Assembly (NCBI RefSeq): GCF_011393335.1
Contig: NZ_CP049865.1
Coordinates: 1 to 64,000, forward strand
Origin: Propioniciclava coleopterorum
GTDB taxonomy: Bacteria > Actinomycetota > Actinomycetes > Propionibacteriales > Propionibacteriaceae
Length of the DNA stretch: 64,000 nucleotides
Reading direction: 5' to 3'
The translations under genes and the position numbers were made by a program. A model generated the notes under the pieces. The model was given only the letters and a program-made list of their open reading frames with translations. It was not told where the DNA came from and searched no databases. How positions within the stretch are numbered: position 1 is the stretch's first letter; each line of letters starts with the position of its first letter. Of this stretch, positions 1 through 64,000 are shown piece after piece.

Positions 1-428
1 TCGGTGTGGCTCACGATGACCGCGACGGCGACATCCTCACCCGGCACGAACCCCTCCCCGCCCACCTCCATGAGCCGCTGCGTGCGTGGCGTGGCACGGC
101 GACCTCGCCGCGTGCCCGGTGCTGGTTCCGGCTGGGCGGCTCGGGCGGGTGGGGTTGGTTTGCGGGCGTGGATGATGTCGGTGAACACTCCGCCGTCGCA
201 CTCGCGGACCTCGACTCGCACCGAGATGGTGCGGTCCTTGGTGATCTCGTCCATCAGCGGCCCGAACGTCGCCCGAGTCCACGCCCCCGCAGCAGGTTGC
301 GGGTGGGCGATGCCATCGACGGCTGCTGTAAGGGTCCCGTCCGTAGCGACCGTCACGACCACATTGGGCAGATCGACTGGTGTCTCGGGCTCGTGTTCGC
401 GGGAGTGGTGTGGGCGTGAGAGGTTCAT
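1..428 (-). CDS. Hypothetical ICE transfer-operon protein (partial, runs off window)
   Basis: Open from ATG at 428 to the window edge with no stop (142 codons seen). The ATG overlaps the stop of the VirB4-like gene (ATGA), so it is the next gene of the transfer operon. The visible N-terminus starts MNLSRPHHSR and contains PNVVVTVATDGTLTAAVDGI, then a Pro/Ala/Arg-rich stretch and GEGFVPGEDVAVAVIVSHT just before the edge. Third codon positions are strongly G/C, as in its neighbours. I do not recognise a catalytic domain in this part. Proteins at this position in similar elements are usually uncharacterised, so function is left open. Confidence 0.65.
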   Translation of the reverse strand, partial: MNLSRPHHSREHEPETPVDLPNVVVTVATDGTLTAAVDGIAHPQPAAGAWTRATFGPLMDEITKDRTISVRVEVRECDGGVFTDIIHARKPTPPARAAQPEPAPGTRRGRRATPRTQRLMEVGGEGFVPGEDVAVAVIVSHT

Positions 429-1909
429 CGGTGACCCCCAGCCGCGCGAGAGCTCGTATCAAACAGGGCAAGCTCGGCCGGGTGGAGCTGGTGCTGGGTC
501 ACGAAGCTCCTGGCCTTGATCCGCCACAGCCCTTGACCGACGCCGAGATTCGGGAGGAGTTGCTGCTCGGTGCCGGTCAGCCCGAGCGCGGAGGCGGTGG
601 GTCCGAGCTGGTCGGACTCCTGCCGGTACACGATCCGTGTCTCCGCATTCGCCAACAGGCTGTTGGCAAGTGAGCGCATGGCTGAGCCTTGGTCGCCGAC
701 GTTGTCGAGGTCGGTGAGCTTGTGGAAGATCAGCATGTTCGCGATCCCGTAGTGCCGGGCGAGCCGCCAGTGCGCGTCCATACGCCGCAGCAGCGCGGGG
801 TGGGACATGAGCCGCCAGGCCTCGTCGTAGATCACCCACCGCTGCCCACCGTTCGGATCAAGCAGGGCCGATTCCATCCACGCCGAGGAGCACGTCATCA
901 ACACCGAAATGAGGGTGCTGTTCTCCGTGACTCGTGACAGGTCGAGGGAGATCATCGGCAGGCTGGGATCGAACGTCACGGTGGACGGGCCGTCGAACAG
1001 CCCGGCGAGGTCACCGGCGACGAGACGCCGGAGGGCGTGGCCGACGAGGCGTCCGTCTTCGGCGAGGCGTCCGTCGGTGTCGGTGCTGGGGTTGAGGATG
1101 CGGTCAACGACCATCGGCAGGATCGGCACCTCGTTCTCCCGCACCGTCTGCGTCAATGCCAGGTCGATCGCGGTGTGCTCCAACGGCGACAACCCCCGCG
1201 CCAGCACGGTCTCGGCGAGCGCGCCGATCAGATCGCGCCTGCGGGCGGCGACGGTGGAGGCCCACTGCTCATCCGACAACCCGGACGGGCGGTGGCCTTC
1301 GTCGAGGGGGTTCAGTCGGGTGTTGAGTCCGTGGCCAAGGACGATGGCCCGGCCGCCGACGGCGTTGGCGACGGCCGTGTGCTCGCCCTTCGGATCGCCG
1401 GGGACATAGACCCTGCGACCGAACGGCAGCGACCTTGTGTAGAGGGACTTGGCGAGTGAGGACTTGCCGGAGCCGACGATCCCGGCCAGCACCACGTTGG
1501 GGGCGGTGATGATGCCGCGGGCATAGAGCACCCACGGGTCGTACACGAAGGAGCCGCCGGAGTAGAGGTCTTGGCCGACGAACACCCCATCGGCACCGAG
1601 GCCACCTTCGGCGACGAACGGATATGCCCCCGCCAAGGTCGCGGAGGTGTCCTGGTGACGCGGGAGCCGGAACCGTCCCGGCGTCCTCAGCTGCGTCGCA
1701 CCCGGCTCACCGCTCTTGGGCAGGTAGATCGTGGCGCGCCGCTCCGCCCGCTCCGCCTCAGCTTTGGCTTTCGCGGTGGCGAGTTCGGTCTTGCGTTGCT
1801 CTGCGTGGAGTCGTGCTTCGGCGCGGCGGCGCTGTTTGCGGAGCTTGCGGCGTTCCTTCGACGGCGCGACCAGCACGGCCGTGTGCAGCCGCTCGCGATC
1901 CTGGCTCAC
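425..1909 (-). CDS. VirB4/TraC-like conjugation ATPase
   Basis: Cytoplasmic ATPase expected to energise the type IV secretion channel used for ICE transfer. The 494-residue protein has a charged Arg/Lys/Glu/Ala-rich N-terminal coiled-coil-like region (about 15-60), a Walker A motif GIVGSGKSS near residue 145, and a Walker B-like RWVIYDEAWRLM in the C-terminal half, followed by LIFHKLTDL and ETRIVYRQE typical of VirB4-type ATPases. It is shorter than classical VirB4 (about 800), matching the split form found with SCO6880-family proteins in actinobacterial elements. GTG at 1909 is chosen because it overlaps the stop of the upstream gene (GTGA). A longer in-frame reading starting at 1963 would run into that gene. 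Confidence 0.85.
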   Translation of the reverse strand: MSQDRERLHTAVLVAPSKERRKLRKQRRRAEARLHAEQRKTELATAKAKAEAERAERRATIYLPKSGEPGATQLRTPGRFRLPRHQDTSATLAGAYPFVAEGGLGADGVFVGQDLYSGGSFVYDPWVLYARGIITAPNVVLAGIVGSGKSSLAKSLYTRSLPFGRRVYVPGDPKGEHTAVANAVGGRAIVLGHGLNTRLNPLDEGHRPSGLSDEQWASTVAARRRDLIGALAETVLARGLSPLEHTAIDLALTQTVRENEVPILPMVVDRILNPSTDTDGRLAEDGRLVGHALRRLVAGDLAGLFDGPSTVTFDPSLPMISLDLSRVTENSTLISVLMTCSSAWMESALLDPNGGQRWVIYDEAWRLMSHPALLRRMDAHWRLARHYGIANMLIFHKLTDLDNVGDQGSAMRSLANSLLANAETRIVYRQESDQLGPTASALGLTGTEQQLLPNLGVGQGLWRIKARSFVTQHQLHPAELALFDTSSRAAGGHR

Positions 1910-2730
1910 AGTCCCAGCCCTCGTGACTCCCGGACTGCGGTGATCTTCGCGGGCTCGAACCACGACCGCCCCTGCCTCTGCGACGGCACGTCACGTCGCT
2001 TCGGAGCACCCGGCGAGGAATACGAGACCAGCAGCTCCGGCCCATCCTTCGTCGGCGACGGCTCACCTATCGCTTCGGCGTTCGCGTCGGGTTCAGGGTG
2101 GCGGCGCAGCAGGGAAACGTACCCGACGTTCGGGTTGACAACCAGGGCGTAGTCGCCGGACATCATCACCCGGTCGTTGGTGCCCTCGCCGGGTTCGCTG
2201 TAGACGTACCCGTTCTCCAGCGCCGCCTGCGTGGTCTCTTCGCCGTAGTCCCACTGGGCGAGGTAGTCCACCGCATCGACATGCCCGAGCTCGCCGAGCA
2301 TGCGCAACGGACGGCCGGCCTCGTCGCCTTGGAGAAAGACCACGTTGATCCACCGCGACGGCACCGCCTCCTCGACGGCAGGTTCGGGATGCCACGCGAT
2401 CCGCCCCGCCGCGATGAACCCCTCCGCGAGCCGGTCGTAGGCCTGATCCACCAGACGAGCCGAATGCCGCAGTTCCTCTGCCGTGGTGAGCGCGTCCCGG
2501 ACTCCGGCTGCGTGGTTGCCATCGTCGTGGAACGCATGCGCGGCCTTCCGCTCGTGCACGTCAGCGAGCTGTTCCAGCACCTGGTGTAGCGACCGCATCC
2601 CCGACGACAGGTCACCGATCACTCCGTACATCTGCGCGGGCTGATCGAACGTGCGGCTCGCATGCGCGAGACCCCGCAAAGCCTCAGACGACTCAGCGGC
2701 ATCGGCAGTGGAATCGAAGAACGTGGGCAT
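1906..2730 (-). CDS. Conserved hypothetical transfer-operon protein
   Basis: A 274-residue soluble-looking protein directly upstream of, and overlapping, the VirB4-like gene. Two ATG codons lie in tandem. The second (2730) is preferred because AGGAGG sits 6 nt upstream of it. The protein begins MPTFFDSTADAAESSEALRG. It is rich in acidic and alanine residues in its first half, ends in a charged tail, and contains GTNDRVMMSGDYALVVNP. No enzymatic motif is evident. Its place between the SCO6880-family gene and the ATPase gene, with stop-start overlap, ties it to the transfer apparatus. It may be an accessory or regulatory protein, but no function can be read from the sequence. Confidence 0.65.
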   Translation of the reverse strand: MPTFFDSTADAAESSEALRGLAHASRTFDQPAQMYGVIGDLSSGMRSLHQVLEQLADVHERKAAHAFHDDGNHAAGVRDALTTAEELRHSARLVDQAYDRLAEGFIAAGRIAWHPEPAVEEAVPSRWINVVFLQGDEAGRPLRMLGELGHVDAVDYLAQWDYGEETTQAALENGYVYSEPGEGTNDRVMMSGDYALVVNPNVGYVSLLRRHPEPDANAEAIGEPSPTKDGPELLVSYSSPGAPKRRDVPSQRQGRSWFEPAKITAVRESRGLGL

Positions 2731-2855
2731 CATGGACCTCCTGAGTCGTGTGACTCGAAGGTGCGCTCGTGGAACCGATCGGAGGGCTTCGCGGAACAGC
2801 GATCTCATGACACAGGTCCGAGTCCGTCGGGCGGGCGCGGTCGCATGCATGCTAA

Positions 2856-2884
2856 CCTGAACATGTTCACCGAACGTGTTCAGG
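2856..2884. promoter_or_regulatory. Candidate TetR operator overlapping ribosome binding site
   Basis: A 29-bp inverted repeat, CCTGAACATGTTC-ACC-GAACGTGTTCAGG, with one mismatch between 13-bp arms. It overlaps the Shine-Dalgarno AGGAGG (2882-2887) of the downstream TetR-family gene. Its size and position fit an autoregulatory TetR operator. Binding is inferred. Confidence 0.6.
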
Positions 2885-2892
2885 AGGTGGTT

Positions 2893-3474
2893 GTGGCGAC
2901 GATACGCGACATGCAACGGCGAGAGACAGTGGCGACCGTGCTCCACACGGCTGCTGAACTGTTCGAGGCGAAGGGGTTCACTGAGACGACCATCCGTGAC
3001 ATCGCCACCGCTTGCGGCCTGAGCATCGGAACCGTCATGTCCGTCGGAGACAAGAACGGACTCTTGCTCGCCACCTTCGATCACCAAATCAGCGAGATCC
3101 ACGAGCGCCGCACCGACACACCAGCACACGAAGGAGACGCCGTCGATCAGATCGCGGCGCTCCTTGATCCGCTCGTTGACCTCTTCACGAGCAACCCACG
3201 CCTCGCGCGTTCGTACGCTTCGATCCTCATCGCAGGTGACAACGAGCCAAACGCCTTCACCGAGCTGTCACAGACGCTGATCGCGGAGATAGAAGCGGTG
3301 CTCGACCACGGCAACCGAGGGGGCGTTTCAGCTTCGGCGCGAGCTGTCTACTTCGCATACATCGGCCGACTCTTCAGTTGGTCCCCGAGCAACGACACCG
3401 ATCCGGACTCGCTCAAACAGAGCATTCGCGAGGTCGTCGAAGCGATCTGCACGAGACAGGAGACTCGCCCGTGA
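2893..3474 (+). CDS. TetR/AcrR-family transcriptional regulator
   Basis: DNA-binding repressor of 193 residues. The N-terminal helix-turn-helix is readable as TVLHTAAELFEAKGFTETT followed by IRDIATACGLSIGTV (about residues 14-50), the classic TetR_N pattern. The C-terminal ligand domain is divergent. GTG at 2893 is chosen because AGGAGG lies 5 nt upstream; an ORF opening further upstream would overlap the operator. The gene overlaps the next one (GTGA), so both form a two-gene unit inserted in the opposite orientation within the transfer operon. The upstream palindrome suggests autoregulation. The inducer is unknown. Confidence 0.85.
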   Translation: MATIRDMQRRETVATVLHTAAELFEAKGFTETTIRDIATACGLSIGTVMSVGDKNGLLLATFDHQISEIHERRTDTPAHEGDAVDQIAALLDPLVDLFTSNPRLARSYASILIAGDNEPNAFTELSQTLIAEIEAVLDHGNRGGVSASARAVYFAYIGRLFSWSPSNDTDPDSLKQSIREVVEAICTRQETRP

Positions 3475-3830
3475 ACCTGATCCCAGACCCCTGGTGGATA
3501 CCAGCCCTTCTCGCCGGAGCTCTGCTCTTCGACGCAGTCGCGTCGATCCGGCCCCCAGCGTTCATCCGCGACTGCCTTGACGGAGTCCGGTTCCCCCGCG
3601 ACTGGTGGTGGACCCTCATCGTCATCAAGACCCTCGCCGTCGCCGGGCTCATTGTCGGGATATGGGTTTCGGGCGTCGGCCTCGCGGCGAACGTCGGCGT
3701 CGTTGTCTACTTCTTGTGTGCTTGCGTGACCCACATCAGAGCACGATTCCTCCGCCAGCCGTTCTGGATCAACTGTCTGGGAATGCTCGCACTCGCGCTT
3801 GCCAGCCTGATCGGCGCCTTCCTCCTGTAG
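3471..3830 (+). CDS. DoxX-like small membrane protein
   Basis: A 119-residue protein with about four hydrophobic segments (PALLAGALLFDAVASI, TLIVIKTLAVAGLIVGIWV, GLAANVGVVVYFLCACV, GMLALALASLIGAFLL), the size and layout of DoxX-like proteins. GTG at 3471 overlaps the TetR stop, and AGGAG lies upstream. Translation is therefore probably coupled and the TetR protein probably controls it. DoxX-like proteins paired with TetR regulators are often linked to stress or detoxification, but substrate and role cannot be read here. It is cargo rather than a transfer gene, since it points against the tra operon. Confidence 0.65.
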   Translation: MNLIPDPWWIPALLAGALLFDAVASIRPPAFIRDCLDGVRFPRDWWWTLIVIKTLAVAGLIVGIWVSGVGLAANVGVVVYFLCACVTHIRARFLRQPFWINCLGMLALALASLIGAFLL

Positions 3831-3872
3831 CGCACACTCGCTGCGGTGCCAGGCCGGACTCTGGCCCAGCTT

Positions 3873-5345
3873 TCACACTCGTCGGCACAGCGGCAGTGCT
3901 GCTGCGGTGAACGCCGCTGCTTGCTGTCCGACGAGGAGCCGGGTCTCGCAGGAGGCCTGGATCGCTGCTTGCTCGATCGCGGCGACCGCGGCGTCGAGTT
4001 CTTCCACGGTGGGTGCGGAGATGGCGATGAGGCCGGTGTAGCGGAGGATGCCGTGGCCGGCGGTGAGGTCGGCTTCTTGTTGGAGTACGTCGTGGTACTC
4101 GGCGGTTTGGGCGGCGTCTTCGATCTGGCCGATCTTGGCTCGTTGGGCTTGGTCTGAGATGTGCTCGACCTTCTTCTTGCGGATGTCGCGGGCAGCTTGG
4201 TCGGAGCGCATCGGGGTGCAGATCAGCGAAAATGACCGCTGAATACCGGTGGACAGCAGCACCGGCGACAAGAACCCCGGATACACCAGCGAACGCGGCC
4301 ACTCACTGACCCACAGCACCGCGTGGTGCGCGGAGTCGGTACGCAACCGTCCCCAGGTCTCGGTGACCGCGACCGGCCCTGCGGTGGCGAGAGATTGGCC
4401 GAGCTGGCCGTGACGTTCCAGGGTGGCGGCGATGGCGGGATCGTAAGCGGAGCGCAGCATGACCGCGATCTGACCGGGGGTGAGCCAGCCGGAAGGTCCG
4501 AGGTCGGCGGAGCGGAGTGCGGCGACGAGGGTGTTCATCTCTTGGCGCAGCACGTTCGCCGCGCCTCGGATGCCGCCGCCTGCGGTTCTGATCTGCCGTG
4601 CCGCCGTCTTCATGTCGAGCGACAGCGAGAGGGTGGTGGCGTGGCGTTCGCCTGCGGGTCCGGCGCGTTCGATCAGCTCGGCGTAGGTGTCGGCCGCCCA
4701 TGACCCGTCGGGGGTGCCGTGCGCGGCCCACCACTCGGCCAGCCCAGTACCGGAGTCCGGCAGCGTGCGCTCCAAGACTTGCATGGTGGCGACCCGGCCA
4801 GAGCGGCAGACAGTGGCGAGCACGCGACCCCAGGAGGTGACGCGGCGTTCTTGTTCGCCGGGGTCGAGGAGCACGAACGCGGGATGGGTGACTTCGCAGA
4901 CCACGGTCAAGGTGGCGGCGTGGGGGTCGTGGACCATCCCGGCCCCGGTGTCGGGGTCGTCGAACTCCCGCAGCCTGGCCATGTCTCCTGGCAGCGCGAG
5001 GGTCCCGACAGGACGGAGGACAACGATTCTGCGCCGGTAGAGCAGTTGCCCGCCGGTAGTACGCCACAGCCACCAGCACGCCACCGGCAGCCACTCGACG
5101 ATGGGACGGCCTGCAATCGGTATCCAGGTCAGCGCCGCCGAGAGCACCCAGATGGGGGCGGTGTAGGCGAGCAGCATCCCGCCTCCGGCGTAGAACGCGA
5201 CGATCAGCGTCGCGCCGCCGATGGCCAGGGTGATGAGCTGGGTCAGGGAGAGGCCGAGGAGGATGCCTCGGCGGGTCAGGCGGGAGAACTTCACCGGCAC
5301 GAGATCACCCGCGCTGCGCTGGTTCTGGTTCTGGTTCGAGGACAC
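3873..5345 (-). CDS. SCO6880-family conjugation protein (PrgI-like N-terminus)
   Basis: A 490-residue protein. Residues about 1-35 are polar. Two closely spaced membrane segments follow (LTQLITLAIGGATLIVAFYA and GGMLLAYTAPIWVLSAALTW), then a large cytoplasmic region. This is the architecture of SCO6880-family proteins, which sit beside VirB4-type ATPases in actinobacterial elements. It begins at GTG 5345 with AAGGAG 8 nt upstream, starting 5 nt after the TrbL-like gene stops. The C-terminus LLVGQQAAAFTAAALPL is typical of the family. It probably links the inner-membrane channel to the ATPase; this role is inferred from neighbours. Confidence 0.8.
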   Translation of the reverse strand: MSSNQNQNQRSAGDLVPVKFSRLTRRGILLGLSLTQLITLAIGGATLIVAFYAGGGMLLAYTAPIWVLSAALTWIPIAGRPIVEWLPVACWWLWRTTGGQLLYRRRIVVLRPVGTLALPGDMARLREFDDPDTGAGMVHDPHAATLTVVCEVTHPAFVLLDPGEQERRVTSWGRVLATVCRSGRVATMQVLERTLPDSGTGLAEWWAAHGTPDGSWAADTYAELIERAGPAGERHATTLSLSLDMKTAARQIRTAGGGIRGAANVLRQEMNTLVAALRSADLGPSGWLTPGQIAVMLRSAYDPAIAATLERHGQLGQSLATAGPVAVTETWGRLRTDSAHHAVLWVSEWPRSLVYPGFLSPVLLSTGIQRSFSLICTPMRSDQAARDIRKKKVEHISDQAQRAKIGQIEDAAQTAEYHDVLQQEADLTAGHGILRYTGLIAISAPTVEELDAAVAAIEQAAIQASCETRLLVGQQAAAFTAAALPLCRRV

Positions 5346-5350
5346 GACTA

Positions 5351-6766
5351 CTACTCCTTCGGCGCTCGTGGCGCAGGCGGTGTGCTGGGCTTCGGCGGGG
5401 GCGCGGGATCGCTCCTCGGCGCTGGCGGTGCCGGACTCGACGACGGCGGCGCAACCTGTGGCGCAGCCGGAGCCTGAGCGGCAGGCGGTGGCGGTGGTGT
5501 CTGGGCGGCGGCATCCGCAGCACGTTCACCGTGAGCACCGAGCGCAGTTCCGGCTTTCGGCCCGGCGGTCGCGGCTCCCTTGGCGACCTGCGCCCCAACG
5601 ACCACGGCAGCAGCAGGTCCAGCAGCCGCAGCACCACCACCCGCGGCAGCGCCACCTGACGCAGCCGCTCCGCCTGACGCGCCCGCCCCGCTACCTGTCG
5701 ATGCTGCGGGCGTGGGTTTCGGCGCGGGGGCCGCACTCCCACCGCCCCCTCTGCCACCGCCACCCGAGCTTCCGGTGCCGTCTGCGCCGTCGAGTACCTT
5801 CTTCGGCTCCGCACCGCCGCCTGCGCCGCGTCCGGGGACGGGGACGGGGACGGGCCGGTTGAGGGCGTGTTTGGCGTCTTGTTCGGAGCCGATGGCGTGG
5901 TACATGTCGAAGCCGACGAACGCGATGAACTTGTACGTCAGGTACGGCGCGAACGCGGCCATCGCCATGAGCACGATCCCGGCGATGGGGTCGCTGATCG
6001 AGGCCAGGTCGGCGTCGATGGGCGCCGAGACTTGGGTGATCGCGACGAGGAACATCACAACGAGCACGAGCTTGGAGCAGATCAGCGCGACGACGAACAT
6101 CGCCCACTTCCCGATCCACCCCCGCGACGCGTCCCACGACGCCCCACTGAACGCGAGTGGCGCGAACACGATCGCGACGAGCAGCAGGGCCTTGCGTACG
6201 AGGAGGGAGAGCCAGACGATGGCGGCGGCGGTGATCGCGAGGCCGGCCATGAAGATCGTGATGATCGCCCCGACACCGGGGGCGGCGATGTTGATCCCGA
6301 CCAGTCCGGTGGCGAGGAGAGCGATCTTGTCGCCCATCGACTCGGTGGTCTCCCCTGCGGCTTGGACGATCCCGATGCACAGCTGATCCACCACCTCCAG
6401 CAGCAGTGCCGTCAGGGTGATGACGACGAACGACCCGAGCACAGACTTGGCGAGGCCGAGGGCGGCGCGGGTGAGGGCGGTGGGGTCGCGTCGGATGAGT
6501 CCGGTGATGAGTTGGAGGCAGAAGAAGATCAGCATCACGAACACCGCGACACCGAACAGCAGGTTGTAGACGCTGACGTATCCCGGCCGGGTGACATCGA
6601 CGAGGGTGGTGGTGTCGAACACCGACCAGACCGCCTCGAACAGCCAGCCCGCAGCGGCTCCCATCGCTTGGGCTAGCCAGTCGAACGGTGCCGCGACCAG
6701 CGTGGCGGCCCCTTCGCCGACGGCATCGCACACCGAGGAGATCACCGGGATGTCGCACACGCTCAT
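5351..6766 (-). CDS. TrbL/VirB6-like conjugation channel protein
   Basis: Polytopic inner-membrane protein of 471 residues. The first ~290 residues hold about six to seven hydrophobic segments (for example NLLFGVAVFVMLIFFCLQLI, FMAGLAITAAAIVWLSLL, FVVALICSKLVLVVMFLVAI), followed by a long Gly/Ala/Pro-rich low-complexity cytoplasmic tail with GGG and PPPP runs. This is the layout of TrbL/VirB6-type channel components of type IV secretion systems. Start is either ATG 6766 or the preceding GTG 6769; neither has a strong Shine-Dalgarno. It is followed after 5 nt by the SCO6880-family gene and preceded by a DUF6112-like gene, the usual order in this kind of element. Confidence 0.8.
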   Translation of the reverse strand: MSVCDIPVISSVCDAVGEGAATLVAAPFDWLAQAMGAAAGWLFEAVWSVFDTTTLVDVTRPGYVSVYNLLFGVAVFVMLIFFCLQLITGLIRRDPTALTRAALGLAKSVLGSFVVITLTALLLEVVDQLCIGIVQAAGETTESMGDKIALLATGLVGINIAAPGVGAIITIFMAGLAITAAAIVWLSLLVRKALLLVAIVFAPLAFSGASWDASRGWIGKWAMFVVALICSKLVLVVMFLVAITQVSAPIDADLASISDPIAGIVLMAMAAFAPYLTYKFIAFVGFDMYHAIGSEQDAKHALNRPVPVPVPGRGAGGGAEPKKVLDGADGTGSSGGGGRGGGGSAAPAPKPTPAASTGSGAGASGGAAASGGAAAGGGAAAAGPAAAVVVGAQVAKGAATAGPKAGTALGAHGERAADAAAQTPPPPPAAQAPAAPQVAPPSSSPAPPAPRSDPAPPPKPSTPPAPRAPKE

Positions 6767-6800
6767 CACGAACCACCAAGCCCTTCTCGACGACGACCGG

Positions 6801-7124
6801 TCAGACTTGCTGGCCGACGTTCCAGAAGAAGTTGATGAGCGTCACGCTCGCGCCGCAGATCACTGCCGCGCCGCAGGAGACGAGGACGCCGATTTTCCCC
6901 CGCGACGCGAGGTGCGGGTTGCTGGAGTTCGCGCCGAAGCCCCACACGATCGCGGAGACGATCAGCGCGAGGACGGAGAGGATCAGGCCGATGGTCATCA
7001 CTGCGCCGACGATGGTGCGCAGCTGGTTGATCCCCGGCAGCCCGTTGGTGTTGGGGTCGATGTTGATGTCCATCGGCACCAGGGCGACGGCGGGCAGAAC
7101 GGTAGTGGTGAGCAGATCGAACAC
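6801..7124 (-). CDS. DUF6112-like two-helix membrane protein (copy A)
   Basis: A 107-residue protein with two hydrophobic helices: VGAVMTIGLILSVLALIVSA and RGKIGVLVSCGAAVICGASV. GTG at 7124 is used because AAGGAG lies just upstream; longer readings extend into unrelated sequence. It resembles copy B at 8384-8650 (shared pattern GINxLRxxVGA, IVSAIVW, IGVLVS, the A(A/V)xxGA core and terminal VGQQV/LGQQL), so the operon holds two paralogues. Small two-helix proteins next to TrbL/VirB6 could be pilin-like (VirB2/TrbC) subunits; that is inference. A divergent cargo gene separates the copies. Confidence 0.75.
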   Translation of the reverse strand: MFDLLTTTVLPAVALVPMDINIDPNTNGLPGINQLRTIVGAVMTIGLILSVLALIVSAIVWGFGANSSNPHLASRGKIGVLVSCGAAVICGASVTLINFFWNVGQQV

Positions 7125-7249
7125 GGTGGGTCTCCTTGACGCGGGCGGTCGGCCCGCCAGCGCGGATGCGCAGACGGGTACACGCCACAGGTGCGCCCGC
7201 TGACCCGTGGGGCCCGGCGCTTGTCGGTGGGTTCTGGGAGACTTGAGGC

Positions 7250-8328
7250 ATGAACGAGCCCGCCGCACCACGCCGAGAGCCAGGTGACGGTCTCGCGCGC
7301 CGCTCAGGTGCCGGAGTGCCGTCGTCCGAGCAGGACCTGGTCGCACAGGTGTCGGCTCTGATCGAAAGCGCTCGTGAGTCGATCGCCTCCTACGCCAACG
7401 CGACCTTGACGATGACGTACTGGCAGATTGGCTCGATCATCGACTCCGAAGTGCTCGGCGCCGGGCGCGCCGAGTACGGTGCGCAGATTCTGGTGACGCT
7501 GTCACAGGAATTGACGGGCCGCTTCGGTCGGGGCTTCGACGAGCCGAACCTGAACCGGATGGTCAAGTTCTCCCGCCTGTTCCCTGACCGCGAGATTCTG
7601 GTGACGCTGTCACAGAAATTGAGCTGGTCGCACTTCCTCGCCCTCCTGCCGTTGCGCAGCGACGATGCGCGGGCCTTCTACGCGGAGGCGGCGGTCGCGG
7701 GGCGGTGGACAGTGCGAGAGCTGCGTCGCGCGATCAGCCGCAAAGCCTACGAACGTCGCGAGATCGCAGACTCACAGCTCGGGCCGGGGTCACTGGTTCC
7801 AGCCGACACGTTCAGCGACCCGTACCTGCTCGACTTCCTCGGCCTCCACGACGGCTACCTCGAAGCAGACCTTGAAGCGGCGATTCTGCGTGACCTTGAA
7901 GCGTTCCTGCTGGAGGTCGGCACCGGCTTCACCTTCGTTGAGCGGCAGAAGCGGATGGTGATCGACGGCAAGGACTTCCATCTCGACCTGCTCCTCTACC
8001 ACCGGCCCTTGAAGCGGCTCGTCGCAGTGGAGCTCAAGATCGGCGAGTTCGACGCCCGCTACGAGGGTCAGATGAAGCTCTACCTGAAGTGGCTCAACCG
8101 GCATGAGCGCCACGAAGGCGAGGAAGCACCCGTTGGTCTGATCCTGTGCGCGGAGGCCAGCCGTGAACAGGTTGAACTGCTGGAGATGCAAAAGGACGGC
8201 ATCGTCGTCGCCGAGTACTGGACAGCACTGCCCCCAAGCACGAACTCGAACAGCGACTCCAGCTCATGCTCCGCGAGGCGCGCGAGCGGCTCGCACGACG
8301 AGAACTTCCCTCAGTAGGCGACGACTGA
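7250..8328 (+). CDS. DUF1016 (YhcG-type) PDDEXK nuclease, apparent C-terminal frameshift
   Basis: Predicted nuclease of the DUF1016/YhcG family. The N-terminal domain (about 30-190) has TMTYWQIGSIIDSE and GFDEPNLNRMVKFSRLFPD; the C-terminal PDDEXK fold (about 195-325) carries DGKDFHLDLLLYHRPL and LVAVELKIGEF, giving the D...ExK catalytic signature. The literal frame ends at 8317 with a serine-rich tail. Adding one C to the C5 run at 8231-8235 instead gives TALPPKHELEQRLQLMLREA and a stop at 8326-8328, the normal family C-terminus, with a length divisible by three. It is transcribed against the transfer operon, between the two DUF6112 copies, so it is cargo. A role in DNA exclusion or repair is only a possibility. 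Confidence 0.8.
7486..7622 (+). repeat. 29-nt direct repeat within nuclease gene
   Basis: GATTCTGGTGACGCTGTCAC and its next 9 bases occur at 7486-7514 and again at 7594-7622, 108 nt apart and in the same frame, with one mismatch. They encode ILVTLSQEL and ILVTLSQKL at two structurally different places of the DUF1016 domain. Confidence 0.8.
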
Positions 8329-8383
8329 CCTCGGTGGCACAACCAGGCGTGCAAGGGCGAGTGACACGCCCGCGCGCTTGCCG

Positions 8384-8650
8384 TCAGAGCTGTTGGCCGA
8401 GGTTGATGAGCCAGTTCATCCACGCGACCCCGGCTCCGGCGAGTGCAGCGGCTCCGACCGAGACGAGGACTCCGATGCGGCCTTTGCTTGCGGTGGAGTA
8501 GTTGCCGTGGGCGGATGCGATGGCCCACACGATCGCGGAGACGGTCAGCATGAGCACCGCCACGATGAGCACGAACGTGAGGAGTGCGCCGACGACGGCG
8601 CGAAGGTCGCCGATGCCGCCGAGGCCGTCGAAGTCAGGGAAGACGCCCAT
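8384..8650 (-). CDS. DUF6112-like two-helix membrane protein (copy B)
   Basis: An 88-residue protein beginning MGVFPDFDGLGGIGDLRAVV, with two hydrophobic helices (VGALLTFVLIVAVLMLTVSA and IGVLVSVGAAALAGAGVAWM). This matches the DUF6112-type proteins of actinobacterial conjugative elements. ATG 8650 has AGGG 8 nt upstream; an alternative GTG at 8659 overlaps the stop of the hydrolase gene (GTGA) and would add three residues. It is paralogous to the 6801-7124 protein. The position between the cell-wall hydrolase and TrbL-like genes points to a structural role in the mating channel, possibly as a pilin-like subunit. Confidence 0.8.
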   Translation of the reverse strand: MGVFPDFDGLGGIGDLRAVVGALLTFVLIVAVLMLTVSAIVWAIASAHGNYSTASKGRIGVLVSVGAAALAGAGVAWMNWLINLGQQL

Positions 8651-8655
8651 CTCGG

Positions 8656-10272
8656 TCACCCTGCTTTCACGGTGACGTGGAGGTGATCGCTGTGCGATCC
8701 CGTGATTGAGGTGGGGTCGTGCATTCCGCCGCCGTTGTAAGGTCGCCAGCCGTCGGCGTCGCGGCTGACGGACCAGATTTGACCTTGCCAGATGAGGTAC
8801 TCGACGCCGAGGACACCTGCGTTGTCTTTCATCCAGTTCGTCACGGCCCATCCGGCGTCCAGCTGGGCGGGGTTGGGGCGCTGGCCGATCCGGTTCCCGA
8901 AGGTGATGTCACACGCCCGCCCGAGCGGGTGCTCGGACTTGGTGCCGGGGCGCGGTGAGTAGCAGCCCCAGCCAGTGTCCGGGAACGCCGCGAGGGTCTG
9001 CTGGTAGAGGTGCAGCAGCCGCGCGGTGATCTTCCCGCCGCTCGTGGGATCGTCGACGAGCCGGTCGGGGTCGCCATCGACACCGGTGGGCGGTCCTGCG
9101 GTTCCCGCCGTACGGCAGGCGGCGGGTGATCCGGTGGTCGCTTCGGGGAGGTTCGCGGCCCCGTGCTGGTTGAGCCAGGCGGCGGGGTCGATAAAGTCGC
9201 CATTCGTGCCGCCTTGGCGGACCTCGAAGTGCAGGTGCGCTCCGGTGGAGTAGCCGGAGGAGCCGACATCGCCGATGTGCTGGCCCGCCCGTACGTGGTC
9301 GCCGGTTTTGACGTGGATGCCGTGCTGCCACATGTGCGCATAGGCGGTGGCGATCTTCTGTCCGTCGATGGTGTGCTCGATGACGATGAGTCCGCCGTAG
9401 CCGCCCGTGTATTCGGCCACGGTCACGGTACCGTCGGCGGCGGCGAGGATCGGGGTGCCGTCGGGGGCTCCGAAGTCTGCGCCGCTGTGCAGCTTGTACT
9501 CGCCGGTGATCGGGTGCACGCGCATCCCGAACGGCGAGGTCGCCACCCAGGTTCCTTCCGGGAGCGGAAACACCACCCGCGTTGATGAGGAGACCGGCCC
9601 GCCTGCGCCCGAGGGTGCCGCGCCAGAGCCGCCGGTTGTCAGGGTCGCAAGGATGCTGTCGGCGACCGGCTCGTAGTTGCGGTAGCGGTCTGGGTAGGCG
9701 GAGACTTCGACGGCTTGGGCGGCTTCGCCGGGGTCCATCTGCTGCCAGCCGGGGATGTCGAGCAGACCGCGCGGGCTCGGGTAGTTCGGGCCGGTCGGTC
9801 CGCCGAAGAACGCGCGTGCTTGATAGGTGGGGTCCATGAGTTCGGCGACAGTGCCCCAGCCCGACTGTGGGCGCATTTGGAACAGGCCGAGGGAGTCGTG
9901 GTCTGAGCCGTTGCCGTCGTTGGGGTAGTTCGCGCTCTCGGGGTAGGTGCCGGTGTTCGACAGCATCCGTAGCGTGGACTCGGTGAGCGCTGCCATGAGC
10001 GCGATCTTGATTCCCGGCCGTCCCACGCTGTCGGTGCTGTTGCCGGTGGCGATGATCGTGGCGGCGTGGGTGAGCTGCTGCCGGTTCAGCGTGAACGTCT
10101 CACCGTTGACCGTGGTCACGGTGAGCGAGTCCGGAACGGGTCCGAGGTGAACGGTGCCCGTGGTGATGCAGTTGGCGGCGGCTGGGTTCATCAGTGCCCC
10201 GATCCCGAGCAGGATGACGGACGGGGCGAGGAACATGAGCGCGAGGGCTGCGATGGCTGTCTTGCGGAACAT
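8656..10272 (-). CDS. Secreted cell-wall hydrolase: lysozyme-like + M23 + ARB_07466-like domains
   Basis: Membrane-anchored or secreted peptidoglycan hydrolase of 538 residues, expected to open the wall locally for the mating channel (VirB1/TcpG-like role). A signal or anchor helix at residues 5-30 (TAIAALALMFLAPSVILLGI) is followed by a lysozyme-like region (about 75-200; ALTESTLRML, DSLGLFQMRPQSGWG). An M23/LytM peptidase domain (about 240-370) has the zinc ligands in LHSGADF near residue 260 and HLHFEV near 345. The C-terminal domain (about 410-538; RACDITFG, SDHLHVTV) resembles ARB_07466-like domains. It lies in the tra operon 9 nt downstream of a single-pass membrane protein gene. Confidence 0.85.
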   Translation of the reverse strand: MFRKTAIAALALMFLAPSVILLGIGALMNPAAANCITTGTVHLGPVPDSLTVTTVNGETFTLNRQQLTHAATIIATGNSTDSVGRPGIKIALMAALTESTLRMLSNTGTYPESANYPNDGNGSDHDSLGLFQMRPQSGWGTVAELMDPTYQARAFFGGPTGPNYPSPRGLLDIPGWQQMDPGEAAQAVEVSAYPDRYRNYEPVADSILATLTTGGSGAAPSGAGGPVSSSTRVVFPLPEGTWVATSPFGMRVHPITGEYKLHSGADFGAPDGTPILAAADGTVTVAEYTGGYGGLIVIEHTIDGQKIATAYAHMWQHGIHVKTGDHVRAGQHIGDVGSSGYSTGAHLHFEVRQGGTNGDFIDPAAWLNQHGAANLPEATTGSPAACRTAGTAGPPTGVDGDPDRLVDDPTSGGKITARLLHLYQQTLAAFPDTGWGCYSPRPGTKSEHPLGRACDITFGNRIGQRPNPAQLDAGWAVTNWMKDNAGVLGVEYLIWQGQIWSVSRDADGWRPYNGGGMHDPTSITGSHSDHLHVTVKAG

Positions 10273-10281
10273 GGCGGGACC

Positions 10282-10974
10282 TCAGCGGAGGGGGTTGTCG
10301 AGTTGGGACAGCCGCAGCAAGTGGCAGGTCGGATATGTCGGGGCGCAGACCACGAACACGGTGAACGAGACGGAATGCTCGGAGGTGACGGGCTTGCCGT
10401 TCCAGGTGCCGGAGCGGTGGCGGGTGCCCTCGATCGTGACCGCGGTCGTGCCGGGTGCGATCTGCCCGGGCTGCGCCTGCGCGACCGCGTCGGCCCACGC
10501 ATCCGGGACAAGAGAGGTGTCGATGACGAGGCGTTGGGTCGTGGCGTACTGGCGTAGTTCGATCCAGGCGTCCCGGTTCGGCAGATAGGTCGAGATGTCG
10601 GAGGCAAGCCCTGCTTGCTCGTCCCCGGAGGGGTCGCCGACGGCGAGGATCGCCGAGGTGTAGTCCAGCGGCCACAACCCCAGCGCGGTATCCCAGGCGA
10701 ACAAGGTCGTGGCTACGCCTTCGGCGAAGGTGACCGGATCGGTCGAGCGTGGCACCGCTGGAACCTTGGGCAGCGGCGGCGTTGACGGCCTTGGCGACTG
10801 GGGAGTGGTCACGGTCAGCGACGGCTCGGGGCGCGGATCGTCAGTGCTCGGGTTGCGGGGGCCGGTGAGGAGTCCGTAGACGCCGACCCCGGCCAGGAGC
10901 AGCAGAGCGATGCCAGCGGAGATGAGGGCGACGAGTCGGCGGCGGGTCTTGGTGTCAGTCGGTGCGGGGCTCAT
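10282..10974 (-). CDS. Single-pass membrane protein of the transfer operon
   Basis: A 230-residue protein with a short basic N-terminus (TDTKTRRRL), one membrane helix (VALISAGIALLLLAGVGVYG), a Pro/Ser/Thr-rich linker and a globular extracytoplasmic domain ending VCAPTYPTCHLLRLSQLD. This layout is like VirB8/TcpC-type periplasm-facing components, but I see no diagnostic motif, so the comparison is only structural. ATG 10974 is chosen as the first start that places the basic region directly before the helix; no strong Shine-Dalgarno is seen. It ends 9 nt before the hydrolase gene. Confidence 0.7.
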   Translation of the reverse strand: MSPAPTDTKTRRRLVALISAGIALLLLAGVGVYGLLTGPRNPSTDDPRPEPSLTVTTPQSPRPSTPPLPKVPAVPRSTDPVTFAEGVATTLFAWDTALGLWPLDYTSAILAVGDPSGDEQAGLASDISTYLPNRDAWIELRQYATTQRLVIDTSLVPDAWADAVAQAQPGQIAPGTTAVTIEGTRHRSGTWNGKPVTSEHSVSFTVFVVCAPTYPTCHLLRLSQLDNPLR

Positions 10975-11021
10975 GCCTGGCAGGTACACACCCGCCACCG
11001 GCAGAGCGGCGGAACGTCAGC

Positions 11022-12017
11022 TCAGAGTGCGCGCAGGATCGGCTGTGCTGCGTGGGTCTCGCGGGCGGCGTGGAGGTCGTCGGCGAAGCGGGCGGTGTGT
11101 TCGGCGACGGTGAGGAAGTTCTCGTACTGGTCGTCGGTCAGTTCGACGGCGAGCACGTCGATGTCGTAATGGGTCCACCAGTTGGCGAGTTCGCCCCAGG
11201 TCTGGACGAACGCCCGAACCGGATACCGGACCGGCGGCGCGTCGTCGGGCACGAGCGGCTTCGGTCGGGGCGTGGGTTTCTTGCCCTTCTTCATCGCGTT
11301 GGCCCGGGCGACGGCATCCTCAGCGAGTGCGTGCATCGTCGCCTCCCGCACCTCACGCGCCGCATCAGCAGATTCACGGATCGCCTGGTAGATCGGATGC
11401 ACCGGGTCGCCTGCTTCGATCCGCTCCAACGCGGCTGTCGCTTCGGCGCGGAGTGTCTCGGGTTGGGCGGGGTTGGCGGCGATCTCTTCGATGTAGCCGA
11501 CCTTCTCCAGCGTGGTGTGTGAAGCGCCGCCGGGGATCATCGCGGCCGCCAGTTCGCGTGCGTCGCCGAGCGCGCCTGACGGTCCCGCAAATTTTGCGGG
11601 ACCGTCATTTCCCGGCTGGTGTTCGGCGCTGAACTGGGTGGCGGACTTCCGGCGGGCGGCGTCTTCGGCCATGACTTGCTTGATCTCGCGGTAGAGACCG
11701 GCGGCTTCGAGCTGGTTGTAGGGCTTGTGGAGCATGTTGTCGTCCTGCTCCGCGAGGAGCCTTCCGAGCCGGTCCGAGAGTCCGCCGCGTACCCAGACAC
11801 TGACGGTGCGCCAGCCGAGCATCTTGATCGCCGCCAGGCGGCGTGCCCCGCAGACGAGCACGCCGTCGATGGTGATCGTCAACGGCTGAAGCAGCCCGTC
11901 GCGGTCGATGGACGCGGCGAGTGCGTCGAGGTCGCCGAGGTCGGTGCGGTGCCGGGTTCCGACGATCAGGGAATCGACGGCCCGGTCGAGCTGCACGCCC
12001 GTCTCGGTGTCGGTCAT
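11022..12017 (-). CDS. ParB N-terminal-domain protein
   Basis: A 331-residue ParB/RepB/Spo0J-type protein. The N-terminal ParB domain includes DLGDLDALAASIDRDGLLQP (about 27-46), GVLVCGARRLAAIKMLGWR and the downstream motif HKPYNQLEAAGLYREIK near residues 96-112, the usual box after the ParB/Srx fold. The C-terminal half (about 230-331) is Lys/Pro-rich, then ALA-rich with no recognised domain. It probably acts in maintenance or transfer-related DNA binding; no ParA gene is visible nearby. A perfect 31-bp palindrome lies inside the coding region (11577-11607). It starts at ATG 12017, 2 nt after the stop of the upstream gene. Confidence 0.8.
   Translation of the reverse strand: MTDTETGVQLDRAVDSLIVGTRHRTDLGDLDALAASIDRDGLLQPLTITIDGVLVCGARRLAAIKMLGWRTVSVWVRGGLSDRLGRLLAEQDDNMLHKPYNQLEAAGLYREIKQVMAEDAARRKSATQFSAEHQPGNDGPAKFAGPSGALGDARELAAAMIPGGASHTTLEKVGYIEEIAANPAQPETLRAEATAALERIEAGDPVHPIYQAIRESADAAREVREATMHALAEDAVARANAMKKGKKPTPRPKPLVPDDAPPVRYPVRAFVQTWGELANWWTHYDIDVLAVELTDDQYENFLTVAEHTARFADDLHAARETHAAQPILRAL
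11577..11607. repeat. Perfect 31-bp palindrome inside ParB-like gene
   Basis: Two 15-bp arms, TGACGGTCCCGCAAA and TTTGCGGGACCGTCA, flank a single T. The arms are perfect. The palindrome lies in the codons for NDGPAKFAGPSG of the ParB-like protein. It could be a protein-binding (parS-like) site or a strong RNA hairpin; no T-tract follows on either strand. Confidence 0.7.
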
Positions 12018-12019
12018 CG

Positions 12020-12886
12020 CTACTCACCGCCCCGATGCCTGGGGGCCACGAGGGCGAGGGCGAGGATCAGGTCATCGTCGCGCAGCAGCAGGTCCAAGGT
12101 CTCGCCGAGGAGCAGCCGCAGCAGCACCCCGCGGCCTGCGCTGGTTGCCGCGTAGGCGGGGTGCGGGTTCCCGAGCAGCGCCCGCAGCAGCGCGGTCCAG
12201 GTGCGGCGGGGCAGGTCGAGGAGCACGCGGGCGTGCCGATCCCGCCGCAGTGCTTCGTAGGTGGATTGGCGGGTTCCGGCTTTGGTGAGGGCGCCGCAGA
12301 CGTGCTCGACCGAGGCCCTGGCGGTGTCGGTCGGCCAGTCGAGTAGGCATAGCAGCGCGATCGCGTCCTCTGCCGCCGAGGTGGCCGACATGCAGGCCTG
12401 CGCCGACCCCAGCAGATCGTGCGGGTCGGCCTCACGGTCGCTGAGCAGATCGTCGGAGACCTGCAACGACGGGTGGTACTCCGAGAGTGCGGTGTCGCGG
12501 TCGGAGAACCGTTCGGGATCGTGGAACGCCGAGACGTGGGAGCGGCGGGCCTGGTGCACCGAGCAGAGCAGGCCTTGGGCTCGTTCTTCGTAGATGCAGG
12601 TGATCCGCACGGCATGGGTGATGATCGCCCACGGGTCGTTGGCGTCACGGGTGGAGCGGTTCTGCATCGCGTCGAACGCAGCCGCGACCGCCTCCCAGGT
12701 ATCGAGGCGGTGCTTGCGTGCCAGAACCTTGTACTTCTCGGCGGCGAACTCCATCAGATCGCGCGCGACAGGATCATTGACCCACGCGTCCTCACCGCCG
12801 GTGTGGAGCCGGTGGAGCAGAGCCCGCAGGCCCTCACCTGTCGTGAAATCCTCGGCCTCGGTGTGGGGGTTGGTGGTTGTGGTCAT
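12020..12886 (-). CDS. Conserved hypothetical ICE protein
   Basis: A 288-residue acidic, Ala/Leu/Arg-rich soluble protein between a small Arg-rich protein gene and the ParB-like gene. ATG 12886 has AGGAGGTG upstream; the frame stays open to 12967 but that extension lacks a binding site. The stretch WAIITHAVRITCIYEERAQG and the following CSVHQARR loosely recall helical segments of sigma-factor-like proteins, but I see no clear region 2 or 4, so no function is assigned. A 93-bp gap to the upstream gene may hold a local promoter or just the strong ribosome binding site. Confidence 0.7.
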   Translation of the reverse strand: MTTTTNPHTEAEDFTTGEGLRALLHRLHTGGEDAWVNDPVARDLMEFAAEKYKVLARKHRLDTWEAVAAAFDAMQNRSTRDANDPWAIITHAVRITCIYEERAQGLLCSVHQARRSHVSAFHDPERFSDRDTALSEYHPSLQVSDDLLSDREADPHDLLGSAQACMSATSAAEDAIALLCLLDWPTDTARASVEHVCGALTKAGTRQSTYEALRRDRHARVLLDLPRRTWTALLRALLGNPHPAYAATSAGRGVLLRLLLGETLDLLLRDDDLILALALVAPRHRGGE

Positions 12887-12979
12887 GGTGTCGGCACCTC
12901 CTGGCAGGTAGGTGCGCGCTCGCTCCCACGAACGCTCCCCTCCTGCGGTGGTTGCCGTCTGGACCATGACCTGCCACCT

Positions 12980-13408
12980 TCACCCGATCCCGACCCCAGG
13001 CCGCGTCGGGGCCGAGGTGGTGACGGTGCGCCGCCCGAACGCCGTGATCGGCGGCAACCGCCTCGCGCGGTCGCGTGCTGCCTGCATCCCGACCCGCAAG
13101 GGTGTGCGGGTGCGGCGGGCGAGCTCGGCTTGGAAGTCCAGGCCGCGCCCGGCGACGTTCGCCGAATGCCGGGCCATCAGATCGGTCGGGCGCACCCACT
13201 CCACACCCCGACCACGAACCACCGCGACGCGCTGCTTCTCCGTGCGAGCGACCTGCGCGGCACGCACCGCCTCCGGCGTCGTCGAGGCTTCAACGGCAGG
13301 ATCACGGTTCTGGCGCGGCACGGAGAGTGCCTCGTCTGCCGGGGTAGGCACGACGCGCTGCGGATCGCGGCGCGGATCAACGTGCTGAGGGCTGTCGGTG
13401 GTGTTCAC
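12980..13408 (-). CDS. Small basic hypothetical ICE protein
   Basis: A 142-residue basic protein starting at GTG 13408, with GGAGGAG 8 nt upstream and a GTGA overlap with the stop of the DUF2637/HTH gene. It is Arg/Pro-rich with a recognisable core VEWVRPTDLMARHSANVAG followed by FQAELARRTRTPLR and a tail RRLPPITAFGRR. I have seen this kind of core only in uncharacterised proteins of actinobacterial mobile elements. Its charge suggests nucleic-acid binding, possibly in DNA processing for transfer; this is inference. Confidence 0.65.
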   Translation of the reverse strand: MNTTDSPQHVDPRRDPQRVVPTPADEALSVPRQNRDPAVEASTTPEAVRAAQVARTEKQRVAVVRGRGVEWVRPTDLMARHSANVAGRGLDFQAELARRTRTPLRVGMQAARDRARRLPPITAFGRRTVTTSAPTRPGVGIG

Positions 13409-14147
13409 GGGGTTGTCTCCTCCCGCTCGTCGGCGGACTCGGTGATGTCAGTAGCAAGGTGTGCGGGGGCGAACCAGCGGCCCACAGTTGAGGGATGCAC
13501 GCCGAGCTCGCGGGCGATCCGCTTGTTCGACCACCCCGCCCCACGCAGCTCCCACCCCAACGCACGACGATCCGCCGGATCGAGCAACTCGGCCTCAGCA
13601 TGCGCAGACGCAGGAGCAGATGTCAGCTCCGCGCCACCAGACGACGAGGGTGCCGCTCCCAGCGCGCTCGGCGCTGACTCGGCGGAGGTCTCGGCGAACA
13701 CGGTGACCTCGCGCCGGTCCGGTGTCTCCGGTCCCGGCGCGGGCTTGGGGTGCGGGTGAGGATCACGGTGAGGTGGGTGATCGCGAGCAGCACGACGGGT
13801 GGGACGGCGGCGACGGAGGCGGCGAGGATGCCGGGCACGTCGGCGTCGGCGGCGACGACGGCGTGGATCGCGTTCGCGGTGACCGACACGAGAGCACCAC
13901 CGGTCAGGAGCGCCCAGGGGTACCAGGCGGAGCGTTGCCCGGCGAGCGCGACGACGGCGACAGTCGCGACGACGATGATTCCGTCCACGATCAGCGGCCA
14001 CGCCCACGCCTGCCCAGCCCCGATCCCCGAACGCGCAGCAAGATCGGCCAGCGCGGTGAACGACAACCAAAACGCCCCTGCGGCGATGAACACCGTCCCC
14101 ACCACCGCCGTCCCAGCCGCCCACCGTCGCGGACTCGTCTCACGCAT
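13405..14147 (-). CDS. DUF2637 membrane protein with C-terminal HTH, apparent frameshift
   Basis: The N-terminal part (frame beginning ATG 14147, overlapping the primase stop as TGATG) has four hydrophobic helices, including AAGTAVVGTVFIAAGAFWL, AWPLIVDGIIVVATVAVVAL and VPPVVLLAITHLTVILT, a DUF2637-type domain. After LTVILTRTP the frame breaks. The coding signal continues in another frame as KPAPGPETPDRREVTVFAET and a C-terminal helix-turn-helix, GAGWSNKRIARELGVHPSTV, to a stop at 13405. One extra C in the CCCC of the minus-strand ACCCCAAGC (near 13750) joins both and makes 248 codons. The literal frame would instead run to 13623 with an Arg/Pro tail. DUF2637 proteins of plasmids often carry such a regulatory tail. 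Confidence 0.75.
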
Positions 14148-15073
14148 CACAACCCCGCCCTCCCGGCCGAGACCACGGGCGAGGGCGCCGGGCGCGAGCA
14201 CCACTGGTCCGAACCCCGCACCCGATTGGCAGAGGCGGCTTCTGTGGTGGTGGCGCGGTAGGCCGACCGCACGGTCGTGGCGATCTCACGCTCACTGAGT
14301 CCGGCCTGCGCTGCGGCTGGGCCGAGTGCATCGAGTGCGTCGGCGGGTGGGGTGCCGTTCTCGGCGAGGCGGCAGGCAGCCCAGAACAGGCCCCGGTTCC
14401 GTTCGCCCTCACCACGGCTCGCGACCCAGGCCGCGAGGCGGTCAGCATCTACCGTCGCAGCCGCGCCTTCACTTCGCACTGGCGCTGCGGGCCGGGGGCC
14501 GAGGAAGTCCCGGAGCCGTGCGGCATCGACGGGTCCGACAGAGTTGGCGGCGATGTCGGCGATCTCGTAGCGCCGCAGGGTGCCGTCGATGGTGCGGCAG
14601 GAGGGCGGCGCGATGATGTAGCCGCCGTCGCCCCGGAAATCGACCCCCGCGCCTGCGGCCTGCCACGACCGCTGCACTGCACCCGGCGCGGCTGGGAAGT
14701 AGGCGTGCGCGCCGCCGGTCGGGGTCCGCACCAGCAGACCCGCCCCATCCACCAAACCCGCAGCCGCGGCACGCCGCCAGGCAGCGCGGCCATCGACAGG
14801 GCCGTGAACATCGACATCCACCACGACGACACCCGAGGCCTCGCCGGTGGGGAGGCCGATGTTCGCGTCCGGTGTCCGTGACCACCACGCGGCAACCTGC
14901 CCGGGGTCGGCGGTGGCGTCGAGGAACCCGCGCCGGGTGAGCGGCCGCTTCCCCTCCGGCTCGCACGGGAACACAGGCACCCCAGCCGCTGCAAGACTTC
15001 GCGCCGCAACGGCAAGGTCCGGGGTGCGGTCCACGCGGATGAGCGCAGCAAGAACGTCGAAAGGCTCAGCCAT
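14147..15073 (-). CDS. Bifunctional DNA primase/polymerase (prim-pol) domain protein
   Basis: A 308-residue replication protein. The prim-pol domain spans about 15-200: RSLAAAGVPVFPCEPEGKRP, the acidic catalytic VVVVDVDVHG near residue 85, TPTGGAHAYF and VDFRGDGGYIIAPPS. The C-terminal third (about 205-308) holds a helical region with AAWVASRGEGERNRGLFWAA, as in plasmid and phage primases. No helicase domain follows, so it probably works with a separate helicase during conjugative DNA replication. Start is ATG 15073 (TGATG overlap with the ArdC-like gene) or GTG 15076. Confidence 0.85.
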   Translation of the reverse strand: MAEPFDVLAALIRVDRTPDLAVAARSLAAAGVPVFPCEPEGKRPLTRRGFLDATADPGQVAAWWSRTPDANIGLPTGEASGVVVVDVDVHGPVDGRAAWRRAAAAGLVDGAGLLVRTPTGGAHAYFPAAPGAVQRSWQAAGAGVDFRGDGGYIIAPPSCRTIDGTLRRYEIADIAANSVGPVDAARLRDFLGPRPAAPVRSEGAAATVDADRLAAWVASRGEGERNRGLFWAACRLAENGTPPADALDALGPAAAQAGLSEREIATTVRSAYRATTTEAASANRVRGSDQWCSRPAPSPVVSAGRAGL

Positions 15074-16146
15074 CACAGCCCCCGTCCCGCCAACACCGGC
15101 ACCGCATGCGGCCGATCTGGCTCAAGCTGCCGAGCCGCTGCGCGGGTCGGCTTCGCAGTCGGGGTGTCTCGTTCCAGCCCAAGTGGGGTGCCGTCGCTGA
15201 GCTGCGGGGTGTCGAGCTGGTCGAGGATCGCCAGCGCAGTCTTCCGTACTCGTTCGCCGGTGGCCTGAACGATCTGGGCGGGTTCTTTGTCGTCGGCGCG
15301 GGTGGCCCAGGTCGAGACGTACGGGATCGTGTAACCGTCGGTGGTCATGCCGTGCGCGGCACCGATCATCAGCGCGACCGACTCGGCTTCGACCTCGCGG
15401 ATACCGCGATGCTGCCGCACCTCCACGTCGTCGGGGTCGTGCATCATCACATGCGCCAGCTCGTGCGCCAGCGTCTTCACCCGTGCGGCAGGAGGCATGT
15501 TCTCCCGCACCGACACCGTGCGCGCCTCGTAGTCGGTCATGCCATTCGCGCCCATGATCGCCATCTCGTCCGCCACGGAGACAACCTCGAACCCGGCCGC
15601 TCGTATCTGCGCGGCGAGACCGTCCCAGAGCCCTGCGGGGGCTTCGCCCTCCAACAGCACCGGCGTGGGGGTGGCGGGGAGGGGTTCGCCGTCGGTCTGG
15701 GAGACATCCCACACATAGGCGGGCCGGGCGCCGACCATGCGGGAGCGCACCACCTCACCGGGCTTCGGCTTCTCCCTCGGCCCCAGCCGCCGCCACGAAC
15801 CAGAATCCGACGGCGTAGCCGTGGCGAACCTGCCCGTCACAGGGGCGAAGATCATGTAGCCCGGCTGGCCCTTCATCACCTGACGCCCCAACCCCTGCCA
15901 CTGCCGATACCCCGCAACGAGAGTCGGGAACGGCTCGGGCACCCGGCCGGCGTCGAACGCGACCTGGTGCTGCACCCAAATCAACATCGTGTTGTTGAAC
16001 GACCGGGAGCGGAACCTCGCGGAGAACGCGAGCGCCTCGCGCCAGTCATCACCGGAGACAAGCTGTTCGACCGCGCTCGTCAGCTTCTCGTGCAGCTCGT
16101 CGAGCTTCGCCTCACGCGCCGCCCGCTGCTCGGATGTTGCTGCCAT
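15073..16146 (-). CDS. ArdC-like ssDNA-binding domain plus zincin metallopeptidase
   Basis: A 357-residue protein, first gene of the minus-strand transfer operon. The N-terminal ArdC-type domain (about 15-150) has the typical SFNNTMLIWVQHQ and MKGQPGYMIFAPV. The C-terminal zincin domain carries LAHELAHVMMHD near residue 229 and a downstream EVEAESVALMIGAA, giving HExxH plus distal Glu. ArdC-type proteins are antirestriction factors that protect incoming single-stranded DNA, so early expression after transfer would make sense. ATG 16146 has AGGAG in the preceding bases. Upstream sequence to 16323 stays open but has no coding look, and the operators lie beyond it. Confidence 0.85.
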   Translation of the reverse strand: MAATSEQRAAREAKLDELHEKLTSAVEQLVSGDDWREALAFSARFRSRSFNNTMLIWVQHQVAFDAGRVPEPFPTLVAGYRQWQGLGRQVMKGQPGYMIFAPVTGRFATATPSDSGSWRRLGPREKPKPGEVVRSRMVGARPAYVWDVSQTDGEPLPATPTPVLLEGEAPAGLWDGLAAQIRAAGFEVVSVADEMAIMGANGMTDYEARTVSVRENMPPAARVKTLAHELAHVMMHDPDDVEVRQHRGIREVEAESVALMIGAAHGMTTDGYTIPYVSTWATRADDKEPAQIVQATGERVRKTALAILDQLDTPQLSDGTPLGLERDTPTAKPTRAAARQLEPDRPHAVPVLAGRGL

Positions 16147-16534
16147 GACCGGGTCTCCTCTCGCGACCACCACGACGCTGTGGGACGCGGCGGTACACCT
16201 TCGAGGTAGGCACCCCCGTCCGCCACCGTGGCCGGGAACCCGCTGTGCCGACCTCACTGGACGGCTCGGTGCAGTGGCGCGCCCTGGCGAGTGGCCGCGT
16301 GGGATCGTTGCGGGAGCGTGCATCGTTCACCTCCTCTCAGGCGAGAGCAGACTCGGCCGAGCAATCCGTTGAGCATGCTCAACCGGGTCGGAGTTCCTAT
16401 CACAGCACGGCCGTTGGGCATGCGCAACCCTTGATTTGTGCATGCCCAACACCTAGAGTTGAGCATGCACAACCACCCTTCGGGGTGGACAGATCGACGC
16501 CTTGCCCGTCGCGAAGGGAAAGGGGGTCAGTCGC
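16147..16534. promoter_or_regulatory. Divergent control region between transfer operon and regulator gene
   Basis: A 388-bp gap between the ArdC-like gene (minus) and the HTH regulator gene (plus). It holds four copies of the 16-bp palindrome GTTGNGCATGCNCAAC at 16368, 16413, 16435 and 16458 but no gene I can support. Promoters for both directions are expected here; I could not choose -35/-10 boxes with confidence. Confidence 0.7.
16368..16473. repeat. Four palindromic operators GTTGNGCATGCNCAAC
   Basis: Copies: 16368-16383 GTTGAGCATGCTCAAC (perfect palindrome), 16413-16428 GTTGGGCATGCGCAAC, 16435-16450 TTTGTGCATGCCCAAC, 16458-16473 GTTGAGCATGCACAAC. Spacing is 45, 22 and 23 bp, so the last three are about two helical turns apart. 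They lie between the regulator gene and the transfer operon and are the probable binding sites of the ImmR-like repressor. Confidence 0.8.
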
Positions 16535-16966
16535 ATGACCGAAGACGACAGCCAGGCTGCTGCCGAAGGGCTCGCCAAGCGTCTACGTCTCCTGATGGAT
16601 GTCGTGGAGGCGGAGTCCGGCACCGAGCCGACCTACTCACAGATCGCGGACTTCCTCAAAGACCGAGACGTCAACCTGTCCCGGTCACGTTGGACGTACA
16701 TGGTCAACGGCCACCGCTACGTCCAAGACCCCGCCGTGTTCGACGGACTCGCCGCGTACTTCGACGTAGACGCCGAGTTCCTCACCGGCGACGACAACGC
16801 CGCGACACCCGAGAAGGTGTCCGCGCAGCTCGACCTGGTCCGCGCGATGCGCGCCGCCAAAGTCAAGTCCTACGCCGCCCGCACTCTCGGTGACATCTCA
16901 CCGAAAGCACTCCACGCCATCACCAAGTTCCTGGACGAGGAAATGACACATATGCCTGAGCACTAG
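16535..16966 (+). CDS. ImmR-like HTH regulator of the ICE
   Basis: A 143-residue DNA-binding protein. The N-terminal helix-turn-helix region includes TYSQIADFLKDRDVNLSRSR and WTYMVNGHRYVQDPAVFDGL, an XRE-like layout as found in actinobacterial element regulators; the C-terminal part (about 85-143) is helical. ATG 16535 is preferred because GGGGG lies 8 nt upstream; ATG 16502 would add 11 residues. The following gene is an ImmA/IrrE-type metallopeptidase, so the pair resembles the ImmR-ImmA repressor/antirepressor of ICEBs1-type elements. It probably represses the divergent transfer operon through the four upstream palindromes. Confidence 0.75.
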   Translation: MTEDDSQAAAEGLAKRLRLLMDVVEAESGTEPTYSQIADFLKDRDVNLSRSRWTYMVNGHRYVQDPAVFDGLAAYFDVDAEFLTGDDNAATPEKVSAQLDLVRAMRAAKVKSYAARTLGDISPKALHAITKFLDEEMTHMPEH

Positions 16967-17029
16967 ACAGGTATCGCGTGACGGCAAGCCGATACCGGCA
17001 ACGTGCTCTCCGACCGAGAGGGGCACACC

Positions 17030-17494
17030 GTGAATATCGAACAGACCGTATCGGCGGCCGTCTCGAACCTCCAGCTCGGGCACACCTTCACCCACGACGC
17101 CCTTGTTCAGGCCATCCAGACCCGGCGCCAGCGCCGGCTCATCGTCTGCGAAGTCCCAGGCCTCAACACCAGTGACGGTATCTGCGCGCTCTGGTTCGCC
17201 CGACCCACCGACGACATCATCCTGCACGCCTGCACCGACTCCGCGCTGCACCGCCAACAGTTCGTCCTGCACGAGTTCGCGCACCTGATCCTCGGCCACT
17301 GCGAGAGCGAAGACTGCGACACCATCGACGTGCTGCTGCCCGACATCCCGGCACGCACCCGCCTGCGGCTGCTCAAACGACACGACCTCGATTGTGATAC
17401 CGAGATCGCTGCCGAAGCCCTCGCTGACCGGCTCGCCGCAGGCATCCGAGGACACGCCTTCGCCGAGTCCCGCTACTCGGAGGTCTTCGGATGA
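17030..17494 (+). CDS. ImmA/IrrE-type metallopeptidase
   Basis: A 154-residue zincin. FVLHEFAHLILGH (residues about 78-90) gives the HExxH zinc motif, and the downstream DTEIAAEALADRLAAGI supplies the conserved Glu region. Proteins of this family cleave their cognate HTH repressor to induce ICE or phage genes, so its position right after the regulator supports an antirepressor role. GTG 17030 is chosen because GAGAGGGG lies upstream; the longer reading from 17003 lacks one. Its stop overlaps the ATG of the next gene (ATGA), so the three genes form one plus-strand unit. Confidence 0.8.
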   Translation: MNIEQTVSAAVSNLQLGHTFTHDALVQAIQTRRQRRLIVCEVPGLNTSDGICALWFARPTDDIILHACTDSALHRQQFVLHEFAHLILGHCESEDCDTIDVLLPDIPARTRLRLLKRHDLDCDTEIAAEALADRLAAGIRGHAFAESRYSEVFG

Positions 17495-18201
17495 CCCAGC
17501 TCCTAGTCGCGGCCCTCATGTGGGTGCTCGTGGCGAGCCTGCTCATCATCCGCCGAAAACGCGCAGACAGAAGCGTCACCTACGCCGCCCTCACCATCGC
17601 GATCGCCATGACCCTGAACGTCGATACCGTCTACGAAACCGTCGATCCACTCCTCGGTGGAACCAACATCGCCACCCTCCTCGCCGACGCCCTGCTGATG
17701 ATCGGACTGTTCTTCCTCGGCCGAGGAGTGATGCACACCAGCGAACACCGGCCCCGTCTCGTCGGTGCCGCCCTCAGCACTCCCATCCTGCTCGTCTCAC
17801 TTGCCGCGATCACCGTCGCGTTCTGTTTCATCGACCGGGGCACCACGACGACCCGGTTCATGGTCGATCTCGGTGCTCAGCCCGCGACCGCGATCTACTC
17901 GATCATCAACTTCGCCTACTGCGGTGGCGTCATCACCACCATGCTGGTCCTCGCCGCCCGCCAGTACCGGACCAGTCGGGGCGTTCAACGCGTCCCCGCC
18001 GCCCTGCTGGTCCTCGGCTCAGCCTTCGGGGTCGCGCTCTGTCTCGCCGTGATCGTCATGGACATCGCACACGTCACCGGCCAGCTCGACCTGATGCGCA
18101 CAATCCAACCCCTCTACGCGCCACTGTCGCTGCTGACTGAATCCCCCGGCGTGTCCGGAGGCTCAACTGTGTGTGAGCTCAGCCGGTGGCTGGGCGTGTA
18201 G
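17491..18201 (+). pseudogene. MAB_1171c-like membrane protein, 3' end lost to insertion sequence
   Basis: Polytopic membrane protein with about seven hydrophobic segments in the first 215 residues (LLVAALMWVLVASLLII, LLADALLMIGLFFLG, PILLVSLAAITVAFCFI, ALLVLGSAFGVALCLAVIVM). The membrane-protein sequence ends at LYAPLSLL, exactly where the insertion sequence begins (18138). The last ~20 residues up to the stop at 18201 are read from IS sequence, so the gene is truncated. MAB_1171c-type proteins commonly follow HTH-ImmA pairs in actinobacteria and are about twice this length. The missing 3' part is not found on the other side of the IS, so it was deleted, not just interrupted. Confidence 0.75.
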
Positions 18202-19110
18202 ACGAGCGTAGAACGCGTTCTCGAGTTCTGCTGGTGGGATGTCGCCGCAGTACTCATACAGCCGTCGGTGGTTGAACCAGTCGATCCATTCGGCGGTGGC
18301 GTACTCGACATCATCCAGGGTCCGCCACGGCGCCCGGCGTTTGATCAGTTCGGTCTTGTACAAGCCGTTGATCGTCTCGGCCAGCGCGTTGTCATACGAC
18401 GAACCGATGGCCCCGACCGAGGGCTGGATCCCGGCAGCGGCGAGCCGTTCGCTATAGCGGACGGCGCTGTACTGGGAGCCCCGGTCGTGATGCGCGATCA
18501 CCGAGGCCAACTCGTGTCCGTCGCGTTGCCGGGTCCAGATGGCCTGCTCGACCGCGTCGAGGACGAGTTGGGTGGTCATGGTGGCCGAGCAGCGCCAGCC
18601 CAGGATCCGGCGGGCGTAGGCATCGGTGACGAACGCGACATACGCCCAGCCGGCCCACGTCGACACATACGTGATGTCGGCCACCCAAAGCCTGTTGGGC
18701 TCCAGCGGGGCGAAGTTCCGTTTCACCAGATCACCGGGACGAACGGCTGCCGGATCCGCGATCGTGGTGCGTTTCACCTTGCCACGCACCACCCCCGTCA
18801 GCCCGGCCGCGCGCATCAGCCGCTCGATCGTGCAGCGGGCCACGCTGATCCCTTCCCGGTTCAGCTGCAGCCACACCTTCCGGGCCCCGTACACGCCGTA
18901 ATGAGCGGCATGCACCCGATGCACCTCCACCAACAAGGCCTGGTCGCGTTCTTGCCGACGCGTGGGAAGCTTGTCCTTCCACTCATAAAAAGTCGATGGG
19001 GCGATCGGCAGGCCATGCTCGGTCAGCACAGCACAGATCGGCTCAACACCCCATCGCAGCCCGCCAGGCTCCTGGCGGTCGGCGTGCTCGCGGATGAAGT
19101 CCACGATCAC
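18163..19110 (-). CDS. IS3-family transposase OrfB (DDE integrase core)
   Basis: A 315-residue transposase catalytic subunit. The N-terminal part has the IS3 motif [19 protein letters not shown]; the rve core shows the three catalytic acids in [11 protein letters not shown] (D), [12 protein letters not shown] (D) and [19 protein letters not shown] (E), followed by the terminal [12 protein letters not shown]. The start region overlaps the end of orfA by about 4 nt in another frame, so a -1 ribosomal frameshift probably makes the OrfAB fusion. The catalytic residues and both IRs are present, so the copy may be active. Its stop lies inside the left inverted repeat. Confidence 0.9.
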
Positions 19111-19433
19111 AGCCCTGGCCGGTCGAGCTCGGCCGCGAAGAAAGCCGAGGCCGCCTTCAAGATCGCGTTCGCCCGACGCAACTCGGCGTTCTCACGCTTG
19201 AGCCGCTTCAACTCGGCCGACTCCTCCGACGTGACCCCCGGCCGGGCACCCTGGTCGACCTCGGCCTGACGCACCCACTTCCGCAACGTTTCCGGCGTGG
19301 CCACCCCCAGCAGGCCGGCCACCTTGGCCATCGCCGCCCAATCCGTCGGATGATCCGGCCGGACCTCGGCGTACATGCGCACCGCCCGCTGCTTCAACTC
19401 AAGCGGATACCTCTTCGATGTGTTCCCTGGCAT
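19107..19433 (-). CDS. IS3-family transposase OrfA (HTH subunit)
   Basis: A 108-residue DNA-binding subunit. It shows the typical [16 protein letters not shown] opening, a helix-turn-helix around [20 protein letters not shown], and a C-terminal leucine-zipper-like coiled coil [19 protein letters not shown] that mediates multimerisation in IS3 elements. The ATG at 19433 lies 57 bp inside the right IS end, leaving room for the promoter within the inverted repeat. Its end overlaps orfB. Confidence 0.9.
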
Positions 19434-19490
19434 GACTCCAAACCTTCCCTTCCCAAGGTTCGGAGCCCCCGGACACGCCGGGGGATTCAG

Positions 19491-19654
19491 GTCTCCCCGC
19501 CACGGGTTGAGTCCGAGGCAAGTGGGGTGCGGAAGCGTGCGGTTGGCGACGATGAAGATGCGGAGGCGATGGTGAGGAGCACCGACAAGGGAAGCCGGTA
19601 GGCCGACCCATCGTGCATCCAGCCGCAGGTCGGCCAGATCGCCGAGAACGGCGC
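19491..19654 (-). pseudogene. DNA cytosine methyltransferase, C-terminal fragment
   Basis: The minus strand from 19654 reads [20 protein letters not shown] then [20 protein letters not shown], the middle-to-late section of a C5 cytosine methyltransferase (the APHxRxRIFIVA motif VIII-type segment). It continues, in frame, the N-terminal fragment at 24274-24798 once the RIT element between the AACGGCGC repeats is removed. It is cut at 19490 by the IS, so the target-recognition domain and final motifs are missing. The gene is therefore doubly disrupted. Confidence 0.75.
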
Positions 19655-19682
19655 TTATGTGGAAGTTCGCATAAGCGCCGTT
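19647..19682. repeat. Left-end hairpin of RIT element
   Basis: Perfect 13-bp arms AACGGCGCTTATG and CATAAGCGCCGTT around a 10-nt loop (19660-19669). The outer bases include the direct-repeat copy of the insertion site. Probably a recombinase binding or strand-exchange site. Confidence 0.7.
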
Positions 19683-19703
19683 ATGCCGAGCCGATGGTTA
19701 TGT
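19676..19703 (+). repeat. RIT left terminal inverted repeat
   Basis: 28 bp beginning CGCCGTTATGCCGAGCCGAT. It matches the reverse complement of 24253-24280 except for one base (GAG against GAA). Confidence 0.85.
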
Positions 19704-19938
19704 CGCCGGACACCTTGGCTGACCTGAGTGATCGCCATCGTCAATCCACATAACTCTGCCAGCGACCAGGGACCTATTGAACCGTCCTGTGGGCGACACG
19801 GCATCGAGGTGAGGCTGGAGCTTCCAGGCCACCCGGCGCTCTTTGTCGCAGCACTGCATGCGCGGATCGAATATGGAGCCTGTCACTGGTGCTATCATTG
19901 GCACTGTTCTTGATACACATCGACCAATAGGAGTACCA

Positions 19939-20478
19939 GTGGGAGACCCCGAGATCGACGCCATGTCGGCCGTCGCGACAGCACTCGCGGACTTGGAGGA
20001 GGGCGCGCGCGACCGTGTTCTGCGATGGGCAGTCGATAGGTATGGCGTAGCTACATCGCCCCCTGTCGTTCGTCGCGTTGACGGGAGCGGGACCGTGGAC
20101 GACAGCACCGATGCACCCGACGTGACGGAGAAGGAGATCGCCGAAGGGGCGCCTACGTATCAGCATTTTGCTGAGTTGTTCGCTGCCGCTTCGCCCAAGT
20201 CCAACGAGGACAAGGCGCTTGTCGCCGCCTACTGGGTTCAGGTTCACGAGGCTAAAGACTCTTGGGCATCGCGTCTGCTTAACGCTGAGCTCAAGAACCT
20301 GGGACATTCCATCCCCAACATCACCGACGCATTGAGCAGCAACATGCGGAAGAGGCCGCAGCGGGTGATCCAGTTGAAGAAGTCCGGCAACAGTCGCCAA
20401 GCAAACAAGACCTACAAGGTGACTCACGAGGGTCTCGCCTACGTCCAGGGCATGTTGCATGGCGAGAGCGGCGCCTGA
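19939..20478 (+). CDS. RIT cargo gene 1, hypothetical with winged-helix-like C-terminus
   Basis: A 179-residue protein. The N-terminal helix LADLEEGARDRVLRWAVDRY is followed by an acidic linker (about 45-75). The C-terminal half (ELKNLGHSIPNITDALSSNM, QLKKSGNSRQANKTYKVTHE, GLAYVQGML) looks like a winged-helix fold. GTG 19939 has AGGAG 5 nt upstream; a longer frame from 19843 would enter the terminal region. It overlaps cargo gene 2 by 20 bp, so the two are probably translated together. Composition is less GC-rich than the recombinases, suggesting a separate origin. I do not recognise a characterised family; a regulatory or defence role is a guess. Confidence 0.65.
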   Translation: MGDPEIDAMSAVATALADLEEGARDRVLRWAVDRYGVATSPPVVRRVDGSGTVDDSTDAPDVTEKEIAEGAPTYQHFAELFAAASPKSNEDKALVAAYWVQVHEAKDSWASRLLNAELKNLGHSIPNITDALSSNMRKRPQRVIQLKKSGNSRQANKTYKVTHEGLAYVQGMLHGESGA

Positions 20479-21250
20479 AGTGGGGTTGTCCCCGGAGGAC
20501 GCGCTAGCGGTCTTGCCGAGCACCCTTCGCGATGACTTGCTGAACGCATTTAACGAGATCGTCAAGAACTACCGGGAACATCGGTGGGAGCCGTCGGAGC
20601 TCAATGGCGGCAAACTGTGTGAGGCTGTTTACACCATCTGCAAGGGGTGGCTGGAGGGTGGGAACTATCCCGCACGCGCCGAGAAGCCGAGTCGATTCCC
20701 GAACAAGTGCTGGGAGTTGGAGAGTACTTATCAGCAAGTTCCGGACAGTCGTTCGGCACGCATTCTCATCCCACGAATGATGATCGGGCTTTACGATGTC
20801 CGGAACAACCGCGGGGTCGGGCATGCCGGCGCTGACGTCGATCCGAACCACATGGACGCGACTGTCGTGCTCTATACCGCCAAGTGGCTTGTCGCGGAGT
20901 TGGTGCGGCTGCTTCATACCCTGACGACGGAGGAAGCCACCGCCGTTGTGGATGACCTCATTCAGCGTGAGGTGGCGTGGGTGTGGACACACGCGGACAA
21001 GAAGCGAGTGTTGCGGAAAGGTCTTACCTGGAAGCAGCAGACCCTCTTGTTGCTGTTGACTGAGGCAGGCGACGTGGAAGAGGCCGATCTGTTCCGCTGG
21101 CTTGAACATCCCGGGCTTCCGTCCTTCCGCAAAGACGTCCTGAAGCAGCTACACAAGAGCCGTCTCATCGAGTACGACTCGGCGACTCGGACTGTTCGTC
21201 TGTTGCCTCCCGGCGTCACCGCTGCCGAAGAGCTGCTCCCAGCGGCCTGA
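20459..21250 (+). CDS. RIT cargo gene 2, HEPN/Abi_C-like candidate
   Basis: A 263-residue protein beginning MARAAPEVGLSPEDALAVLP. The central part has PRMMIGLYDVRNNRGVGHAG (about residues 100-120). The RNNRGVGH segment fits the R-x(4-6)-H signature of HEPN RNases and sits where Abi_C-type domains place their RN..G.aH motif. The C-terminal third (WKQQTLLLLLTEAGDVEEAD, VLKQLHKSRLIEYDSATRTV) looks like a winged helix. It overlaps cargo gene 1, which also ends in a winged-helix-like region. HEPN domains are common in abortive-infection and toxin systems, so a phage-defence pair is plausible but unproven. Confidence 0.6.
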   Translation: MARAAPEVGLSPEDALAVLPSTLRDDLLNAFNEIVKNYREHRWEPSELNGGKLCEAVYTICKGWLEGGNYPARAEKPSRFPNKCWELESTYQQVPDSRSARILIPRMMIGLYDVRNNRGVGHAGADVDPNHMDATVVLYTAKWLVAELVRLLHTLTTEEATAVVDDLIQREVAWVWTHADKKRVLRKGLTWKQQTLLLLLTEAGDVEEADLFRWLEHPGLPSFRKDVLKQLHKSRLIEYDSATRTVRLLPPGVTAAEELLPAA

Positions 21251-21332
21251 CACGAAGGCCCCAGCGTTCGGGGTTCGCTTGATCTGACCGGGCGGTCGCG
21301 GTGATCGCTTGGCATCAGGTCAGGAGGATCAC

Positions 21333-22271
21333 ATGTCGAAGGATCGAGTGCGTCAGCGTATCGACGCGCAGCAGGTGCTGGACGAGTTCGAGGATTGGTT
21401 GCTGCGAGAACGATCTGCGAAGGAGGCCACGGCCAGGGCGTATGCGGATCGGATGGTCGGCTTCACCGGCTGGTTGCCGGCCCCGGTCGAGGAGGCGCTG
21501 TCGGGGTTGACGCCGGCGACGGTGATCGAGTGGGTGAACCTCGAAGCGGAGCAGGGGCGGAAGCCGTCGACGCTGCGGAAGCAGTTGGCGATGCTGCGCT
21601 CGTTCTTGCGGTTTTGTCACCGGACGGGCCGGGTGGCCGAGGACTTCTCGGCGATCGTGCCGCATGCGGCGGGTTGGCGGCTTTCGTCGATCCCGGACCC
21701 GGTGCCGGAGAAGACCGTCGAGACGCTGCTGGACAGTTTCGACGTGCATGCCCCGAAGGGATTGCGGGACCGGGCGGTGATCCTGCTGCTGACGGGTCTG
21801 GGCCTCCGGTCCGGGGAGATCGCCGGGCTGCGGCTGCCGGATATCGGGTGGCGTGCCGGAACGCTCCGGGTTGTCGGGAAGGGCGATCGTGTCGATGAGC
21901 TGCCGCTTCCCGATGAGGTCGGTCGCGCGTTGGAGGACTACGTGCTGCATGGGCGTGGCGGCCGGGTCGACAGCGACCGGGTGTTCATGACGATGTTCGA
22001 GCCGGTCCGTCCGCTCACCCGTGACGGGGTGGCCAAGATCGTGCGGATGGCTTGCGACCGAGCCGGGATCAGCGAGTTCGGTCCGCACCGGCTGCGGCAC
22101 ACGTTCGCGACGGGCGCGCTTGCGTCTGGGGCGACGATGCAGGAAGTCCAGGGGTTGCTGCGGCATGCGCAGCTGCGTACGACCGCGATCTACGCGAAGG
22201 TCGACCGCACACGGTTGATGCGTCTGGTTCCGGCGTGGCCGGCTGCTGCCGAGGGGCGGTGGGCACGATGA
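21333..22271 (+). CDS. Tyrosine recombinase RitA-like
   Basis: A 312-residue tyrosine recombinase, first of three. The N-terminal SAM-like core-binding domain (about 10-105) is followed by the catalytic domain. The catalytic Arg lies in LLTGLGLRSGEIAGLRL, the HxxR box in FGPHRLRHTFATGAL, and the last His and Tyr in LLRHAQLRTTAIYAKVDR. ATG 21333 has AGGAGG upstream; the frame opens earlier at 21309 without one. The end overlaps the second recombinase by 4 nt (ATGA), as expected for RIT elements whose three enzymes probably act together on the inverted-repeat ends. Confidence 0.9.
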   Translation: MSKDRVRQRIDAQQVLDEFEDWLLRERSAKEATARAYADRMVGFTGWLPAPVEEALSGLTPATVIEWVNLEAEQGRKPSTLRKQLAMLRSFLRFCHRTGRVAEDFSAIVPHAAGWRLSSIPDPVPEKTVETLLDSFDVHAPKGLRDRAVILLLTGLGLRSGEIAGLRLPDIGWRAGTLRVVGKGDRVDELPLPDEVGRALEDYVLHGRGGRVDSDRVFMTMFEPVRPLTRDGVAKIVRMACDRAGISEFGPHRLRHTFATGALASGATMQEVQGLLRHAQLRTTAIYAKVDRTRLMRLVPAWPAAAEGRWAR

Positions 22272-23197
22272 GCGTGCTGCGAGAACTCCTCGATGGCTAC
22301 CTGTCGACCAGGCGGGCGCTGGGCTTCAAACTGAGCGAACCGGGCCGCGCGCTCGGCGAGTTCGTGGACTTCATGGACGACGCCGGTGAGACGACGATCC
22401 GTCACGACCTGGCGATCGAGTGGGCGGCGAGGTTCAGCCGGGGCACGGTGTTGGTCCGGTTGAACGCGGTTCGTCAGTTCGCCGAGCACGTCGCTTGGTT
22501 CGATCCAGCGACCGAGGTTCCTGTGCTCGATGGGAAACCGTATGTGAATCATCGGCCGCGCCCGCACATCTACAGCACCGAGCAGATCGACTTGCTTCTG
22601 CACGCCGCAGGCCGGCTCACTCCGACGGTTCGGGCGGCGACATGGCAGACGCTGCTTGGGCTGTTGGCGGTGACGGGGCTACGGATCAGCGAAGCCCGCG
22701 CGCTCGACGACGCCGACATCACCCGTGACGAGTCCGGAGACGGCGGTTGGGTGCGGGTGACGGAGACGAAGTTCGGCAAGTCCAGGCTCGTCCCGCTGCA
22801 TCCGACCACGATGACCGCGATCACCACCTACCAGAGGCTGCGCGACGACACCTTCCCGGACCGGGCGACCGCGGCGTTGTTCGTCACCCGGCGCGGCACC
22901 CGCGTCGCCGTGTCGACTGCTGGAGCGACGTTCCGCGAGCTGCGGGGCTTGGCGGGGCAGACCGGCACCGCCTCCGAGCCGGCGGCGAGGCTGCATGACT
23001 TCCGGCACTCGTTCGCGACGAACACCCTGATCGGGCACATCCGCTCCGGCGGCGCCGTGGACGAGATGATGCCCGTGCTCTCGGCCTGGCTCGGGCACGT
23101 CAGTCCCGCATCGACGTACTGGTACTTGTCGAACACGCCTGAGCTGGCCGCCGCCCTCGGCGCGCAGCTCCCCGTGATCGGAGGCGATGATGACTGA
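22268..23197 (+). CDS. Tyrosine recombinase RitB-like
   Basis: A 309-residue tyrosine recombinase, second of the trio. It opens with MSVLRELLDGYLSTRRALGF and a core-binding domain (about 1-105). Catalytic signatures are LLAVTGLRISEARALDDADI (Arg), RLHDFRHSFATNTLIGH (HxxR variant with DFRHSF), and LSAWLGHVSPASTYWYLSN (His and Tyr). The distinct DFRH box and the HVSPASTYWYL end separate it from its two neighbours, so the three are not simple duplicates. ATG 22268 overlaps the previous stop, and its own end overlaps the third gene by 8 nt. Confidence 0.9.
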   Translation: MSVLRELLDGYLSTRRALGFKLSEPGRALGEFVDFMDDAGETTIRHDLAIEWAARFSRGTVLVRLNAVRQFAEHVAWFDPATEVPVLDGKPYVNHRPRPHIYSTEQIDLLLHAAGRLTPTVRAATWQTLLGLLAVTGLRISEARALDDADITRDESGDGGWVRVTETKFGKSRLVPLHPTTMTAITTYQRLRDDTFPDRATAALFVTRRGTRVAVSTAGATFRELRGLAGQTGTASEPAARLHDFRHSFATNTLIGHIRSGGAVDEMMPVLSAWLGHVSPASTYWYLSNTPELAAALGAQLPVIGGDDD

Positions 23198-24182
23198 CCT
23201 CGCACCCCTGTTGCAGCGATTCTTCACCGACAAGCTCGATGGGCAGATGAACGCGAGCACGCACACCAAGGCCGCCTACGCCGACACGTTCCGGCTCCTG
23301 CTGCTCTACGCCCAGAAGCGCACCGGCACAGCCCCGTCGGCGCTAACGCTGGCCGATCTGGACGCCGATCTCGTCGGCGGGTTTCTCCAGTATCTGGAAG
23401 ACGAACGCGGCAACTCCGCCGCGACGAGGAACGCGCGCCGGGCCGCGCTGCGTTCGTTCTTCGACTACGCCAGCTACCGGGCGCCGGACGCGATCGTCAC
23501 CATCAGCCAGGTCTTGGCGATCCCCGCGAAACGAACGAAGAAGACCCTCGTGTCTTTCCTCACCGGCACCGAAGCCGAAGCGCTCATCGCTGCCCCCGAC
23601 ACGACCACGTGGCTCGGCCGAAGAGACCGACTCCTGCTCCATCTGGGCATCCAGACCGGACTGCGCGTGACCGAACTGATCAGCCTGCGCCTCGACAGCA
23701 TCGAACTCGGACCACAGTCCCAGCTGCGATGCCTCGGGAAAGGCCGCAAGCACCGCGTGATCCCGTTACAGAAACCCACCGTGAGACTGCTGACCGCGTG
23801 GATCACCGAACTCGCCACCTCACCGGAAGCACCGCTGTTCTCAACCAGCGCGGGCACCCCGTTGACTAGGGCCGCAGTCGCGAAGCTCGTCGCCCGGCAC
23901 GCGGCGACCGCGGCCGAGGGATGTCCGAGCCTGACGGACAAGAACATCACCCCGCATACGCTGCGCCACACCTGCGCGATGATGCTCCTGCACGCCGGGA
24001 TCGACACCGCGAGCATCGCGCTCTGGCTCGGTCACGCGACGATCCAGACTACGCAGGTCTACCTCCACGCTGATTTGGAACTCAAACGCCGCACGCTCGA
24101 CCGGCTCCCCACCATCGGGAACCGGCCGCCAGCGCGCTATCAGGCCTCCGACGCTCTGATCGCGTTCCTCACCGACCGCTGA
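23190..24182 (+). CDS. Tyrosine recombinase RitC-like
   Basis: A 330-residue tyrosine recombinase, third of the trio. Catalytic signatures: LGIQTGLRVTELISLRLDSI (Arg), TPHTLRHTCAMMLLHAGI (HxxR), WLGHATIQTTQVYLHADL (His and Tyr). ATG 23190 is preferred over 23187 because GGAGG (23180-23184) is then 5 nt away. The gene ends 9 nt before the right-end hairpin arm at 24192, so there is no accessory gene on this side. All three enzymes keep the catalytic residues, so the element may still be mobile. Confidence 0.9.
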   Translation: MTDLAPLLQRFFTDKLDGQMNASTHTKAAYADTFRLLLLYAQKRTGTAPSALTLADLDADLVGGFLQYLEDERGNSAATRNARRAALRSFFDYASYRAPDAIVTISQVLAIPAKRTKKTLVSFLTGTEAEALIAAPDTTTWLGRRDRLLLHLGIQTGLRVTELISLRLDSIELGPQSQLRCLGKGRKHRVIPLQKPTVRLLTAWITELATSPEAPLFSTSAGTPLTRAAVAKLVARHAATAAEGCPSLTDKNITPHTLRHTCAMMLLHAGIDTASIALWLGHATIQTTQVYLHADLELKRRTLDRLPTIGNRPPARYQASDALIAFLTDR

Positions 24183-24191
24183 CAGCCACGC

Positions 24192-24260
24192 GGTTATGTT
24201 GAACGGCCCCGACCCCCGCGGCCCGATCTCACGGGGAGAACGGGAGCATTCAACATAACC
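24192..24260. repeat. Right-end hairpin of RIT element
   Basis: Perfect 12-bp arms GGTTATGTTGAA (24192-24203) and TTCAACATAACC (24249-24260) enclose a 45-nt GC-rich stretch. The inner arm overlaps the right terminal inverted repeat. Confidence 0.7.
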
Positions 24261-24280
24261 ATCGGTTCGGCATAACGGCG
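24253..24280 (-). repeat. RIT right terminal inverted repeat
   Basis: 28 bp, reverse complement of the left terminal repeat (19676-19703) with one mismatch. It abuts the AACGGCGC direct repeat at the methyltransferase junction. Confidence 0.85.
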
Positions 24281-24798
24281 CCGAGAGCCCGTAGAGGTCG
24301 AGCTGCGAGGTCTCCCAGATACCACGGGTCGGACTCCAGCTCGCGAAGGGTTGCGTCGCCGGGGTTGCGTGGGTCATGTCGGTCTCCTTCTGCTGGTGGG
24401 CGCGTCGCCGGGGAGGACAACAGCCCTCGGACGTTCTCAATGACGACCCACTCGGGCCGGAGTGCGTCGATCGCTTCGGCCATATGCGCCCAGAGCCCGG
24501 AACGGGTGCCCGGTGCGAGGCCCGCGCGTTTGCCGACGGTCGATACGTCTTGGCAGGGGAACCCGCCGATGAGGATGTCCACGGGCTCCACCTCGTGCCA
24601 GTTGATGGTGGTGATGTCGCCGAGGTTCGGGACGCCGGGCCAGTGGCGGGAGAATACGGCGGCGACTGGCTGGTTGAGTTCGGAGAACCAGACGGTGTCG
24701 GCGTTGAAGACGTGTTCGACGGCGAGGTCGAGGCCTCCGTAGCCGCTGAACAGCGACCCGATCCTGAGTCGGCGTGGCTGGTCTTCCTGGTCGTGCAT
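24274..24798 (-). pseudogene. DNA cytosine methyltransferase, N-terminal fragment
   Basis: The minus strand from ATG 24798 reads a C5 cytosine methyltransferase N-terminus: motif I LRIGSLFSGYGGLDLAVEHV, motif IV with catalytic Cys IGGFPCQDVSTVGKRAGL, and motif VI WVVIENVRGLL. The frame breaks at the RIT right end after PLRALGA, and the continuation lies at 19491-19654. The catalytic Cys is present but the target-recognition domain is gone, so no active enzyme is expected. It is divergent from the relaxase gene. In an intact ICE such an enzyme would protect the element from restriction. Confidence 0.85.
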
Positions 24799-24809
24799 AA
24801 GGACTCCGA

Positions 24810-25084
24810 GTGACGGGCGACCCCGGAGTCAGTTCTTCGAGTTCTGATGCCGGGCTGTTCACCTGTCAGGTGCACGACCACGCCACGACGCGCTGTCCGA
24901 GCTGGCCCCGGTCCTCGACGTCACTCGGCTCGCCCGCCTCGCCATCGCCGACCAACCAGGCCGCTCCTTTCCCAGGCCCACCTCCCGGAGGGACACGCCT
25001 CTTGCAGATCGAGGTACAGCGAGCTTTGTCGCCGCAGATATCACCGGTCGTCGGTGCCCACCTGCTCGTCAGGACGGGAGGTAG
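24810..25084 (+). CDS. Possible small gene upstream of relaxase, frame broken
   Basis: Two reading frames join into a ~91-residue protein if one base is added near 24889-24896. The first part is VTGDPGVSSSSSDAGLFTCQ; the second is LSELAPVLDVTRLARLAIAD then QPGRSFPRPTSRRDTPLADR, ending at TAG 25082-25084, 2 nt before the relaxase ATG. The second part has almost only G/C in third codon positions, which argues for coding. Against it: the start would lie only 11 bp from the divergent methyltransferase start, and I recognise no family. The same interval could hold the oriT, which I could not identify. Confidence 0.35.
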
Positions 25085-25086
25085 CG

Positions 25087-28000
25087 ATGACGGTTTCGAT
25101 GCGTGTCATGTCGGCGGGCGATGGCTACAAGTACCTGCTGAAGACGGTCGCGGCCGCCGATGGCGACCGGCCTCTCTCGACGCCGCTGACCCGCTACTTC
25201 ATCGAGGAAGGCACCCCGCCGGGACGGTGGCTCGGCAAAGGAGTCGCGTCACTTGGCAAGGGTGAACTGGTCGTCGGTGATCAGGTCTCTGAGGCCCAGC
25301 TCCAGCTCCTCATGGGCATGGGGCACGACCCGATCACCGACGCCCCGCTGGGCCGGGCGTTCCCCGCCTACAAGGATGCGCCGAAACGCATTGAGGCCCG
25401 AATCACGGCGCTCGATGCCACCCTGACGCCGGGCGCGAAGGGCGAGGCGGTCGCGCTGATCGTGGCTGAGGAGAACGCGCGGGCTGGGCGTCGGGCGGTG
25501 GCGGGGTTCGACTTCACGTTCTCGATCCCGAAGTCCGCCAGCGTGCTCTGGGCGGTCGCCGATGCGGGGGTGCAGGCCATGATCGGGGCTGCGCATCACC
25601 GGGCGGTTGCGGAGGTGGTTGCGTTCATGGAGCGAGAGGTTGCGGCCACCCGTACCGGCGCAACCGCAGGCGATGGAGCCGTTGCGCAGGTCGAGGTGGA
25701 GGGGTTGATCGCGACCGCGTTCGATCACTTCGATTCCCGCGCAGGCGACCCCCACCTCCACACCCATGTCGTCATCAGCAACAAGGCCAAGACCAAGCTC
25801 GACGGGAAGTGGCGCTCGCTCGACGGCAGACCGATGCACGCCGTCGTCGTCGCCCTCTCCGAGCTACACGAGGCAGTGTTCGCCGACCACATGACCCGAA
25901 TCTTCGGCGTCAAATGGGAAGCCCGCGACATGGGACGCGACCGCAACCCCGCCTGGGCCATAACCGCCGTTCCTGAGGCTCTCGTGACGGAGTTCTCCAG
26001 CCGCGCCCGTCATATCGACATCGAGGCCGACCGCCTCATCGACGAGTACGTCGCCGCGCACGGCCGTCGCCCAGCACCAGCAGCGTTGATGAGGCTCCGC
26101 GCGCAGGCGACGCTCTCGACCCGGCCTGACAAGCATGTTCGGTCTCTCGCCGATCTGACTGAGGAGTGGCGTACTCGAGCCACCGCGATCCTGGGCCGGG
26201 ACGCGACCAGGTGGGCGATGGACGCGACCGACAACGACCGGCCGTTGCTGCTGCGGGCCGACGACATTCCGCTCGACGTGATCCGCGACATCGGGCGCAC
26301 GGTGGTCGAGACGGTGGGTGAGAAGCGTTCGACCTGGCGCAGGTGGAACCTGATGGCCGAAGCCGCGAGGCAGACGATGGGGTGGCGCTTCGCCACCATG
26401 ACCGACCGCGAAGCAATCCTGGCAATGGTCACCGATGCAGCCCAGCTCGCATCCCTCCGGCTCACCCCGCCCGAGCTCTCGCTCTCGCCAGTCGTGTTCC
26501 GGCGCGACGACGGCACCTCGGTGTTCCGACCTGCCAACTCCGCGATCTTCACCTCCGAGGGGCAACTTCTGGCGGAGGACCGGCTCCTCGACCGCTCCCG
26601 CGACCTCACCGGCCCCACCGTCTCCCTCGCGACCGTCGAGAAGATCAGCCGCAAGCCAGACACGGACGGTCTGCTGTTGGGTGAGGATCAGGCCGATGCG
26701 TTGACGCGGATCGCAGTGTCGGGACGGGTGCTCGACGTGCTTGTCGGCCCGGCCGGTGCGGGCAAGACCACCGCCATGAACGCACTCCGCCTAGCCTGGG
26801 AAGCCGAGCACGGCACAGGCTCCGTGGTCGGGCTCGCCCCGTCGGCGGTGGCCGCGCAGGTCCTGGCCGACGATCTCGGGATCGAGACCGAGAACACCGC
26901 GATGTGGTGGCAGAACCACCTCACCAAAGGACTCAACTTCCAGCCCGGCCAGCTGGTCATCATCGACGAAGCCTCCCTCGCCGGCACCCTGTCACTCGAC
27001 CGGATCACCGGCCTCGCCCAGCAGGCGGGTGCGAAGGTACTGCTCGTCGGTGACTACGCCCAGCTTCAATCAGTGGATGCCGGGGGCGCGTTCTCCATGC
27101 TTGCCCACGACCGCACCGACACCGTCGAACTCATCGACGTCCACCGCTTCCACCAGCCGTGGGAGAAGCTCGCCTCCCTCGACCTGCGCCACGGCCACAC
27201 CTCCGTGATCGACACCTACCTCGCGCACGGCCGTATCCGAGACGGCGACACCGAGACCATGACCGATGCCGCCTACACCGCCTGGCGGGCCGACCGAGAC
27301 GCCGGACGCATCACCGTCCTCATCGCCGAGACCCGCGAGCAAGTGACCGAGCTGAACCAGAGAGCCCGAGCTGACCTGCTCATCGACGACGCCCTCGTCC
27401 AAGATCGCGAGGTCGAGCTGCGCGACGGAACCCACGCGGGTATCGGGGACACCGTCATCACCCGTAAGAATGACCGGAAGATCACGGCCAGCAGCGGGAA
27501 CGACTGGGTGCGCAACGGAGACATCTGGACAATCACCGACGTTCGAGGCGACGGCAGCCTCACCATCCGCAGGCCCGGCCGCTCGTATGGTGGTGCGATC
27601 GTCCTGCCCGCAGCGTACGTTGCCGAGCATGTCGATCTCGGATACGCCGTCACCGCCCACAGGGCACAAGGCGTCACCACCGACACCGCCCACGTCCTGG
27701 TCGAACCGACCGCGACGAGAGAGAACTTCTACGTCTCCATGACCCGAGGCCGAGCCGCGAACCACGCCTACGTGATCCTCGACCGCGCCGACGATCACCA
27801 ACAGCCACACCCCGGCGACGACCCCAACGCGAGCAGTCGCAGCGTCCTGACCGGGGTCCTCCAGCACGTCGGCGCGGAACTGTCGGCGCACGAGACGATC
27901 ACTGCCGAGCAGGAACAGTGGGGGTCGATCGCGCAGCTCGCCGCCGAGTACGAGACCATCGCCGCAGCCGCACAACATGACCGCTGGGCCTCCCTCGTCC

Positions 28001-28643
28001 GTGCATCCGGCCTTACGTTCGAGCAAGCCGAAGCGGCGGTCGAGTCGGAAGCCTTCGGAGCACTTACCGCGGAACTCCGCCGAGCCGAAGCCAACCACCA
28101 CAACATCGAGACCTTGCTCCCACGCCTCATAGCGGCACGCGGCTTCGGGACGCCGACGACATCGCCGCCGTCCTCCACTACCGGGTCGCGCGCGCCACTG
28201 CACGACCCGCCGGATCAGGACGAGCCCGCAAGGCACCGCGACTCATCGCCGGACTCATCCCATACGCGGCCGACGTGCGCGACGGTGAAATGCGAGCCGC
28301 GCTTGACGAACGAGAAGCACTCATCGAAGGCCGCGCAGACGCCGTCCTCGACGCCGCTCTCACAGAGAGGGCACCCTGGACGAAAGCGCTCGGTACGCAA
28401 CCTCGCGACGCACGCCGGGCGGCAGCGTGGCGGAGGGGTGCACGAGTGGTCGCCGCCTACCGAGACCGCTATCGCATCACCGACGACGCCCCGCTTGGGG
28501 CATCGCCCGCGTCCGCGGCGCAGAGGATTGAGGCTGCGCGGGCACGGGCCGCGTTCGACCGCGCGGTAGAAGCGAGAACGGCGCGCAACACAGCTCCGTC
28601 TCGTGCCACGCAGGGTGTCAGCACCAACGGCCCGCACCTGTAG
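25087..28643 (+). CDS. MobF-type conjugative relaxase-helicase (TraA/TrwC-like), apparent C-terminal frameshift
   Basis: Nicks the ICE at oriT and unwinds it for transfer. The N-terminal TrwC relaxase domain has the catalytic Tyr region MSAGDGYKYLLKTV (residues 8-21) and the histidine triad DHFDSRAGDPHLHTHVV near residue 221. The helicase part has Walker A VGPAGAGKTT near 555, LVIIDEASL near 624, YAVTAHRAQGVTTD and ENFYVSMTRGR. The literal frame runs to 28569 with an Arg/Pro/Ser tail. Adding one G to GGG at 28147-28149 gives ARGFGDADDIAAVLHYRVAR and joins RDGEMRAALDEREALIEGRA, ending at TAG 28641-28643 with 1185 residues, the usual family length. ATG 25087 has GGGAGG upstream. Confidence 0.9.
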
Positions 28644-28824
28644 CGAGCGCTACTCACGCCGAGCCAGCTCGAACATCAAGTCCTTCCGTGTGCCGGAGAT
28701 TGGGCGTATCGTGGAGTTTGAGGCCGATTCTCCTCTGTAACGCGCCGCTCGCGGCAGGCTCTCGTAGCCATTCTTCAACGCACAGCCTCACTTGATGCAC
28801 CTTGCGATGGAGAGGAACGAGGCC

Positions 28825-29187
28825 ATGATCCGCCTACTGTGGGCCGCCAGCACCGTCATCCGTGATTTCATGCGGCGCTACATGCCCAGCAACGTCCTGC
28901 TTGACGCGATCCGCACCCGCCGAGGATTGAAGTGGGGCGTGCCCGCCATGCTCCTGGCGATCCCGTACCTGATCGTCGCGAACCTCAGCGCGCAGGCCGC
29001 AGCCGACGGAGCGCCGGGATGGCTACACCTCGTCGTTCTCGTGTGCATCTGGAGTGCGCTCAAAATGATCTGGATCGGGCCTGTCAGCGTTTTCCTGCTC
29101 GTCCGGGCTCGGTTGCACGAGTCAGCGAGCACGCGCCGATCCCAGGCGAGCCACCAGGAAGAGCCTGTGCTCACCGGCTCACGTTGA
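28825..29187 (+). CDS. Small two-helix membrane protein downstream of relaxase
   Basis: A 120-residue protein beginning MIRLLWAASTVIRDFMRRYM, with hydrophobic helices GVPAMLLAIPYLIVANLSA and LHLVVLVCIWSALKMIWIGP and a charged tail. ATG 28825 has AGAGGA 8 nt upstream; the frame stays open to 28792. Proteins with this opening are found in actinobacterial mobile elements and are sometimes labelled sulfate permease without evidence, which I do not adopt. It lies 181 bp after the relaxase on the same strand. A role in entry exclusion or mating is possible but unsupported. Confidence 0.65.
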   Translation: MIRLLWAASTVIRDFMRRYMPSNVLLDAIRTRRGLKWGVPAMLLAIPYLIVANLSAQAAADGAPGWLHLVVLVCIWSALKMIWIGPVSVFLLVRARLHESASTRRSQASHQEEPVLTGSR

Positions 29188-29188
29188 C

Positions 29189-30202
29189 CTACAGGTCACG
29201 CACCATCGCGGTACGTGACGATGCATGCTGCGCCATCCCCGGCACAACGGGCCGACGCTCAATGCCGAGTGTGGAAGCTCTGGCGGAACGATGATCAAGT
29301 AGCGCCGTGAGGTCGGAAGCGTCGGTAACGAGACTGGCAACGTGCTCTCGCAGGAGTCGATGAGTGCCAGCGCTCGCCGCACTGGTCACCGGGCCAGGGA
29401 CAGCGGCGACAACTCGGCCAAGCTCTTCTGCTTGCCTCGCCACGAGCAGTGCGCCCGACCGGCCTGCCGCTTCGACGATGGTAGTCGAACCCGAAAGTGC
29501 CGCCACGAGGCGTGCCCGTGCGATGCACCTTCCGCGCGTTGGCACCGCACCTGGCGGCTGCTCACTGAGGAGCAACCCGAGGTCACCGATTCGTTCCAGC
29601 AACTCGCGATGCCCGGAAGGGTAGGGGCGGTCCAGCCCGCCCGCCATCACGGCGACGGTGTGCCCGCGGGCGGCAAGTGCGGCGCGATGAACCGCCGCGT
29701 CGATCCCGTACGCACCACCAGAGACAAGCACCTTCTCGTGCGATGCGAGGTCTGACGCGATCTCGCCAGCGACGTGGATGCCGTAACTGGTCGCAGCCCG
29801 AGAGCCAGTGATCGAGAACCGATCAGTCACGACACCAGAGAGGAGCGACACGCCCCCTTTGGCCCACAGCACAAAGGGAAGACGCTCACCAAGATCATGG
29901 AGAGACGCCGGGAAGCCGGGTTCGCCAGGTTTCAACGTCGACAGACCGAGAGTCTCCGTCATCCGGAGCACGTCACGCACCGCGTTCGGCTGCCGCTCGG
30001 GCTGGAAGTGCTTGCGCCACAGCGCAGCGGCTTCCTTGCCCATCCCCGGCACGGCACCGTCGCTGGCCAGCAGCCGCACCGTCTCGACAGCACCGACTCG
30101 TCCGACGAGCTGCCCGGTGGTGGGGTCGCCGGGCTCAATGAAGAGCGCCAGCGCGACTCTGGCACTCCGTTCGTCCTGGGCCTGCGCCGAGATGCTGTCC
30201 AT
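29189..30202 (-). CDS. DprA/Smf-family DNA-processing protein paralogue
   Basis: A 337-residue protein with the DprA Rossmann-like core: FSITGSRAATSYGIHVAGEI (about 155-175), LVSGGAYGIDAAVHRAALAA, AVMAGGLDRPYPSGHREL, and GALLVARQAEELGRVVAAVP. DprA proteins bind single-stranded DNA and load RecA. ATG 30202 is preferred because AAGGAA lies 5 nt upstream; ATG 30241 would add 13 residues. The region before the core (about 20-120) is alpha-helical. Being on an ICE, this copy could protect or process incoming single strands during conjugation. It ends convergent with the small membrane gene, 1 nt apart. Confidence 0.8.
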   Translation of the reverse strand: MDSISAQAQDERSARVALALFIEPGDPTTGQLVGRVGAVETVRLLASDGAVPGMGKEAAALWRKHFQPERQPNAVRDVLRMTETLGLSTLKPGEPGFPASLHDLGERLPFVLWAKGGVSLLSGVVTDRFSITGSRAATSYGIHVAGEIASDLASHEKVLVSGGAYGIDAAVHRAALAARGHTVAVMAGGLDRPYPSGHRELLERIGDLGLLLSEQPPGAVPTRGRCIARARLVAALSGSTTIVEAAGRSGALLVARQAEELGRVVAAVPGPVTSAASAGTHRLLREHVASLVTDASDLTALLDHRSARASTLGIERRPVVPGMAQHASSRTAMVRDL

Positions 30203-30286
30203 GTCGGTTCCTTCCGTCACGGGGAAGGTGCGCTCGGCCATCACGCAAACAGGTCAGCCGTGCTCGTAGGGAGCAGCGCGCCGAAG

Positions 30287-30757
30287 TCAGACGAGCGCTG
30301 GGCGACGGCCCGCGGGACGTAGGGTTCCACCACACGCGACGACGGCGGAGCGCACTGCGTTGTGACTGATCCCGAGCTTCCCGCCGACCTCAACCAAGGT
30401 CAGGCCCTCGGCATACAGGCGGGCTGCATCCTCACGAACCGATTGCGGCAGCGTTGGCGAACGGGGTTCGAGCCCGGCCCGCCTCGCGATCTCACTGACG
30501 GTGCCGCGATGCACCTTGAAGCGGGCGGCGAGTTGCCGGACAGGCACCCCGTCGGCGTACGCGGCGAGCAGGTCGGCTCGATTCGAGGCACTCAAACGGG
30601 TTTGAGTCTGAGCCGAATTTTCGCGGACGGGGCCACGCTGATCGGTGATCCGAGAGTGCCGCGAGGTGCCTCGACCGCGCCGCGACCCCTTGATAACGTG
30701 GGAGATCAGCGTCTTGAGTGGTTTCCGGGGGTTTGAGAAACACCTACGAAGGTCCAC
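30287..30757 (-). CDS. HTH protein with two resolvase-type helix-turn-helix repeats
   Basis: The supported part is a ~100-residue C-terminal region: ADLLAAYADGVPVRQLAARF and KVHRGTVSEIARRAGL, then REDAARLYAEGLTLVEVGGK and LGISHNAVRSAVVACGG. These are two tandem homeodomain-like HTH units of the kind found at the end of resolvases, with no catalytic domain. The start is uncertain: GTG 30757 is the nearest upstream GTG, TTG 30604 lies in the middle of a palindrome, and the frame remains open to 31342. It is the last ICE-like gene before chromosomal sequence, so it may be a regulator near the element end. Confidence 0.55.
   Translation of the reverse strand: MDLRRCFSNPRKPLKTLISHVIKGSRRGRGTSRHSRITDQRGPVRENSAQTQTRLSASNRADLLAAYADGVPVRQLAARFKVHRGTVSEIARRAGLEPRSPTLPQSVREDAARLYAEGLTLVEVGGKLGISHNAVRSAVVACGGTLRPAGRRPALV
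30590..30607. repeat. 18-bp palindrome in HTH gene
   Basis: ACTCAAAC-GG-GTTTGAGT, perfect 8-bp arms with a 2-nt centre, overlapping codons RLSAS of the HTH protein and a possible TTG start. Could be an autoregulatory operator. Confidence 0.5.
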
Positions 30758-30907
30758 GAGTGGAGCGGTCGCCTGCTCTTCGAGCCAATGGCCGGGGATG
30801 AGTGAACGGTCCGCGGGGAGCACGCGTCTGGACGTCGTCCGGGAGCCGCGTCCAGTGGAATGCCTCTGGAGTCTGGACGCCGTTACGGCACGGGAGGACG
30901 CTGGGTC

Positions 30908-31447
30908 ATGGACCTCACCGCTTTCTACTCCCTGATGTCGGTCACGTGCTTCACGCTCGTGGGCTTGTGGTGGACGGTGGTCGAGCGTCACAAGGAGTGG
31001 CGCACCGACCCGGTGCGACGCAAGCTCGCCGGCGGCGTCTACCTCTCGTTCCTGCTCCCGGGCCTGATGAGTACCGTCGCCCAGATCGACCCCCACACCC
31101 CACTCCTGTGGCGGGTCAGCTTCACCCTCACCGCGCTGGTCGGAATCGTGTCCACCCTGCGGCTGGTGTCGTGGGACCGCGGCGGACAGATCGGACCGTT
31201 CCGCAGGTTCCGCTGGCTCGTCGCGGTCCTCTACGCCTCGATCATCGTGCTCGGTGTCGCCCCCGAGGTCGTCAAGCCGCTGGGCGCCACCCCGCTGCAG
31301 GCGGCTTCGATCGCGCTGGTGCTGCTCATCGTTCTGGGGCACGGGCTCACCTGGGAGTTCATGATGGAGCCCGACCCGGAACCGGGCCGACCGGCTCCCG
31401 CCGCCGCCCGGCGCCGGCGGAGACGGGCACCGCGCCCCGCGACCTGA
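30908..31447 (+). CDS. Hypothetical four-helix membrane protein
   Basis: A 179-residue protein with about four hydrophobic segments (FYSLMSVTCFTLVGLWWTVV, LAGGVYLSFLLPGLMSTVA, VSFTLTALVGIVSTLRLVSW, LVAVLYASIIVLGVAPEV), a fifth weaker one near LVLLIVLGHGLTWEFMM, and an Arg-rich tail. ATG 30908 has GGAGG 9 nt upstream. It is the first gene with chromosomal character after the ICE, convergent with metI (42 bp between stops). I do not recognise a family. Confidence 0.65.
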   Translation: MDLTAFYSLMSVTCFTLVGLWWTVVERHKEWRTDPVRRKLAGGVYLSFLLPGLMSTVAQIDPHTPLLWRVSFTLTALVGIVSTLRLVSWDRGGQIGPFRRFRWLVAVLYASIIVLGVAPEVVKPLGATPLQAASIALVLLIVLGHGLTWEFMMEPDPEPGRPAPAAARRRRRRAPRPAT

Positions 31448-31489
31448 GCGCGCCGGAAGGCGCCGAAACGCTCGGCCGCGACCGGACGC

Positions 31490-32161
31490 TCAGCCGCGCA
31501 GGTGCCCCAGCCGCGAGACGATCCAGTCGCCCAGGGACTGCACCAGCTGGACGATCACGATCAGGGCGATCACGGCCTCCAGCAGGACCGGCATGTTGAA
31601 GCGCTGGTAGCCGTACCGGATGGCGAAGTCGCCCACGCCGCCGCCGCCGATGACGCCGGCCATGGTGGAGTACCCGATCAGCGTCACCAGCGTCAGCGTG
31701 GCCCCCGCGATCAGGCCGGGCAGCGACTCGGGCAGCAGCGCCTTCCGGACGATGTCCCACGTCGTGGCGCCCATCACCTGGGCGGCCTCCAGCTTGCCGG
31801 GCGCGACCTCGCGCAGCGCCGCCTCGACGACGCGGGCGTAGAACGGGATCGCGCCCACGGCCAACGGAACGATCGCGGCGGTCTCGCCGTAGGCGGTGCC
31901 CACGATGAACCGGGTGAAGCTGATCAGCGCGATCATCAGGATCAGGAACGGCAGCGAACGGGCGATGTTCACCACGGCCCCGACCACGGCGTACAGCGGC
32001 CGGTTGGGGATGAGGCCGTCGGGCGCCCACAACCGCAGCAGGACGCCGACGGTGACGCCCAGCATGACGGTGATGAGGAACGACCAGCCGACCATCCACG
32101 CGGTCTGGCCCAGCGCCTTGAACAGCTCGGGCAGGGCCTCCTGCCAGGACACCTGGGTCAC
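31490..32161 (-). CDS. metI: Methionine ABC transporter permease
   Basis: Inner-membrane permease of 223 residues, third gene of metQ-metN-metI. Five hydrophobic segments are visible, with the BPD permease EAA-type loop EAALREVAPGKLEAAQVMGA followed by TTWDIVRKALLPESLPGL, and the MetI-like ends SFLITVMLGVTVGVLLRL and QRFNMPVLLEAVIALIVIVQ. GTG 32161 overlaps the metN stop (GTGA), so translation is coupled. It forms the channel for D/L-methionine uptake with the MetN ATPase. Confidence 0.9.
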   Translation of the reverse strand: MTQVSWQEALPELFKALGQTAWMVGWSFLITVMLGVTVGVLLRLWAPDGLIPNRPLYAVVGAVVNIARSLPFLILMIALISFTRFIVGTAYGETAAIVPLAVGAIPFYARVVEAALREVAPGKLEAAQVMGATTWDIVRKALLPESLPGLIAGATLTLVTLIGYSTMAGVIGGGGVGDFAIRYGYQRFNMPVLLEAVIALIVIVQLVQSLGDWIVSRLGHLRG

Positions 32162-33141
32162 AGTTGCACGCTCACTTCATGCTCGGCGAGGTAGGACGCC
32201 ACGGCCGCGCGGTCGTAGTGCCCCTCGGGGTGGCTCAGGGCGACGCGGAGGCGTCCGACCTTGCGGCCGGCGATCGCTTCCACGGCGCCCCCGACGATCG
32301 AGACGTCCAGGCCGAAGCGTCGGGTGAGCGCGGAGATCACGGCCTCCTGGGTGTTGCCCTGGGCGAAGCTCAGCACCACCGACTCCCCCACCCCGGCCAG
32401 CGCGGGGTCACCGACCGGGAGGAGGATGTCGGCGAGCCGACTGGTCGGGTCGGTGAGCAGGTCCAGCAGGTCGCCCTGCTCGACGACGCGGCCGGCCTCC
32501 ATGAGCGCAGCCCCGTCGCAGATCCGCCGGACGACCTCCGACTCGTGGGTGATCAGCACGACCGTCACCCCGGTGCGCGCGTTGATCTCCTTGATCAGGT
32601 CGAGGATCTGCTCGGTCGTGGCGGGATCCAGCGCCGAGGTCGCCTCGTCGCAGAACAGCACCTCGGGGTGGGCCGCCAGCGCGCGGGCGATCCCGACGCG
32701 CTGTTTCTGCCCGCCCGACAGCTGCGACGGGAAGGCGTCCGCGCGGCCCTGCAGCCCGACCAGGTCGATCAGCTCCGCGACGCGAGCACTGCGCTCGGCC
32801 GCGGGCACGCCCTGCACCTCGAGGGGGAAGGCGATGTTGCCGGCGGCGGTCCGGCTGTTGAGCAGGTTGAAGTGCTGGAAGATCATCCCCATCCGGTGCC
32901 GGGCGGCGCGAAGCTGGGACGCGGACAGCGTGGTGAGTTCCACGTCGCCGATGGTCACCTGCCCCGAGGTCGGTCGCTCCAGGGCGGTCAGGCAGCGCAT
33001 CAGGGTGGTCTTGCCGGCGCCGGAGCGGCCCAGGATCCCGAAGATCCGGCCCGTCCCGACGTGCAGCGAGACGTCGTCCACCGCCGTGACGCTGCCCGCG
33101 CCCGAGGGATAGACCTTCGTCAGGGAGGTGACCTCGATCAC
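32158..33141 (-). CDS. metN: Methionine ABC transporter ATP-binding protein
   Basis: ATPase of the MetNIQ importer, 327 residues. Walker A GRSGAGKTT (about residue 39), signature LSGGQKQRVGIARALAAHP, Walker B VLFCDEATSALDPATTEQ and switch His LITHESEVV are all present. The C-terminal NIL domain (about 250-327; SFAQGNTQEAVISALTRRFG, GRKVGRLRVAL) is the methionine-sensing domain that trans-inhibits MetN transporters. It begins at GTG 33141, 7 nt after the metQ stop, and overlaps metI. Confidence 0.93.
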   Translation of the reverse strand: MIEVTSLTKVYPSGAGSVTAVDDVSLHVGTGRIFGILGRSGAGKTTLMRCLTALERPTSGQVTIGDVELTTLSASQLRAARHRMGMIFQHFNLLNSRTAAGNIAFPLEVQGVPAAERSARVAELIDLVGLQGRADAFPSQLSGGQKQRVGIARALAAHPEVLFCDEATSALDPATTEQILDLIKEINARTGVTVVLITHESEVVRRICDGAALMEAGRVVEQGDLLDLLTDPTSRLADILLPVGDPALAGVGESVVLSFAQGNTQEAVISALTRRFGLDVSIVGGAVEAIAGRKVGRLRVALSHPEGHYDRAAVASYLAEHEVSVQL

Positions 33142-33148
33142 GACCGGC

Positions 33149-34006
33149 TCACTTCCCCGAACCCTCGGCGGGCAGCACCGAGCCCTTGAAGGTGTCGGTG
33201 ATGAACTGCCGCAGCTGCGGGCTGGTGAGCGCCTCGTCGACCTTCTTGACGCGCGGGTCGTCCTTCAGGCCGGCCTTGACGACCAGGACGTTGGCGTACG
33301 GGTTGTTCTCGGCCGACTCCAGGGCCAGCGCGTCCGTCGCGGGGGTGAGGCCCGCCTCCAGGGCGTAGTTGCCGTTGATCACCGACAGCTGCACCTTCGG
33401 GTCGTCGAGCGTCGCCGCGAGCTGCGGGCGGTCGATCTTGAGCCAGCCGACGTTTTTGGGGTTGCCCGTGACGTTCTTCTCCGGGGTGATCTGGGAGTAG
33501 TCCAACCCGGGCTGGTCGGCCTTCACGTCGAGGGTGATCAGGCCGGCGTCCTGCAGCAGGAACAGGGCGCGCGCCTGGTTGGTCGCGTCGGCCGGGATCG
33601 CGATGACCGCACCCTCGGGGACGGCGTCGAGCTTGGCCTTCTTCGAGTACAGGCCGAGCGGCTCGACGTGGATCGGGGCGAGCGCGACCAGGTCGGCGCC
33701 GCTGTGCTTGGCGTTCCAGTCGGTCAGGTACGGGACGTGCTGGAAGAAGTTGGCGTCGAGATCCCCCGCGTTGACGAGCTGATTCGGGTCGATGTCGCCG
33801 GAGATCTCGGTGACCTGGATCTTCACGTCGCCGAGCAGCCCCTGCTTCTCGGCCTCCTTCAGCAGCAGCGCGTGCGGCGTGACGTCAGCCATGATCCGCA
33901 GCGGCTTCGACGGATCCGGGGCACCGGCGTTCGCGGCACCGCAGCCGGTCATGACGAGTCCCGTCGTGACAAGGGCTGCGACCGTGGTGATCAGGCGTCG
34001 AAACAT
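33149..34006 (-). CDS. metQ: Methionine-binding lipoprotein
   Basis: Substrate-binding lipoprotein of the NlpA/MetQ family, 285 residues. The signal peptide ends in a lipobox (GLVMTGC, Cys near residue 22). The mature part has IMADVTPHALLLKEAEKQGL, NQLVNAGDLDANFFQHVPYL, GAVIAIPADATNQARALFLL and ENNPYANVLVVKAGL, all family landmarks. ATG 34006 has a GGAATGG-like site upstream. It is first in the met operon and is preceded by a 206-bp leader with a Met-rich peptide and a hairpin. Confidence 0.92.
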   Translation of the reverse strand: MFRRLITTVAALVTTGLVMTGCGAANAGAPDPSKPLRIMADVTPHALLLKEAEKQGLLGDVKIQVTEISGDIDPNQLVNAGDLDANFFQHVPYLTDWNAKHSGADLVALAPIHVEPLGLYSKKAKLDAVPEGAVIAIPADATNQARALFLLQDAGLITLDVKADQPGLDYSQITPEKNVTGNPKNVGWLKIDRPQLAATLDDPKVQLSVINGNYALEAGLTPATDALALESAENNPYANVLVVKAGLKDDPRVKKVDEALTSPQLRQFITDTFKGSVLPAEGSGK

Positions 34007-34100
34007 GATGAATCCATTCCTCATTCTGCGTTGATGGCTGGCTTTGGTTGCCGACAGCACGGGACCGCGAGCGAGGCTGGCAGTACGAACGACATTCCAG

Positions 34101-34129
34101 AATCGCTCGACCCGTCCGGGGAGCGATCG
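34101..34129 (-). promoter_or_regulatory. Leader hairpin between Met-rich peptide and metQ
   Basis: On the minus strand, arms ATCGCTC and GAGCGAT enclose a second small stem CCC/GGG. It lies 12 nt downstream of the leader-peptide stop and about 95 nt before metQ. No U-tract follows, so it is not a standard terminator. It could be part of an attenuation switch. Confidence 0.5.
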
Positions 34130-34140
34130 GAACCGTGCCG

Positions 34141-34212
34141 TCAGGCGGGCATTCGCCGACAGCACATGGGCATCATCATGACGGCGTTCGCCGCGGAGAT
34201 GAGCTGACCCAT
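34141..34212 (-). CDS. Met/Cys-rich leader peptide of the metQNI operon
   Basis: A 23-codon frame with ATG 34212 and GGGAG just upstream. The second half reads MMMPMCCRRMPA: three consecutive Met codons, two more Met nearby and two Cys codons, then a TGA stop at 34141-34143. Five Met in 12 residues ahead of a methionine importer is the classic design of an amino-acid attenuator, where ribosome stalling on scarce Met-tRNA changes downstream RNA folding. The sequence is directly visible; the regulatory role is inference. Cys-rich leader peptides with such a role are known in actinobacteria. A Met version would be less usual. Confidence 0.6.
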   Translation of the reverse strand: MGQLISAANAVMMMPMCCRRMPA

Positions 34213-34219
34213 GGCTCCC

Positions 34220-34249
34220 AGCCTACGTGATCGGACGCGGGGGCTGTCA
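34220..34249 (-). promoter_or_regulatory. Candidate promoter of the metQNI leader
   Basis: Minus strand: TGACAG (34249-34244), an 18-bp spacer, then TAGGCT (34225-34220), about 7 bp before the GGGAG of the leader peptide. Partial sigma-70-like match; inferred. Confidence 0.35.
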
Positions 34250-34305
34250 CATCGGGGCGTCCGTGGACCCCCCGCCTACTATGGACGGCACAGCGAGGAG
34301 GCAGC

Positions 34306-35250
34306 GTGCACGAACCAGGTTGGTACCCGGATCCGGCGGGTACCCAGGGTCGGCTCCGGTGGTGGGACGGACAGCAGTGGACCGGCGAGGTCCGCGACGA
34401 TCCCCACTCCGGCCTCGACGCGATCCTGGACGCCGAGGGCGCACCCACGCCGCCGCGGCCCGCCCGCATCCTCGGCTACGGGACGCTCTCCATCGCGCTG
34501 GTCGCCGTCGTCCTGGGGCTCGCCTCGGCGGCCGGCGCCACCTTCGGGCGCGGGGCTGGCCCCCTGCCCATCAACCCCCCGATCAACCCCACGCCGACCG
34601 CCCACGTCACCACCTCGGCCGCCGCGACCGCCCCGACCGCCGGCCCGAGCCCCACCGCGCCGGAGCCGATCCCCGCCCCCGTCAGCACCGACCCGGCGGC
34701 CGGCGAGGCGCCGCTCCCGAGCCCCGCGATCACGATCCCCGAGGGCGCCCCCGCCGAGGTCTCCCCCACGTGCGACGGAGTGGCCGAGGACGCCGCCCGG
34801 CTCAGCGACGGCGACCTCGCCGTGCAGGCCGGCGGCCAGTGGTCGCGCGAGTCGGTCCCGAGCTGGCTCGACTGCGGCCAGGGCGGACGCCTCCTCGCCG
34901 GCGACGGCACCGCCCGGCTGTGGATCGGACGCGTCTCGCAGCCCAACCTGGAGCAGGGCACCCTCGAGGAGGCGAGCTCCGTCCTCTACGACCAGACGCT
35001 GATGCAGGTGGGCACCTTCCGGACGCTCACCCACGAAGGCGAACCGACCACCGTGAACGGCCGCGACGCCTACCGCGTCGTCTCGACCGTCGGCGGCGGC
35101 CAGGAGCCGACCCAGCAGATCACCCTCATGGTGGTCAACACCGCCGCGGTGAGGCCGACGGTCGTCATCGCGGTCACCGACGCCGACGACGGCGAGGGCA
35201 TGCGCGCCACCCAGGAGGCGCTCGCGACCCTCACGTCGGTCAACGGCTGA
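34306..35250 (+). CDS. DUF2510-domain membrane protein
   Basis: A 314-residue protein starting at GTG 34306 with GAGGAGG upstream. The N-terminal DUF2510 motif is intact: PGWYPDPAGTQGRLRWWDGQ and QWTGEV. One membrane helix (LSIALVAVVLGLASAAGATF, about 62-82) is followed by a Pro/Thr/Ala-rich linker (about 95-150) and an extracytoplasmic domain with two Cys (SPTCDGV, WLDCGQ) possibly forming a disulphide. DUF2510 proteins are common surface-associated proteins of actinobacteria with unknown roles. It is divergent from metQ across the shared leader region; a -10-like TACTAT lies at 34277-34282. Confidence 0.8.
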   Translation: MHEPGWYPDPAGTQGRLRWWDGQQWTGEVRDDPHSGLDAILDAEGAPTPPRPARILGYGTLSIALVAVVLGLASAAGATFGRGAGPLPINPPINPTPTAHVTTSAAATAPTAGPSPTAPEPIPAPVSTDPAAGEAPLPSPAITIPEGAPAEVSPTCDGVAEDAARLSDGDLAVQAGGQWSRESVPSWLDCGQGGRLLAGDGTARLWIGRVSQPNLEQGTLEEASSVLYDQTLMQVGTFRTLTHEGEPTTVNGRDAYRVVSTVGGGQEPTQQITLMVVNTAAVRPTVVIAVTDADDGEGMRATQEALATLTSVNG

Positions 35251-35407
35251 CGCCGAGGCCTCGGGCCGCCGCCGGAGGCCGGGGCGAACTGGCCCGGCGC
35301 CCAGCCACGGGGTCCGCCGAGTCTCGATATGGCCCGCGACGATCGCCCCTCGACAGGAGGGGGCGTGAGTGCGAGGGTCGAGGGGATCCATCGGAAGGAG
35401 AACCCTC

Positions 35408-35749
35408 ATGGACGGCATCGATCCCACGGTCCCGCCGAGCGGAACCGGCTGTCAGGAGTGCCTGGCCGACGGCGGCTGGTGGTTCCACCTGCGCCGCTGC
35501 GCCCAGTGCGGGCACATCGGGTGCTGCGATTCCTCGCCCTCCCAGCACACCACCGCCCACTACGAGGAGACCGGCCACCCGTTCATCCAGAGCTTCGAGC
35601 CGGGTGAGGACTGGTTCTACAACTACCCCGAGAACGCCATGTACAACGGCCCGAAGCTCGCCGCCCCCGACAGCCGCCCCGCCGATCAGCCGGCGCCCGG
35701 GCCCGCGGGCAAGGTGCCGCCGAACTGGATGGACCTGCTGCACGGCTGA
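35408..35749 (+). CDS. UBP-type zinc finger protein
   Basis: A 113-residue soluble protein whose N-terminal ~60 residues form a ZnF-UBP domain: CQECLADGGWW, LRRCAQCGHIGCCDSS and QHTTAHYEETGHPF provide the Cys/His ligands. The C-terminal part is Pro/Ala-rich, ending KVPPNWMDLLHG. Bacterial UBP-type fingers are often encoded as stand-alone small proteins with unknown partners. ATG 35408 has AAGGAG in the preceding bases. The 158-bp gap to the DUF2510 gene is GC-rich and without another gene. Confidence 0.8.
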   Translation: MDGIDPTVPPSGTGCQECLADGGWWFHLRRCAQCGHIGCCDSSPSQHTTAHYEETGHPFIQSFEPGEDWFYNYPENAMYNGPKLAAPDSRPADQPAPGPAGKVPPNWMDLLHG

Positions 35750-35818
35750 CGACCGCCCGCCGGCCCGCGGTCTGGGCGGAGGTCGGCCGTCGGTGCCCCC
35801 GACGGCCGACCCGCCCGC

Positions 35819-37282
35819 TCAGAACGTGCCCGCGTCCAGGGCGACGTACTTCGTGACGAGGTACTCGTTGATCCCCTCGAAGCCGCCCTCGCGGCCCAGC
35901 CCGGACGCCTTGACGCCCCCGAACGGCGCCGCGGCGTTCGAGACCAGGCCGCGGTTCAGCCCGACCATGCCCGTCTCCAGCGCCTCCGAGACGCGGAAGG
36001 CGCGGTTGAGGTCGTTGGTGAACACGAAGGCGGTGAGCCCGAACTCGGTGTCGTTGGCCAGGGCGACCGCTTCGGCCTCGTCCTCGAACACGGTGACGGC
36101 GGCCACCGGTCCGAAGATCTCCTCCCGGGCGATCCGCGCCGTCGCCGGGACCCCGGTGATCAGCGTCGGCTCGTAGAAGAAGCCGGCCCCCGCGCGCGCC
36201 TCGCCCCCGAGCCGCAGGTCGCCGCCGTGGCCCACCGCGTCGCGCACCAGGTCGTCGACGTGGCGGCGCTGCTTGTCGGAGATCACGGGCCCGACCGTCG
36301 CGGCCGGATCCATCCCGTCCGCGGCGACGGCGGCGCGCATCCGCTCCTCCAGCCGAGCCGTGAACTCCGCGGCGACCCCGGCCTGGACGAGGATGCGGTT
36401 GGCGGCCACGCAGGACTCGCCGCCGTTGCGGAACTTGGCCACCATGGCGCCCTCGACGGCGCGGTCGACGTCGGCGTCGTCGAAGACGATGAACGGCGCG
36501 TTGCCGCCCAGTTCCATGGAGGTGCGCACCACGTTCTGCGCCGCCCCCTTGAGCAGGGTGCTCCCCACGCCGGTCGAACCGGTGAAGGAGATCTTGCGGA
36601 GCCTGGGATCGGCCAGCAGCGCCTCCGACATCCTGCTCGACCGCGTCGTGGGCAGGACGTGCAGCACCCCGGCCGGCACGCCGGCCTCCACGAAGAGCTG
36701 CCCCATCAGCAGGCAGGTCAGCGGCGTCTCGTGGGCGGGCTTCACGATCATCGTGCAGCCGGCGGCCAGGGCCGGAGCGACCTTGCGCGTGATCATGCCG
36801 AGCGGGAAGTTCCACGGGGTGATCAGCAGACACGGCCCGACCGGCTGCCGCATGGTCACGATCCGCGTGTCCCCCGCCGGCGCGACCCGGTACTCGCCGT
36901 GGATGCGCGGCGCCTCCTCCGCGAACCATCGCACGTAGTCGGCCGCGTAGAGCACCTCCCCGCGCGACTCGGCCAACGGCTTGCCCATCTCCAGGGTGAT
37001 CAGTTCGGCGAACTGGTCCACCCGCTCGAGGAGCAGCCGGTGGGCCCGCTGGAGGACGTCGGCCCGCTCCCGGGGGCTGGTCGCCGCCCAGGCGGCCCCC
37101 GCCCGGCTGCAGGCGTCCAGGGCCGCCAGCGCGTCGTCGACGGACGCGTCGGCCACGCGGGCCAACTCGTCGCCGGTGGCGGGGTTCACCACCCCGAAGC
37201 GCTCCTCGCGGGGTTCCCACCGGCCGTCCAGCAGCAGGTCCTTCTGCACCCGGTCCAGGACCCCGGTCGTCGGCGCGCCCAC
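35819..37282 (-). CDS. NAD(P)-dependent aldehyde dehydrogenase (SSADH-like)
   Basis: A 487-residue aldehyde dehydrogenase, last gene of the GlpP-headed operon. Cofactor and catalytic motifs are ITPWNFPLGMITRKVAPALA, SFTGSTGVGSTLL, the catalytic Glu in SMELGGNAPFIVFDDADV and the catalytic Cys in RNGGESCVAANRILV. The sequence is closest in style to succinate-semialdehyde dehydrogenases, but short-chain aldehydes are equally possible. GTG 37282 follows the fae homologue after 1 nt (its stop is at 37284-37286). It would oxidise an aldehyde made by the upstream alcohol dehydrogenase. Confidence 0.85.
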   Translation of the reverse strand: MGAPTTGVLDRVQKDLLLDGRWEPREERFGVVNPATGDELARVADASVDDALAALDACSRAGAAWAATSPRERADVLQRAHRLLLERVDQFAELITLEMGKPLAESRGEVLYAADYVRWFAEEAPRIHGEYRVAPAGDTRIVTMRQPVGPCLLITPWNFPLGMITRKVAPALAAGCTMIVKPAHETPLTCLLMGQLFVEAGVPAGVLHVLPTTRSSRMSEALLADPRLRKISFTGSTGVGSTLLKGAAQNVVRTSMELGGNAPFIVFDDADVDRAVEGAMVAKFRNGGESCVAANRILVQAGVAAEFTARLEERMRAAVAADGMDPAATVGPVISDKQRRHVDDLVRDAVGHGGDLRLGGEARAGAGFFYEPTLITGVPATARIAREEIFGPVAAVTVFEDEAEAVALANDTEFGLTAFVFTNDLNRAFRVSEALETGMVGLNRGLVSNAAAPFGGVKASGLGREGGFEGINEYLVTKYVALDAGTF

Positions 37283-37283
37283 C

Positions 37284-37786
37284 TCAGATCGCCTTCGGGG
37301 TGTAGAAGGGGTTGCTCGGCGCGAGGGCCGCCTGGTCGACCTCGTCCCACGTGGGCAGCCCCCTGATGGCCGCGACGATCGCCCCGTGGGCGGCGTCGCG
37401 CTGGTTGCGGTAGACCTCGTCGAGGTCGTCGCAGGCCGGGTTCACCCAGACGGCGGCCACCACGGCCCACTCCTGCGGCGCGTCCGGCGGCAGGATGCCT
37501 TCGGCCATCGCCTGGTGGACGCCGACCGCGACGCCGGCCTGTGCCGCCCCCACGTGGCGCTCCCGTGCAGGTCGCCGTCGATCGGCGCCTTGTTGACGAA
37601 CAGCGTCATCGGGCGGACGGGGACGCCGGGCTGCAGGACGACCATGAACGGTTCGTGCCCGAGCGACGGCCCCGCGAGGGCTCCCGCGAACGCCTGCCCG
37701 ACCGGTCCCTCCTTCGGCCCGATCAGGACGTTGGTGTGCGCGGCGTTGACCCCGCTGCCGATGAATGACTCTCCGATGTGGAGCAC
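37284..37786 (-). CDS. fae: Formaldehyde-activating-enzyme (Fae) homologue, apparent frameshift
   Basis: The N-terminal frame reads MLHIGESFIGSGVNAAHTNV, the Fae signature with the conserved His, then PFMVVLQPGVPVRPMTLFVN. It breaks after HGSATWG. The family continuation, AAQAGVAVGVHQAMAEGILP and WVNPACDDLDEVYRNQ, is in another frame. One extra G in the minus-strand G5 run (37547-37551) joins them and gives 167 residues, the normal Fae size. Fae condenses formaldehyde with tetrahydromethanopterin in methylotrophs; homologues in other bacteria are less clear and may act on other aldehydes. It lies between an alcohol and an aldehyde dehydrogenase gene in the operon. Confidence 0.85.
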
Positions 37787-37811
37787 GTTGATTCCTCTCT
37801 GCCCCGGACGC

Positions 37812-38921
37812 TCAGGCGCCCAGGCCGAAGTCGATGACGGACCGCGCGGCGTTGCTCGGCTTACCGAAGACGTCGTTGATGCGCGCCAGCGGGACGACGG
37901 CCCCGACCAGTTCGTCGAGCTTGAGGCGTCCGGACTGGTACAGGTCGACGACCAGGGGGAAGTCGCGCAGCGGCACGGCCCCTCCGTAGAAGCTGCCGGT
38001 GATCACCTTCTCCTCCCGCGGGAGCCGCGCCGCCGGCAGCGCCACGACGGCGTCCGAGGGGGCGACGCCCACGTAGACGATCCGCCCGCCCCGGCGGGCG
38101 GCGCTGTAGGCGGCGGCCATCGCCGCGGCGTCACCCGTCGCGTCGATGACCACGTCGGCCCCCCGGCCGTGCGTGAGCTCGAGCACCTGGGCGGCGGGGT
38201 CGCCGTCCCCGGTGAGGAGGAAGTCGGTCGCGCCGAAGGCCGAGACGGTCTCCCGCTTGGCCGGGTTGGCGTCGACGACGATGACGCGCCCCGCGCCGGC
38301 GATCGCGGCGCCCTGGACGGCGTTGATGCCGACGCCGCCCCCGCCCAGCACGGCGACGGTGTCGCCGGCCCGGACGTTCCCGGAGAACAGAGCCGCCCCA
38401 ACCCCCGTCATGACCGCGCACCCGATCAGGGACGCGGGCAGCAGCGGCATGTCGGCGGAGATCGGCACGCAGGACTGCTCGGCGACGATCGTCTCCTCGG
38501 TGAACGTCGACAGGAACGAGTACTGCGCGATGGTGTCCCCGCCCGTGGAGCGGAACCGGCTCGTGCCGTCCAGCAGCCCCCCGTCGAGCACGCGCGGCGC
38601 GTACTCGGCGCACAGGTTCGACCGCCCCGACAGGCAGTAGAAGCACTGCCCGCACTCCGGCGCCCACGACAGGGCGACGTGGTCGCCGACCCGGACGCGG
38701 GTCACGTCGGACCCGACCTCGAGGACGACCCCGGAGCCCTCGTGACCCAGGATGATCGGCAGGGGGCTGGCCATGCCGCCCCGGGCCACCATGACGTCGG
38801 AGTGACAGATGCCGGACGCCGCCAGGGCCACCCGGACCTCGCGGGGTCCGGGCGACGTCAGGACGACGGTCTCGACGACGAGGTCGGCGTCGACCTCGTG
38901 CAGCACGGCGGCTGTCGTCAC
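37812..38921 (-). CDS. Zinc-dependent alcohol dehydrogenase (class III / MSH-FDH-like)
   Basis: A 369-residue medium-chain dehydrogenase. Catalytic zinc ligands are ASGICHSDVMVARGG and PIILGHEGSGVV; the structural zinc region is ECGQCFYCLSGRSNLCAEY; the NAD site is VAVLGGGGVGINAVQGAAIA followed by VIVVDANPAK. The sequence around GCAVMTGVGAALFSGNVRAG resembles class III and mycothiol-dependent formaldehyde dehydrogenases, but substrate cannot be read off. GTG 38921 overlaps the transporter stop (GTGA). With the neighbouring fae homologue and aldehyde dehydrogenase, it suggests oxidation of a primary alcohol or a formaldehyde adduct. Confidence 0.85.
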   Translation of the reverse strand: MTTAAVLHEVDADLVVETVVLTSPGPREVRVALAASGICHSDVMVARGGMASPLPIILGHEGSGVVLEVGSDVTRVRVGDHVALSWAPECGQCFYCLSGRSNLCAEYAPRVLDGGLLDGTSRFRSTGGDTIAQYSFLSTFTEETIVAEQSCVPISADMPLLPASLIGCAVMTGVGAALFSGNVRAGDTVAVLGGGGVGINAVQGAAIAGAGRVIVVDANPAKRETVSAFGATDFLLTGDGDPAAQVLELTHGRGADVVIDATGDAAAMAAAYSAARRGGRIVYVGVAPSDAVVALPAARLPREEKVITGSFYGGAVPLRDFPLVVDLYQSGRLKLDELVGAVVPLARINDVFGKPSNAARSVIDFGLGA

Positions 38922-40624
38922 TGCTCCTCCTCGACGGTGGTGGCCTCGACGAACTCGACCGCGTGGTCGTCCTCCTCGGCGTCCAGCGGGGAAGCCGGCC
39001 CGGACACCTCGGCGGCCTCCTTCGCGTAGGCGGCCATGACGGCCTCCTCGCTCATCGTCGCCTTCTTGGCGCGCGAGCGGATCGGGGAGCCGTCGGCGTC
39101 GTAGTCCTGCTTGCGGACGTCGTACTTGGCGGGGTTCGTGGCCACCTTGATGAGCGCGACCACCATGAAGAGTTCGAGGATGAGCGCCGGCAGGCCGCCC
39201 AGGTTCGACAGCATCTTCACGCCGTCGGCACCGCCGGTGGCGGCCAGGAGGATCCAGGCGACCAGGCCGATCAGGATGCCCCAGAAGATCTTCATCAGCC
39301 GCGGCGGCTCCGGCGAGGTCGGCGAGATGCCGGTGCTGGACATGCCGCCGATCGTCGTGGTGTAGGCGTCGGAGCCGGTCACGTACGACAGGAAGGTGAT
39401 GAACAGGAAGATCGGGATGAGCAGCAGCGCGAGCGGGTAGTGCGAGAGGAAGGCGTACACCGCGAACTCGGGGCCCTTGGCGACGGCCTCCGCCAGCGCT
39501 CCCCCGGTCTCCTGGTCCAGCCGGATGGCGGCACCGGAGAAGATCCCGATCCACAGGATGTTGAACAGCGCAGGAAGCACGAACATGACGGTCAGCGCCT
39601 TGCGGACGCTGTGGCCGTACGAGATCCGGCCCAGGAAGATGCCGGAGATCGGCGCCCACGACAGCCAGTTGCACCAGTAGAACATCGTCCAGCCGCCGGC
39701 CCAGGGGTCGTTCGCGGCCGCGCCGGTGAACATCGCCTTGGGGAAGAAGGTGGCCAGGTTGTTGGCCAGGCTCTCCACGCCCAGGTTGAGCACGAAGAAC
39801 GACGGCCCGAACACGAACACGAAGACGAACAGGCCGATGAAGAAGATCGTGTTGATCTCCGACAGCCGCCGGATGCCGTTGAACAGGCCGGTGATGGAGC
39901 TGATGACGAAGGTGACGACGATCGCGAGATCGGCGACGGCCCACATGAACAGGCCGGTCTGCCAGCCGGTGAGGTAGTTCAGGCCGCCACCGATGACCAG
40001 GATGCCGCTGGCCAGCGACGCCGACATGCCGGCGACGAGCGAGTACATCACGATCGCGTCCAGCCCCTGGCCCCACTTGCCCAGGATCTTGTCGCCGAAC
40101 AGCGGGGTCAGGGTCGAGGCGATCGAGTACGGCTTGCGCATGTTGTAGAACGCGAACGCGAACATGATCGACGGCACGGCGTAGATCGCCAGCGGCAGGA
40201 AGCTCCAGTGCGTGAACATGGTCGACACCGCGAAGACGACCGCCTCCGGCGACTCCGGGGTGATGCCGAGTGACTCGGGCGGAGCGGTGTAGTGGTACAG
40301 AGGCTCGGAGGTCCCCCACAGCAGCAGCCCGATGGCGATGATCGAGGTGAGGGTGATCGAGAAGTAGCGGAAGTTGTCGAGCATCGGGGCCGCGTCACGG
40401 CCGCCGATCCGCACGTTGCCGAACTTGGACACCATCAGCCAGACGATCACGACGAACATCGTCAGGACGCCGAGGCTGAACGCCCAGGCCATGTTCGTGA
40501 TCAACCAGCTGTTGGCCCCGTTGATCATGGCGGTGAAGCCTTCGGGATTGGCGAAGTTGAAAATGCACGCCGCCACGAACAGGATCACGGGCGGCCAGAA
40601 GGCGATGGGACGAAGTCTCATCAT
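38918..40624 (-). CDS. BCCT-family transporter
   Basis: A 568-residue secondary transporter of the betaine/carnitine/choline family with about 12 membrane helices. Family landmarks are GLLLWGTSEPLYHYTAPPES, the substrate-box region FYWCNWLSWAPISGIFLGRI and SYVTGSDAYTTTIGGMSS. A long acidic C-terminal tail (about 510-568) could be a sensing domain, as in osmoregulated members. ATG 40624 has GAGGAG 8 nt upstream; a second ATG follows. It probably imports the substrate of this operon; BCCT carriers favour quaternary ammonium or sulfonium compounds, so a choline- or betaine-like substrate is the leading guess. Confidence 0.88.
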   Translation of the reverse strand: MMRLRPIAFWPPVILFVAACIFNFANPEGFTAMINGANSWLITNMAWAFSLGVLTMFVVIVWLMVSKFGNVRIGGRDAAPMLDNFRYFSITLTSIIAIGLLLWGTSEPLYHYTAPPESLGITPESPEAVVFAVSTMFTHWSFLPLAIYAVPSIMFAFAFYNMRKPYSIASTLTPLFGDKILGKWGQGLDAIVMYSLVAGMSASLASGILVIGGGLNYLTGWQTGLFMWAVADLAIVVTFVISSITGLFNGIRRLSEINTIFFIGLFVFVFVFGPSFFVLNLGVESLANNLATFFPKAMFTGAAANDPWAGGWTMFYWCNWLSWAPISGIFLGRISYGHSVRKALTVMFVLPALFNILWIGIFSGAAIRLDQETGGALAEAVAKGPEFAVYAFLSHYPLALLLIPIFLFITFLSYVTGSDAYTTTIGGMSSTGISPTSPEPPRLMKIFWGILIGLVAWILLAATGGADGVKMLSNLGGLPALILELFMVVALIKVATNPAKYDVRKQDYDADGSPIRSRAKKATMSEEAVMAAYAKEAAEVSGPASPLDAEEDDHAVEFVEATTVEEEQ

Positions 40625-42069
40625 GATGGATTCTCCTCGAGTGGAAAAATGGTGCCGGCGTTCATGACCCCGTGGGGGTCGAAGGCGGCCTTCAGCGTGT
40701 GAAGCAGGTGGTAGGCCGAACCGTGTTCGGCTTCGGTCCACGGCGTCCGGGCTTTGCCGATGCCGTGGTGGTGCACGATGGATCCGCCCAGGGCGAGCGC
40801 CTGCTCGCAGATGATGCGGTTGATGGGCTTGTGGTAGGTCGCGACCTCGTCCTCGGGGGCGCAGTCCACCTTGTAGTAATAGGTGAAGTAGACGTTCGTG
40901 CCGGTCTGGTAGCTGTGCGACGAGTGGCCGCCGATCCAGGTGAGGGCGCCGATCTCCGCGCGGACGCGGTCCACGGTGCTGCGGTAGATGTCGTGGATGA
41001 TCGACCAGGAGCCCGAGACCTCCGTCGTGAAGCCGATCTCGGAGGTCTGCAGGATCTCCTCCCGCTCCTGCCGGATCTGCTCCTCGCCCCAGTTGAGGTG
41101 GTCGAACCAGTGCTGGAAGTAGGCGGGATCCAGCGGTTCCACCTCGGGATGCGCGGCCACGATCTCCTCGATGGTGGCGATGGTGGCGTCCACGAGGCGC
41201 TGGTGGCCCTCGGCGGAGAACACCATGACGCACTGGCCCTGTGCGACCGGCGCGAAGTGGCCCTGCGCGTCGTCCTCGTCGTACAGGCGCATGACGGCGG
41301 GCCGCAGCCCCGTCACCATCACCTCGCGCAGGACGGAGAACCCGGTGGCCATCGAGGCCAGGCGGTAGCCGAGGAACCGGGTCGTCTCGGGCGTGAACCG
41401 GAACAGCTTCACCGTGACCTCGGTGATGTAGCACAGCGCACCCTCGTTGCCGATCACGAGGTGTCGGATGTCGGGGCCGGCTGCGCGGCGGGGCACGTTC
41501 TTGATGCGGGTCACCGTGCCGTCGGGGAACACCGCCTCCAGCCCGATCACCATGTCCTCGATGCCGCCGTAGAGCGTGGAGAGTTGGCCGATGCTGCGGG
41601 TGGCGGTGAGTCCGCCCATCTGGGCGAGCGGCTTGGACTGGGGCGAATGCCCGGTGGTCAGCCCGAGCGGCCGCAGCTCGTCCTCGAGGTCCTGCAGCCG
41701 GACGCCGCACTCGACGGTCACCTGCATGTTGTCGGGGTCGATGTGGAGGATCCGGTTCATCCGGGACCCGTCCAGCACGATGCTGCGCTCGACGGCGGTC
41801 TCCAGGCCGCCCTCGGTGGCGCTGCGACCCGTGCGGGGCACGACGTTGATGCCATGGGCGTCGGCGTAGGACAGGACGGCGGCCACGTCGGCGGTCGTCC
41901 TGGCGTACGCGATCGCGACGGGCGGCGGCAGCACGTACACGCCGTGGACGTCCTGGTACTTGCGGTAACGGTCGATGCTGCTGGCCCGAAGCTCCTGCTC
42001 GTCGGTGACGACGTTGTCGGGACCGAGCAGCTCGACCAGGTGGTCGGCGATCGGGGATCTGGCGGACAT
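40621..42069 (-). CDS. FAD-linked oxidase, AGPS-like
   Basis: A 482-residue flavoprotein of the FAD-binding PCMH/VAO type. The FAD domain includes HGINVVPRTGRSATEGGLE and GGLTATRSIGQLSTLYGGIE; the C-terminal part has NWGEEQIRQEREEIL, GGHSSHSYQTGTNVYFTYYY and SIVHHHGIGKARTPW. The HHH run near the end is the signature of alkyl-dihydroxyacetone-phosphate synthases, though AGPS-like bacterial proteins often oxidise other hydroxy compounds. ATG 42069 is 9 nt after the kinase stop, and its own stop overlaps the transporter start. The substrate is unknown. Confidence 0.85.
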   Translation of the reverse strand: MSARSPIADHLVELLGPDNVVTDEQELRASSIDRYRKYQDVHGVYVLPPPVAIAYARTTADVAAVLSYADAHGINVVPRTGRSATEGGLETAVERSIVLDGSRMNRILHIDPDNMQVTVECGVRLQDLEDELRPLGLTTGHSPQSKPLAQMGGLTATRSIGQLSTLYGGIEDMVIGLEAVFPDGTVTRIKNVPRRAAGPDIRHLVIGNEGALCYITEVTVKLFRFTPETTRFLGYRLASMATGFSVLREVMVTGLRPAVMRLYDEDDAQGHFAPVAQGQCVMVFSAEGHQRLVDATIATIEEIVAAHPEVEPLDPAYFQHWFDHLNWGEEQIRQEREEILQTSEIGFTTEVSGSWSIIHDIYRSTVDRVRAEIGALTWIGGHSSHSYQTGTNVYFTYYYKVDCAPEDEVATYHKPINRIICEQALALGGSIVHHHGIGKARTPWTEAEHGSAYHLLHTLKAAFDPHGVMNAGTIFPLEENPS

Positions 42070-42077
42070 GTGGTTCC

Positions 42078-43511
42078 TCACAATCCTTGTGCGTGAATCT
42101 GGCGGAAGGGCAGGTCGAGCTCGTCGGGGAGCTGCGCATAGGTGGCGAGCAGGTCGCGGTACACGGCTGCGGTGGCCGGGTTGGGGGTGAAGGTGTCGGC
42201 CAGGTGCACCATGGCGGCGACCGCCTCCTCGAACCCCGGGTGGACGCCCGCCGCGACGGCCGCGCAGATGGCCGCCCCCACGCCCGCCCCGTCGGTGATC
42301 TGCGCCCGGCGGGCGGGGACGCCGAAGACGTCGGCGACGATCTGCATCATGACGTCGCTGCGCGAGCCGCCCCCCGCCACGACGATCGAGGTGAGGTCCT
42401 GGTGCAGGACCGACGCCATGGCATCGCTGCGGATCCGCATCGTCATGGCGATGCCCTCCAGGATCGAGCGGTACATGTGCGGCCAGCCGTGCCGGGCGTC
42501 GAACCCGACGATGGCGCCGCGGCGGTGGGGGCTGTCGGCCGGGGCGAGCCAGTCCAGGACGGTGAGCAGCCCTTGGGCGCCGGCGGGGACCCGCTGCGCC
42601 TCGGCGTTCATGATGTCCTCGACGCGGCAGCCGGATTCGGCGGCGCGCAGCGACAGCTCGGTCGCCATGAGGTCGCGCAGCCAGGAGATGGTCGACATCC
42701 CCCGCCGGATCCCGTCGCTCTCGTCCAGGAAGCGGTGCGGCCGGCAGGCGAAGTTGGACCAGTGGGCGGCCGTGGCCGGCCGCCGGTCGATGGCCGGGCG
42801 CATCGTGGTGATGTAGGTCCCCAGCGAGAGCAGGAGCTGCGTCGGGTCCAGGAGCCCGTTGCCGAGGGCCTCGACGGCCTTGTCGTTGGCCGTCGCGACG
42901 ACGGGGAGCCCGGCGGGCAGACCGGTCGCGACCGAGGCGGCGTCCGTGATGTGCCCCAGCACGTCGCCGGGCAGCACGAGCGCGGGGAGTTTGTCCCGCG
43001 TCAGGCCCATCGCCGCCACGTCGTCGTCGGCGTCCGACCAGTCCCACCGGTCGTGGTCGACCGGCCAGATCCCGGCGTAGTTGGCGGCGGAGTCGACCAC
43101 CCGGCCGGTCAGGCGGGCGGTGACGTACGCCGACGCCGCCGTCACGAACCGGACGCCGGGCGCCGGCTCGTGGGGCCTGCCGACCCGCTCGTCCATCCAG
43201 CTCATCACCGGGGTGGCGAGCGTGCCGTCGGCGCGCAGCAGCGCGCGACAGAACCGGATGCTGCACAGCCCGACGGCGACGATGTCGTCGGCCCGGTCGC
43301 CGAGCTGCGCCATCGCGGCGCGCGCCGCCGCCCGCAGCGAGTCCCACAGGTCGTCGTCGGGGTGCTCGAACCGGCCCTTGCCCGGCATGGTCATGGGCCG
43401 CAGGGGCTGGACGCCCTCGGCGACGACCGCGCCGGCGGCGTCCAGGACGAGCACCTTGGTGCTCTGCGTGCCGCCGTCGATGCCGACCAGCAGCCTCCGA
43501 TCTCCGCTCAT
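42078..43511 (-). CDS. FGGY-family carbohydrate kinase
   Basis: A 477-residue kinase of the glycerol/xylulose kinase superfamily. N-terminal phosphate motif LLVGIDGGTQSTKVLVLDAA, substrate-side SWMDERVGRP, the hinge motif TANDKAVEALGNGLL and the C-terminal adenosine motif SIVVAGGGSRSDVMMQIVAD are present. It begins at ATG 43511 with an ATGA overlap with the SDR stop. It would phosphorylate a polyol or ketose produced by the SDR. With a GlpP-type regulator upstream the product may be a glycerol-phosphate-like metabolite, but this is inference. Confidence 0.88.
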   Translation of the reverse strand: MSGDRRLLVGIDGGTQSTKVLVLDAAGAVVAEGVQPLRPMTMPGKGRFEHPDDDLWDSLRAAARAAMAQLGDRADDIVAVGLCSIRFCRALLRADGTLATPVMSWMDERVGRPHEPAPGVRFVTAASAYVTARLTGRVVDSAANYAGIWPVDHDRWDWSDADDDVAAMGLTRDKLPALVLPGDVLGHITDAASVATGLPAGLPVVATANDKAVEALGNGLLDPTQLLLSLGTYITTMRPAIDRRPATAAHWSNFACRPHRFLDESDGIRRGMSTISWLRDLMATELSLRAAESGCRVEDIMNAEAQRVPAGAQGLLTVLDWLAPADSPHRRGAIVGFDARHGWPHMYRSILEGIAMTMRIRSDAMASVLHQDLTSIVVAGGGSRSDVMMQIVADVFGVPARRAQITDGAGVGAAICAAVAAGVHPGFEEAVAAMVHLADTFTPNPATAAVYRDLLATYAQLPDELDLPFRQIHAQGL

Positions 43512-44284
43512 CGGACGAGGTACCCGCCGTCGACCACCAGCACCTGCCCGTTGACGTAGTCGGACGCGCCGCTGCAGAGGAAGATCATGGGGCCCATCAG
43601 GTCGCTGACCTCGCCCCAGCGTCCGGCGGGGATGTGGTCGAGCACCCGCTGGTTGGTCACCGGGTTGGAGCGGGTCGCCTCGGTGATGGCCGTGGCGTAG
43701 TAGCCGGGGGCCAACCCGTTGACCTGGATGCCGTCGGCGGCGAGTTCGTCGCAGTAGGCCTTGGTGAGGCCCACCATCGCGTGCTTGGACGCCGCGTAGG
43801 CCGGCGACCACTGCCCGCCCAGGTAGGAGAACAGCGAGCAGATGTTCACGATCTTGCCGGAGCGCTGCGCGCGCATCGTCGGGATCACCGCGTGGCTGAG
43901 CTCGAAGGCGGCGGTCACGTTCAGCGCGAACATCGGGTCCCACTTGGCGCGGTCGAAGCCCTCGACGTCGTCCAGCAGGCAGATCCCGGCGTTGTTGATG
44001 AGGATGTCGATGCGGCCGAACTCGGCCAGGCAGGCCGCGACGATCGCTTCGGGGGCGCCGGGGCCGGTCAGGTCGATCGCCAGGTAGGCGTAGCGGCGGC
44101 CCGCGCCGGTCACCGCCGCGCCCGTGTCGCTGGTGTCGGCGCCGAGGCTCGGCACGAAGATGTCGGCTCCGGCCTTGGCGAGCGCGATCGAGTATGCCTG
44201 CCCGAGCCCGGTGTTGCCGCCCGTGATGAGGGCGACCTTTCCGGTCAACGAGAAGCACGACAGATCGAAGTCGCTGAGTTCCAT
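43508..44284 (-). CDS. Short-chain dehydrogenase/reductase (KduD-like)
   Basis: A 258-residue SDR, first structural gene after the GlpP-linked terminator. Cofactor motif ALITGGNTGLGQAYSIALAK, NNAG motif DILINNAGICLLDDVE, catalytic Ser in VNICSLFSYLGGQWS and YxxxK in PAYAASKHAMVGLTKAY, with the C-terminal DYVNGQVLVVDGGYLVR. The style is that of 2-deoxy-D-gluconate 3-dehydrogenase-like enzymes, so a polyol or sugar acid is likely. ATG 44284 has AAGGGACG upstream and is only 17 nt from the terminator U-tract region, so the operon must be read through that terminator. Confidence 0.88.
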   Translation of the reverse strand: MELSDFDLSCFSLTGKVALITGGNTGLGQAYSIALAKAGADIFVPSLGADTSDTGAAVTGAGRRYAYLAIDLTGPGAPEAIVAACLAEFGRIDILINNAGICLLDDVEGFDRAKWDPMFALNVTAAFELSHAVIPTMRAQRSGKIVNICSLFSYLGGQWSPAYAASKHAMVGLTKAYCDELAADGIQVNGLAPGYYATAITEATRSNPVTNQRVLDHIPAGRWGEVSDLMGPMIFLCSGASDYVNGQVLVVDGGYLVR

Positions 44285-44303
44285 GATCGTCCCTTCATTG
44301 GGC

Positions 44304-44354
44304 AAAGAAAAAGAGAACAGCCGAAACCCTTGGTGGGTTTCACTGCTGTTCTCT
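44304..44354 (-). terminator. Intrinsic terminator, probable GlpP-controlled antitermination site
   Basis: On the minus strand, nested arms AGAGAACAGC/GCTGTTCTCT (44354-44345 with 44321-44312) and GAAACCC/GGGTTTC are followed at once by TTTTTCTTT. This is a textbook rho-independent terminator. It lies between glpP (ends 44408) and the SDR start (44284), leaving only 19 nt for any promoter, so the downstream operon must depend on read-through. Confidence 0.85.
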
Positions 44355-44407
44355 GAGCTCTAGCAATGTGCGGCTGGACCGCGTGTTCGGTTGTGCTGGC
44401 GCAAAAT

Positions 44408-45025
44408 CTAGGGCCGCGATGCCGCCGTGTCAATGGCCGGCAGGTAATCCCACAGTTCGGCGTTGGACGTGGCGATCGCGGACGCCCCGGCCCGCAGCGC
44501 GGTGTCCACGTCGTCCTCGTCGTGGATGAGCCCGCCGCCGATGATCGGCACCTCGATCGAGTCCCGCAGCCAGCCGATCACCTTGGGGATGCAGCCCGGC
44601 AGGAGCTCCACGGCGTCGGGGTTCGCCTGCCTGACCTGGCGCTCCAGGGTGTGGAACGCCATGGAGTCGATCATGAAGTGGCGATGGATCCCCACCATGC
44701 CGAGCTGGGTCGCCGCCTTCACCACGGCGGCCCGGTTGCTCAGGACGCCCCGGGCGCCCAGCTCGTTGCGCAGGAAGGCCACGCCGGCGGCGTCCGCGGA
44801 CAGGCCGTCGATGAGGTCGATGTCGACGAACGCCAGCTTGCGGCCGGCCTGCATGGCGCGGAGTTGGTCCGGGAGCGTGTTGATCGACCCGTAGAGCAGG
44901 AAGCCGATGCGGCACCGGGTGGCGAGCATGCGTTCGATCGCCGCATCGTCCTTGATGCTGGCGATGACCCGGCTGGACTCCAGCACCCGGGCCAGTCGTT
45001 GCCGACGCGTCGGCTGATCCGTCAC
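44408..45025 (-). CDS. glpP: GlpP-family glycerol-3-phosphate-responsive antiterminator
   Basis: A 205-residue GlpP-type TIM-barrel regulator. Landmarks are RVIASIKDDAAIERMLATRC, FLLYGSINTLPDQLRAMQA, FVDIDLIDGLSADAAGVAFL, HRHFMIDSMAFHT, ELLPGCIPKVIGWL and IGGGLIHDEDDVDTALRAGA. In Bacillus GlpP binds leader RNA when glycerol-3-phosphate is present and prevents termination ahead of glpD. Here the gene sits directly upstream of, and on the same strand as, a terminator that guards a catabolic operon. The start GTG 45025 has no strong ribosome binding site. The ligand may be a different phospho-sugar. Confidence 0.88.
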   Translation of the reverse strand: MTDQPTRRQRLARVLESSRVIASIKDDAAIERMLATRCRIGFLLYGSINTLPDQLRAMQAGRKLAFVDIDLIDGLSADAAGVAFLRNELGARGVLSNRAAVVKAATQLGMVGIHRHFMIDSMAFHTLERQVRQANPDAVELLPGCIPKVIGWLRDSIEVPIIGGGLIHDEDDVDTALRAGASAIATSNAELWDYLPAIDTAASRP

Positions 45026-45299
45026 GGGGGCACACTAGCCCCCGCGACCCGGCCGCCGCAGCCGCCGCGGCAACTCAGGGGCGGCGGCGTGCGCCGCCCG
45101 CCGCGCGGGTCCGGCACCGGCGTACCTCACCCGCCACGGGCGAGCGGCCGCGCAAGCCCGGAGCCGGGTCGCGGGGAGCACCTACGGCTCATCGATCGGA
45201 AGGCGGGTCCGCGCGGACGGCCACGCGGGCACCGGGGGGTGACGTTCCCTTACTCACTAGCGCGGATGCTGGCACAGTAGCCCTCGCGGGGGAAGGCAA
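45026..45299. promoter_or_regulatory. Divergent intergenic region, glpP / histidine kinase
   Basis: 274 bp of very GC-rich sequence between two divergent genes. It should contain promoters in both directions. I see no convincing -35/-10 pair, palindrome or small gene; AT-richer sequence near 45241-45277 (TTCCCTTACTCACTAG) is the likeliest promoter position for the kinase gene. Confidence 0.4.
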
Positions 45300-47402
45300 G
45301 TGGCGACCAGGCGATCAGGCGTGCACCACCAGTGGGGCGCTCTCGGGGTGTCCTTCCTGGCGCTGGCGCTCGCCCTCACCTACGTCGGGTGGCGGCTCGT
45401 CACCCCGGCGGTCTGCGGGTGGCTGCCTCCGAGCACGGACGCCTTCACCCCCGACGGCCAGGTCCCGCGGCTCCCGCCCGGCTGCGCGCCGGGGTCGCCG
45501 CCCTCCCGCGACCGGACGCTGGTGTGGGACCGCCTGTGGCACACGGGTGCGACGCTGTTGTTCGTCGCGTCGCTGTTCGCGCTCAGCAGCTATGCGCTGC
45601 GCCGCCGTCCCCGGGACCCGGCCGCCGGGACGCACCTGGTGTTCTCGTCGGCCCTGCTGGGGAGCAGCCTCGTCACGGTGCTGGGCCTGCCGCCCGACCG
45701 GGCGACGGGCGACGCGGCGGGCTGGCTCTTCGCGGCCAACGTCGGCTTCGTGTTCTCGCTGGCCTGGGGGGCCCTGCTGGCGTGGGCGGTGTCCTTCCCC
45801 TCCCCCTTGCTGGGCCGGCGCTGCGCCTCACTGGCCCGCCAGCTGGCGCTGTGGGCTCCCCCGCTGTTGTGGCTGGGCCTCAGCGCGCTGGCCGGCGCCG
45901 GGAGGCCCTTCGTGCCCTGGATGAGCCAGGCGATCCGCGTCCAGTCCGCGATCACGTCGGTGTGCCTGGCCGCGACGCTCGCGGTGCTCGCCCACCGTGT
46001 CCTGCGGGGCGATCGCACCGACCCCGTGCAGCACCAGCAACTGCTGTGGATCGGCGGCAGCGGGTCGATCGCCGCCCTCATGGTGCTGGCGGGCTGGGTG
46101 CTGCCCGGCGTGCTCGTGGGCCACGCCCTGCTGCCCGAGGACCTCGTGGGGCTGCCCGGCCTGGTCTACGTGGGGGGCATGGCGATCGCCATGCTGCGCT
46201 TCCGCCTGTTCGACCTGGACGTGGTGCTGACGCGCACCCTGGTCTACACGACGCTGACCGCGCTCGCCGTGCTGCTGTACGTCGCGACGGTCGGGGTGCT
46301 GACGGGCCTGGTCGCCGAGCGGGCCGGCACGGCGGCGATCGCCGGGGCGGTCATCGTCGCGATCGCGGTGAACCCGCTTCGCGTCTGGCTGACGCGGCTC
46401 ATCAACCGGGTGTTCTACGGCGAGCGCGACGACCCCTACCGGGCGCTGACGCGGCTCGCCTGGCTGCTGGAGCCCCGCTCCGTGGCCTGGGACGAGGTCA
46501 CGGCCAGCCTGCGGCGCGCGCTGCGGACACCGTACGCGGCGCTCGAGACCGGGACGCAGGTCCTCGGGGAGGCGGGAACCCGTCCCCCCGACCCGACCAG
46601 GCTGCACACCGAACCGGTGGAGCACGGCGGCCGCACCCAGGGTGCGCTGCTGGTGGCCACCCGCGGCCGGGGCCAGCCGTTCTCGGCGGCCGAACGCCGC
46701 CTGTTGCGGGACCTCGCCCGCACCGTCGCCTCCCGGCTGTACGAGCAGGGGCTGGCGCGCGAGGTGCAGGCGTCGCGGGAGCGGCTCGTCCTGGCGCGGG
46801 AGGAGGAGCGACGCCACCTGCGACGGGCGCTGCACGACGAGGTGGGCCCCGCCGTCGCCGCGATCGCCCTGTACGCCGAGGCGGCGCGGCTCGGGAGCGG
46901 GGCGCCCGGCTCGGTGGGCGGCACGCTGGCGCAGATCTCCTCCGAGGCCACCCGCACCGCGGACGCCGTCCGGCGGCTCGCCTACGACCTGCGTCCGCCG
47001 GCGTTGGACGAGTTGGGCCTGGAGTCGGCGCTGCGCGAGCGCCTGGACCGGTACGCGCCGCTCGCGGTCGAGCTGATCGTCGACGGCGCCCTCGGCGCGC
47101 GCCCCGCGCTCCCGGCCGCGGTCGAGTCGGCCGCCTACCGCATCGTCGTCTCGGCCCTCGACAACGTCGCCGCCCACGCCCGCGCGCGCACCGTGGCCGT
47201 GACGCTGGCACGCAGCCCCGACGCGCTGGACGTGACCGTGGACGACGACGGCGCCGGGCTGGGAGCGGGCGCCCGGGCCGGCGTCGGTGTCGCGTCGATG
47301 CGCGAGCGCGCCGCCGAACTGGGTGGCACCTGCGCGGTGCTCGACCGCGCCGCCGGCGGCGTCCGCGTCCACGCGATCCTCCCCACCGGGCGCACCCTGT
47401 GA
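45300..47402 (+). CDS. Membrane sensor histidine kinase (NarX/DesK type)
   Basis: A 700-residue kinase. The N-terminal half (about 1-360) has about eight hydrophobic segments, for example GVSFLALALALTYVGWRLV, LLWIGGSGSIAALMVLAGWV and TALAVLLYVATVGVLTGLV, then a GAF-like region (about 370-490). The HisKA_3 domain has the phospho-accepting His in LRRALHDEVGPAVAAIALYA (near residue 512) and LAYDLRPPALDELGLESAL. The ATPase domain has DNVAAHARARTVAVTL and VDDDGAGLGAGARAGVGVAS. GTG 45300 has GGAAGG upstream. It overlaps the response regulator gene, forming a two-component pair; the signal is unknown. Confidence 0.9.
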   Translation: MATRRSGVHHQWGALGVSFLALALALTYVGWRLVTPAVCGWLPPSTDAFTPDGQVPRLPPGCAPGSPPSRDRTLVWDRLWHTGATLLFVASLFALSSYALRRRPRDPAAGTHLVFSSALLGSSLVTVLGLPPDRATGDAAGWLFAANVGFVFSLAWGALLAWAVSFPSPLLGRRCASLARQLALWAPPLLWLGLSALAGAGRPFVPWMSQAIRVQSAITSVCLAATLAVLAHRVLRGDRTDPVQHQQLLWIGGSGSIAALMVLAGWVLPGVLVGHALLPEDLVGLPGLVYVGGMAIAMLRFRLFDLDVVLTRTLVYTTLTALAVLLYVATVGVLTGLVAERAGTAAIAGAVIVAIAVNPLRVWLTRLINRVFYGERDDPYRALTRLAWLLEPRSVAWDEVTASLRRALRTPYAALETGTQVLGEAGTRPPDPTRLHTEPVEHGGRTQGALLVATRGRGQPFSAAERRLLRDLARTVASRLYEQGLAREVQASRERLVLAREEERRHLRRALHDEVGPAVAAIALYAEAARLGSGAPGSVGGTLAQISSEATRTADAVRRLAYDLRPPALDELGLESALRERLDRYAPLAVELIVDGALGARPALPAAVESAAYRIVVSALDNVAAHARARTVAVTLARSPDALDVTVDDDGAGLGAGARAGVGVASMRERAAELGGTCAVLDRAAGGVRVHAILPTGRTL

Positions 47403-48025
47403 AGCGCTTCTCCGTCCTCATCGCCGACGACCACCCGCTGTACCGCGAGGGGCTCGCCGGTCTGCTGGCCGCCACCGACGACCTCGTGGTCGTCGCGCAG
47501 GCGGCCGACGGCGCCGAGGCCGTCTCGTTGGCGGGCGACCTGTTGCCCGACGTGGCCGTCCTCGACGTGGCGATGCCCCGTTTGGACGGCATCGAGGCGG
47601 CGCGCCGCATCAGCGCGGCTTCCCCGCGCACCCGGATCCTGATGCTCACCATGCTGGCCGACGCATCGGTGGTCGCCGCCGTGCGTGCGGGGGCGCACGG
47701 CTACGCGCTGAAGTCGTCGACCCCCGAGGCCACCATGGCCGCGATCCGGTCGGTGGCCCTGGGTAACGTCGTGTTCTCGGCGGAACTGGGCGCGCGGCTG
47801 GCCGAGGGGCTGGCCACCCCGGGCGCGACGCTTCCGGGGCTGACCCCGCGCGAGCGGGACGTCCTCACCCTGATCGCGCGGGGGTGGGACAACCCGCGGA
47901 TCTCGGCGCGGCTGGGCATCGCCGACAAGACGGTCCGCAACACGGTCTCGGCGATCCTGCTCAAGCTGCAGGTCACCGATCGGGTCGCCGCCGGGGAGAA
48001 GGCCCGCGCCGCCGGGCTCGGTTAG
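47399..48025 (+). CDS. LuxR/NarL-type response regulator
   Basis: A 208-residue response regulator. Receiver domain: LIADDHPLYREGLAGLL (acidic pocket), phospho-acceptor Asp in VAVLDVAMPRLDGIEAARR near residue 56 and the conserved Lys in GYALKSSTPEATMAA. The C-terminal LuxR HTH is LTPRERDVLTLIARGWDNPR then ISARLGIADKTVRNTVSAIL. GTG 47399 overlaps the kinase stop (GTGA). It is convergent with the multicopper oxidase gene (3 bp between stops), so target promoters must be elsewhere. Confidence 0.92.
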   Translation: MKRFSVLIADDHPLYREGLAGLLAATDDLVVVAQAADGAEAVSLAGDLLPDVAVLDVAMPRLDGIEAARRISAASPRTRILMLTMLADASVVAAVRAGAHGYALKSSTPEATMAAIRSVALGNVVFSAELGARLAEGLATPGATLPGLTPRERDVLTLIARGWDNPRISARLGIADKTVRNTVSAILLKLQVTDRVAAGEKARAAGLG

Positions 48026-48028
48026 GCG

Positions 48029-49516
48029 TCACTCCGGGTGGTTGGCGTGCGGCCCCCCGATGACGAAGTGCGTGGTGTAGCCCTCGTACATCAGGTGCGT
48101 CATCAGGCCCTGCGCGGCGTGCGGCAGGTTGTGGCAGTGGTCCATCCACACCCCGGGGTTGCCCGCGACGAGGGCGACCTCGAAGGTGACGCCGTGTTCG
48201 ACGTTGAGCGAGTCGACCCACCACGGGCTCCCGGTCGCGGGCTCCCCATCGCGCGAGAGCACCAGCATGTGGTGCCCGTGCAGGTGCATCGGATGGACCT
48301 CCCCAGAATCGTTCGTGATCCGGAACGTCACGATCTCCCCCGCCCGGACCAGGTAGACCGGGACGTCGGGGAAGATGCCGCCGTTGATGGTCCACCAGGC
48401 GCCCAGGCGTCCGTCCAGCAGGCCGTACCGGCGTCCGATCCGGTACTCGAAGGTGCGGACGGCGCTCGCGGGGTCGAAGGGCAGCGCGGTCGGCGTGCCG
48501 TAGTGGAGCAGGTCGAGTCCCGCGCGCGGGGCCGGGGCCTCGGTGCCGCCGCCCGGGCCGAAGCCCAGGGCCGCCCCGGCCACCTGCACCCGCACGCCGG
48601 CCTTCGGGATCACCATCTCCAGGTCGGCGCGCCCGCCCGCGGTCACCACCACGCTGCGGCCGGCGACCTCCCCCGGCTCGTGCACGTCGCGTCCGTCGAC
48701 GGCGACCACGCGGAAGGGCGCCCCCGCCACCCAGACCGGTGCCGGGTTGGGATCGGTGTTGATGACCCGCACCCGGACCGTCGTGCCTGGTGCGCCCCCG
48801 CGGACCGCCGTCCCGGGCAGCCCGTCGATCGTCCGGACGCCCGCGTACGTGTGCATCAGGGCGACGGCGTCCAGGACACCCGGGTCGGCGCCGGCTCCTG
48901 CCGGCGCAACGACCAGGGCGCCGAACAGGCCCCCGCTGACCTGGGGGTGCGCCACCTGGTGGGAGTGGTACCAGTAGGTGCCCACCTGCACGACGAACCG
49001 GTACGTGAAGGACTCCCCCGGCGCGACGGCGTCCTGCGTGACGCCCGCGACCCCGTCCATCGCGTTCGGCACGTCGACGCCGTGCCAGTGCAGCGTCATG
49101 CCCTCGGCGATGTCGGCGTTGGTGACCCGCACCTCGACCAGGTCGCCCGCGGCCGCGGTCAGGGTCGGCCCCGGCGTGCTCCCGTTCAGGGTGAAGCCGT
49201 CGAAGGGCGGGACGCCCGGCAGTTGCACGCGGGCGGCGCGGGCCACGAGGTCGTAGTGGACGTCCGCGACCCTCGCGGGGTCGGGCACCAGCGTGGCGAT
49301 GTCGATCCCCGACGCCGACCCACCGCCGTGGCCGGCGTGCCCCATCGCCGCGGCCGAGCCCGCCCCGCCGCCGGTGTCGAGGTGGCCCATGTCCATCATC
49401 GAGTAGGTGGCCGGGAGCCGGCTCGACCACCAGTAGGCGCCCAGGCCCACGACGAGCACCGCGACGGCCGCGGCGACGATCCGCCGCGGCCGCCGGGTGG
49501 GGGCGGAACGGTTCAC
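48029..49516 (-). CDS. Exported multicopper oxidase
   Basis: A 495-residue cupredoxin-fold oxidase. An N-terminal signal/anchor helix (IVAAAVAVLVVGLGAYWW) is followed by a Met/His/Gly-rich segment (MMDMGHL, AAAMGHAGHGGG) likely to bind copper. All four copper-binding motifs are present: TLHWHGVDVP, GTYWYHSHQVAH, HPMHLHGHHML and WMDHCHNLPHAAQGLM, so both the T1 and the trinuclear centres can form. GTG 49516 overlaps the stop of the upstream membrane gene (GTGA). Likely roles are copper(I) oxidation or detoxification outside the membrane; laccase-like oxidation of organics is also possible. Confidence 0.88.
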   Translation of the reverse strand: MNRSAPTRRPRRIVAAAVAVLVVGLGAYWWSSRLPATYSMMDMGHLDTGGGAGSAAAMGHAGHGGGSASGIDIATLVPDPARVADVHYDLVARAARVQLPGVPPFDGFTLNGSTPGPTLTAAAGDLVEVRVTNADIAEGMTLHWHGVDVPNAMDGVAGVTQDAVAPGESFTYRFVVQVGTYWYHSHQVAHPQVSGGLFGALVVAPAGAGADPGVLDAVALMHTYAGVRTIDGLPGTAVRGGAPGTTVRVRVINTDPNPAPVWVAGAPFRVVAVDGRDVHEPGEVAGRSVVVTAGGRADLEMVIPKAGVRVQVAGAALGFGPGGGTEAPAPRAGLDLLHYGTPTALPFDPASAVRTFEYRIGRRYGLLDGRLGAWWTINGGIFPDVPVYLVRAGEIVTFRITNDSGEVHPMHLHGHHMLVLSRDGEPATGSPWWVDSLNVEHGVTFEVALVAGNPGVWMDHCHNLPHAAQGLMTHLMYEGYTTHFVIGGPHANHPE

Positions 49517-49992
49517 CCGAGGCGAACCGTGGCGGGGGCGGCGTCCATGCGACTGTCCTGGAGGCCCCGGTCGGGGTGCCGGAGGACGAGGAAGCCGGCC
49601 AGCGAGAACACCACCAGGGCGTTGAACCCGTGGATCAGCGCGAGGGCCGCCAACCCGTGGGCGGTGTAGCCCAGGGTGACCTGGAGGGCGATCGCGGCGA
49701 GCACCAGCGCCGACCACATCACGGCCCCGCGGTCGTGGGTGAGGAACGACGTCAGGAGCAGGGCGATCCCGACGATCGGGATCACGAAGCTTCCGCTGAT
49801 GCTGTGCGCGGCCAGGCCGTAGACCTCGACGAACGGCGGCGGACCGCCGGTCGCGCCGAGGAGCGAGGCGTCGATGACGCCTCCCCCGACGACGAAGGCA
49901 CCGATTCCCGCGGACGCCCAGGCGTGAGAGGCCGCCTGGAGCGCCACCAGGACGCAGATGATGCCGGCCAGGGTTCGGTGGAGTGTGTTCAT
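49513..49992 (-). CDS. Four-helix membrane protein paired with multicopper oxidase
   Basis: A 159-residue protein with four hydrophobic segments (TLAGIICVLVALQAASHAWA, SGSFVIPIVGIALLLTSFL, AVMWSALVLAAIALQVTLGY, ALIHGFNALVVFSLAGFLVL). His residues lie in or near the helices (SHAWAS, AAHSISG, YTAHGL, LIHGFN), a pattern that could bind haem b, which I infer only from spacing. ATG 49992 has GAGGAG upstream. It overlaps the oxidase gene, so the two are co-translated; it may supply or accept electrons for the oxidase. Confidence 0.7.
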   Translation of the reverse strand: MNTLHRTLAGIICVLVALQAASHAWASAGIGAFVVGGGVIDASLLGATGGPPPFVEVYGLAAHSISGSFVIPIVGIALLLTSFLTHDRGAVMWSALVLAAIALQVTLGYTAHGLAALALIHGFNALVVFSLAGFLVLRHPDRGLQDSRMDAAPATVRLG

Positions 49993-50387
49993 GGGATCTC
50001 CTCTCCGCGGCGGGTCGTTCGCCCGACCGTCGGTGTGCGGGGGCGCTCCTGGTGTGTTGCGCGCGCTGGGGCGTCCGGCGAGCGGTCGCGGCCACGGCGG
50101 TGGGGCTCGTCGCGCCGGCAGGGCGCGTGCGCGGATCCGCTGTCATGGTCACTCCGCAGGTCGATGGTGTCCACCATCGTCGGCGCGGCCCGTCCCGGGC
50201 GTCACGGGACGGGCGTCCCGGCCACCCCGGGCAAACTGGCGTGGGAGATGCCCGGAACGTGGCGCACCGCATCGCGTCGGGGTAGGTCGCTTTCCTGACC
50301 TCGATGACAAGCCGGCACCCGGCGCGTCCGATGCCCCAGACACGGAAGCGGGGACGGCACCAGCCGCCCCCGCCCCGCTCCCCGGCC
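49993..50387. promoter_or_regulatory. 395-bp intergenic region with operator-like palindrome and hairpin
   Basis: Between the rhamnogalacturonan lyase stop and the multicopper oxidase operon start. It contains a perfect 18-bp palindrome CGATGGTG-TC-CACCATCG at 50162-50179, possibly an operator for the oxidase operon. A hairpin with 10-bp arms GCCCGTCCCG/CGGGACGGGC at 50188-50214 could help terminate the upstream lyase transcript. No gene is supported here. Confidence 0.5.
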
Positions 50388-53300
50388 TCAGCCGACGATC
50401 CTCACCTCCCGCACCTGGGTGTTGCCCTTGGTGTCGACGAACACCTGGTAGGGCCCGACGGGGAAGGTGCCGGCGGAGTTCTTCGCGATCTGCACGGTCG
50501 CGGAGTACACCGCGGTGGCGCCGGCGGCGTCCCGGTCGGTCACGGTGATCGTGACCTCGTTGCGGTTGCCGGTGAGCTTGGTCACCACGGCGGTGACCGT
50601 CGCGGTTCTGGTCGTGACCTCGAGCGGCGCCGACTTGAGCCCGGTGAGCTGGCCCGACCTCGGCGTGACGGTGTAGCGGTACGTCGTCCCCTCCTCCAGG
50701 CCCGTGTCCCGGAACCCCGTGGTGGTGACGTCGGCGACCTTCACGCCGTCGCGCTCGACGGTGTAGGAGGTCGCCCCGACGACCGGCGTCCACGCGAGTT
50801 CGACGGCGCGCGCGGTGACCCCGACCAGGCGGAGTTGCGTCTGGGCGTGCGCCGCCATCGGCGGCACCGCGATGTCCGTCCGCCGGGTGGGCAGCGCGGC
50901 CTCGTCACCGAGGTAGAAGCTGGCGAAGCCCGGCTGGTCGTAGCCGGTGTTCTTGTTCGCCACCCCCGCCCGATACATCGGGTCGTGCATCAGGGTCCGG
51001 ATGCCGTACTCCGTCGGGGACAGCGTGGTCACGATCGCCAGCCGGTTCCCGGAGGCCCGCAGCACGAGTTCCTCGCGCCAGTCGCCGAGCAGGTCGGCCT
51101 TCAGCGTCGGGGTGCTCTTGCTGCCCGTCGAGGTCAGCCCGGTCGCGAGGTACGGCGTGACGGCGAACGTCGCGTCGTCGACCGACCCGATCGTCGCGCC
51201 GCTGACCGCCATCGCGGTCAGCCCGCCGCCGAACCAGATCGCGTACTGGCCACTGGCGAGGTTGCGGTTGCCGTTGAGCAGTTCGCCGGTGATCAGGCTG
51301 CGGGCGCCGTTCTGGGAATGCCCCTGGGCCCCTGGCCAGCGGTTGGTGAAGTTGCCCGCGACCGCACCCTCGGCGTCCGAGGCCGCGTAGACGCCGTACA
51401 GCAGCGCGTTGTCCTGCACGACGGCGCCGGAGGCGTCCAGCCGCCTGCCCTTGAGCGGGTCGTGCGCCTCGGGTCCGGGCAGCCAGCCGTACTGACGTCC
51501 CGTGCGCAGGTCGTCGAACAGGTGCTCCTCGCTGCCCGACCACATCATCAGGTGGTCGTCCGCGCCGACCGGAAGCAGGGCGCTGCGGTCGCCGTGACGC
51601 AGCGGGGCCCAGACGTTGTCGGGGTTGGAGCGGACCGCGGCCGTGCCGAACTCGAACGAGCCCGCGACCGGCACGACGCCGTCCTGGCCCTCGATCGTCG
51701 GCATGATGTCCCCGTTCAGCACCTTGGGCAGGATCTTCGTCCCGTCCGAGCTCAGCCCCAGCACCATCGCCTTCATGACGACCTCGTCGCGGCCGTCGCC
51801 GTCGAGGTCGGCGGTCTGGGTCTGGTGGTTGCCGCGGTTCTGGTAGTCGTAGGCCGTTCCGCCGAGTGACCAGTCCTGCGGGTCCGCCGAGTCGAAGTCG
51901 GCCTGCAGCGTCACCTTGCCGTCCACGACGGTGAAGGCCGCGAAGGTCGTCCGGGCGTAGTAGCCGCGCTGGGACACCGCGAAGTTGCGGACGCCGTCCA
52001 GCGAGGCCACGACGCCGAGATACCGGTTCGCGCGGTTCCCCTGAGCGTCACCCCACGAGGCCGCCTTCCACGGGTGTTCGAGCCAGTACGCCTCCGAGGG
52101 CGCCATCATCTGGGACTTGTAGTTGGACGGGTCGCTGCCCGCGCCGGGCCCGGGGAACGCCAGGTAGGAGTAGTTGCCGCGCTGGGTGGCCGCCGTCATG
52201 GCCCAGTTGTCGCCGTCGACGCTGCCGCGGTACGGGTGCGGGTAGCGCGCGCTGTCGACCAGGCGGCCCTTGGCCGCGCCCGCATCCCAGGCGAAGGCCG
52301 AGAAGAACTCCTGATCGTCCTTGGCCGGGCCGATCGGGCCGACGTGGTACGTCTTGATCCAGCGCTTGACCGCAGGGTCGTTGACGCCGTCGTTGCCGCC
52401 GCCCGCGACGGGGCTGCGGTAGCTGATGGAGAAGCTGTTCAGCAGCGACCAGTAGGTGTCCAGCGCCGCGGTGTCTCCGGCGGCGAAGTACTCCTGGAAC
52501 CTCGGCGTGGTGGCCTTCAGCCCGTCGGCGCCGCCGACCACGGTGCCCGCGTCGTTCGGGTAGACGACCTGCTGGCGGGCCTCGTCCCAGTTGCCGATGC
52601 GGGTGCCGAGCGCGGTCTTGAGCATGAGCTCGGCGCGGCCGTCGCCGTCGAAGTCCTCAGCGAACAGCGTCGTCTCGTGGTCGTTGCCCGCCCGGACGTT
52701 GTAGCCCATGTCGACGCGGAACAGCAGCGTGCCGTCGAGCTTGTAGACGTCGACGTACTCCGGTGCCGTGGTGGTGTTACTGCCGTTGAAGATCGGTTCG
52801 GAGTACATCGGGTCCTGCTGCGTGCTGCGCCACTTGACGACGATCTCGTACTCGCCGTCCCCGTCGAAGTCACCGACGGTCATGTCGTGCGTGGCGTACG
52901 GCGCGCTCTGCGAGGTGTGCACCGCGCCCTGGGCGGTCTTCGCGTAGGGCAGCGTCTCGCCCGCGTCCAGGTTCTTCACATACGTGATGAACTCGCCCTC
53001 GAGTTCGGCGAACAGCGCGTCGCTGATCCTGCCGTCGACCAGTCCGTTGGTCAGCGCGCGGGGCTGGGCGTACGAGGCCACGCCGAGCGCGTTGGGCGTC
53101 ATGTTGTGGGCGTTCAGCCGGTCGACCCAGTCGGCGAGCTGCGCGGGGGTGACCTGGGCCCGATCCGCGTGCGCCACCCGGAACTCCCGCAGGAGGTCCA
53201 TGTCGAGGGTGTACCAGTTCTGGTTCGTCCCGGGGACGAGCATGGCGGCCGCGTTCAGGTTCGTGCCCGGTCCGAACCGGTTCCCGCGGTACGTGAAGTG

Positions 53301-53831
53301 GGCCAGCGGGACCGGATCGGGCGCCGGCTTGAGGGGGATGTAGGTCGCCGCGCCGCGGTTCGCCTGCCCCGCCTGGCCCGGCAGCGCCGAGAGCATGGGG
53401 ACGCTCATGCCCTGGCGCGCACCCTCCCGGCCGTCGATCACGGGGGCGACCTCGTAGGTCGAGGTAAGGGTGCCGTCCGCGTCGGTGTAGTTGGCGGGCG
53501 TGGTGCCCTTCTTCACGATGCCGGGGTTGGCGGCGTAGTCGCTCTCCGGGGCGACGTCGCGGGGGGCGACGGTGGCGATCCTGACGTGGTCGCCGGCACC
53601 GTCCCTGCGGTACACGTTCCAGGAGATTCCGTCGGGCTCGTCGCCCAGGAAGCGCCAGCTCAGGAAGGTGCCCGCCGGGGTCTGGGCCGCGACGAGGCCG
53701 CGGGTCAGGTACTCCATGGGTCGTTGGGGCGTGGCCGCTTCGGCCGTCTGTGGGACCGCCAGTCCCACCAGCGAGAGCCCGAGCGCCATCGCGAGCGGCA
53801 GGGGCGTGAGTTTCCGCAGTGTCGTGCGCAC
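50388..53831 (-). CDS. Secreted rhamnogalacturonan lyase (PL11-type)
   Basis: A 1147-residue exported polysaccharide lyase. A signal peptide (basic TTLRKL then [15 protein letters not shown], cleavage near AEAATP) precedes the PL11 region: [59 protein letters not shown] and [16 protein letters not shown] are the Asp/Gly-rich calcium-binding blades of the beta-propeller. The C-terminal ~250 residues hold a fibronectin-III-like domain ([20 protein letters not shown]) and a last beta-rich domain. It cleaves the rhamnogalacturonan I backbone of pectin outside the cell. GTG 53831 is chosen because it precedes the signal peptide and GAGGAGG lies upstream. Confidence 0.9.
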
Positions 53832-54171
53832 TGTTCTTCGTTCCTCCTCAGGTGAGGGCGGTGCGCGCAAGTGCCGAGCCGCCGTTCACGTCGTTCGTCG
53901 GGGTACTCAGATACATCGACTGCCACCTCGCGGCGTCGCGAGGCGATGACCCGGAGCGGGCGCACGGGGTTCGAGGTGGCGCGTCCGTCCGGTCTCGGCG
54001 GGGAGCCGCGGCGTGGCCGGCTCGCCCGGATCGGATCGACTCCCCCGGAGGGAAATCGGTTTCCAGCATCCTGCACCGTCCCCTGCGCCTCGCGCAAGGG
54101 ATTCTGCTGAAACGTCTCACAGAAGGGGCCCAGTTGCAGGGCCAGCACGATCGAATGCGCTCCGACAAGCA
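53832..54171. promoter_or_regulatory. Upstream region of lyase gene with two LacI-type operator candidates
   Basis: The gap holds no supported gene. Two short palindromes resemble LacI-family sites: GGAAATCGGTTTCC at 54051-54064, and TGAAACGTCTCA at 54108-54119 (one mismatch to the palindrome TGAAACGTTTCA). Both lie 220-290 bp upstream of the lyase start. Inferred control by a sugar-responsive LacI regulator. Confidence 0.4.
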
Positions 54172-54203
54172 GAAACGCCCCTCACGCATGTGAGAGGCGT
54201 TTC
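54172..54203. terminator. Terminator hairpin downstream of tRNA-Asn
   Basis: GAAACGCC.CTCAC-GCAT-GTGAG.GGCGTTTC, a long near-perfect stem with a 4-nt loop, 2 nt beyond the tRNA 3' end on the minus strand. Confidence 0.7.
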
Positions 54204-54205
54204 GT

Positions 54206-54281
54206 TGGCTCCCCCGACTGGACTCGAACCAGTAACCCTCTGATTAACAGTCAGATGCTCTGCCAATTGAGCTACAGGGGA
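54206..54281 (-). tRNA. tRNA-Asn (anticodon GTT)
   Basis: 76 nt including an encoded CCA end. The acceptor stem TCCCCTG pairs with CGGGGGA, the D-arm is GCTCAATTGGCAGAGC, the anticodon loop CTGTTAA gives GTT, and the T-arm contains GGTTCGAGTCC. All four arms fold normally. It is not flanked by integrase genes here. Confidence 0.97.
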
Positions 54282-54318
54282 TCGCTCGACGCGAGATGGA
54301 ACTCTACCAGCCCGTCAG

Positions 54319-54828
54319 CTAGAACGCATATTCAGCCCGGAGTCGCGCCAACTCGGTCTCGGCGAAGGCCAGCGTCTCCGCGTCCATCGCCGTGCCGCGG
54401 GCCGGATGGGCGGTCCACAGCACCCGCTCGGCGGGGTTCATCAGGTTGCGGCGGGCGCTGATCGTCACGTGCCGGCCGGGGAACGGGGTGACCACCTGCT
54501 GCAGCAGGAAGGTCGACTCCACCCGCTCCTTGAACACCTCCGGGAAGCTCTGGGGGTCGGTGAGGTGGGCGCCGTCCTTCTCGCCGGTGGACATGCGCGT
54601 CCACCGCATCTCGCCGCCCTCGGAGAAGCCGCCGTGCAGCACGTCGTGCCAGCCCAGTTCCTCGGTCGGGAGGCCCGTGCGCAGGATGAGCATGCGGTCC
54701 GGCAGCGCGACCAGGTGCCCGGTGTCGGTGGCCGCCCAGGCCAGGATGCGGCCGGACGCGCCGAGGTGCTCGCGGGTGGCCTCCACGACGGCGTCCGGGG
54801 CCTTGGTCTTTCGGGAGAACAGCTTCAC
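54319..54828 (-). CDS. Conserved hypothetical actinobacterial protein
   Basis: A 169-residue soluble protein beginning VKLFSRKTKAPDAVVEATRE, with LAWAATDTGHLVALPDRMLI, MRWTRMSTGEKDGAHLTDPQ, VESTFLLQQVVTPFPGRHVT and ISARRNLMNPAERVLWTAHP. The pattern is of a compact beta-rich domain conserved in actinobacteria but without assigned function. GTG 54828 has GGAGG right before it (tight spacing). It is 26 bp downstream of the sigma-factor gene on the same strand, and the tRNA follows. Confidence 0.7.
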   Translation of the reverse strand: MKLFSRKTKAPDAVVEATREHLGASGRILAWAATDTGHLVALPDRMLILRTGLPTEELGWHDVLHGGFSEGGEMRWTRMSTGEKDGAHLTDPQSFPEVFKERVESTFLLQQVVTPFPGRHVTISARRNLMNPAERVLWTAHPARGTAMDAETLAFAETELARLRAEYAF

Positions 54829-54854
54829 GCCTCCATTGTGCCCGGCCGCGCGGG

Positions 54855-55691
54855 TCAGGCCGCCAGCGGCCCGTTCGCCGCGGCACGCAGGATCGCCAGG
54901 GCGGACTGCTCGTAGCGGCGCACGGTGGACGCGCTGAGCTGGACCCGCTCGGCGATCTCCACGGTCGTGAGCGCCTCCCCCTCCCCGAGGCCGTGCCGCA
55001 GCACCAGGATCCTCCGCTGCACCGGCGCGAGCCCCCGCAGCAGGCCACCGAGGTCGAGGGAACCTTCGGGCGCCGGCAGGGCCGCCGGGAGCACCTGCTC
55101 GTGCTCGTCGGTGAGCCGGCAGCTGGGCCGGAACGTGAGCAGGGTGCGGACGGTTCCCTCGCTCTCCCCCGCACGCACCGCCACCTCGTCGGGGGTCGGG
55201 GTGCGCGCGAGTTGCTCGGCGAGTTCGGCCTGCGCCGCCACGGCCCGGCGCCAACGTCGCGCGCGGCGGGCGGGCAGCCCGAGGGCGCCGTGAGCCGTCA
55301 CCGCCTCGTCCCAGGCGCGCATCCTGATCCACGGCAGCGCGCACGACGCGAACCCGCCCCGCTGCGGATCGAATCGGCGCGCGGCCTCCAGCAACCCGAC
55401 CATGCCCTCCTGGGCGAGGTCATCGCGGTCCAGGCCGGTCATCCGGGCGATCGGGTTGACCACGTACCCGACCAGCGGGAGGTTGCGCGCGACCAGCTCG
55501 TCGAACGCGGCGCGCCCGTCGTCCTCGATCCGCGCGAGCTCGGACGCCGTGGCGCCGCCGGGCGTCCGCAACTCGCCGCGGGCCGCGGCCCGCGCCGCGA
55601 GCCCCGCTTCGATCCGGTGCGCCAGCGCCGCCTCCTGCTGCTTGGTCAGGGGCGTCGTCTCCCGCCGAGGGGTCGTCCATCGCTGTGTCAT
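54855..55691 (-). CDS. Sigma-70-family RNA polymerase sigma factor
   Basis: A 278-residue sigma factor. Region 2: VARNLPLVGYVVNPIARMTG, LDRDDLAQEGMVGLLEAARR, FDPQRGGFASCALPWIRMRA. Region 3: RAVAAQAELAEQLARTPTPD. Region 4: LAPVQRRILVLRHGLGEGEA then TVEIAERVQLSASTVRRYEQ. It lacks a long region 1, so it is an alternative, group 3-like sigma factor, not the housekeeping one. ATG 55691 lacks a strong Shine-Dalgarno; the open frame extends upstream to 55769. It lies just downstream of dnaG on the same strand. Confidence 0.85.
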   Translation of the reverse strand: MTQRWTTPRRETTPLTKQQEAALAHRIEAGLAARAAARGELRTPGGATASELARIEDDGRAAFDELVARNLPLVGYVVNPIARMTGLDRDDLAQEGMVGLLEAARRFDPQRGGFASCALPWIRMRAWDEAVTAHGALGLPARRARRWRRAVAAQAELAEQLARTPTPDEVAVRAGESEGTVRTLLTFRPSCRLTDEHEQVLPAALPAPEGSLDLGGLLRGLAPVQRRILVLRHGLGEGEALTTVEIAERVQLSASTVRRYEQSALAILRAAANGPLAA

Positions 55692-55812
55692 GGCCGCAGC
55701 CTCGCCCGCCCGGACGCACCGCGGCGGGCCGGGAGGCACTGTCCACGGTCCGCATCCCGACAACACCATCCGCGCCCGCGTCCTTGCGCGCGCCCCGTCG
55801 GCGGTTCCGGCG

Positions 55813-57678
55813 TCAGTCCTCGCCGACGGCCATCGCCTGCAGCGTCCGGCGGTGCGTCTCGAGCTCGAGCAACTGGGCGAACATCCGGTTGTAGGACGCC
55901 TGCTCCTCCACCGGGTTGGTGCGCTGCAGCCGCGACTTCAGGTTGCCGATGTCGCGGACGACGCGCGCCAGGCGCAGCCGGGCCGCATACTCGCGGGCGT
56001 AGACCTGGGTCGGGTCGGCGAGCAGCGGCTCGACCGACAGCGCCACCGTCAGCTGGGCCGCGACGGGGTCCTCCAGCGAGTCGACCACCCGCTGGGAGAA
56101 GCCGGCCCCGCGGTCGGTGGCGCACAGCGCCTCGAACACGAGCCGGTAGGCGGGATGGTCGAAGTCGTCGGGATCGATGCCGCCCCAGTCCTCGGGGAAC
56201 AGCCCGGGCTGTTGCAGCAGAACCTTCAGCACGCCGCGCTCGGTCGCGAGTCGCCGGTCGCGCGGGTCGGGCGCCGGGACCGTGGCCACCCGCGCGACGG
56301 CCGGCTCGTCGGCCTGCTCGGCGGTCGGCTCGCGGAACGTGCGCTGCTCGGGGGCCGGCTTGCGGCGGTTGGCCCGCTGGACCTCGGCGCGGACCTCGTC
56401 GGGGTTCATCCCGACCAGGCCGGCGAGCTCCCGGATGTAGCCCGAGACGAGCGAGGTGTCGCGGACGCTGGCCACCAGCGGCGCGGCGGCGCGGACCGCG
56501 GCGAGCCGCCCGTCGGCCCGGTCGAGGTCGAACCGCTCCAGGGTGTTCTTCATCACGTAGCGGTACAGCGGGATGCGGCGGGCGACGAGCTCGCGCACCG
56601 CGGCGTCCCCGCCGGAGATCCGCAGGTCGCACGGGTCCATGCCGCCGGGCTCGATCGCGACGTACGTCTGGGAGTTGAAGGTGGCGTCGGAGGAGAAGAC
56701 CTTCAGCGCTGCCGCCTGCCCGGCGGCGTCCCCGTCGAAGGTGAAGACGACCTCGCCGGCCAACGCGTCGGAGGTCATCAGACGGGCGATCATCCGGCTG
56801 TGGTCGGAGCCGAACGCGGTGCCGCAGGACGCGACCGCGGTGTCGACCCCCGCGATGTGGCACGCCATGACGTCTGTGTAGCCCTCCACGACGACGGCCT
56901 GGTTCTTCTTGCCGATGTTCTGCCGGGCCAGGTCGAGCCCGTACAGGACGTGGCTCTTCTTGTAGACGATCGTCTCGGGCGTGTTGAGGTACTTCGCGGG
57001 CATGCGGTCGTCGTCGAACAGCCGCCGCGCCCCGAATCCGAGGGTCGAGCGGCCGGCGTCCCGGATCGGCCAGACGAGCCGTCCCTGGAAGAAGTCCCAG
57101 CCCGCCTCGCGGACCAGGCCGGCCTTCACGAGGTCTTCCTTGCTGAACTTCTTGCCCAGCAGGTGGTTGAGCAGGTCGCGGCCGCCGCGGGGCGCATACC
57201 CGATGCCGAAGTGCTCGGCGTGCTCGCGTGTGAAGCCGCGGCCGTCCAGGAAGATCCGCCCCTCGACGGCGTCCGGGGTGCCCAGTTGCGCGGCGAAGAA
57301 CTCGGCGGCGAGCTGGTTGGCCTCCAGGATCCGCATCCGGAGCCCCGGCTCGTGCCGCGGCCCGCCGTCGCCCTCGGTGTAGCGCAGCTGAAGGCCGACC
57401 CGGTCGGCCAGGAACTCCACCGACTCGGTGAACCCCATGTTGTTGATCTTCTGCACGAAGCTGATGACGTCGCCGCCCTCGCCGCAGCCGAAGCAGTAGT
57501 AGAAGCCCTTGGCCGGGGTGACGCGGAAGCTGGGGGTCTTCTCGTCGTGGAAGGGGCACAGCCCCACCAGGGCGCCGCCGCCGGCGGGGCGCAACTGGAC
57601 GAACGACCCGACCACGTCCTCGATCCTGGACCGCTCGCGGACCGTTTCGAGGTCCTCGGGGTGGATCAGGCCGGCCAT
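55813..57678 (-). CDS. dnaG: DNA primase
   Basis: A 621-residue bacterial primase. N-terminal zinc-binding domain: CPFHDEKTPSFRVTP and FYYCFGCGEGGDVISFVQK. Core/TOPRIM: KYLNTPETIVYKKSHVLYGL, VVVEGYTDVMACHIAGVDTA, SCGTAFGSDHSRMI and VVFTFDGDAAGQAAALKVF. The C-terminal helicase-binding region (about 430-621) is typical for actinobacteria. It synthesises RNA primers at the replication fork. ATG 57678 is followed by the conserved AGLIHPEDLETVRERSRIED. No Shine-Dalgarno is evident; the transcript could be leaderless. It is divergent from the FetB-like gene with 34 bp between starts. Confidence 0.95.
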   Translation of the reverse strand: MAGLIHPEDLETVRERSRIEDVVGSFVQLRPAGGGALVGLCPFHDEKTPSFRVTPAKGFYYCFGCGEGGDVISFVQKINNMGFTESVEFLADRVGLQLRYTEGDGGPRHEPGLRMRILEANQLAAEFFAAQLGTPDAVEGRIFLDGRGFTREHAEHFGIGYAPRGGRDLLNHLLGKKFSKEDLVKAGLVREAGWDFFQGRLVWPIRDAGRSTLGFGARRLFDDDRMPAKYLNTPETIVYKKSHVLYGLDLARQNIGKKNQAVVVEGYTDVMACHIAGVDTAVASCGTAFGSDHSRMIARLMTSDALAGEVVFTFDGDAAGQAAALKVFSSDATFNSQTYVAIEPGGMDPCDLRISGGDAAVRELVARRIPLYRYVMKNTLERFDLDRADGRLAAVRAAAPLVASVRDTSLVSGYIRELAGLVGMNPDEVRAEVQRANRRKPAPEQRTFREPTAEQADEPAVARVATVPAPDPRDRRLATERGVLKVLLQQPGLFPEDWGGIDPDDFDHPAYRLVFEALCATDRGAGFSQRVVDSLEDPVAAQLTVALSVEPLLADPTQVYAREYAARLRLARVVRDIGNLKSRLQRTNPVEEQASYNRMFAQLLELETHRRTLQAMAVGED

Positions 57679-57712
57679 GCCCGGCAGTGTAGTCGGGCGT
57701 AGGGTGCTGCGG

Positions 57713-58471
57713 GTGACCGTCAACCTCGGCTGGGGACTCGCCCTGGCGCTGGTGCTCCTGCTCGCCCTCGGGGTCGCGGCGTCCACCGTCGGTCGGCTCG
57801 ACGCCGGCCGCGCCCAGGTGGTCGCCGCCGTGCGGGCGGTCGTCCAGTTGGCGGCGATCTCGCTCATCATCACCGCCGCCGTCTCGGCCTGGTGGTGGGC
57901 CGTCGTGTTCGCGTCCGCCATGTTCGCGGTCGGGGTGTGGACGACCACCGGACGCGTCGGCGTACGCCGTAGCTGGCCGTGGGTCGCCCTGGCGATGGCC
58001 TGCGGCGTCCTGCCGGTGATGGCCGTGATCTTCCTCACCGGCGCCGCGCCGTTCACCGGCGTCTCCATCGTCGCGCTGGGCGGCATCGTGACCGGCAACA
58101 TGATGACGGCGCACACCCTGTTCGGACGCCGCATCTTCGCCGAACTGCGCGCGCACCGGGGCGTGTACGAGGCGGGCCTGTCGCTGGGGATGTCGCGCAC
58201 GCTGTCGATCGGCCTGGTCATCGACCGGTTGGTCGGCGAGGCGCTGGTCCCCAATCTGGACCAGACCCGCACCGTCGGCCTGGTGACGCTGCCGGGCGCG
58301 TTCATCGGGGTGCTGCTCGGCGGCGGTTCTCCGCTGCAGGCCGGCGCCGCCCAGGTGCTCGTCCTCATCGGGATCATGGCCGGCCAGGCCCTGACCGTGA
58401 CCGTGGCCGCCGCCCTGGTGCGCCGGGTGCGGATCATCCCGCGGGACCTGGTCGCCGTCCTGCACCGCTGA
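57713..58471 (+). CDS. FetB/UPF0014-family ABC transporter permease
   Basis: A 252-residue membrane protein with about seven hydrophobic segments (GWGLALALVLLLALGVAAST, LAAISLIITAAVSAWWWAVV, WVALAMACGVLPVMAVIFLT, TVTVAAALVRRV). UPF0014 landmarks are GRAQVVAAVRAVVQLAAISL, GGIVTGNMMTAHTLFGRRIF and VTLPGAFIGVLLGGGSPLQA. In Escherichia coli FetB is the permease of an iron exporter with FetA; no ATPase gene is adjacent here. GTG 57713 is the only plausible start after the dnaG divergent gap. Confidence 0.85.
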   Translation: MTVNLGWGLALALVLLLALGVAASTVGRLDAGRAQVVAAVRAVVQLAAISLIITAAVSAWWWAVVFASAMFAVGVWTTTGRVGVRRSWPWVALAMACGVLPVMAVIFLTGAAPFTGVSIVALGGIVTGNMMTAHTLFGRRIFAELRAHRGVYEAGLSLGMSRTLSIGLVIDRLVGEALVPNLDQTRTVGLVTLPGAFIGVLLGGGSPLQAGAAQVLVLIGIMAGQALTVTVAAALVRRVRIIPRDLVAVLHR

Positions 58472-58511
58472 GCCCTTCCTCGGACGCGGGGGCGTGCGTA
58501 CGCTGCCCGGC

Positions 58512-59285
58512 ATGGGTCGGGGGGCGGTGTACGCGATGGCGGTGGCCGCTCTCGTCGCGCTGACGGGCTGCAGCGTCGAGGGCACCCTCGATGTGACTCC
58601 CGACGCGATCGGGGTGGACCTCGAGATCAGCCACCGCGCTCCGCAGCGGGCCGGCGACGGTTCCTACTTCGGGGCGGAGTACTGCGGCGTGGCCCCCGGC
58701 GGGACGGCCGGCTTCCAACTCCCCGGCCTCACCCGAGAGATGCGGGAGGCGCCGCCGGGGACGCTGGCCTGCCGGCTGCACGGCGTGCTGCGCCGCGCCG
58801 AGCGCCCCACCACGTTCGACGGCTTCGTCGTCGTCGCCAACGGTTTCGTCTTCGCCTCGCTCCCGGGCATCGGCGACGACGACCTCGACCCCGATCCGCT
58901 CGAGCGGATCGACCTCACGGTGACGTTCCCCGGCGAGATCGTCGCCACGACCGCGCAGGCCGCCGCCACCGGCAGCACCCTGCGCCTGACCCGGCCCGAT
59001 CAGGTCACCACCGCGCTGGTCCAGGTCACGGCCCGCGACGGCAGGTTCGGCCTGCGCGACCTGCTGGGACCGCTCGGTCTGCTCGCCGCCGCCGGTGTCG
59101 GGGGCACGGCCACCTGGCTCGCCCTGCGCCGCCGGCCGGCCGCGCGCCCCGCCGATCCGCCGGCGCAGCCGCCTCCGGACAGCCCGGCCCGCCCGACGGG
59201 CGGGTCCGTCCGGGACGCCCCGTCCGAGGGTGGACGCCCGCCGCCGGAGGATCCAGGCGTGTGGGCGCCCGGTCCCGGCGCCTGA
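58512..59285 (+). CDS. LppM-like lipoprotein with C-terminal membrane helix (paralogue 1)
   Basis: A 257-residue lipoprotein. The signal peptide VYAMAVAALVALTGC ends in a lipobox with Cys near residue 19; a mature LppM-like domain (about 20-180) is followed by one helix (LGPLGLLAAAGVGGTATWLA) and a Pro-rich cytoplasmic tail ending DPGVWAPG. It shares this layout, TARDG before the helix and the DPxVW tail with the next gene. ATG 58512 is preferred; GTG 58494 is an alternative. LppM proteins of mycobacteria are surface lipoproteins; no enzymatic role is known. Confidence 0.75.
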   Translation: MGRGAVYAMAVAALVALTGCSVEGTLDVTPDAIGVDLEISHRAPQRAGDGSYFGAEYCGVAPGGTAGFQLPGLTREMREAPPGTLACRLHGVLRRAERPTTFDGFVVVANGFVFASLPGIGDDDLDPDPLERIDLTVTFPGEIVATTAQAAATGSTLRLTRPDQVTTALVQVTARDGRFGLRDLLGPLGLLAAAGVGGTATWLALRRRPAARPADPPAQPPPDSPARPTGGSVRDAPSEGGRPPPEDPGVWAPGPGA

Positions 59286-59412
59286 CCCCTCAATCCGAGG
59301 CGTGGGATCGAGGCCCAGATCCCACCGCCACGGATCGGGTCCGGGCGCCGGTTACCGCCACGGGAGGCGCTGCCCGCTGACAACGCTCGGGCCGGGTGCG
59401 TACAGTCGCGTC

Positions 59413-60204
59413 ATGGTGCAGCGTCGGACGAAGGTCGTGGCCGCCGTGGCCGGTGCCCTGCTCCTGACCGGCTGCACCCTCGACGGCACGGTGACGTTCC
59501 ACCGCGAGAACGTCGAGGTTGACGTGGTCGTGCAGCACCGCGACCCGCGGGCCCGGCAGCCGCGCGGCGACGCCCCCATCAGCGCGGTGGACGTGTGCGG
59601 CGACTGGAGCGTCGGCGGCCTGAGTAAGGAGCAGCGCCCCGCCCCGACGGGCGAGGTCGCCTGCCGGCTCACCGGGTCGGTGGCCCTGCCGGTCGACGGG
59701 TCCGAGGCCAGCGAACTCAACGGCATGATCAACCGCACCAACGGCTCGATCTTCGTGACGATGCCGAGCGCGTGGTTCGCGTCCGGGTCCTACACCGAGA
59801 AGCTGACCGCGATCGACCTGACGCTGCGGTTCCCCGGCCCCGTGGTGGCGAGCAGCAGCGGCGGCCAGGTGCTCGGGGCCACCGTCCGCGTCACCGATCC
59901 GGCGGCGATCACCCGGACGGGCTTGTGGGTGACGGCGCGGGACGGCCCCTTCGACCCGATGTTCCTGGCGCTGGGCCTGATGCTCCTGGTGGGCGGCTCG
60001 GCGGGAGCGGCCGCGATGTGGCTGCACCTGCGCCGCGCCGCGCGCAGCGCCGGCCCGGACGAACCCGAGCACTTCCTCGCCCGGGTGCCCGAGGACGCCG
60101 CCGACGAGCCTCCCGCGGTGCGCCGCGAGCGTCCGCATCCTCCGCGTCCCGCGCCGAGCGAGGACCCCACGGTGTGGTCGCACGGCGACGACGAGCCCGA
60201 CTGA
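59413..60204 (+). CDS. LppM-like lipoprotein with C-terminal membrane helix (paralogue 2)
   Basis: A 263-residue paralogue of the preceding gene. Signal peptide VVAAVAGALLLTGC, domain starting TLDGTVTFHRENVEVDVVVQ, two Cys (VDVCGDWS, VACRLTGS) matching Cys in paralogue 1 (EYCGVA, LACRLHG), helix FLALGLMLLVGGSAGAAAMW and a Pro/Arg-rich tail ending DPTVWSHG. ATG 59413 directly precedes the signal peptide. The 127-bp gap to paralogue 1 suggests its own promoter. Tandem duplication followed by divergence is the simplest history. Confidence 0.75.
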   Translation: MVQRRTKVVAAVAGALLLTGCTLDGTVTFHRENVEVDVVVQHRDPRARQPRGDAPISAVDVCGDWSVGGLSKEQRPAPTGEVACRLTGSVALPVDGSEASELNGMINRTNGSIFVTMPSAWFASGSYTEKLTAIDLTLRFPGPVVASSSGGQVLGATVRVTDPAAITRTGLWVTARDGPFDPMFLALGLMLLVGGSAGAAAMWLHLRRAARSAGPDEPEHFLARVPEDAADEPPAVRRERPHPPRPAPSEDPTVWSHGDDEPD

Positions 60205-60232
60205 CCGCGTCCGTCCAGGTGGTCGGAGGTAC

Positions 60233-61354
60233 TCAGATGCCGCGGCCGATGCCGCGGGGCAGCTTGTCGGGATCCCAGCCCAGCAGGGACTCGGCGGTGT
60301 CGAAGGCGAACCGGTCGGTCATGCCGCCGACGTAGGTCACGGCCGTCACGATCCGGTCGGCCTCGGCGCCGTCGCGGTAGTCCGCGGGCAGCGCCCACGG
60401 GTGCTCGCAGTAGTACTCCACGAGACCGTGCAGCACCCCGATGACCGCGTTGGCCTGGGCCACGGAGTCGGGTCGGGTGTAGATCCGCTCGTAGTTGAAC
60501 CGGCGCAGGGCGGCGAGCGCGGCCGCCGCGTCGGCGTCCATCCCGACGACGCCGGTCTCGGCAGCCGTGGAGATCAGGGACCGGATGAAGCCGGCCAGTT
60601 GCTCGCGCCGCGTCCGCCCCACCACGGCGGTGACCTCCTCGGGCAGGTCGGCCGGGGTGACGATCCCGGCCGCGACGGCGTCCTCGAGGTCGTGGGCGCA
60701 GTACGCGATCCGGTCGGCCCAGCTGACGAGTTCCCCCTCGATGGTGGCGGGCGCCGGCCGGGACCAGGAGTGGTTGCGGATCCCGTCGAGGGTCTCGCGG
60801 CACAGGTTCAGGGGCGCGAGCACGACGTCGGCGCCCCACGGGCCGTGGTCGTAGCCGTCGGGCAGGAAGGCGTCGAAGGCGTCCTCGGACGCGTGGCCAC
60901 CGGGCCCGTGGCCGCAGTCGTGTCCCAGGGCCATGGCGTCGGCGAGCGCCGCGTTGACGCCCAGGCCGCGGGCCAGGGAGGTCGCGACCTGCGCCACCTC
61001 GATGGCGTGCGTCAGCCGGGTCCGCTGGTGGTCGGTCGGGTGGACGACGACCTGGGTCTTGCCCGCCAGGCGCCGGAACGCGGGCGAGTGCACGATCCGG
61101 TCGCGGTCGCGTTCGAAGCAGGTGCGCTCGTCGTCGGGTTCCTCGGGACGCGCCCGGTCGCCCGCCCCGTGGGCGAAGGTCGCCTCGGGGACCAGGATGC
61201 GTCGCTCGCGCTCCTCGCGGGCCTCGCGGCCGATCGGCGCCTCCAGCCGGATGGCGGCCGCGGAGTCGGCGTGGGCGCGCACCACGTCGCCCTCGCGGTG
61301 ACCCCGCATGGTCTGCGCCCAGGCGAGCGTGCGTGGATTCAGCGCGTCCGTCAT
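60233..61354 (-). CDS. Deoxyguanosinetriphosphate triphosphohydrolase-like protein (HD domain)
   Basis: A 373-residue HD-superfamily phosphohydrolase. The HD motif region is readable: [59 protein letters not shown] and [16 protein letters not shown], supplying the His/Asp metal ligands. dGTPase-like proteins remove the triphosphate from dNTPs. ATG 61354 has GGAGG close by. In many actinobacteria this gene lies near dnaG, as here. It ends 29 nt after the convergent LppM paralogue. Confidence 0.9.
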
Positions 61355-61410
61355 GCCTCCATTCTTCCCTGTTCCTATGATTGGGCCATCCAACGCGAGG
61401 ACAGGACACG

Positions 61411-62231
61411 ATGAGCAACTCGAGCCCCACCCCGAATCCCGATTCCGACAACGGCGGATACGGCGAGCCCACGTTCACCGGCGGCGGCGAGCCCGGCCAT
61501 CGGCCGGCCTCCCCGAACCGCAGGGCCCGTACCAGGCCCCCGACCAGCAGCCCCCGTACGCGCAGGAGCAGGGTTACGGGCAGGGCCAGTACGGCGCCTA
61601 CGACCCCTACGCCCAGCAGGGCCAGGCGCAGGGGCAGCCGCAGCCGGGCTACGGCCAGTCCTACGGCGCCCCCGACCAGCAGGGCTACCAGCAGCAGGGC
61701 TATCAGCAGCAGGGGTACCCGCAGCAGGACCAGGGCTACGCCCAGCAGTACGGGCAGCAGGGCTACCCGCAGCAGCAGCAGCAGGGTTACCCGCAGGGCT
61801 ACGGCCAGCAGCCCGGCTACCCGGCCCAGCAGTACCCCCAGGGCGGCTACGGCCAGGCGCCCAAGCGCAGCAACACCCTCGGGCTCGTCGGCCTGGGGCT
61901 GGTGGCGGTGTGCACGGTCCTGTTGGTCGTCGCGTCGGCGATCATCGGCCGCGCGGCCGGCGAGTTCGTGGTCGTGAATGGGCCCGAGGCGCTGGCGAAC
62001 GCCAACACCTCCGACCCGCTCGTCATCGCGTTCGCGCAGCAGATCCAGGGCTGGGCCAACGCTCTTCAGGCCGCCGTCGTGGGCGGCCTGGCGGGCTGGA
62101 TCGTCAGCATCGTGGCGTTCGTGAAGCGGGCCGGTCGGCCGCTGGCGCTGGGCGGCATCCTGCTCGGCATCGCCGCCCCGATCATCGGCCTCATCACGTT
62201 CGTCGTCGTGATGATGCCGTACGTGCAGTAG
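61411..62231 (+). CDS. Gln/Tyr/Pro-rich membrane protein, apparent frameshift
   Basis: The start frame gives [27 protein letters not shown], then loses coding character. The family-like continuation [20 protein letters not shown] and many YGQQGYPQQ repeats lie in another frame. One extra C in the CCC at 61492-61494 joins them and gives 273 residues. The C-terminal part has two to three membrane helices ([58 protein letters not shown]). Such proline/glutamine-rich N-tails on DUF4190-like membrane domains are common in actinobacteria and may mediate protein contacts. The function is unknown. Confidence 0.75.
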
Positions 62232-62234
62232 GGC

Positions 62235-63384
62235 CTAGCCCCCGACACGTCGGACTCGGCGGCGGAGAGGTCCTCGTCGCCGAGTTCGCGGCTGTCCAAC
62301 CAGCCGTAGGGCAGCGTGACGTGAGCCCGCGGCGTCCCCTGGCGACCGCGTGGCTTGCCCAGTTCGTCGGCCGGCATCGAAGCCTCGGGATCCAGGCGCG
62401 CCAGCAGGGCGTCCAGTTCCTCGAAGCTCGAGACGGTGGCCAACCCGCGGCGGATCTCGCCGCCGACCGGGAACCCCTTGAAGTACCAGGCCATGTGCTT
62501 GCGCAGGTCGATCAGGCCCCAGCGCTCGCCGTGGATGCCGGCCAGGAGTTCGGCGTGCCGGCGCAGCATGGCCGCGACCTCCCCCAGCTTCGGGTACGGC
62601 AGGGGCTGTTCGCCGGCGAACGCCCGCGCGAGGTCCGAGAAGAGCCACGGACGCCCCAGGCAGCCACGGCCCACGACGACGCCCGCCGCGCCGGTCTGAT
62701 CGACCATGCGCAGCGCGTCGGAGGCCTCCCAGATGTCGCCGTTGCCGAGCACCGGGATGTCGAGGGCGTCGGCCAGTTCGGCGATCCGGTCCCAGTGCGC
62801 CTCGCCGGCGTAGGCCTCCTGCACGGTGCGGGCGTGCAGCGCGATGGCGGCCACGCCTGCGTCCTGCGCGATCCGACCGGCGTCCAGGAACGTCTCGTGG
62901 TCGGCGTCGATCCCGATCCGCGTCTTGATCGTCACCGGGACGCCGTAGGCGTCGGCCGCCTTCACGGTCGCGGCGAGGATGGCCGCCAGCCGGTCGGTCT
63001 TCCACGGCAGGACGCCGCCGCCGCCCTTGCGCGTCACCTTCGGGACGGGGCAGCCCAGGTTGAGGTCGATGTGCTGGACGCCGAGTTCCTCGCACACGAT
63101 CGCGGCGCCGCGCGCCACGATGTCGGGGTCGACGCCGTAGAGCTGCACCGACTTGATGTCCTCGGTGGGCGCGAACGCCAGCATGTCGAAGGTCTTGGGG
63201 TTGCGCTCGACGATGCCGCGGGACGTGATCATCTCGCAGACGTAGAGGCCGGCGCCCTGCTCGGCGCACAGCTGCCGGTAGGCGGGGTTGGTGATCCCGG
63301 CCATCGGCGCCAGCACCACGGGCGTGGCGACCTCGACGGTTCCCCCGAGGGGGCCGTCAGGCGCAGACGCGGGTAAGCGGGCAC
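62235..63384 (-). CDS. dusB: tRNA-dihydrouridine synthase, two apparent frameshifts at the ends
   Basis: Reduces specific uridines in tRNA D-loops with FMN. Core motifs: VVLAPMAGITNPAYRQLCAE, DLNLGCPVPKVTRKGGGG, catalytic Cys inside GCPVPK, VTIKTRIGIDADHETF, AIALHARTVQEAY, VLGNGDIWEASDA, VVGRGCLGRPWLF. Both ends are out of frame. One extra G at the C5 run 63342-63346 links the start GTG 63384 (PAYPRLRLTAPSGG) to the core; one extra G at 62239-62243 gives the end ESDVSGG and stop at 62235. With both added, the length is 384 codons. The literal open frame runs from 63457 to 62066 and would wrongly overlap the membrane gene. Confidence 0.88.
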
Positions 63385-63550
63385 GTCGGCCGATTCTACC
63401 GGGCGCCCCGCCCGGGCCGAAGTCCGGCCGAGCCGGGGCCGCGTGCGGGGCCCGCACCCCCGCGCCCGCCGGCGCGTTCCGGCGCCGGATCGGCTAGCGT
63501 CGTGCACACCGGTTCCGCCCGGACCGGCCCGTGACCGCAGGGAGCCGTTG

Positions 63551-64000
63551 ATGAGTCTGGTCGACCACGCCATCTGGTGGCAGGTCTATCCGCTGGGGGC
63601 CCTCGGCGCCCCCGTGCTGGAGCGCGAGGAGGGCGTCCACCACCGGCTGGAGAGGCTCGAGCCGTGGCTGGACTACGTCGTGGAGCTGGGGTGCTCCGGC
63701 GTCCTGCTGGGCCCGATCTTCGCCTCGACGGCGCACGGCTACGACACCGTCGACCACGACCGGATCGACCCGCGGCTGGGTGATGACGCCGACTTCGACC
63801 GGCTCGTGGCCGCCTGCCACGACCGCGGGCTCGCCCTCATGCTGGACGGCGTGTTCAACCACGTCGGGGCCGAGCATCCGCTGGTCGCGGCCGACAGCCC
63901 CCTGCTGAAGCACGACGGGGACGCGCTGGCGGTGTGGGAGGGCCACGACGGCCTGGTCGAGCTGGATCACGCCCGCCCCGAGGTCGCGGACCTGGTCGTC
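63551..64000 (+). CDS. GH13 alpha-amylase-family enzyme (partial, runs off window)
   Basis: Open from ATG 63551 (AGGGAG upstream) to the window edge, 150 codons. The N-terminus MSLVDHAIWWQVYPLGALGA is typical of GH13 glycosidases and trehalose-synthase-like enzymes. LEPWLDYVVELGCSGVLLGP, FASTAHGYDTVDHDRIDPRL and conserved region I LDGVFNHVGAEHP follow. The catalytic nucleophile and acid/base lie beyond the edge. Substrate (starch-like glucan or alpha-glucoside) cannot be told from this part. Confidence 0.85.
   Translation, partial: MSLVDHAIWWQVYPLGALGAPVLEREEGVHHRLERLEPWLDYVVELGCSGVLLGPIFASTAHGYDTVDHDRIDPRLGDDADFDRLVAACHDRGLALMLDGVFNHVGAEHPLVAADSPLLKHDGDALAVWEGHDGLVELDHARPEVADLVV

Follow-up and report, generated by a model that had tools for sequence, protein, structure and literature searches.

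In Streptomyces lividans TK24 the metNIQ operon is preceded by metL, a leaderless leader carrying Cys and Met codons (ending ..RCMCRRMCAF before its stop), which was classed in 2021 as methionine-dependent (PMC8079986). In mycobacteria, leaderless poly-Cys upstream open reading frames (uORFs) have been observed (Shell 2015, PMC4633059), and in later papers these are described as Cys-responsive attenuators (Canestrari 2020, via PMC9031893, PMC13236596 and PMC9094748), the attenuation in M. smegmatis being presented as translational (PMC9031893, PMC13236596). For Mycobacterium, P. acnes and B. longum, too, Cys leaders have been predicted, with no obvious terminator, and Rho was suggested (Seliverstov 2005, PMC1262725).

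The leader described here lies in front of the methionine importer operon metQNI of Propioniciclava coleopterorum, in a stretch of 64,000 nucleotides which was analysed as a whole (the window). Actinobacterial Cys leaders and a Cys/Met leader before metNIQ being known, the window leader is a variation of that kind, and the novelty which the first-pass annotation had attached to a Met leader controlling an importer is anticipated by metL (PMC8079986). Like metL, it is probably leaderless, carries Cys and Met codons, has an ending of the R-M-C-A type and is without an intrinsic terminator; it shares the CGA ATG codon pair of the metL-type leaders of related Streptomyces, and the features that mark this type, Cys codons and an R-M ending with CGA ATG before a methionine importer operon, are all found in it. 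The differences are that in the metL-type operon metN comes first, that nucleotide-level conservation is seen in the Streptomyces leader, which can moreover pair by complementarity with the region of the metN Shine-Dalgarno sequence, no comparable element lying before metQ, and that the metL-type leaders do not match the model of three RNA segments (1, 2 and 3) that describes the window leader.

With the mycobacterial uORFs, as characterised in those papers, the window leader has in common the probable leaderless start (indicated by a TANNNT box, see below), the tandem Cys codons near the end and the position before sulphur genes, whereas the targets named there are cysteine-metabolism genes and not metQNI; neither the uORF nor its relatives match the NCBIfam Cys-leader families. 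The leaders of Seliverstov 2005 (PMC1262725) are similar in their Cys runs near the stop and in having no obvious terminator, but no conserved hairpins were found in them, in contrast to the covarying competing pairings reported below. In Rhodobacterales, the uORFC-8-2 motif upstream of cysS (PMC8632094) likewise has two tandem Cys codons in its first attenuator stem, but ends in an intrinsic terminator and belongs to another phylum and another gene. In the literature searched, no description was found of a competing-segment layout with covariation, of a cysK/metQ pair in one genome or of an invariant CGA ATG. Our reading, to which we assign a probability of roughly two in three, is that the metQNI leader would act as a ribosome-mediated attenuator with competing segments 1, 2 and 3, responsive to Cys-tRNA and possibly to Met-tRNA.

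The leader frame and its copies in the family

The operon, the leader and its signals are arranged as follows:

31490..32161, minus strand: metI permease (PRK10782, E 2e-59; PF00528)
32158..33141, minus strand: metN, ATPase with C-terminal NIL domain (domain and family matches)
33149..34006, minus strand: metQ, NlpA/MetQ lipoprotein (PF03180, E 2e-63; TIGR00363)
34019..34022, minus strand: Shine-Dalgarno sequence GAGG of metQ (from the sequence)
34141..34212, minus strand: leader peptide MGQLISAANAVMMMPMCCRRMPA with its stop codon (from the sequence and conserved relatives)
34150..34155, minus strand: CGA ATG codon pair (22 of 24 leaders in one metQ/metN set, 36 of 36 in another)
34171..34179, minus strand: Met triplet (three ATG codons), variable among relatives
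34220..34225, minus strand: putative -10 element TAGGCT, 7 nt 5' of the uORF start (TANNNT in 18 of 18 Propionibacteriaceae leaders)
34244..34249, minus strand: putative -35 element TGACAG, separated from the -10 box by an 18-nt spacer

The 23-codon frame noticed in the first-pass annotation is indeed present at 34212-34141 on the minus strand, ending in MMMPMCCRRMPA and followed by metQ, metN and metI; among the 969 short ATG/GTG frames (10-45 amino acids) of the window, it is the sole one with internal MMM and CC. The ribosome-binding site assigned to it at that stage is not borne out: the GGGAG lies only 2-3 nt 5' of the ATG and is not conserved in relatives, and a TANNNT box is found instead about 7 nt 5' of the start in all 18 Propionibacteriaceae leaders, for which reasons the uORF start is probably leaderless, rather than led by a Shine-Dalgarno sequence. 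The -35 element was not called by a consensus scan. As had been supposed, no S-box-like riboswitch is present; across the whole window Rfam recognises just one element, a tRNA, and with relaxed settings the leader still yielded no credible match, so that SAM/S-box and other known riboswitches were rejected. An intrinsic terminator was looked for in the leader region and none was found.

A second short frame (34095-34021, minus strand; MSFVLPASLAVPCCRQPKPAINAE, beginning MSFVLPASLAVPCCRQ) has its stop codon at the metQ Shine-Dalgarno sequence and weakly matches NF042939, the Rv2334A Cys-leader family (E 0.01). It was rejected as a conserved leader, having no counterpart in close relatives, in which only the RNA sequence of segment 3 is kept.

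The leader frame before metQ is kept in 13 Propionibacteriaceae loci from several genera, the named members of the family sample including Brooklawnia and a 'Propionibacterium sp.' MAG. The metQ leaders of close relatives are MGHIIATTHCVMMMPQCCRRMSA, MGHIISAANAVWMMPLCCRRMCA, MGQIISAANAVMMMPTCCRRMCA, MHNSSIAAHRGQCVVMCMCCRRMSL and MHTVPSAATPVARLCTCCRRMSG, that of Brooklawnia is ..MMMPMCCRCMPA and that of G031, from another genus, is ..MPVMCCAPMMRRMFG. Among the metQ loci the length from the start to CC varies with preservation of the reading frame; CC itself occurs in 18 of 18 Propionibacteriaceae leaders (metQ and cys leaders taken together), and by its codons this is the short leader, rich in the regulated amino acid, that is expected of an attenuator. 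The Met triplet is replaced in relatives by WMM, VVMCM or ARLCT, and the conserved core of the metQ leaders consists of CC and one Met codon ahead of the stop; of the conserved Met-rich uORF proposed for relatives, the uORF with its CC is therefore retained (13 loci) and the Met triplet is not.

Model R1, a covariance model built from seven loci, recovered eight more loci of the family, of which five lie at metQ and three at DUF4395, the E-value per genome ranging between 9e-13 and 1e-3; the weaker matches that were inspected were due to chance, mostly within genes. In the three DUF4395 loci (genus g9) the element is followed by the DUF4395 gene, a thioredoxin-like gene and cysE, and the leaders end CMCCCRKS, CTCCCR and CMCCCRKS. 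A second model (R2), trained on metQ and DUF4395-operon leaders with the cysK copies absent from training, identified another copy in the window's genome before cysK (G000:C1:1406906-1407020, minus strand, locus L144; E 9.5e-8). Its CRCC leader, MTNASGIGAARAAAHVMCRCCRPRA, ends ..VMCRCCRPRA at the stop codon and is almost without Met codons; the cysK protein itself passes the curated threshold of TIGR01139. The same model found copies before cysK in G011 (leader MTNASGADAVSAVFPLMCRCCRHQA) and before DUF4395-thioredoxin-cysK in G125 (leader MLSAQSSAAVFGCMRSAMCCCRVR). In total, the element was found in few genomes, 17 of 392 of the order, and no match outside the family was obtained in 395 genomes of the class, a narrow distribution that weighs against the attenuator reading. 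The DUF4395-thioredoxin operons that continue toward cysE or cysK (L124, L125, L127, L143) share the putative Cys attenuator, and DUF4395 is thereby linked with the synthesis of cysteine.

Cysteine and methionine as candidate signals

The 12 metQ leaders have 1-6 internal Met codons (median 4) and the 6 cys leaders 1-2 (Mann-Whitney p 0.0026, uncorrected for kinship), and a Met codon stands at a distance of two or three codons from the stop in 12 of 12 metQ leaders versus 0 of 6 cys leaders; by these counts, the added Met codons are particular to the metQ/metN version of the leader. A sensor of methionine only, as had been proposed, is difficult to reconcile with the CC of all 18 leaders and with the occurrence of the same switch before cysK, where it is nearly Met-free. 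Because the switch is common to cysteine-synthesis genes and CC is universal, cysteine is likely to be the parsimonious shared signal, a contribution of Met being also possible.

As to the sulphur economy of the organism, no PF01507 gene (PAPS/APS reductase or CysD type) was found in the window's genome by a search that was positive in 14 of 14 control genomes; assimilatory sulphate reduction via the PF01507 route seems to be absent, and reduced sulphur from imported methionine would thus be a plausible need. The search of the same genome for reverse-transsulphuration genes returned cysK and one weak match.

A tentative extension of the Cys attenuator is that Cys and Met codons are both read, the shortage of either charged tRNA stalling the leader ribosome and turning metQNI on, with the cysK version, devoid of Met codons, sensing Cys only. 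The abundance of Met codons in metQ leaders and their placement near the stop point in this direction, as does the R-M near the stop in 36 of 36 sampled Streptomyces-type metN leaders, with Met-Cys repeats such as RMCRMCHMCRMCA; a pure Cys sensor would leave the Met enrichment of metQ leaders unexplained. However, the Met cluster is absent in L006 (one internal Met) and variable elsewhere, the conserved Met sits in the nucleotide-conserved CGAATG, in which selection on RNA and on the residue is inseparable, and every leader begins with fMet, so that Met shortage reduces initiation too. If both codons count, a Cys attenuator common with cysK would have gained Met codons before the importer, and either shortage would lead to import, through a competing-segment switch new for actinobacterial Cys leaders; we put this forward as a conjecture.

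All 36 sampled metN leaders of Streptomyces and relatives, beside which twelve further ones were examined, contain Cys and Met codons and, close to the stop, the CGA ATG pair. In the Streptomyces leaders the nucleotides themselves are conserved, third positions as much as the others, so that residue and RNA selection are inseparable there. The Arg codon that precedes the final Met of the leader (34155-34150, minus strand, in the window; L153-L192, L070-L111) is CGA in 36 of 36 Streptomyces-type metN leaders, versus 0 of 106 for their other Arg codons, and is nearly as constant in Propionibacteriaceae; since it persists where inserts break the pairing between leader and Shine-Dalgarno sequence, this pairing alone does not explain it. 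In L070, L081, L097, L101 and L111 (Streptomycetaceae and relatives) the metN leaders vary as Met-Cys repeats, and a TTTACT box lies just 5' of the leader start.

Competing RNA segments and the output step

The segments concerned are the following:

34158..34165, minus strand: segment 1, GTGCTGTC, at the pair of Cys codons TGC TGT, complementary to segment 2
34135..34142, minus strand: segment 2, GACGGCAC, over the uORF stop codon TGA, pairing with segment 1 or segment 3
34064..34128, minus strand: region enclosed by segments 2 and 3, with possible GATCGCTC/GAGCGATT or GAGCGA/TCGCTC helices (from folds; these alternatives vary among relatives)
34053..34060, minus strand: segment 3, second copy of GTGCTGTC, rival for segment 2 (from the covariation of pairing 2:3)

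The repeat GCCGACAGCAC, already pointed out in the first-pass annotation, is found at 34050-34060 and 34155-34165, and the alternative pairings that it was thought to support correspond to the competing pairings 1:2 and 2:3, of which 2:3 covaries; segment 3 lies about 45 nt upstream of metQ. By folding, the two pairings are exclusive, with predicted energies of -21.3 kcal/mol for the 1:2 hairpin and of -45.1 kcal/mol for 2:3 including its interior. In an alignment of 19 sequences, standard pairs make up 94.7% of the cells of pairing 2:3, both partners having changed in nine cells, and its covariation score was reached by 0 of 500 shuffles, slid versions all scoring far lower; in 14 hand-cut segment triples 2:3 is 92.1% paired (0 of 500 shuffles), and in hand-cut segments 1:2 is 90.2% paired (5 of 500), the sequences being kin, so that shuffles overstate significance, the 19-sequence alignment (A8) having been fitted to the structure and the A9 segments hand-picked from folds. 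Complementary changes are seen as GACAACGCC/GGTGTTGTC in L007 (G031), as GACAGCG/CGCTGTC in L125 (G175) and as GACAACAC/GTGTTGTC at the cysK copy. The whole-leader fold of the window sequence alone is unremarkable (z -1.0), and the switch signal stems from sequence comparison; with RNAalifold, the covariation term of a first 7-sequence alignment was not favourable. Some folds hinted at a further layer of switching through an inner helix (a/a'/a2), which was discarded as inconsistent across the 19 sequences. The conserved leader, the competing pairings, the 2:3 covariation and the cysK twin all rest on sequence, and mutually exclusive pairings, one of them including the sensor codons, are by their predicted layout those of an attenuator.

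In the attenuator model, transcription would begin at or beside the uORF ATG, and ribosomes would translate the 23-codon leader. When Cys-tRNA (possibly Met-tRNA) is plentiful, the ribosome would reach the stop codon and leave, segments 1 and 2 would pair, segment 3 would be free and metQNI expression would be low; when charged tRNA is short, the ribosome would wait at TGC TGT and cover segment 1, so that segments 2 and 3 would pair and metQNI would be expressed. Methionine import would serve as a sulphur source, cysteine being the signal common to the metQ and cysK switches. The leaderless start, the sensing and the direction of the response are parts of the model that we infer.

For the output step, the least certain part of the model, Rho-dependent termination in the untranslated stretch, in the state with segment 3 free, is preferred with low confidence over masking of the Shine-Dalgarno sequence. 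The bias of C over G expected of a Rho site is modest in the untranslated stretch before metQ; in Streptomyces it is strong, ranking at the 98th-99th percentile among windows of the locus. Translation attenuation as for the mycobacterial Cys leaders, by which the leader would mask the metQ Shine-Dalgarno sequence until the ribosome stalls, appears rather unlikely: it would agree with the translational attenuation described for M. smegmatis in the papers cited above, and in Streptomyces the leader core CGTT..TGTCGA..GTGCGC has its complement in an invariant GCGCACTCGACAGTGACGG beside the start of metN, but no matching invariant element is found at the Propionibacteriaceae metQ, and predicted access to its Shine-Dalgarno sequence hardly changes from one state to the other (means of about 0.4 and 0.5), so that no clear masking is predicted. 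Since the Streptomyces leader core can pair beside the metN Shine-Dalgarno sequence and metQ has no such element, the two groups may have related leaders with different outputs.

It is very improbable that the GTGCTGTC copies are sites for a DNA-binding repressor and not RNA segments; an inverted repeat (GTGCTGTC..GACGGCAC) with a direct copy downstream would suit such a protein, but the copies change jointly with complementarity kept (L007, cysK, L125), whereas the sequence of a fixed operator should stay constant, and segment 1 is always over the Cys codons of the conserved frame. That the uORF is a functionless chance frame, frequent as short frames are (969 in the window), is hardly credible in view of its conservation across genera, of model E-values to 1e-28 and of the cysK paralogue within the same genome.

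Implications for sulphur regulation

Under the attenuator reading, a methionine importer would be tied to a cysteine-type RNA switch. For the Streptomyces metL leader, cysteine is suggested as a signal to consider beside methionine. In the window's genome, one RNA scaffold occurs as a natural pair, before cysK with mainly Cys codons and before metQ with Cys and Met codons, and this pair would allow the sensing codons, and the retuning of an attenuator by codon swap, to be tested directly.
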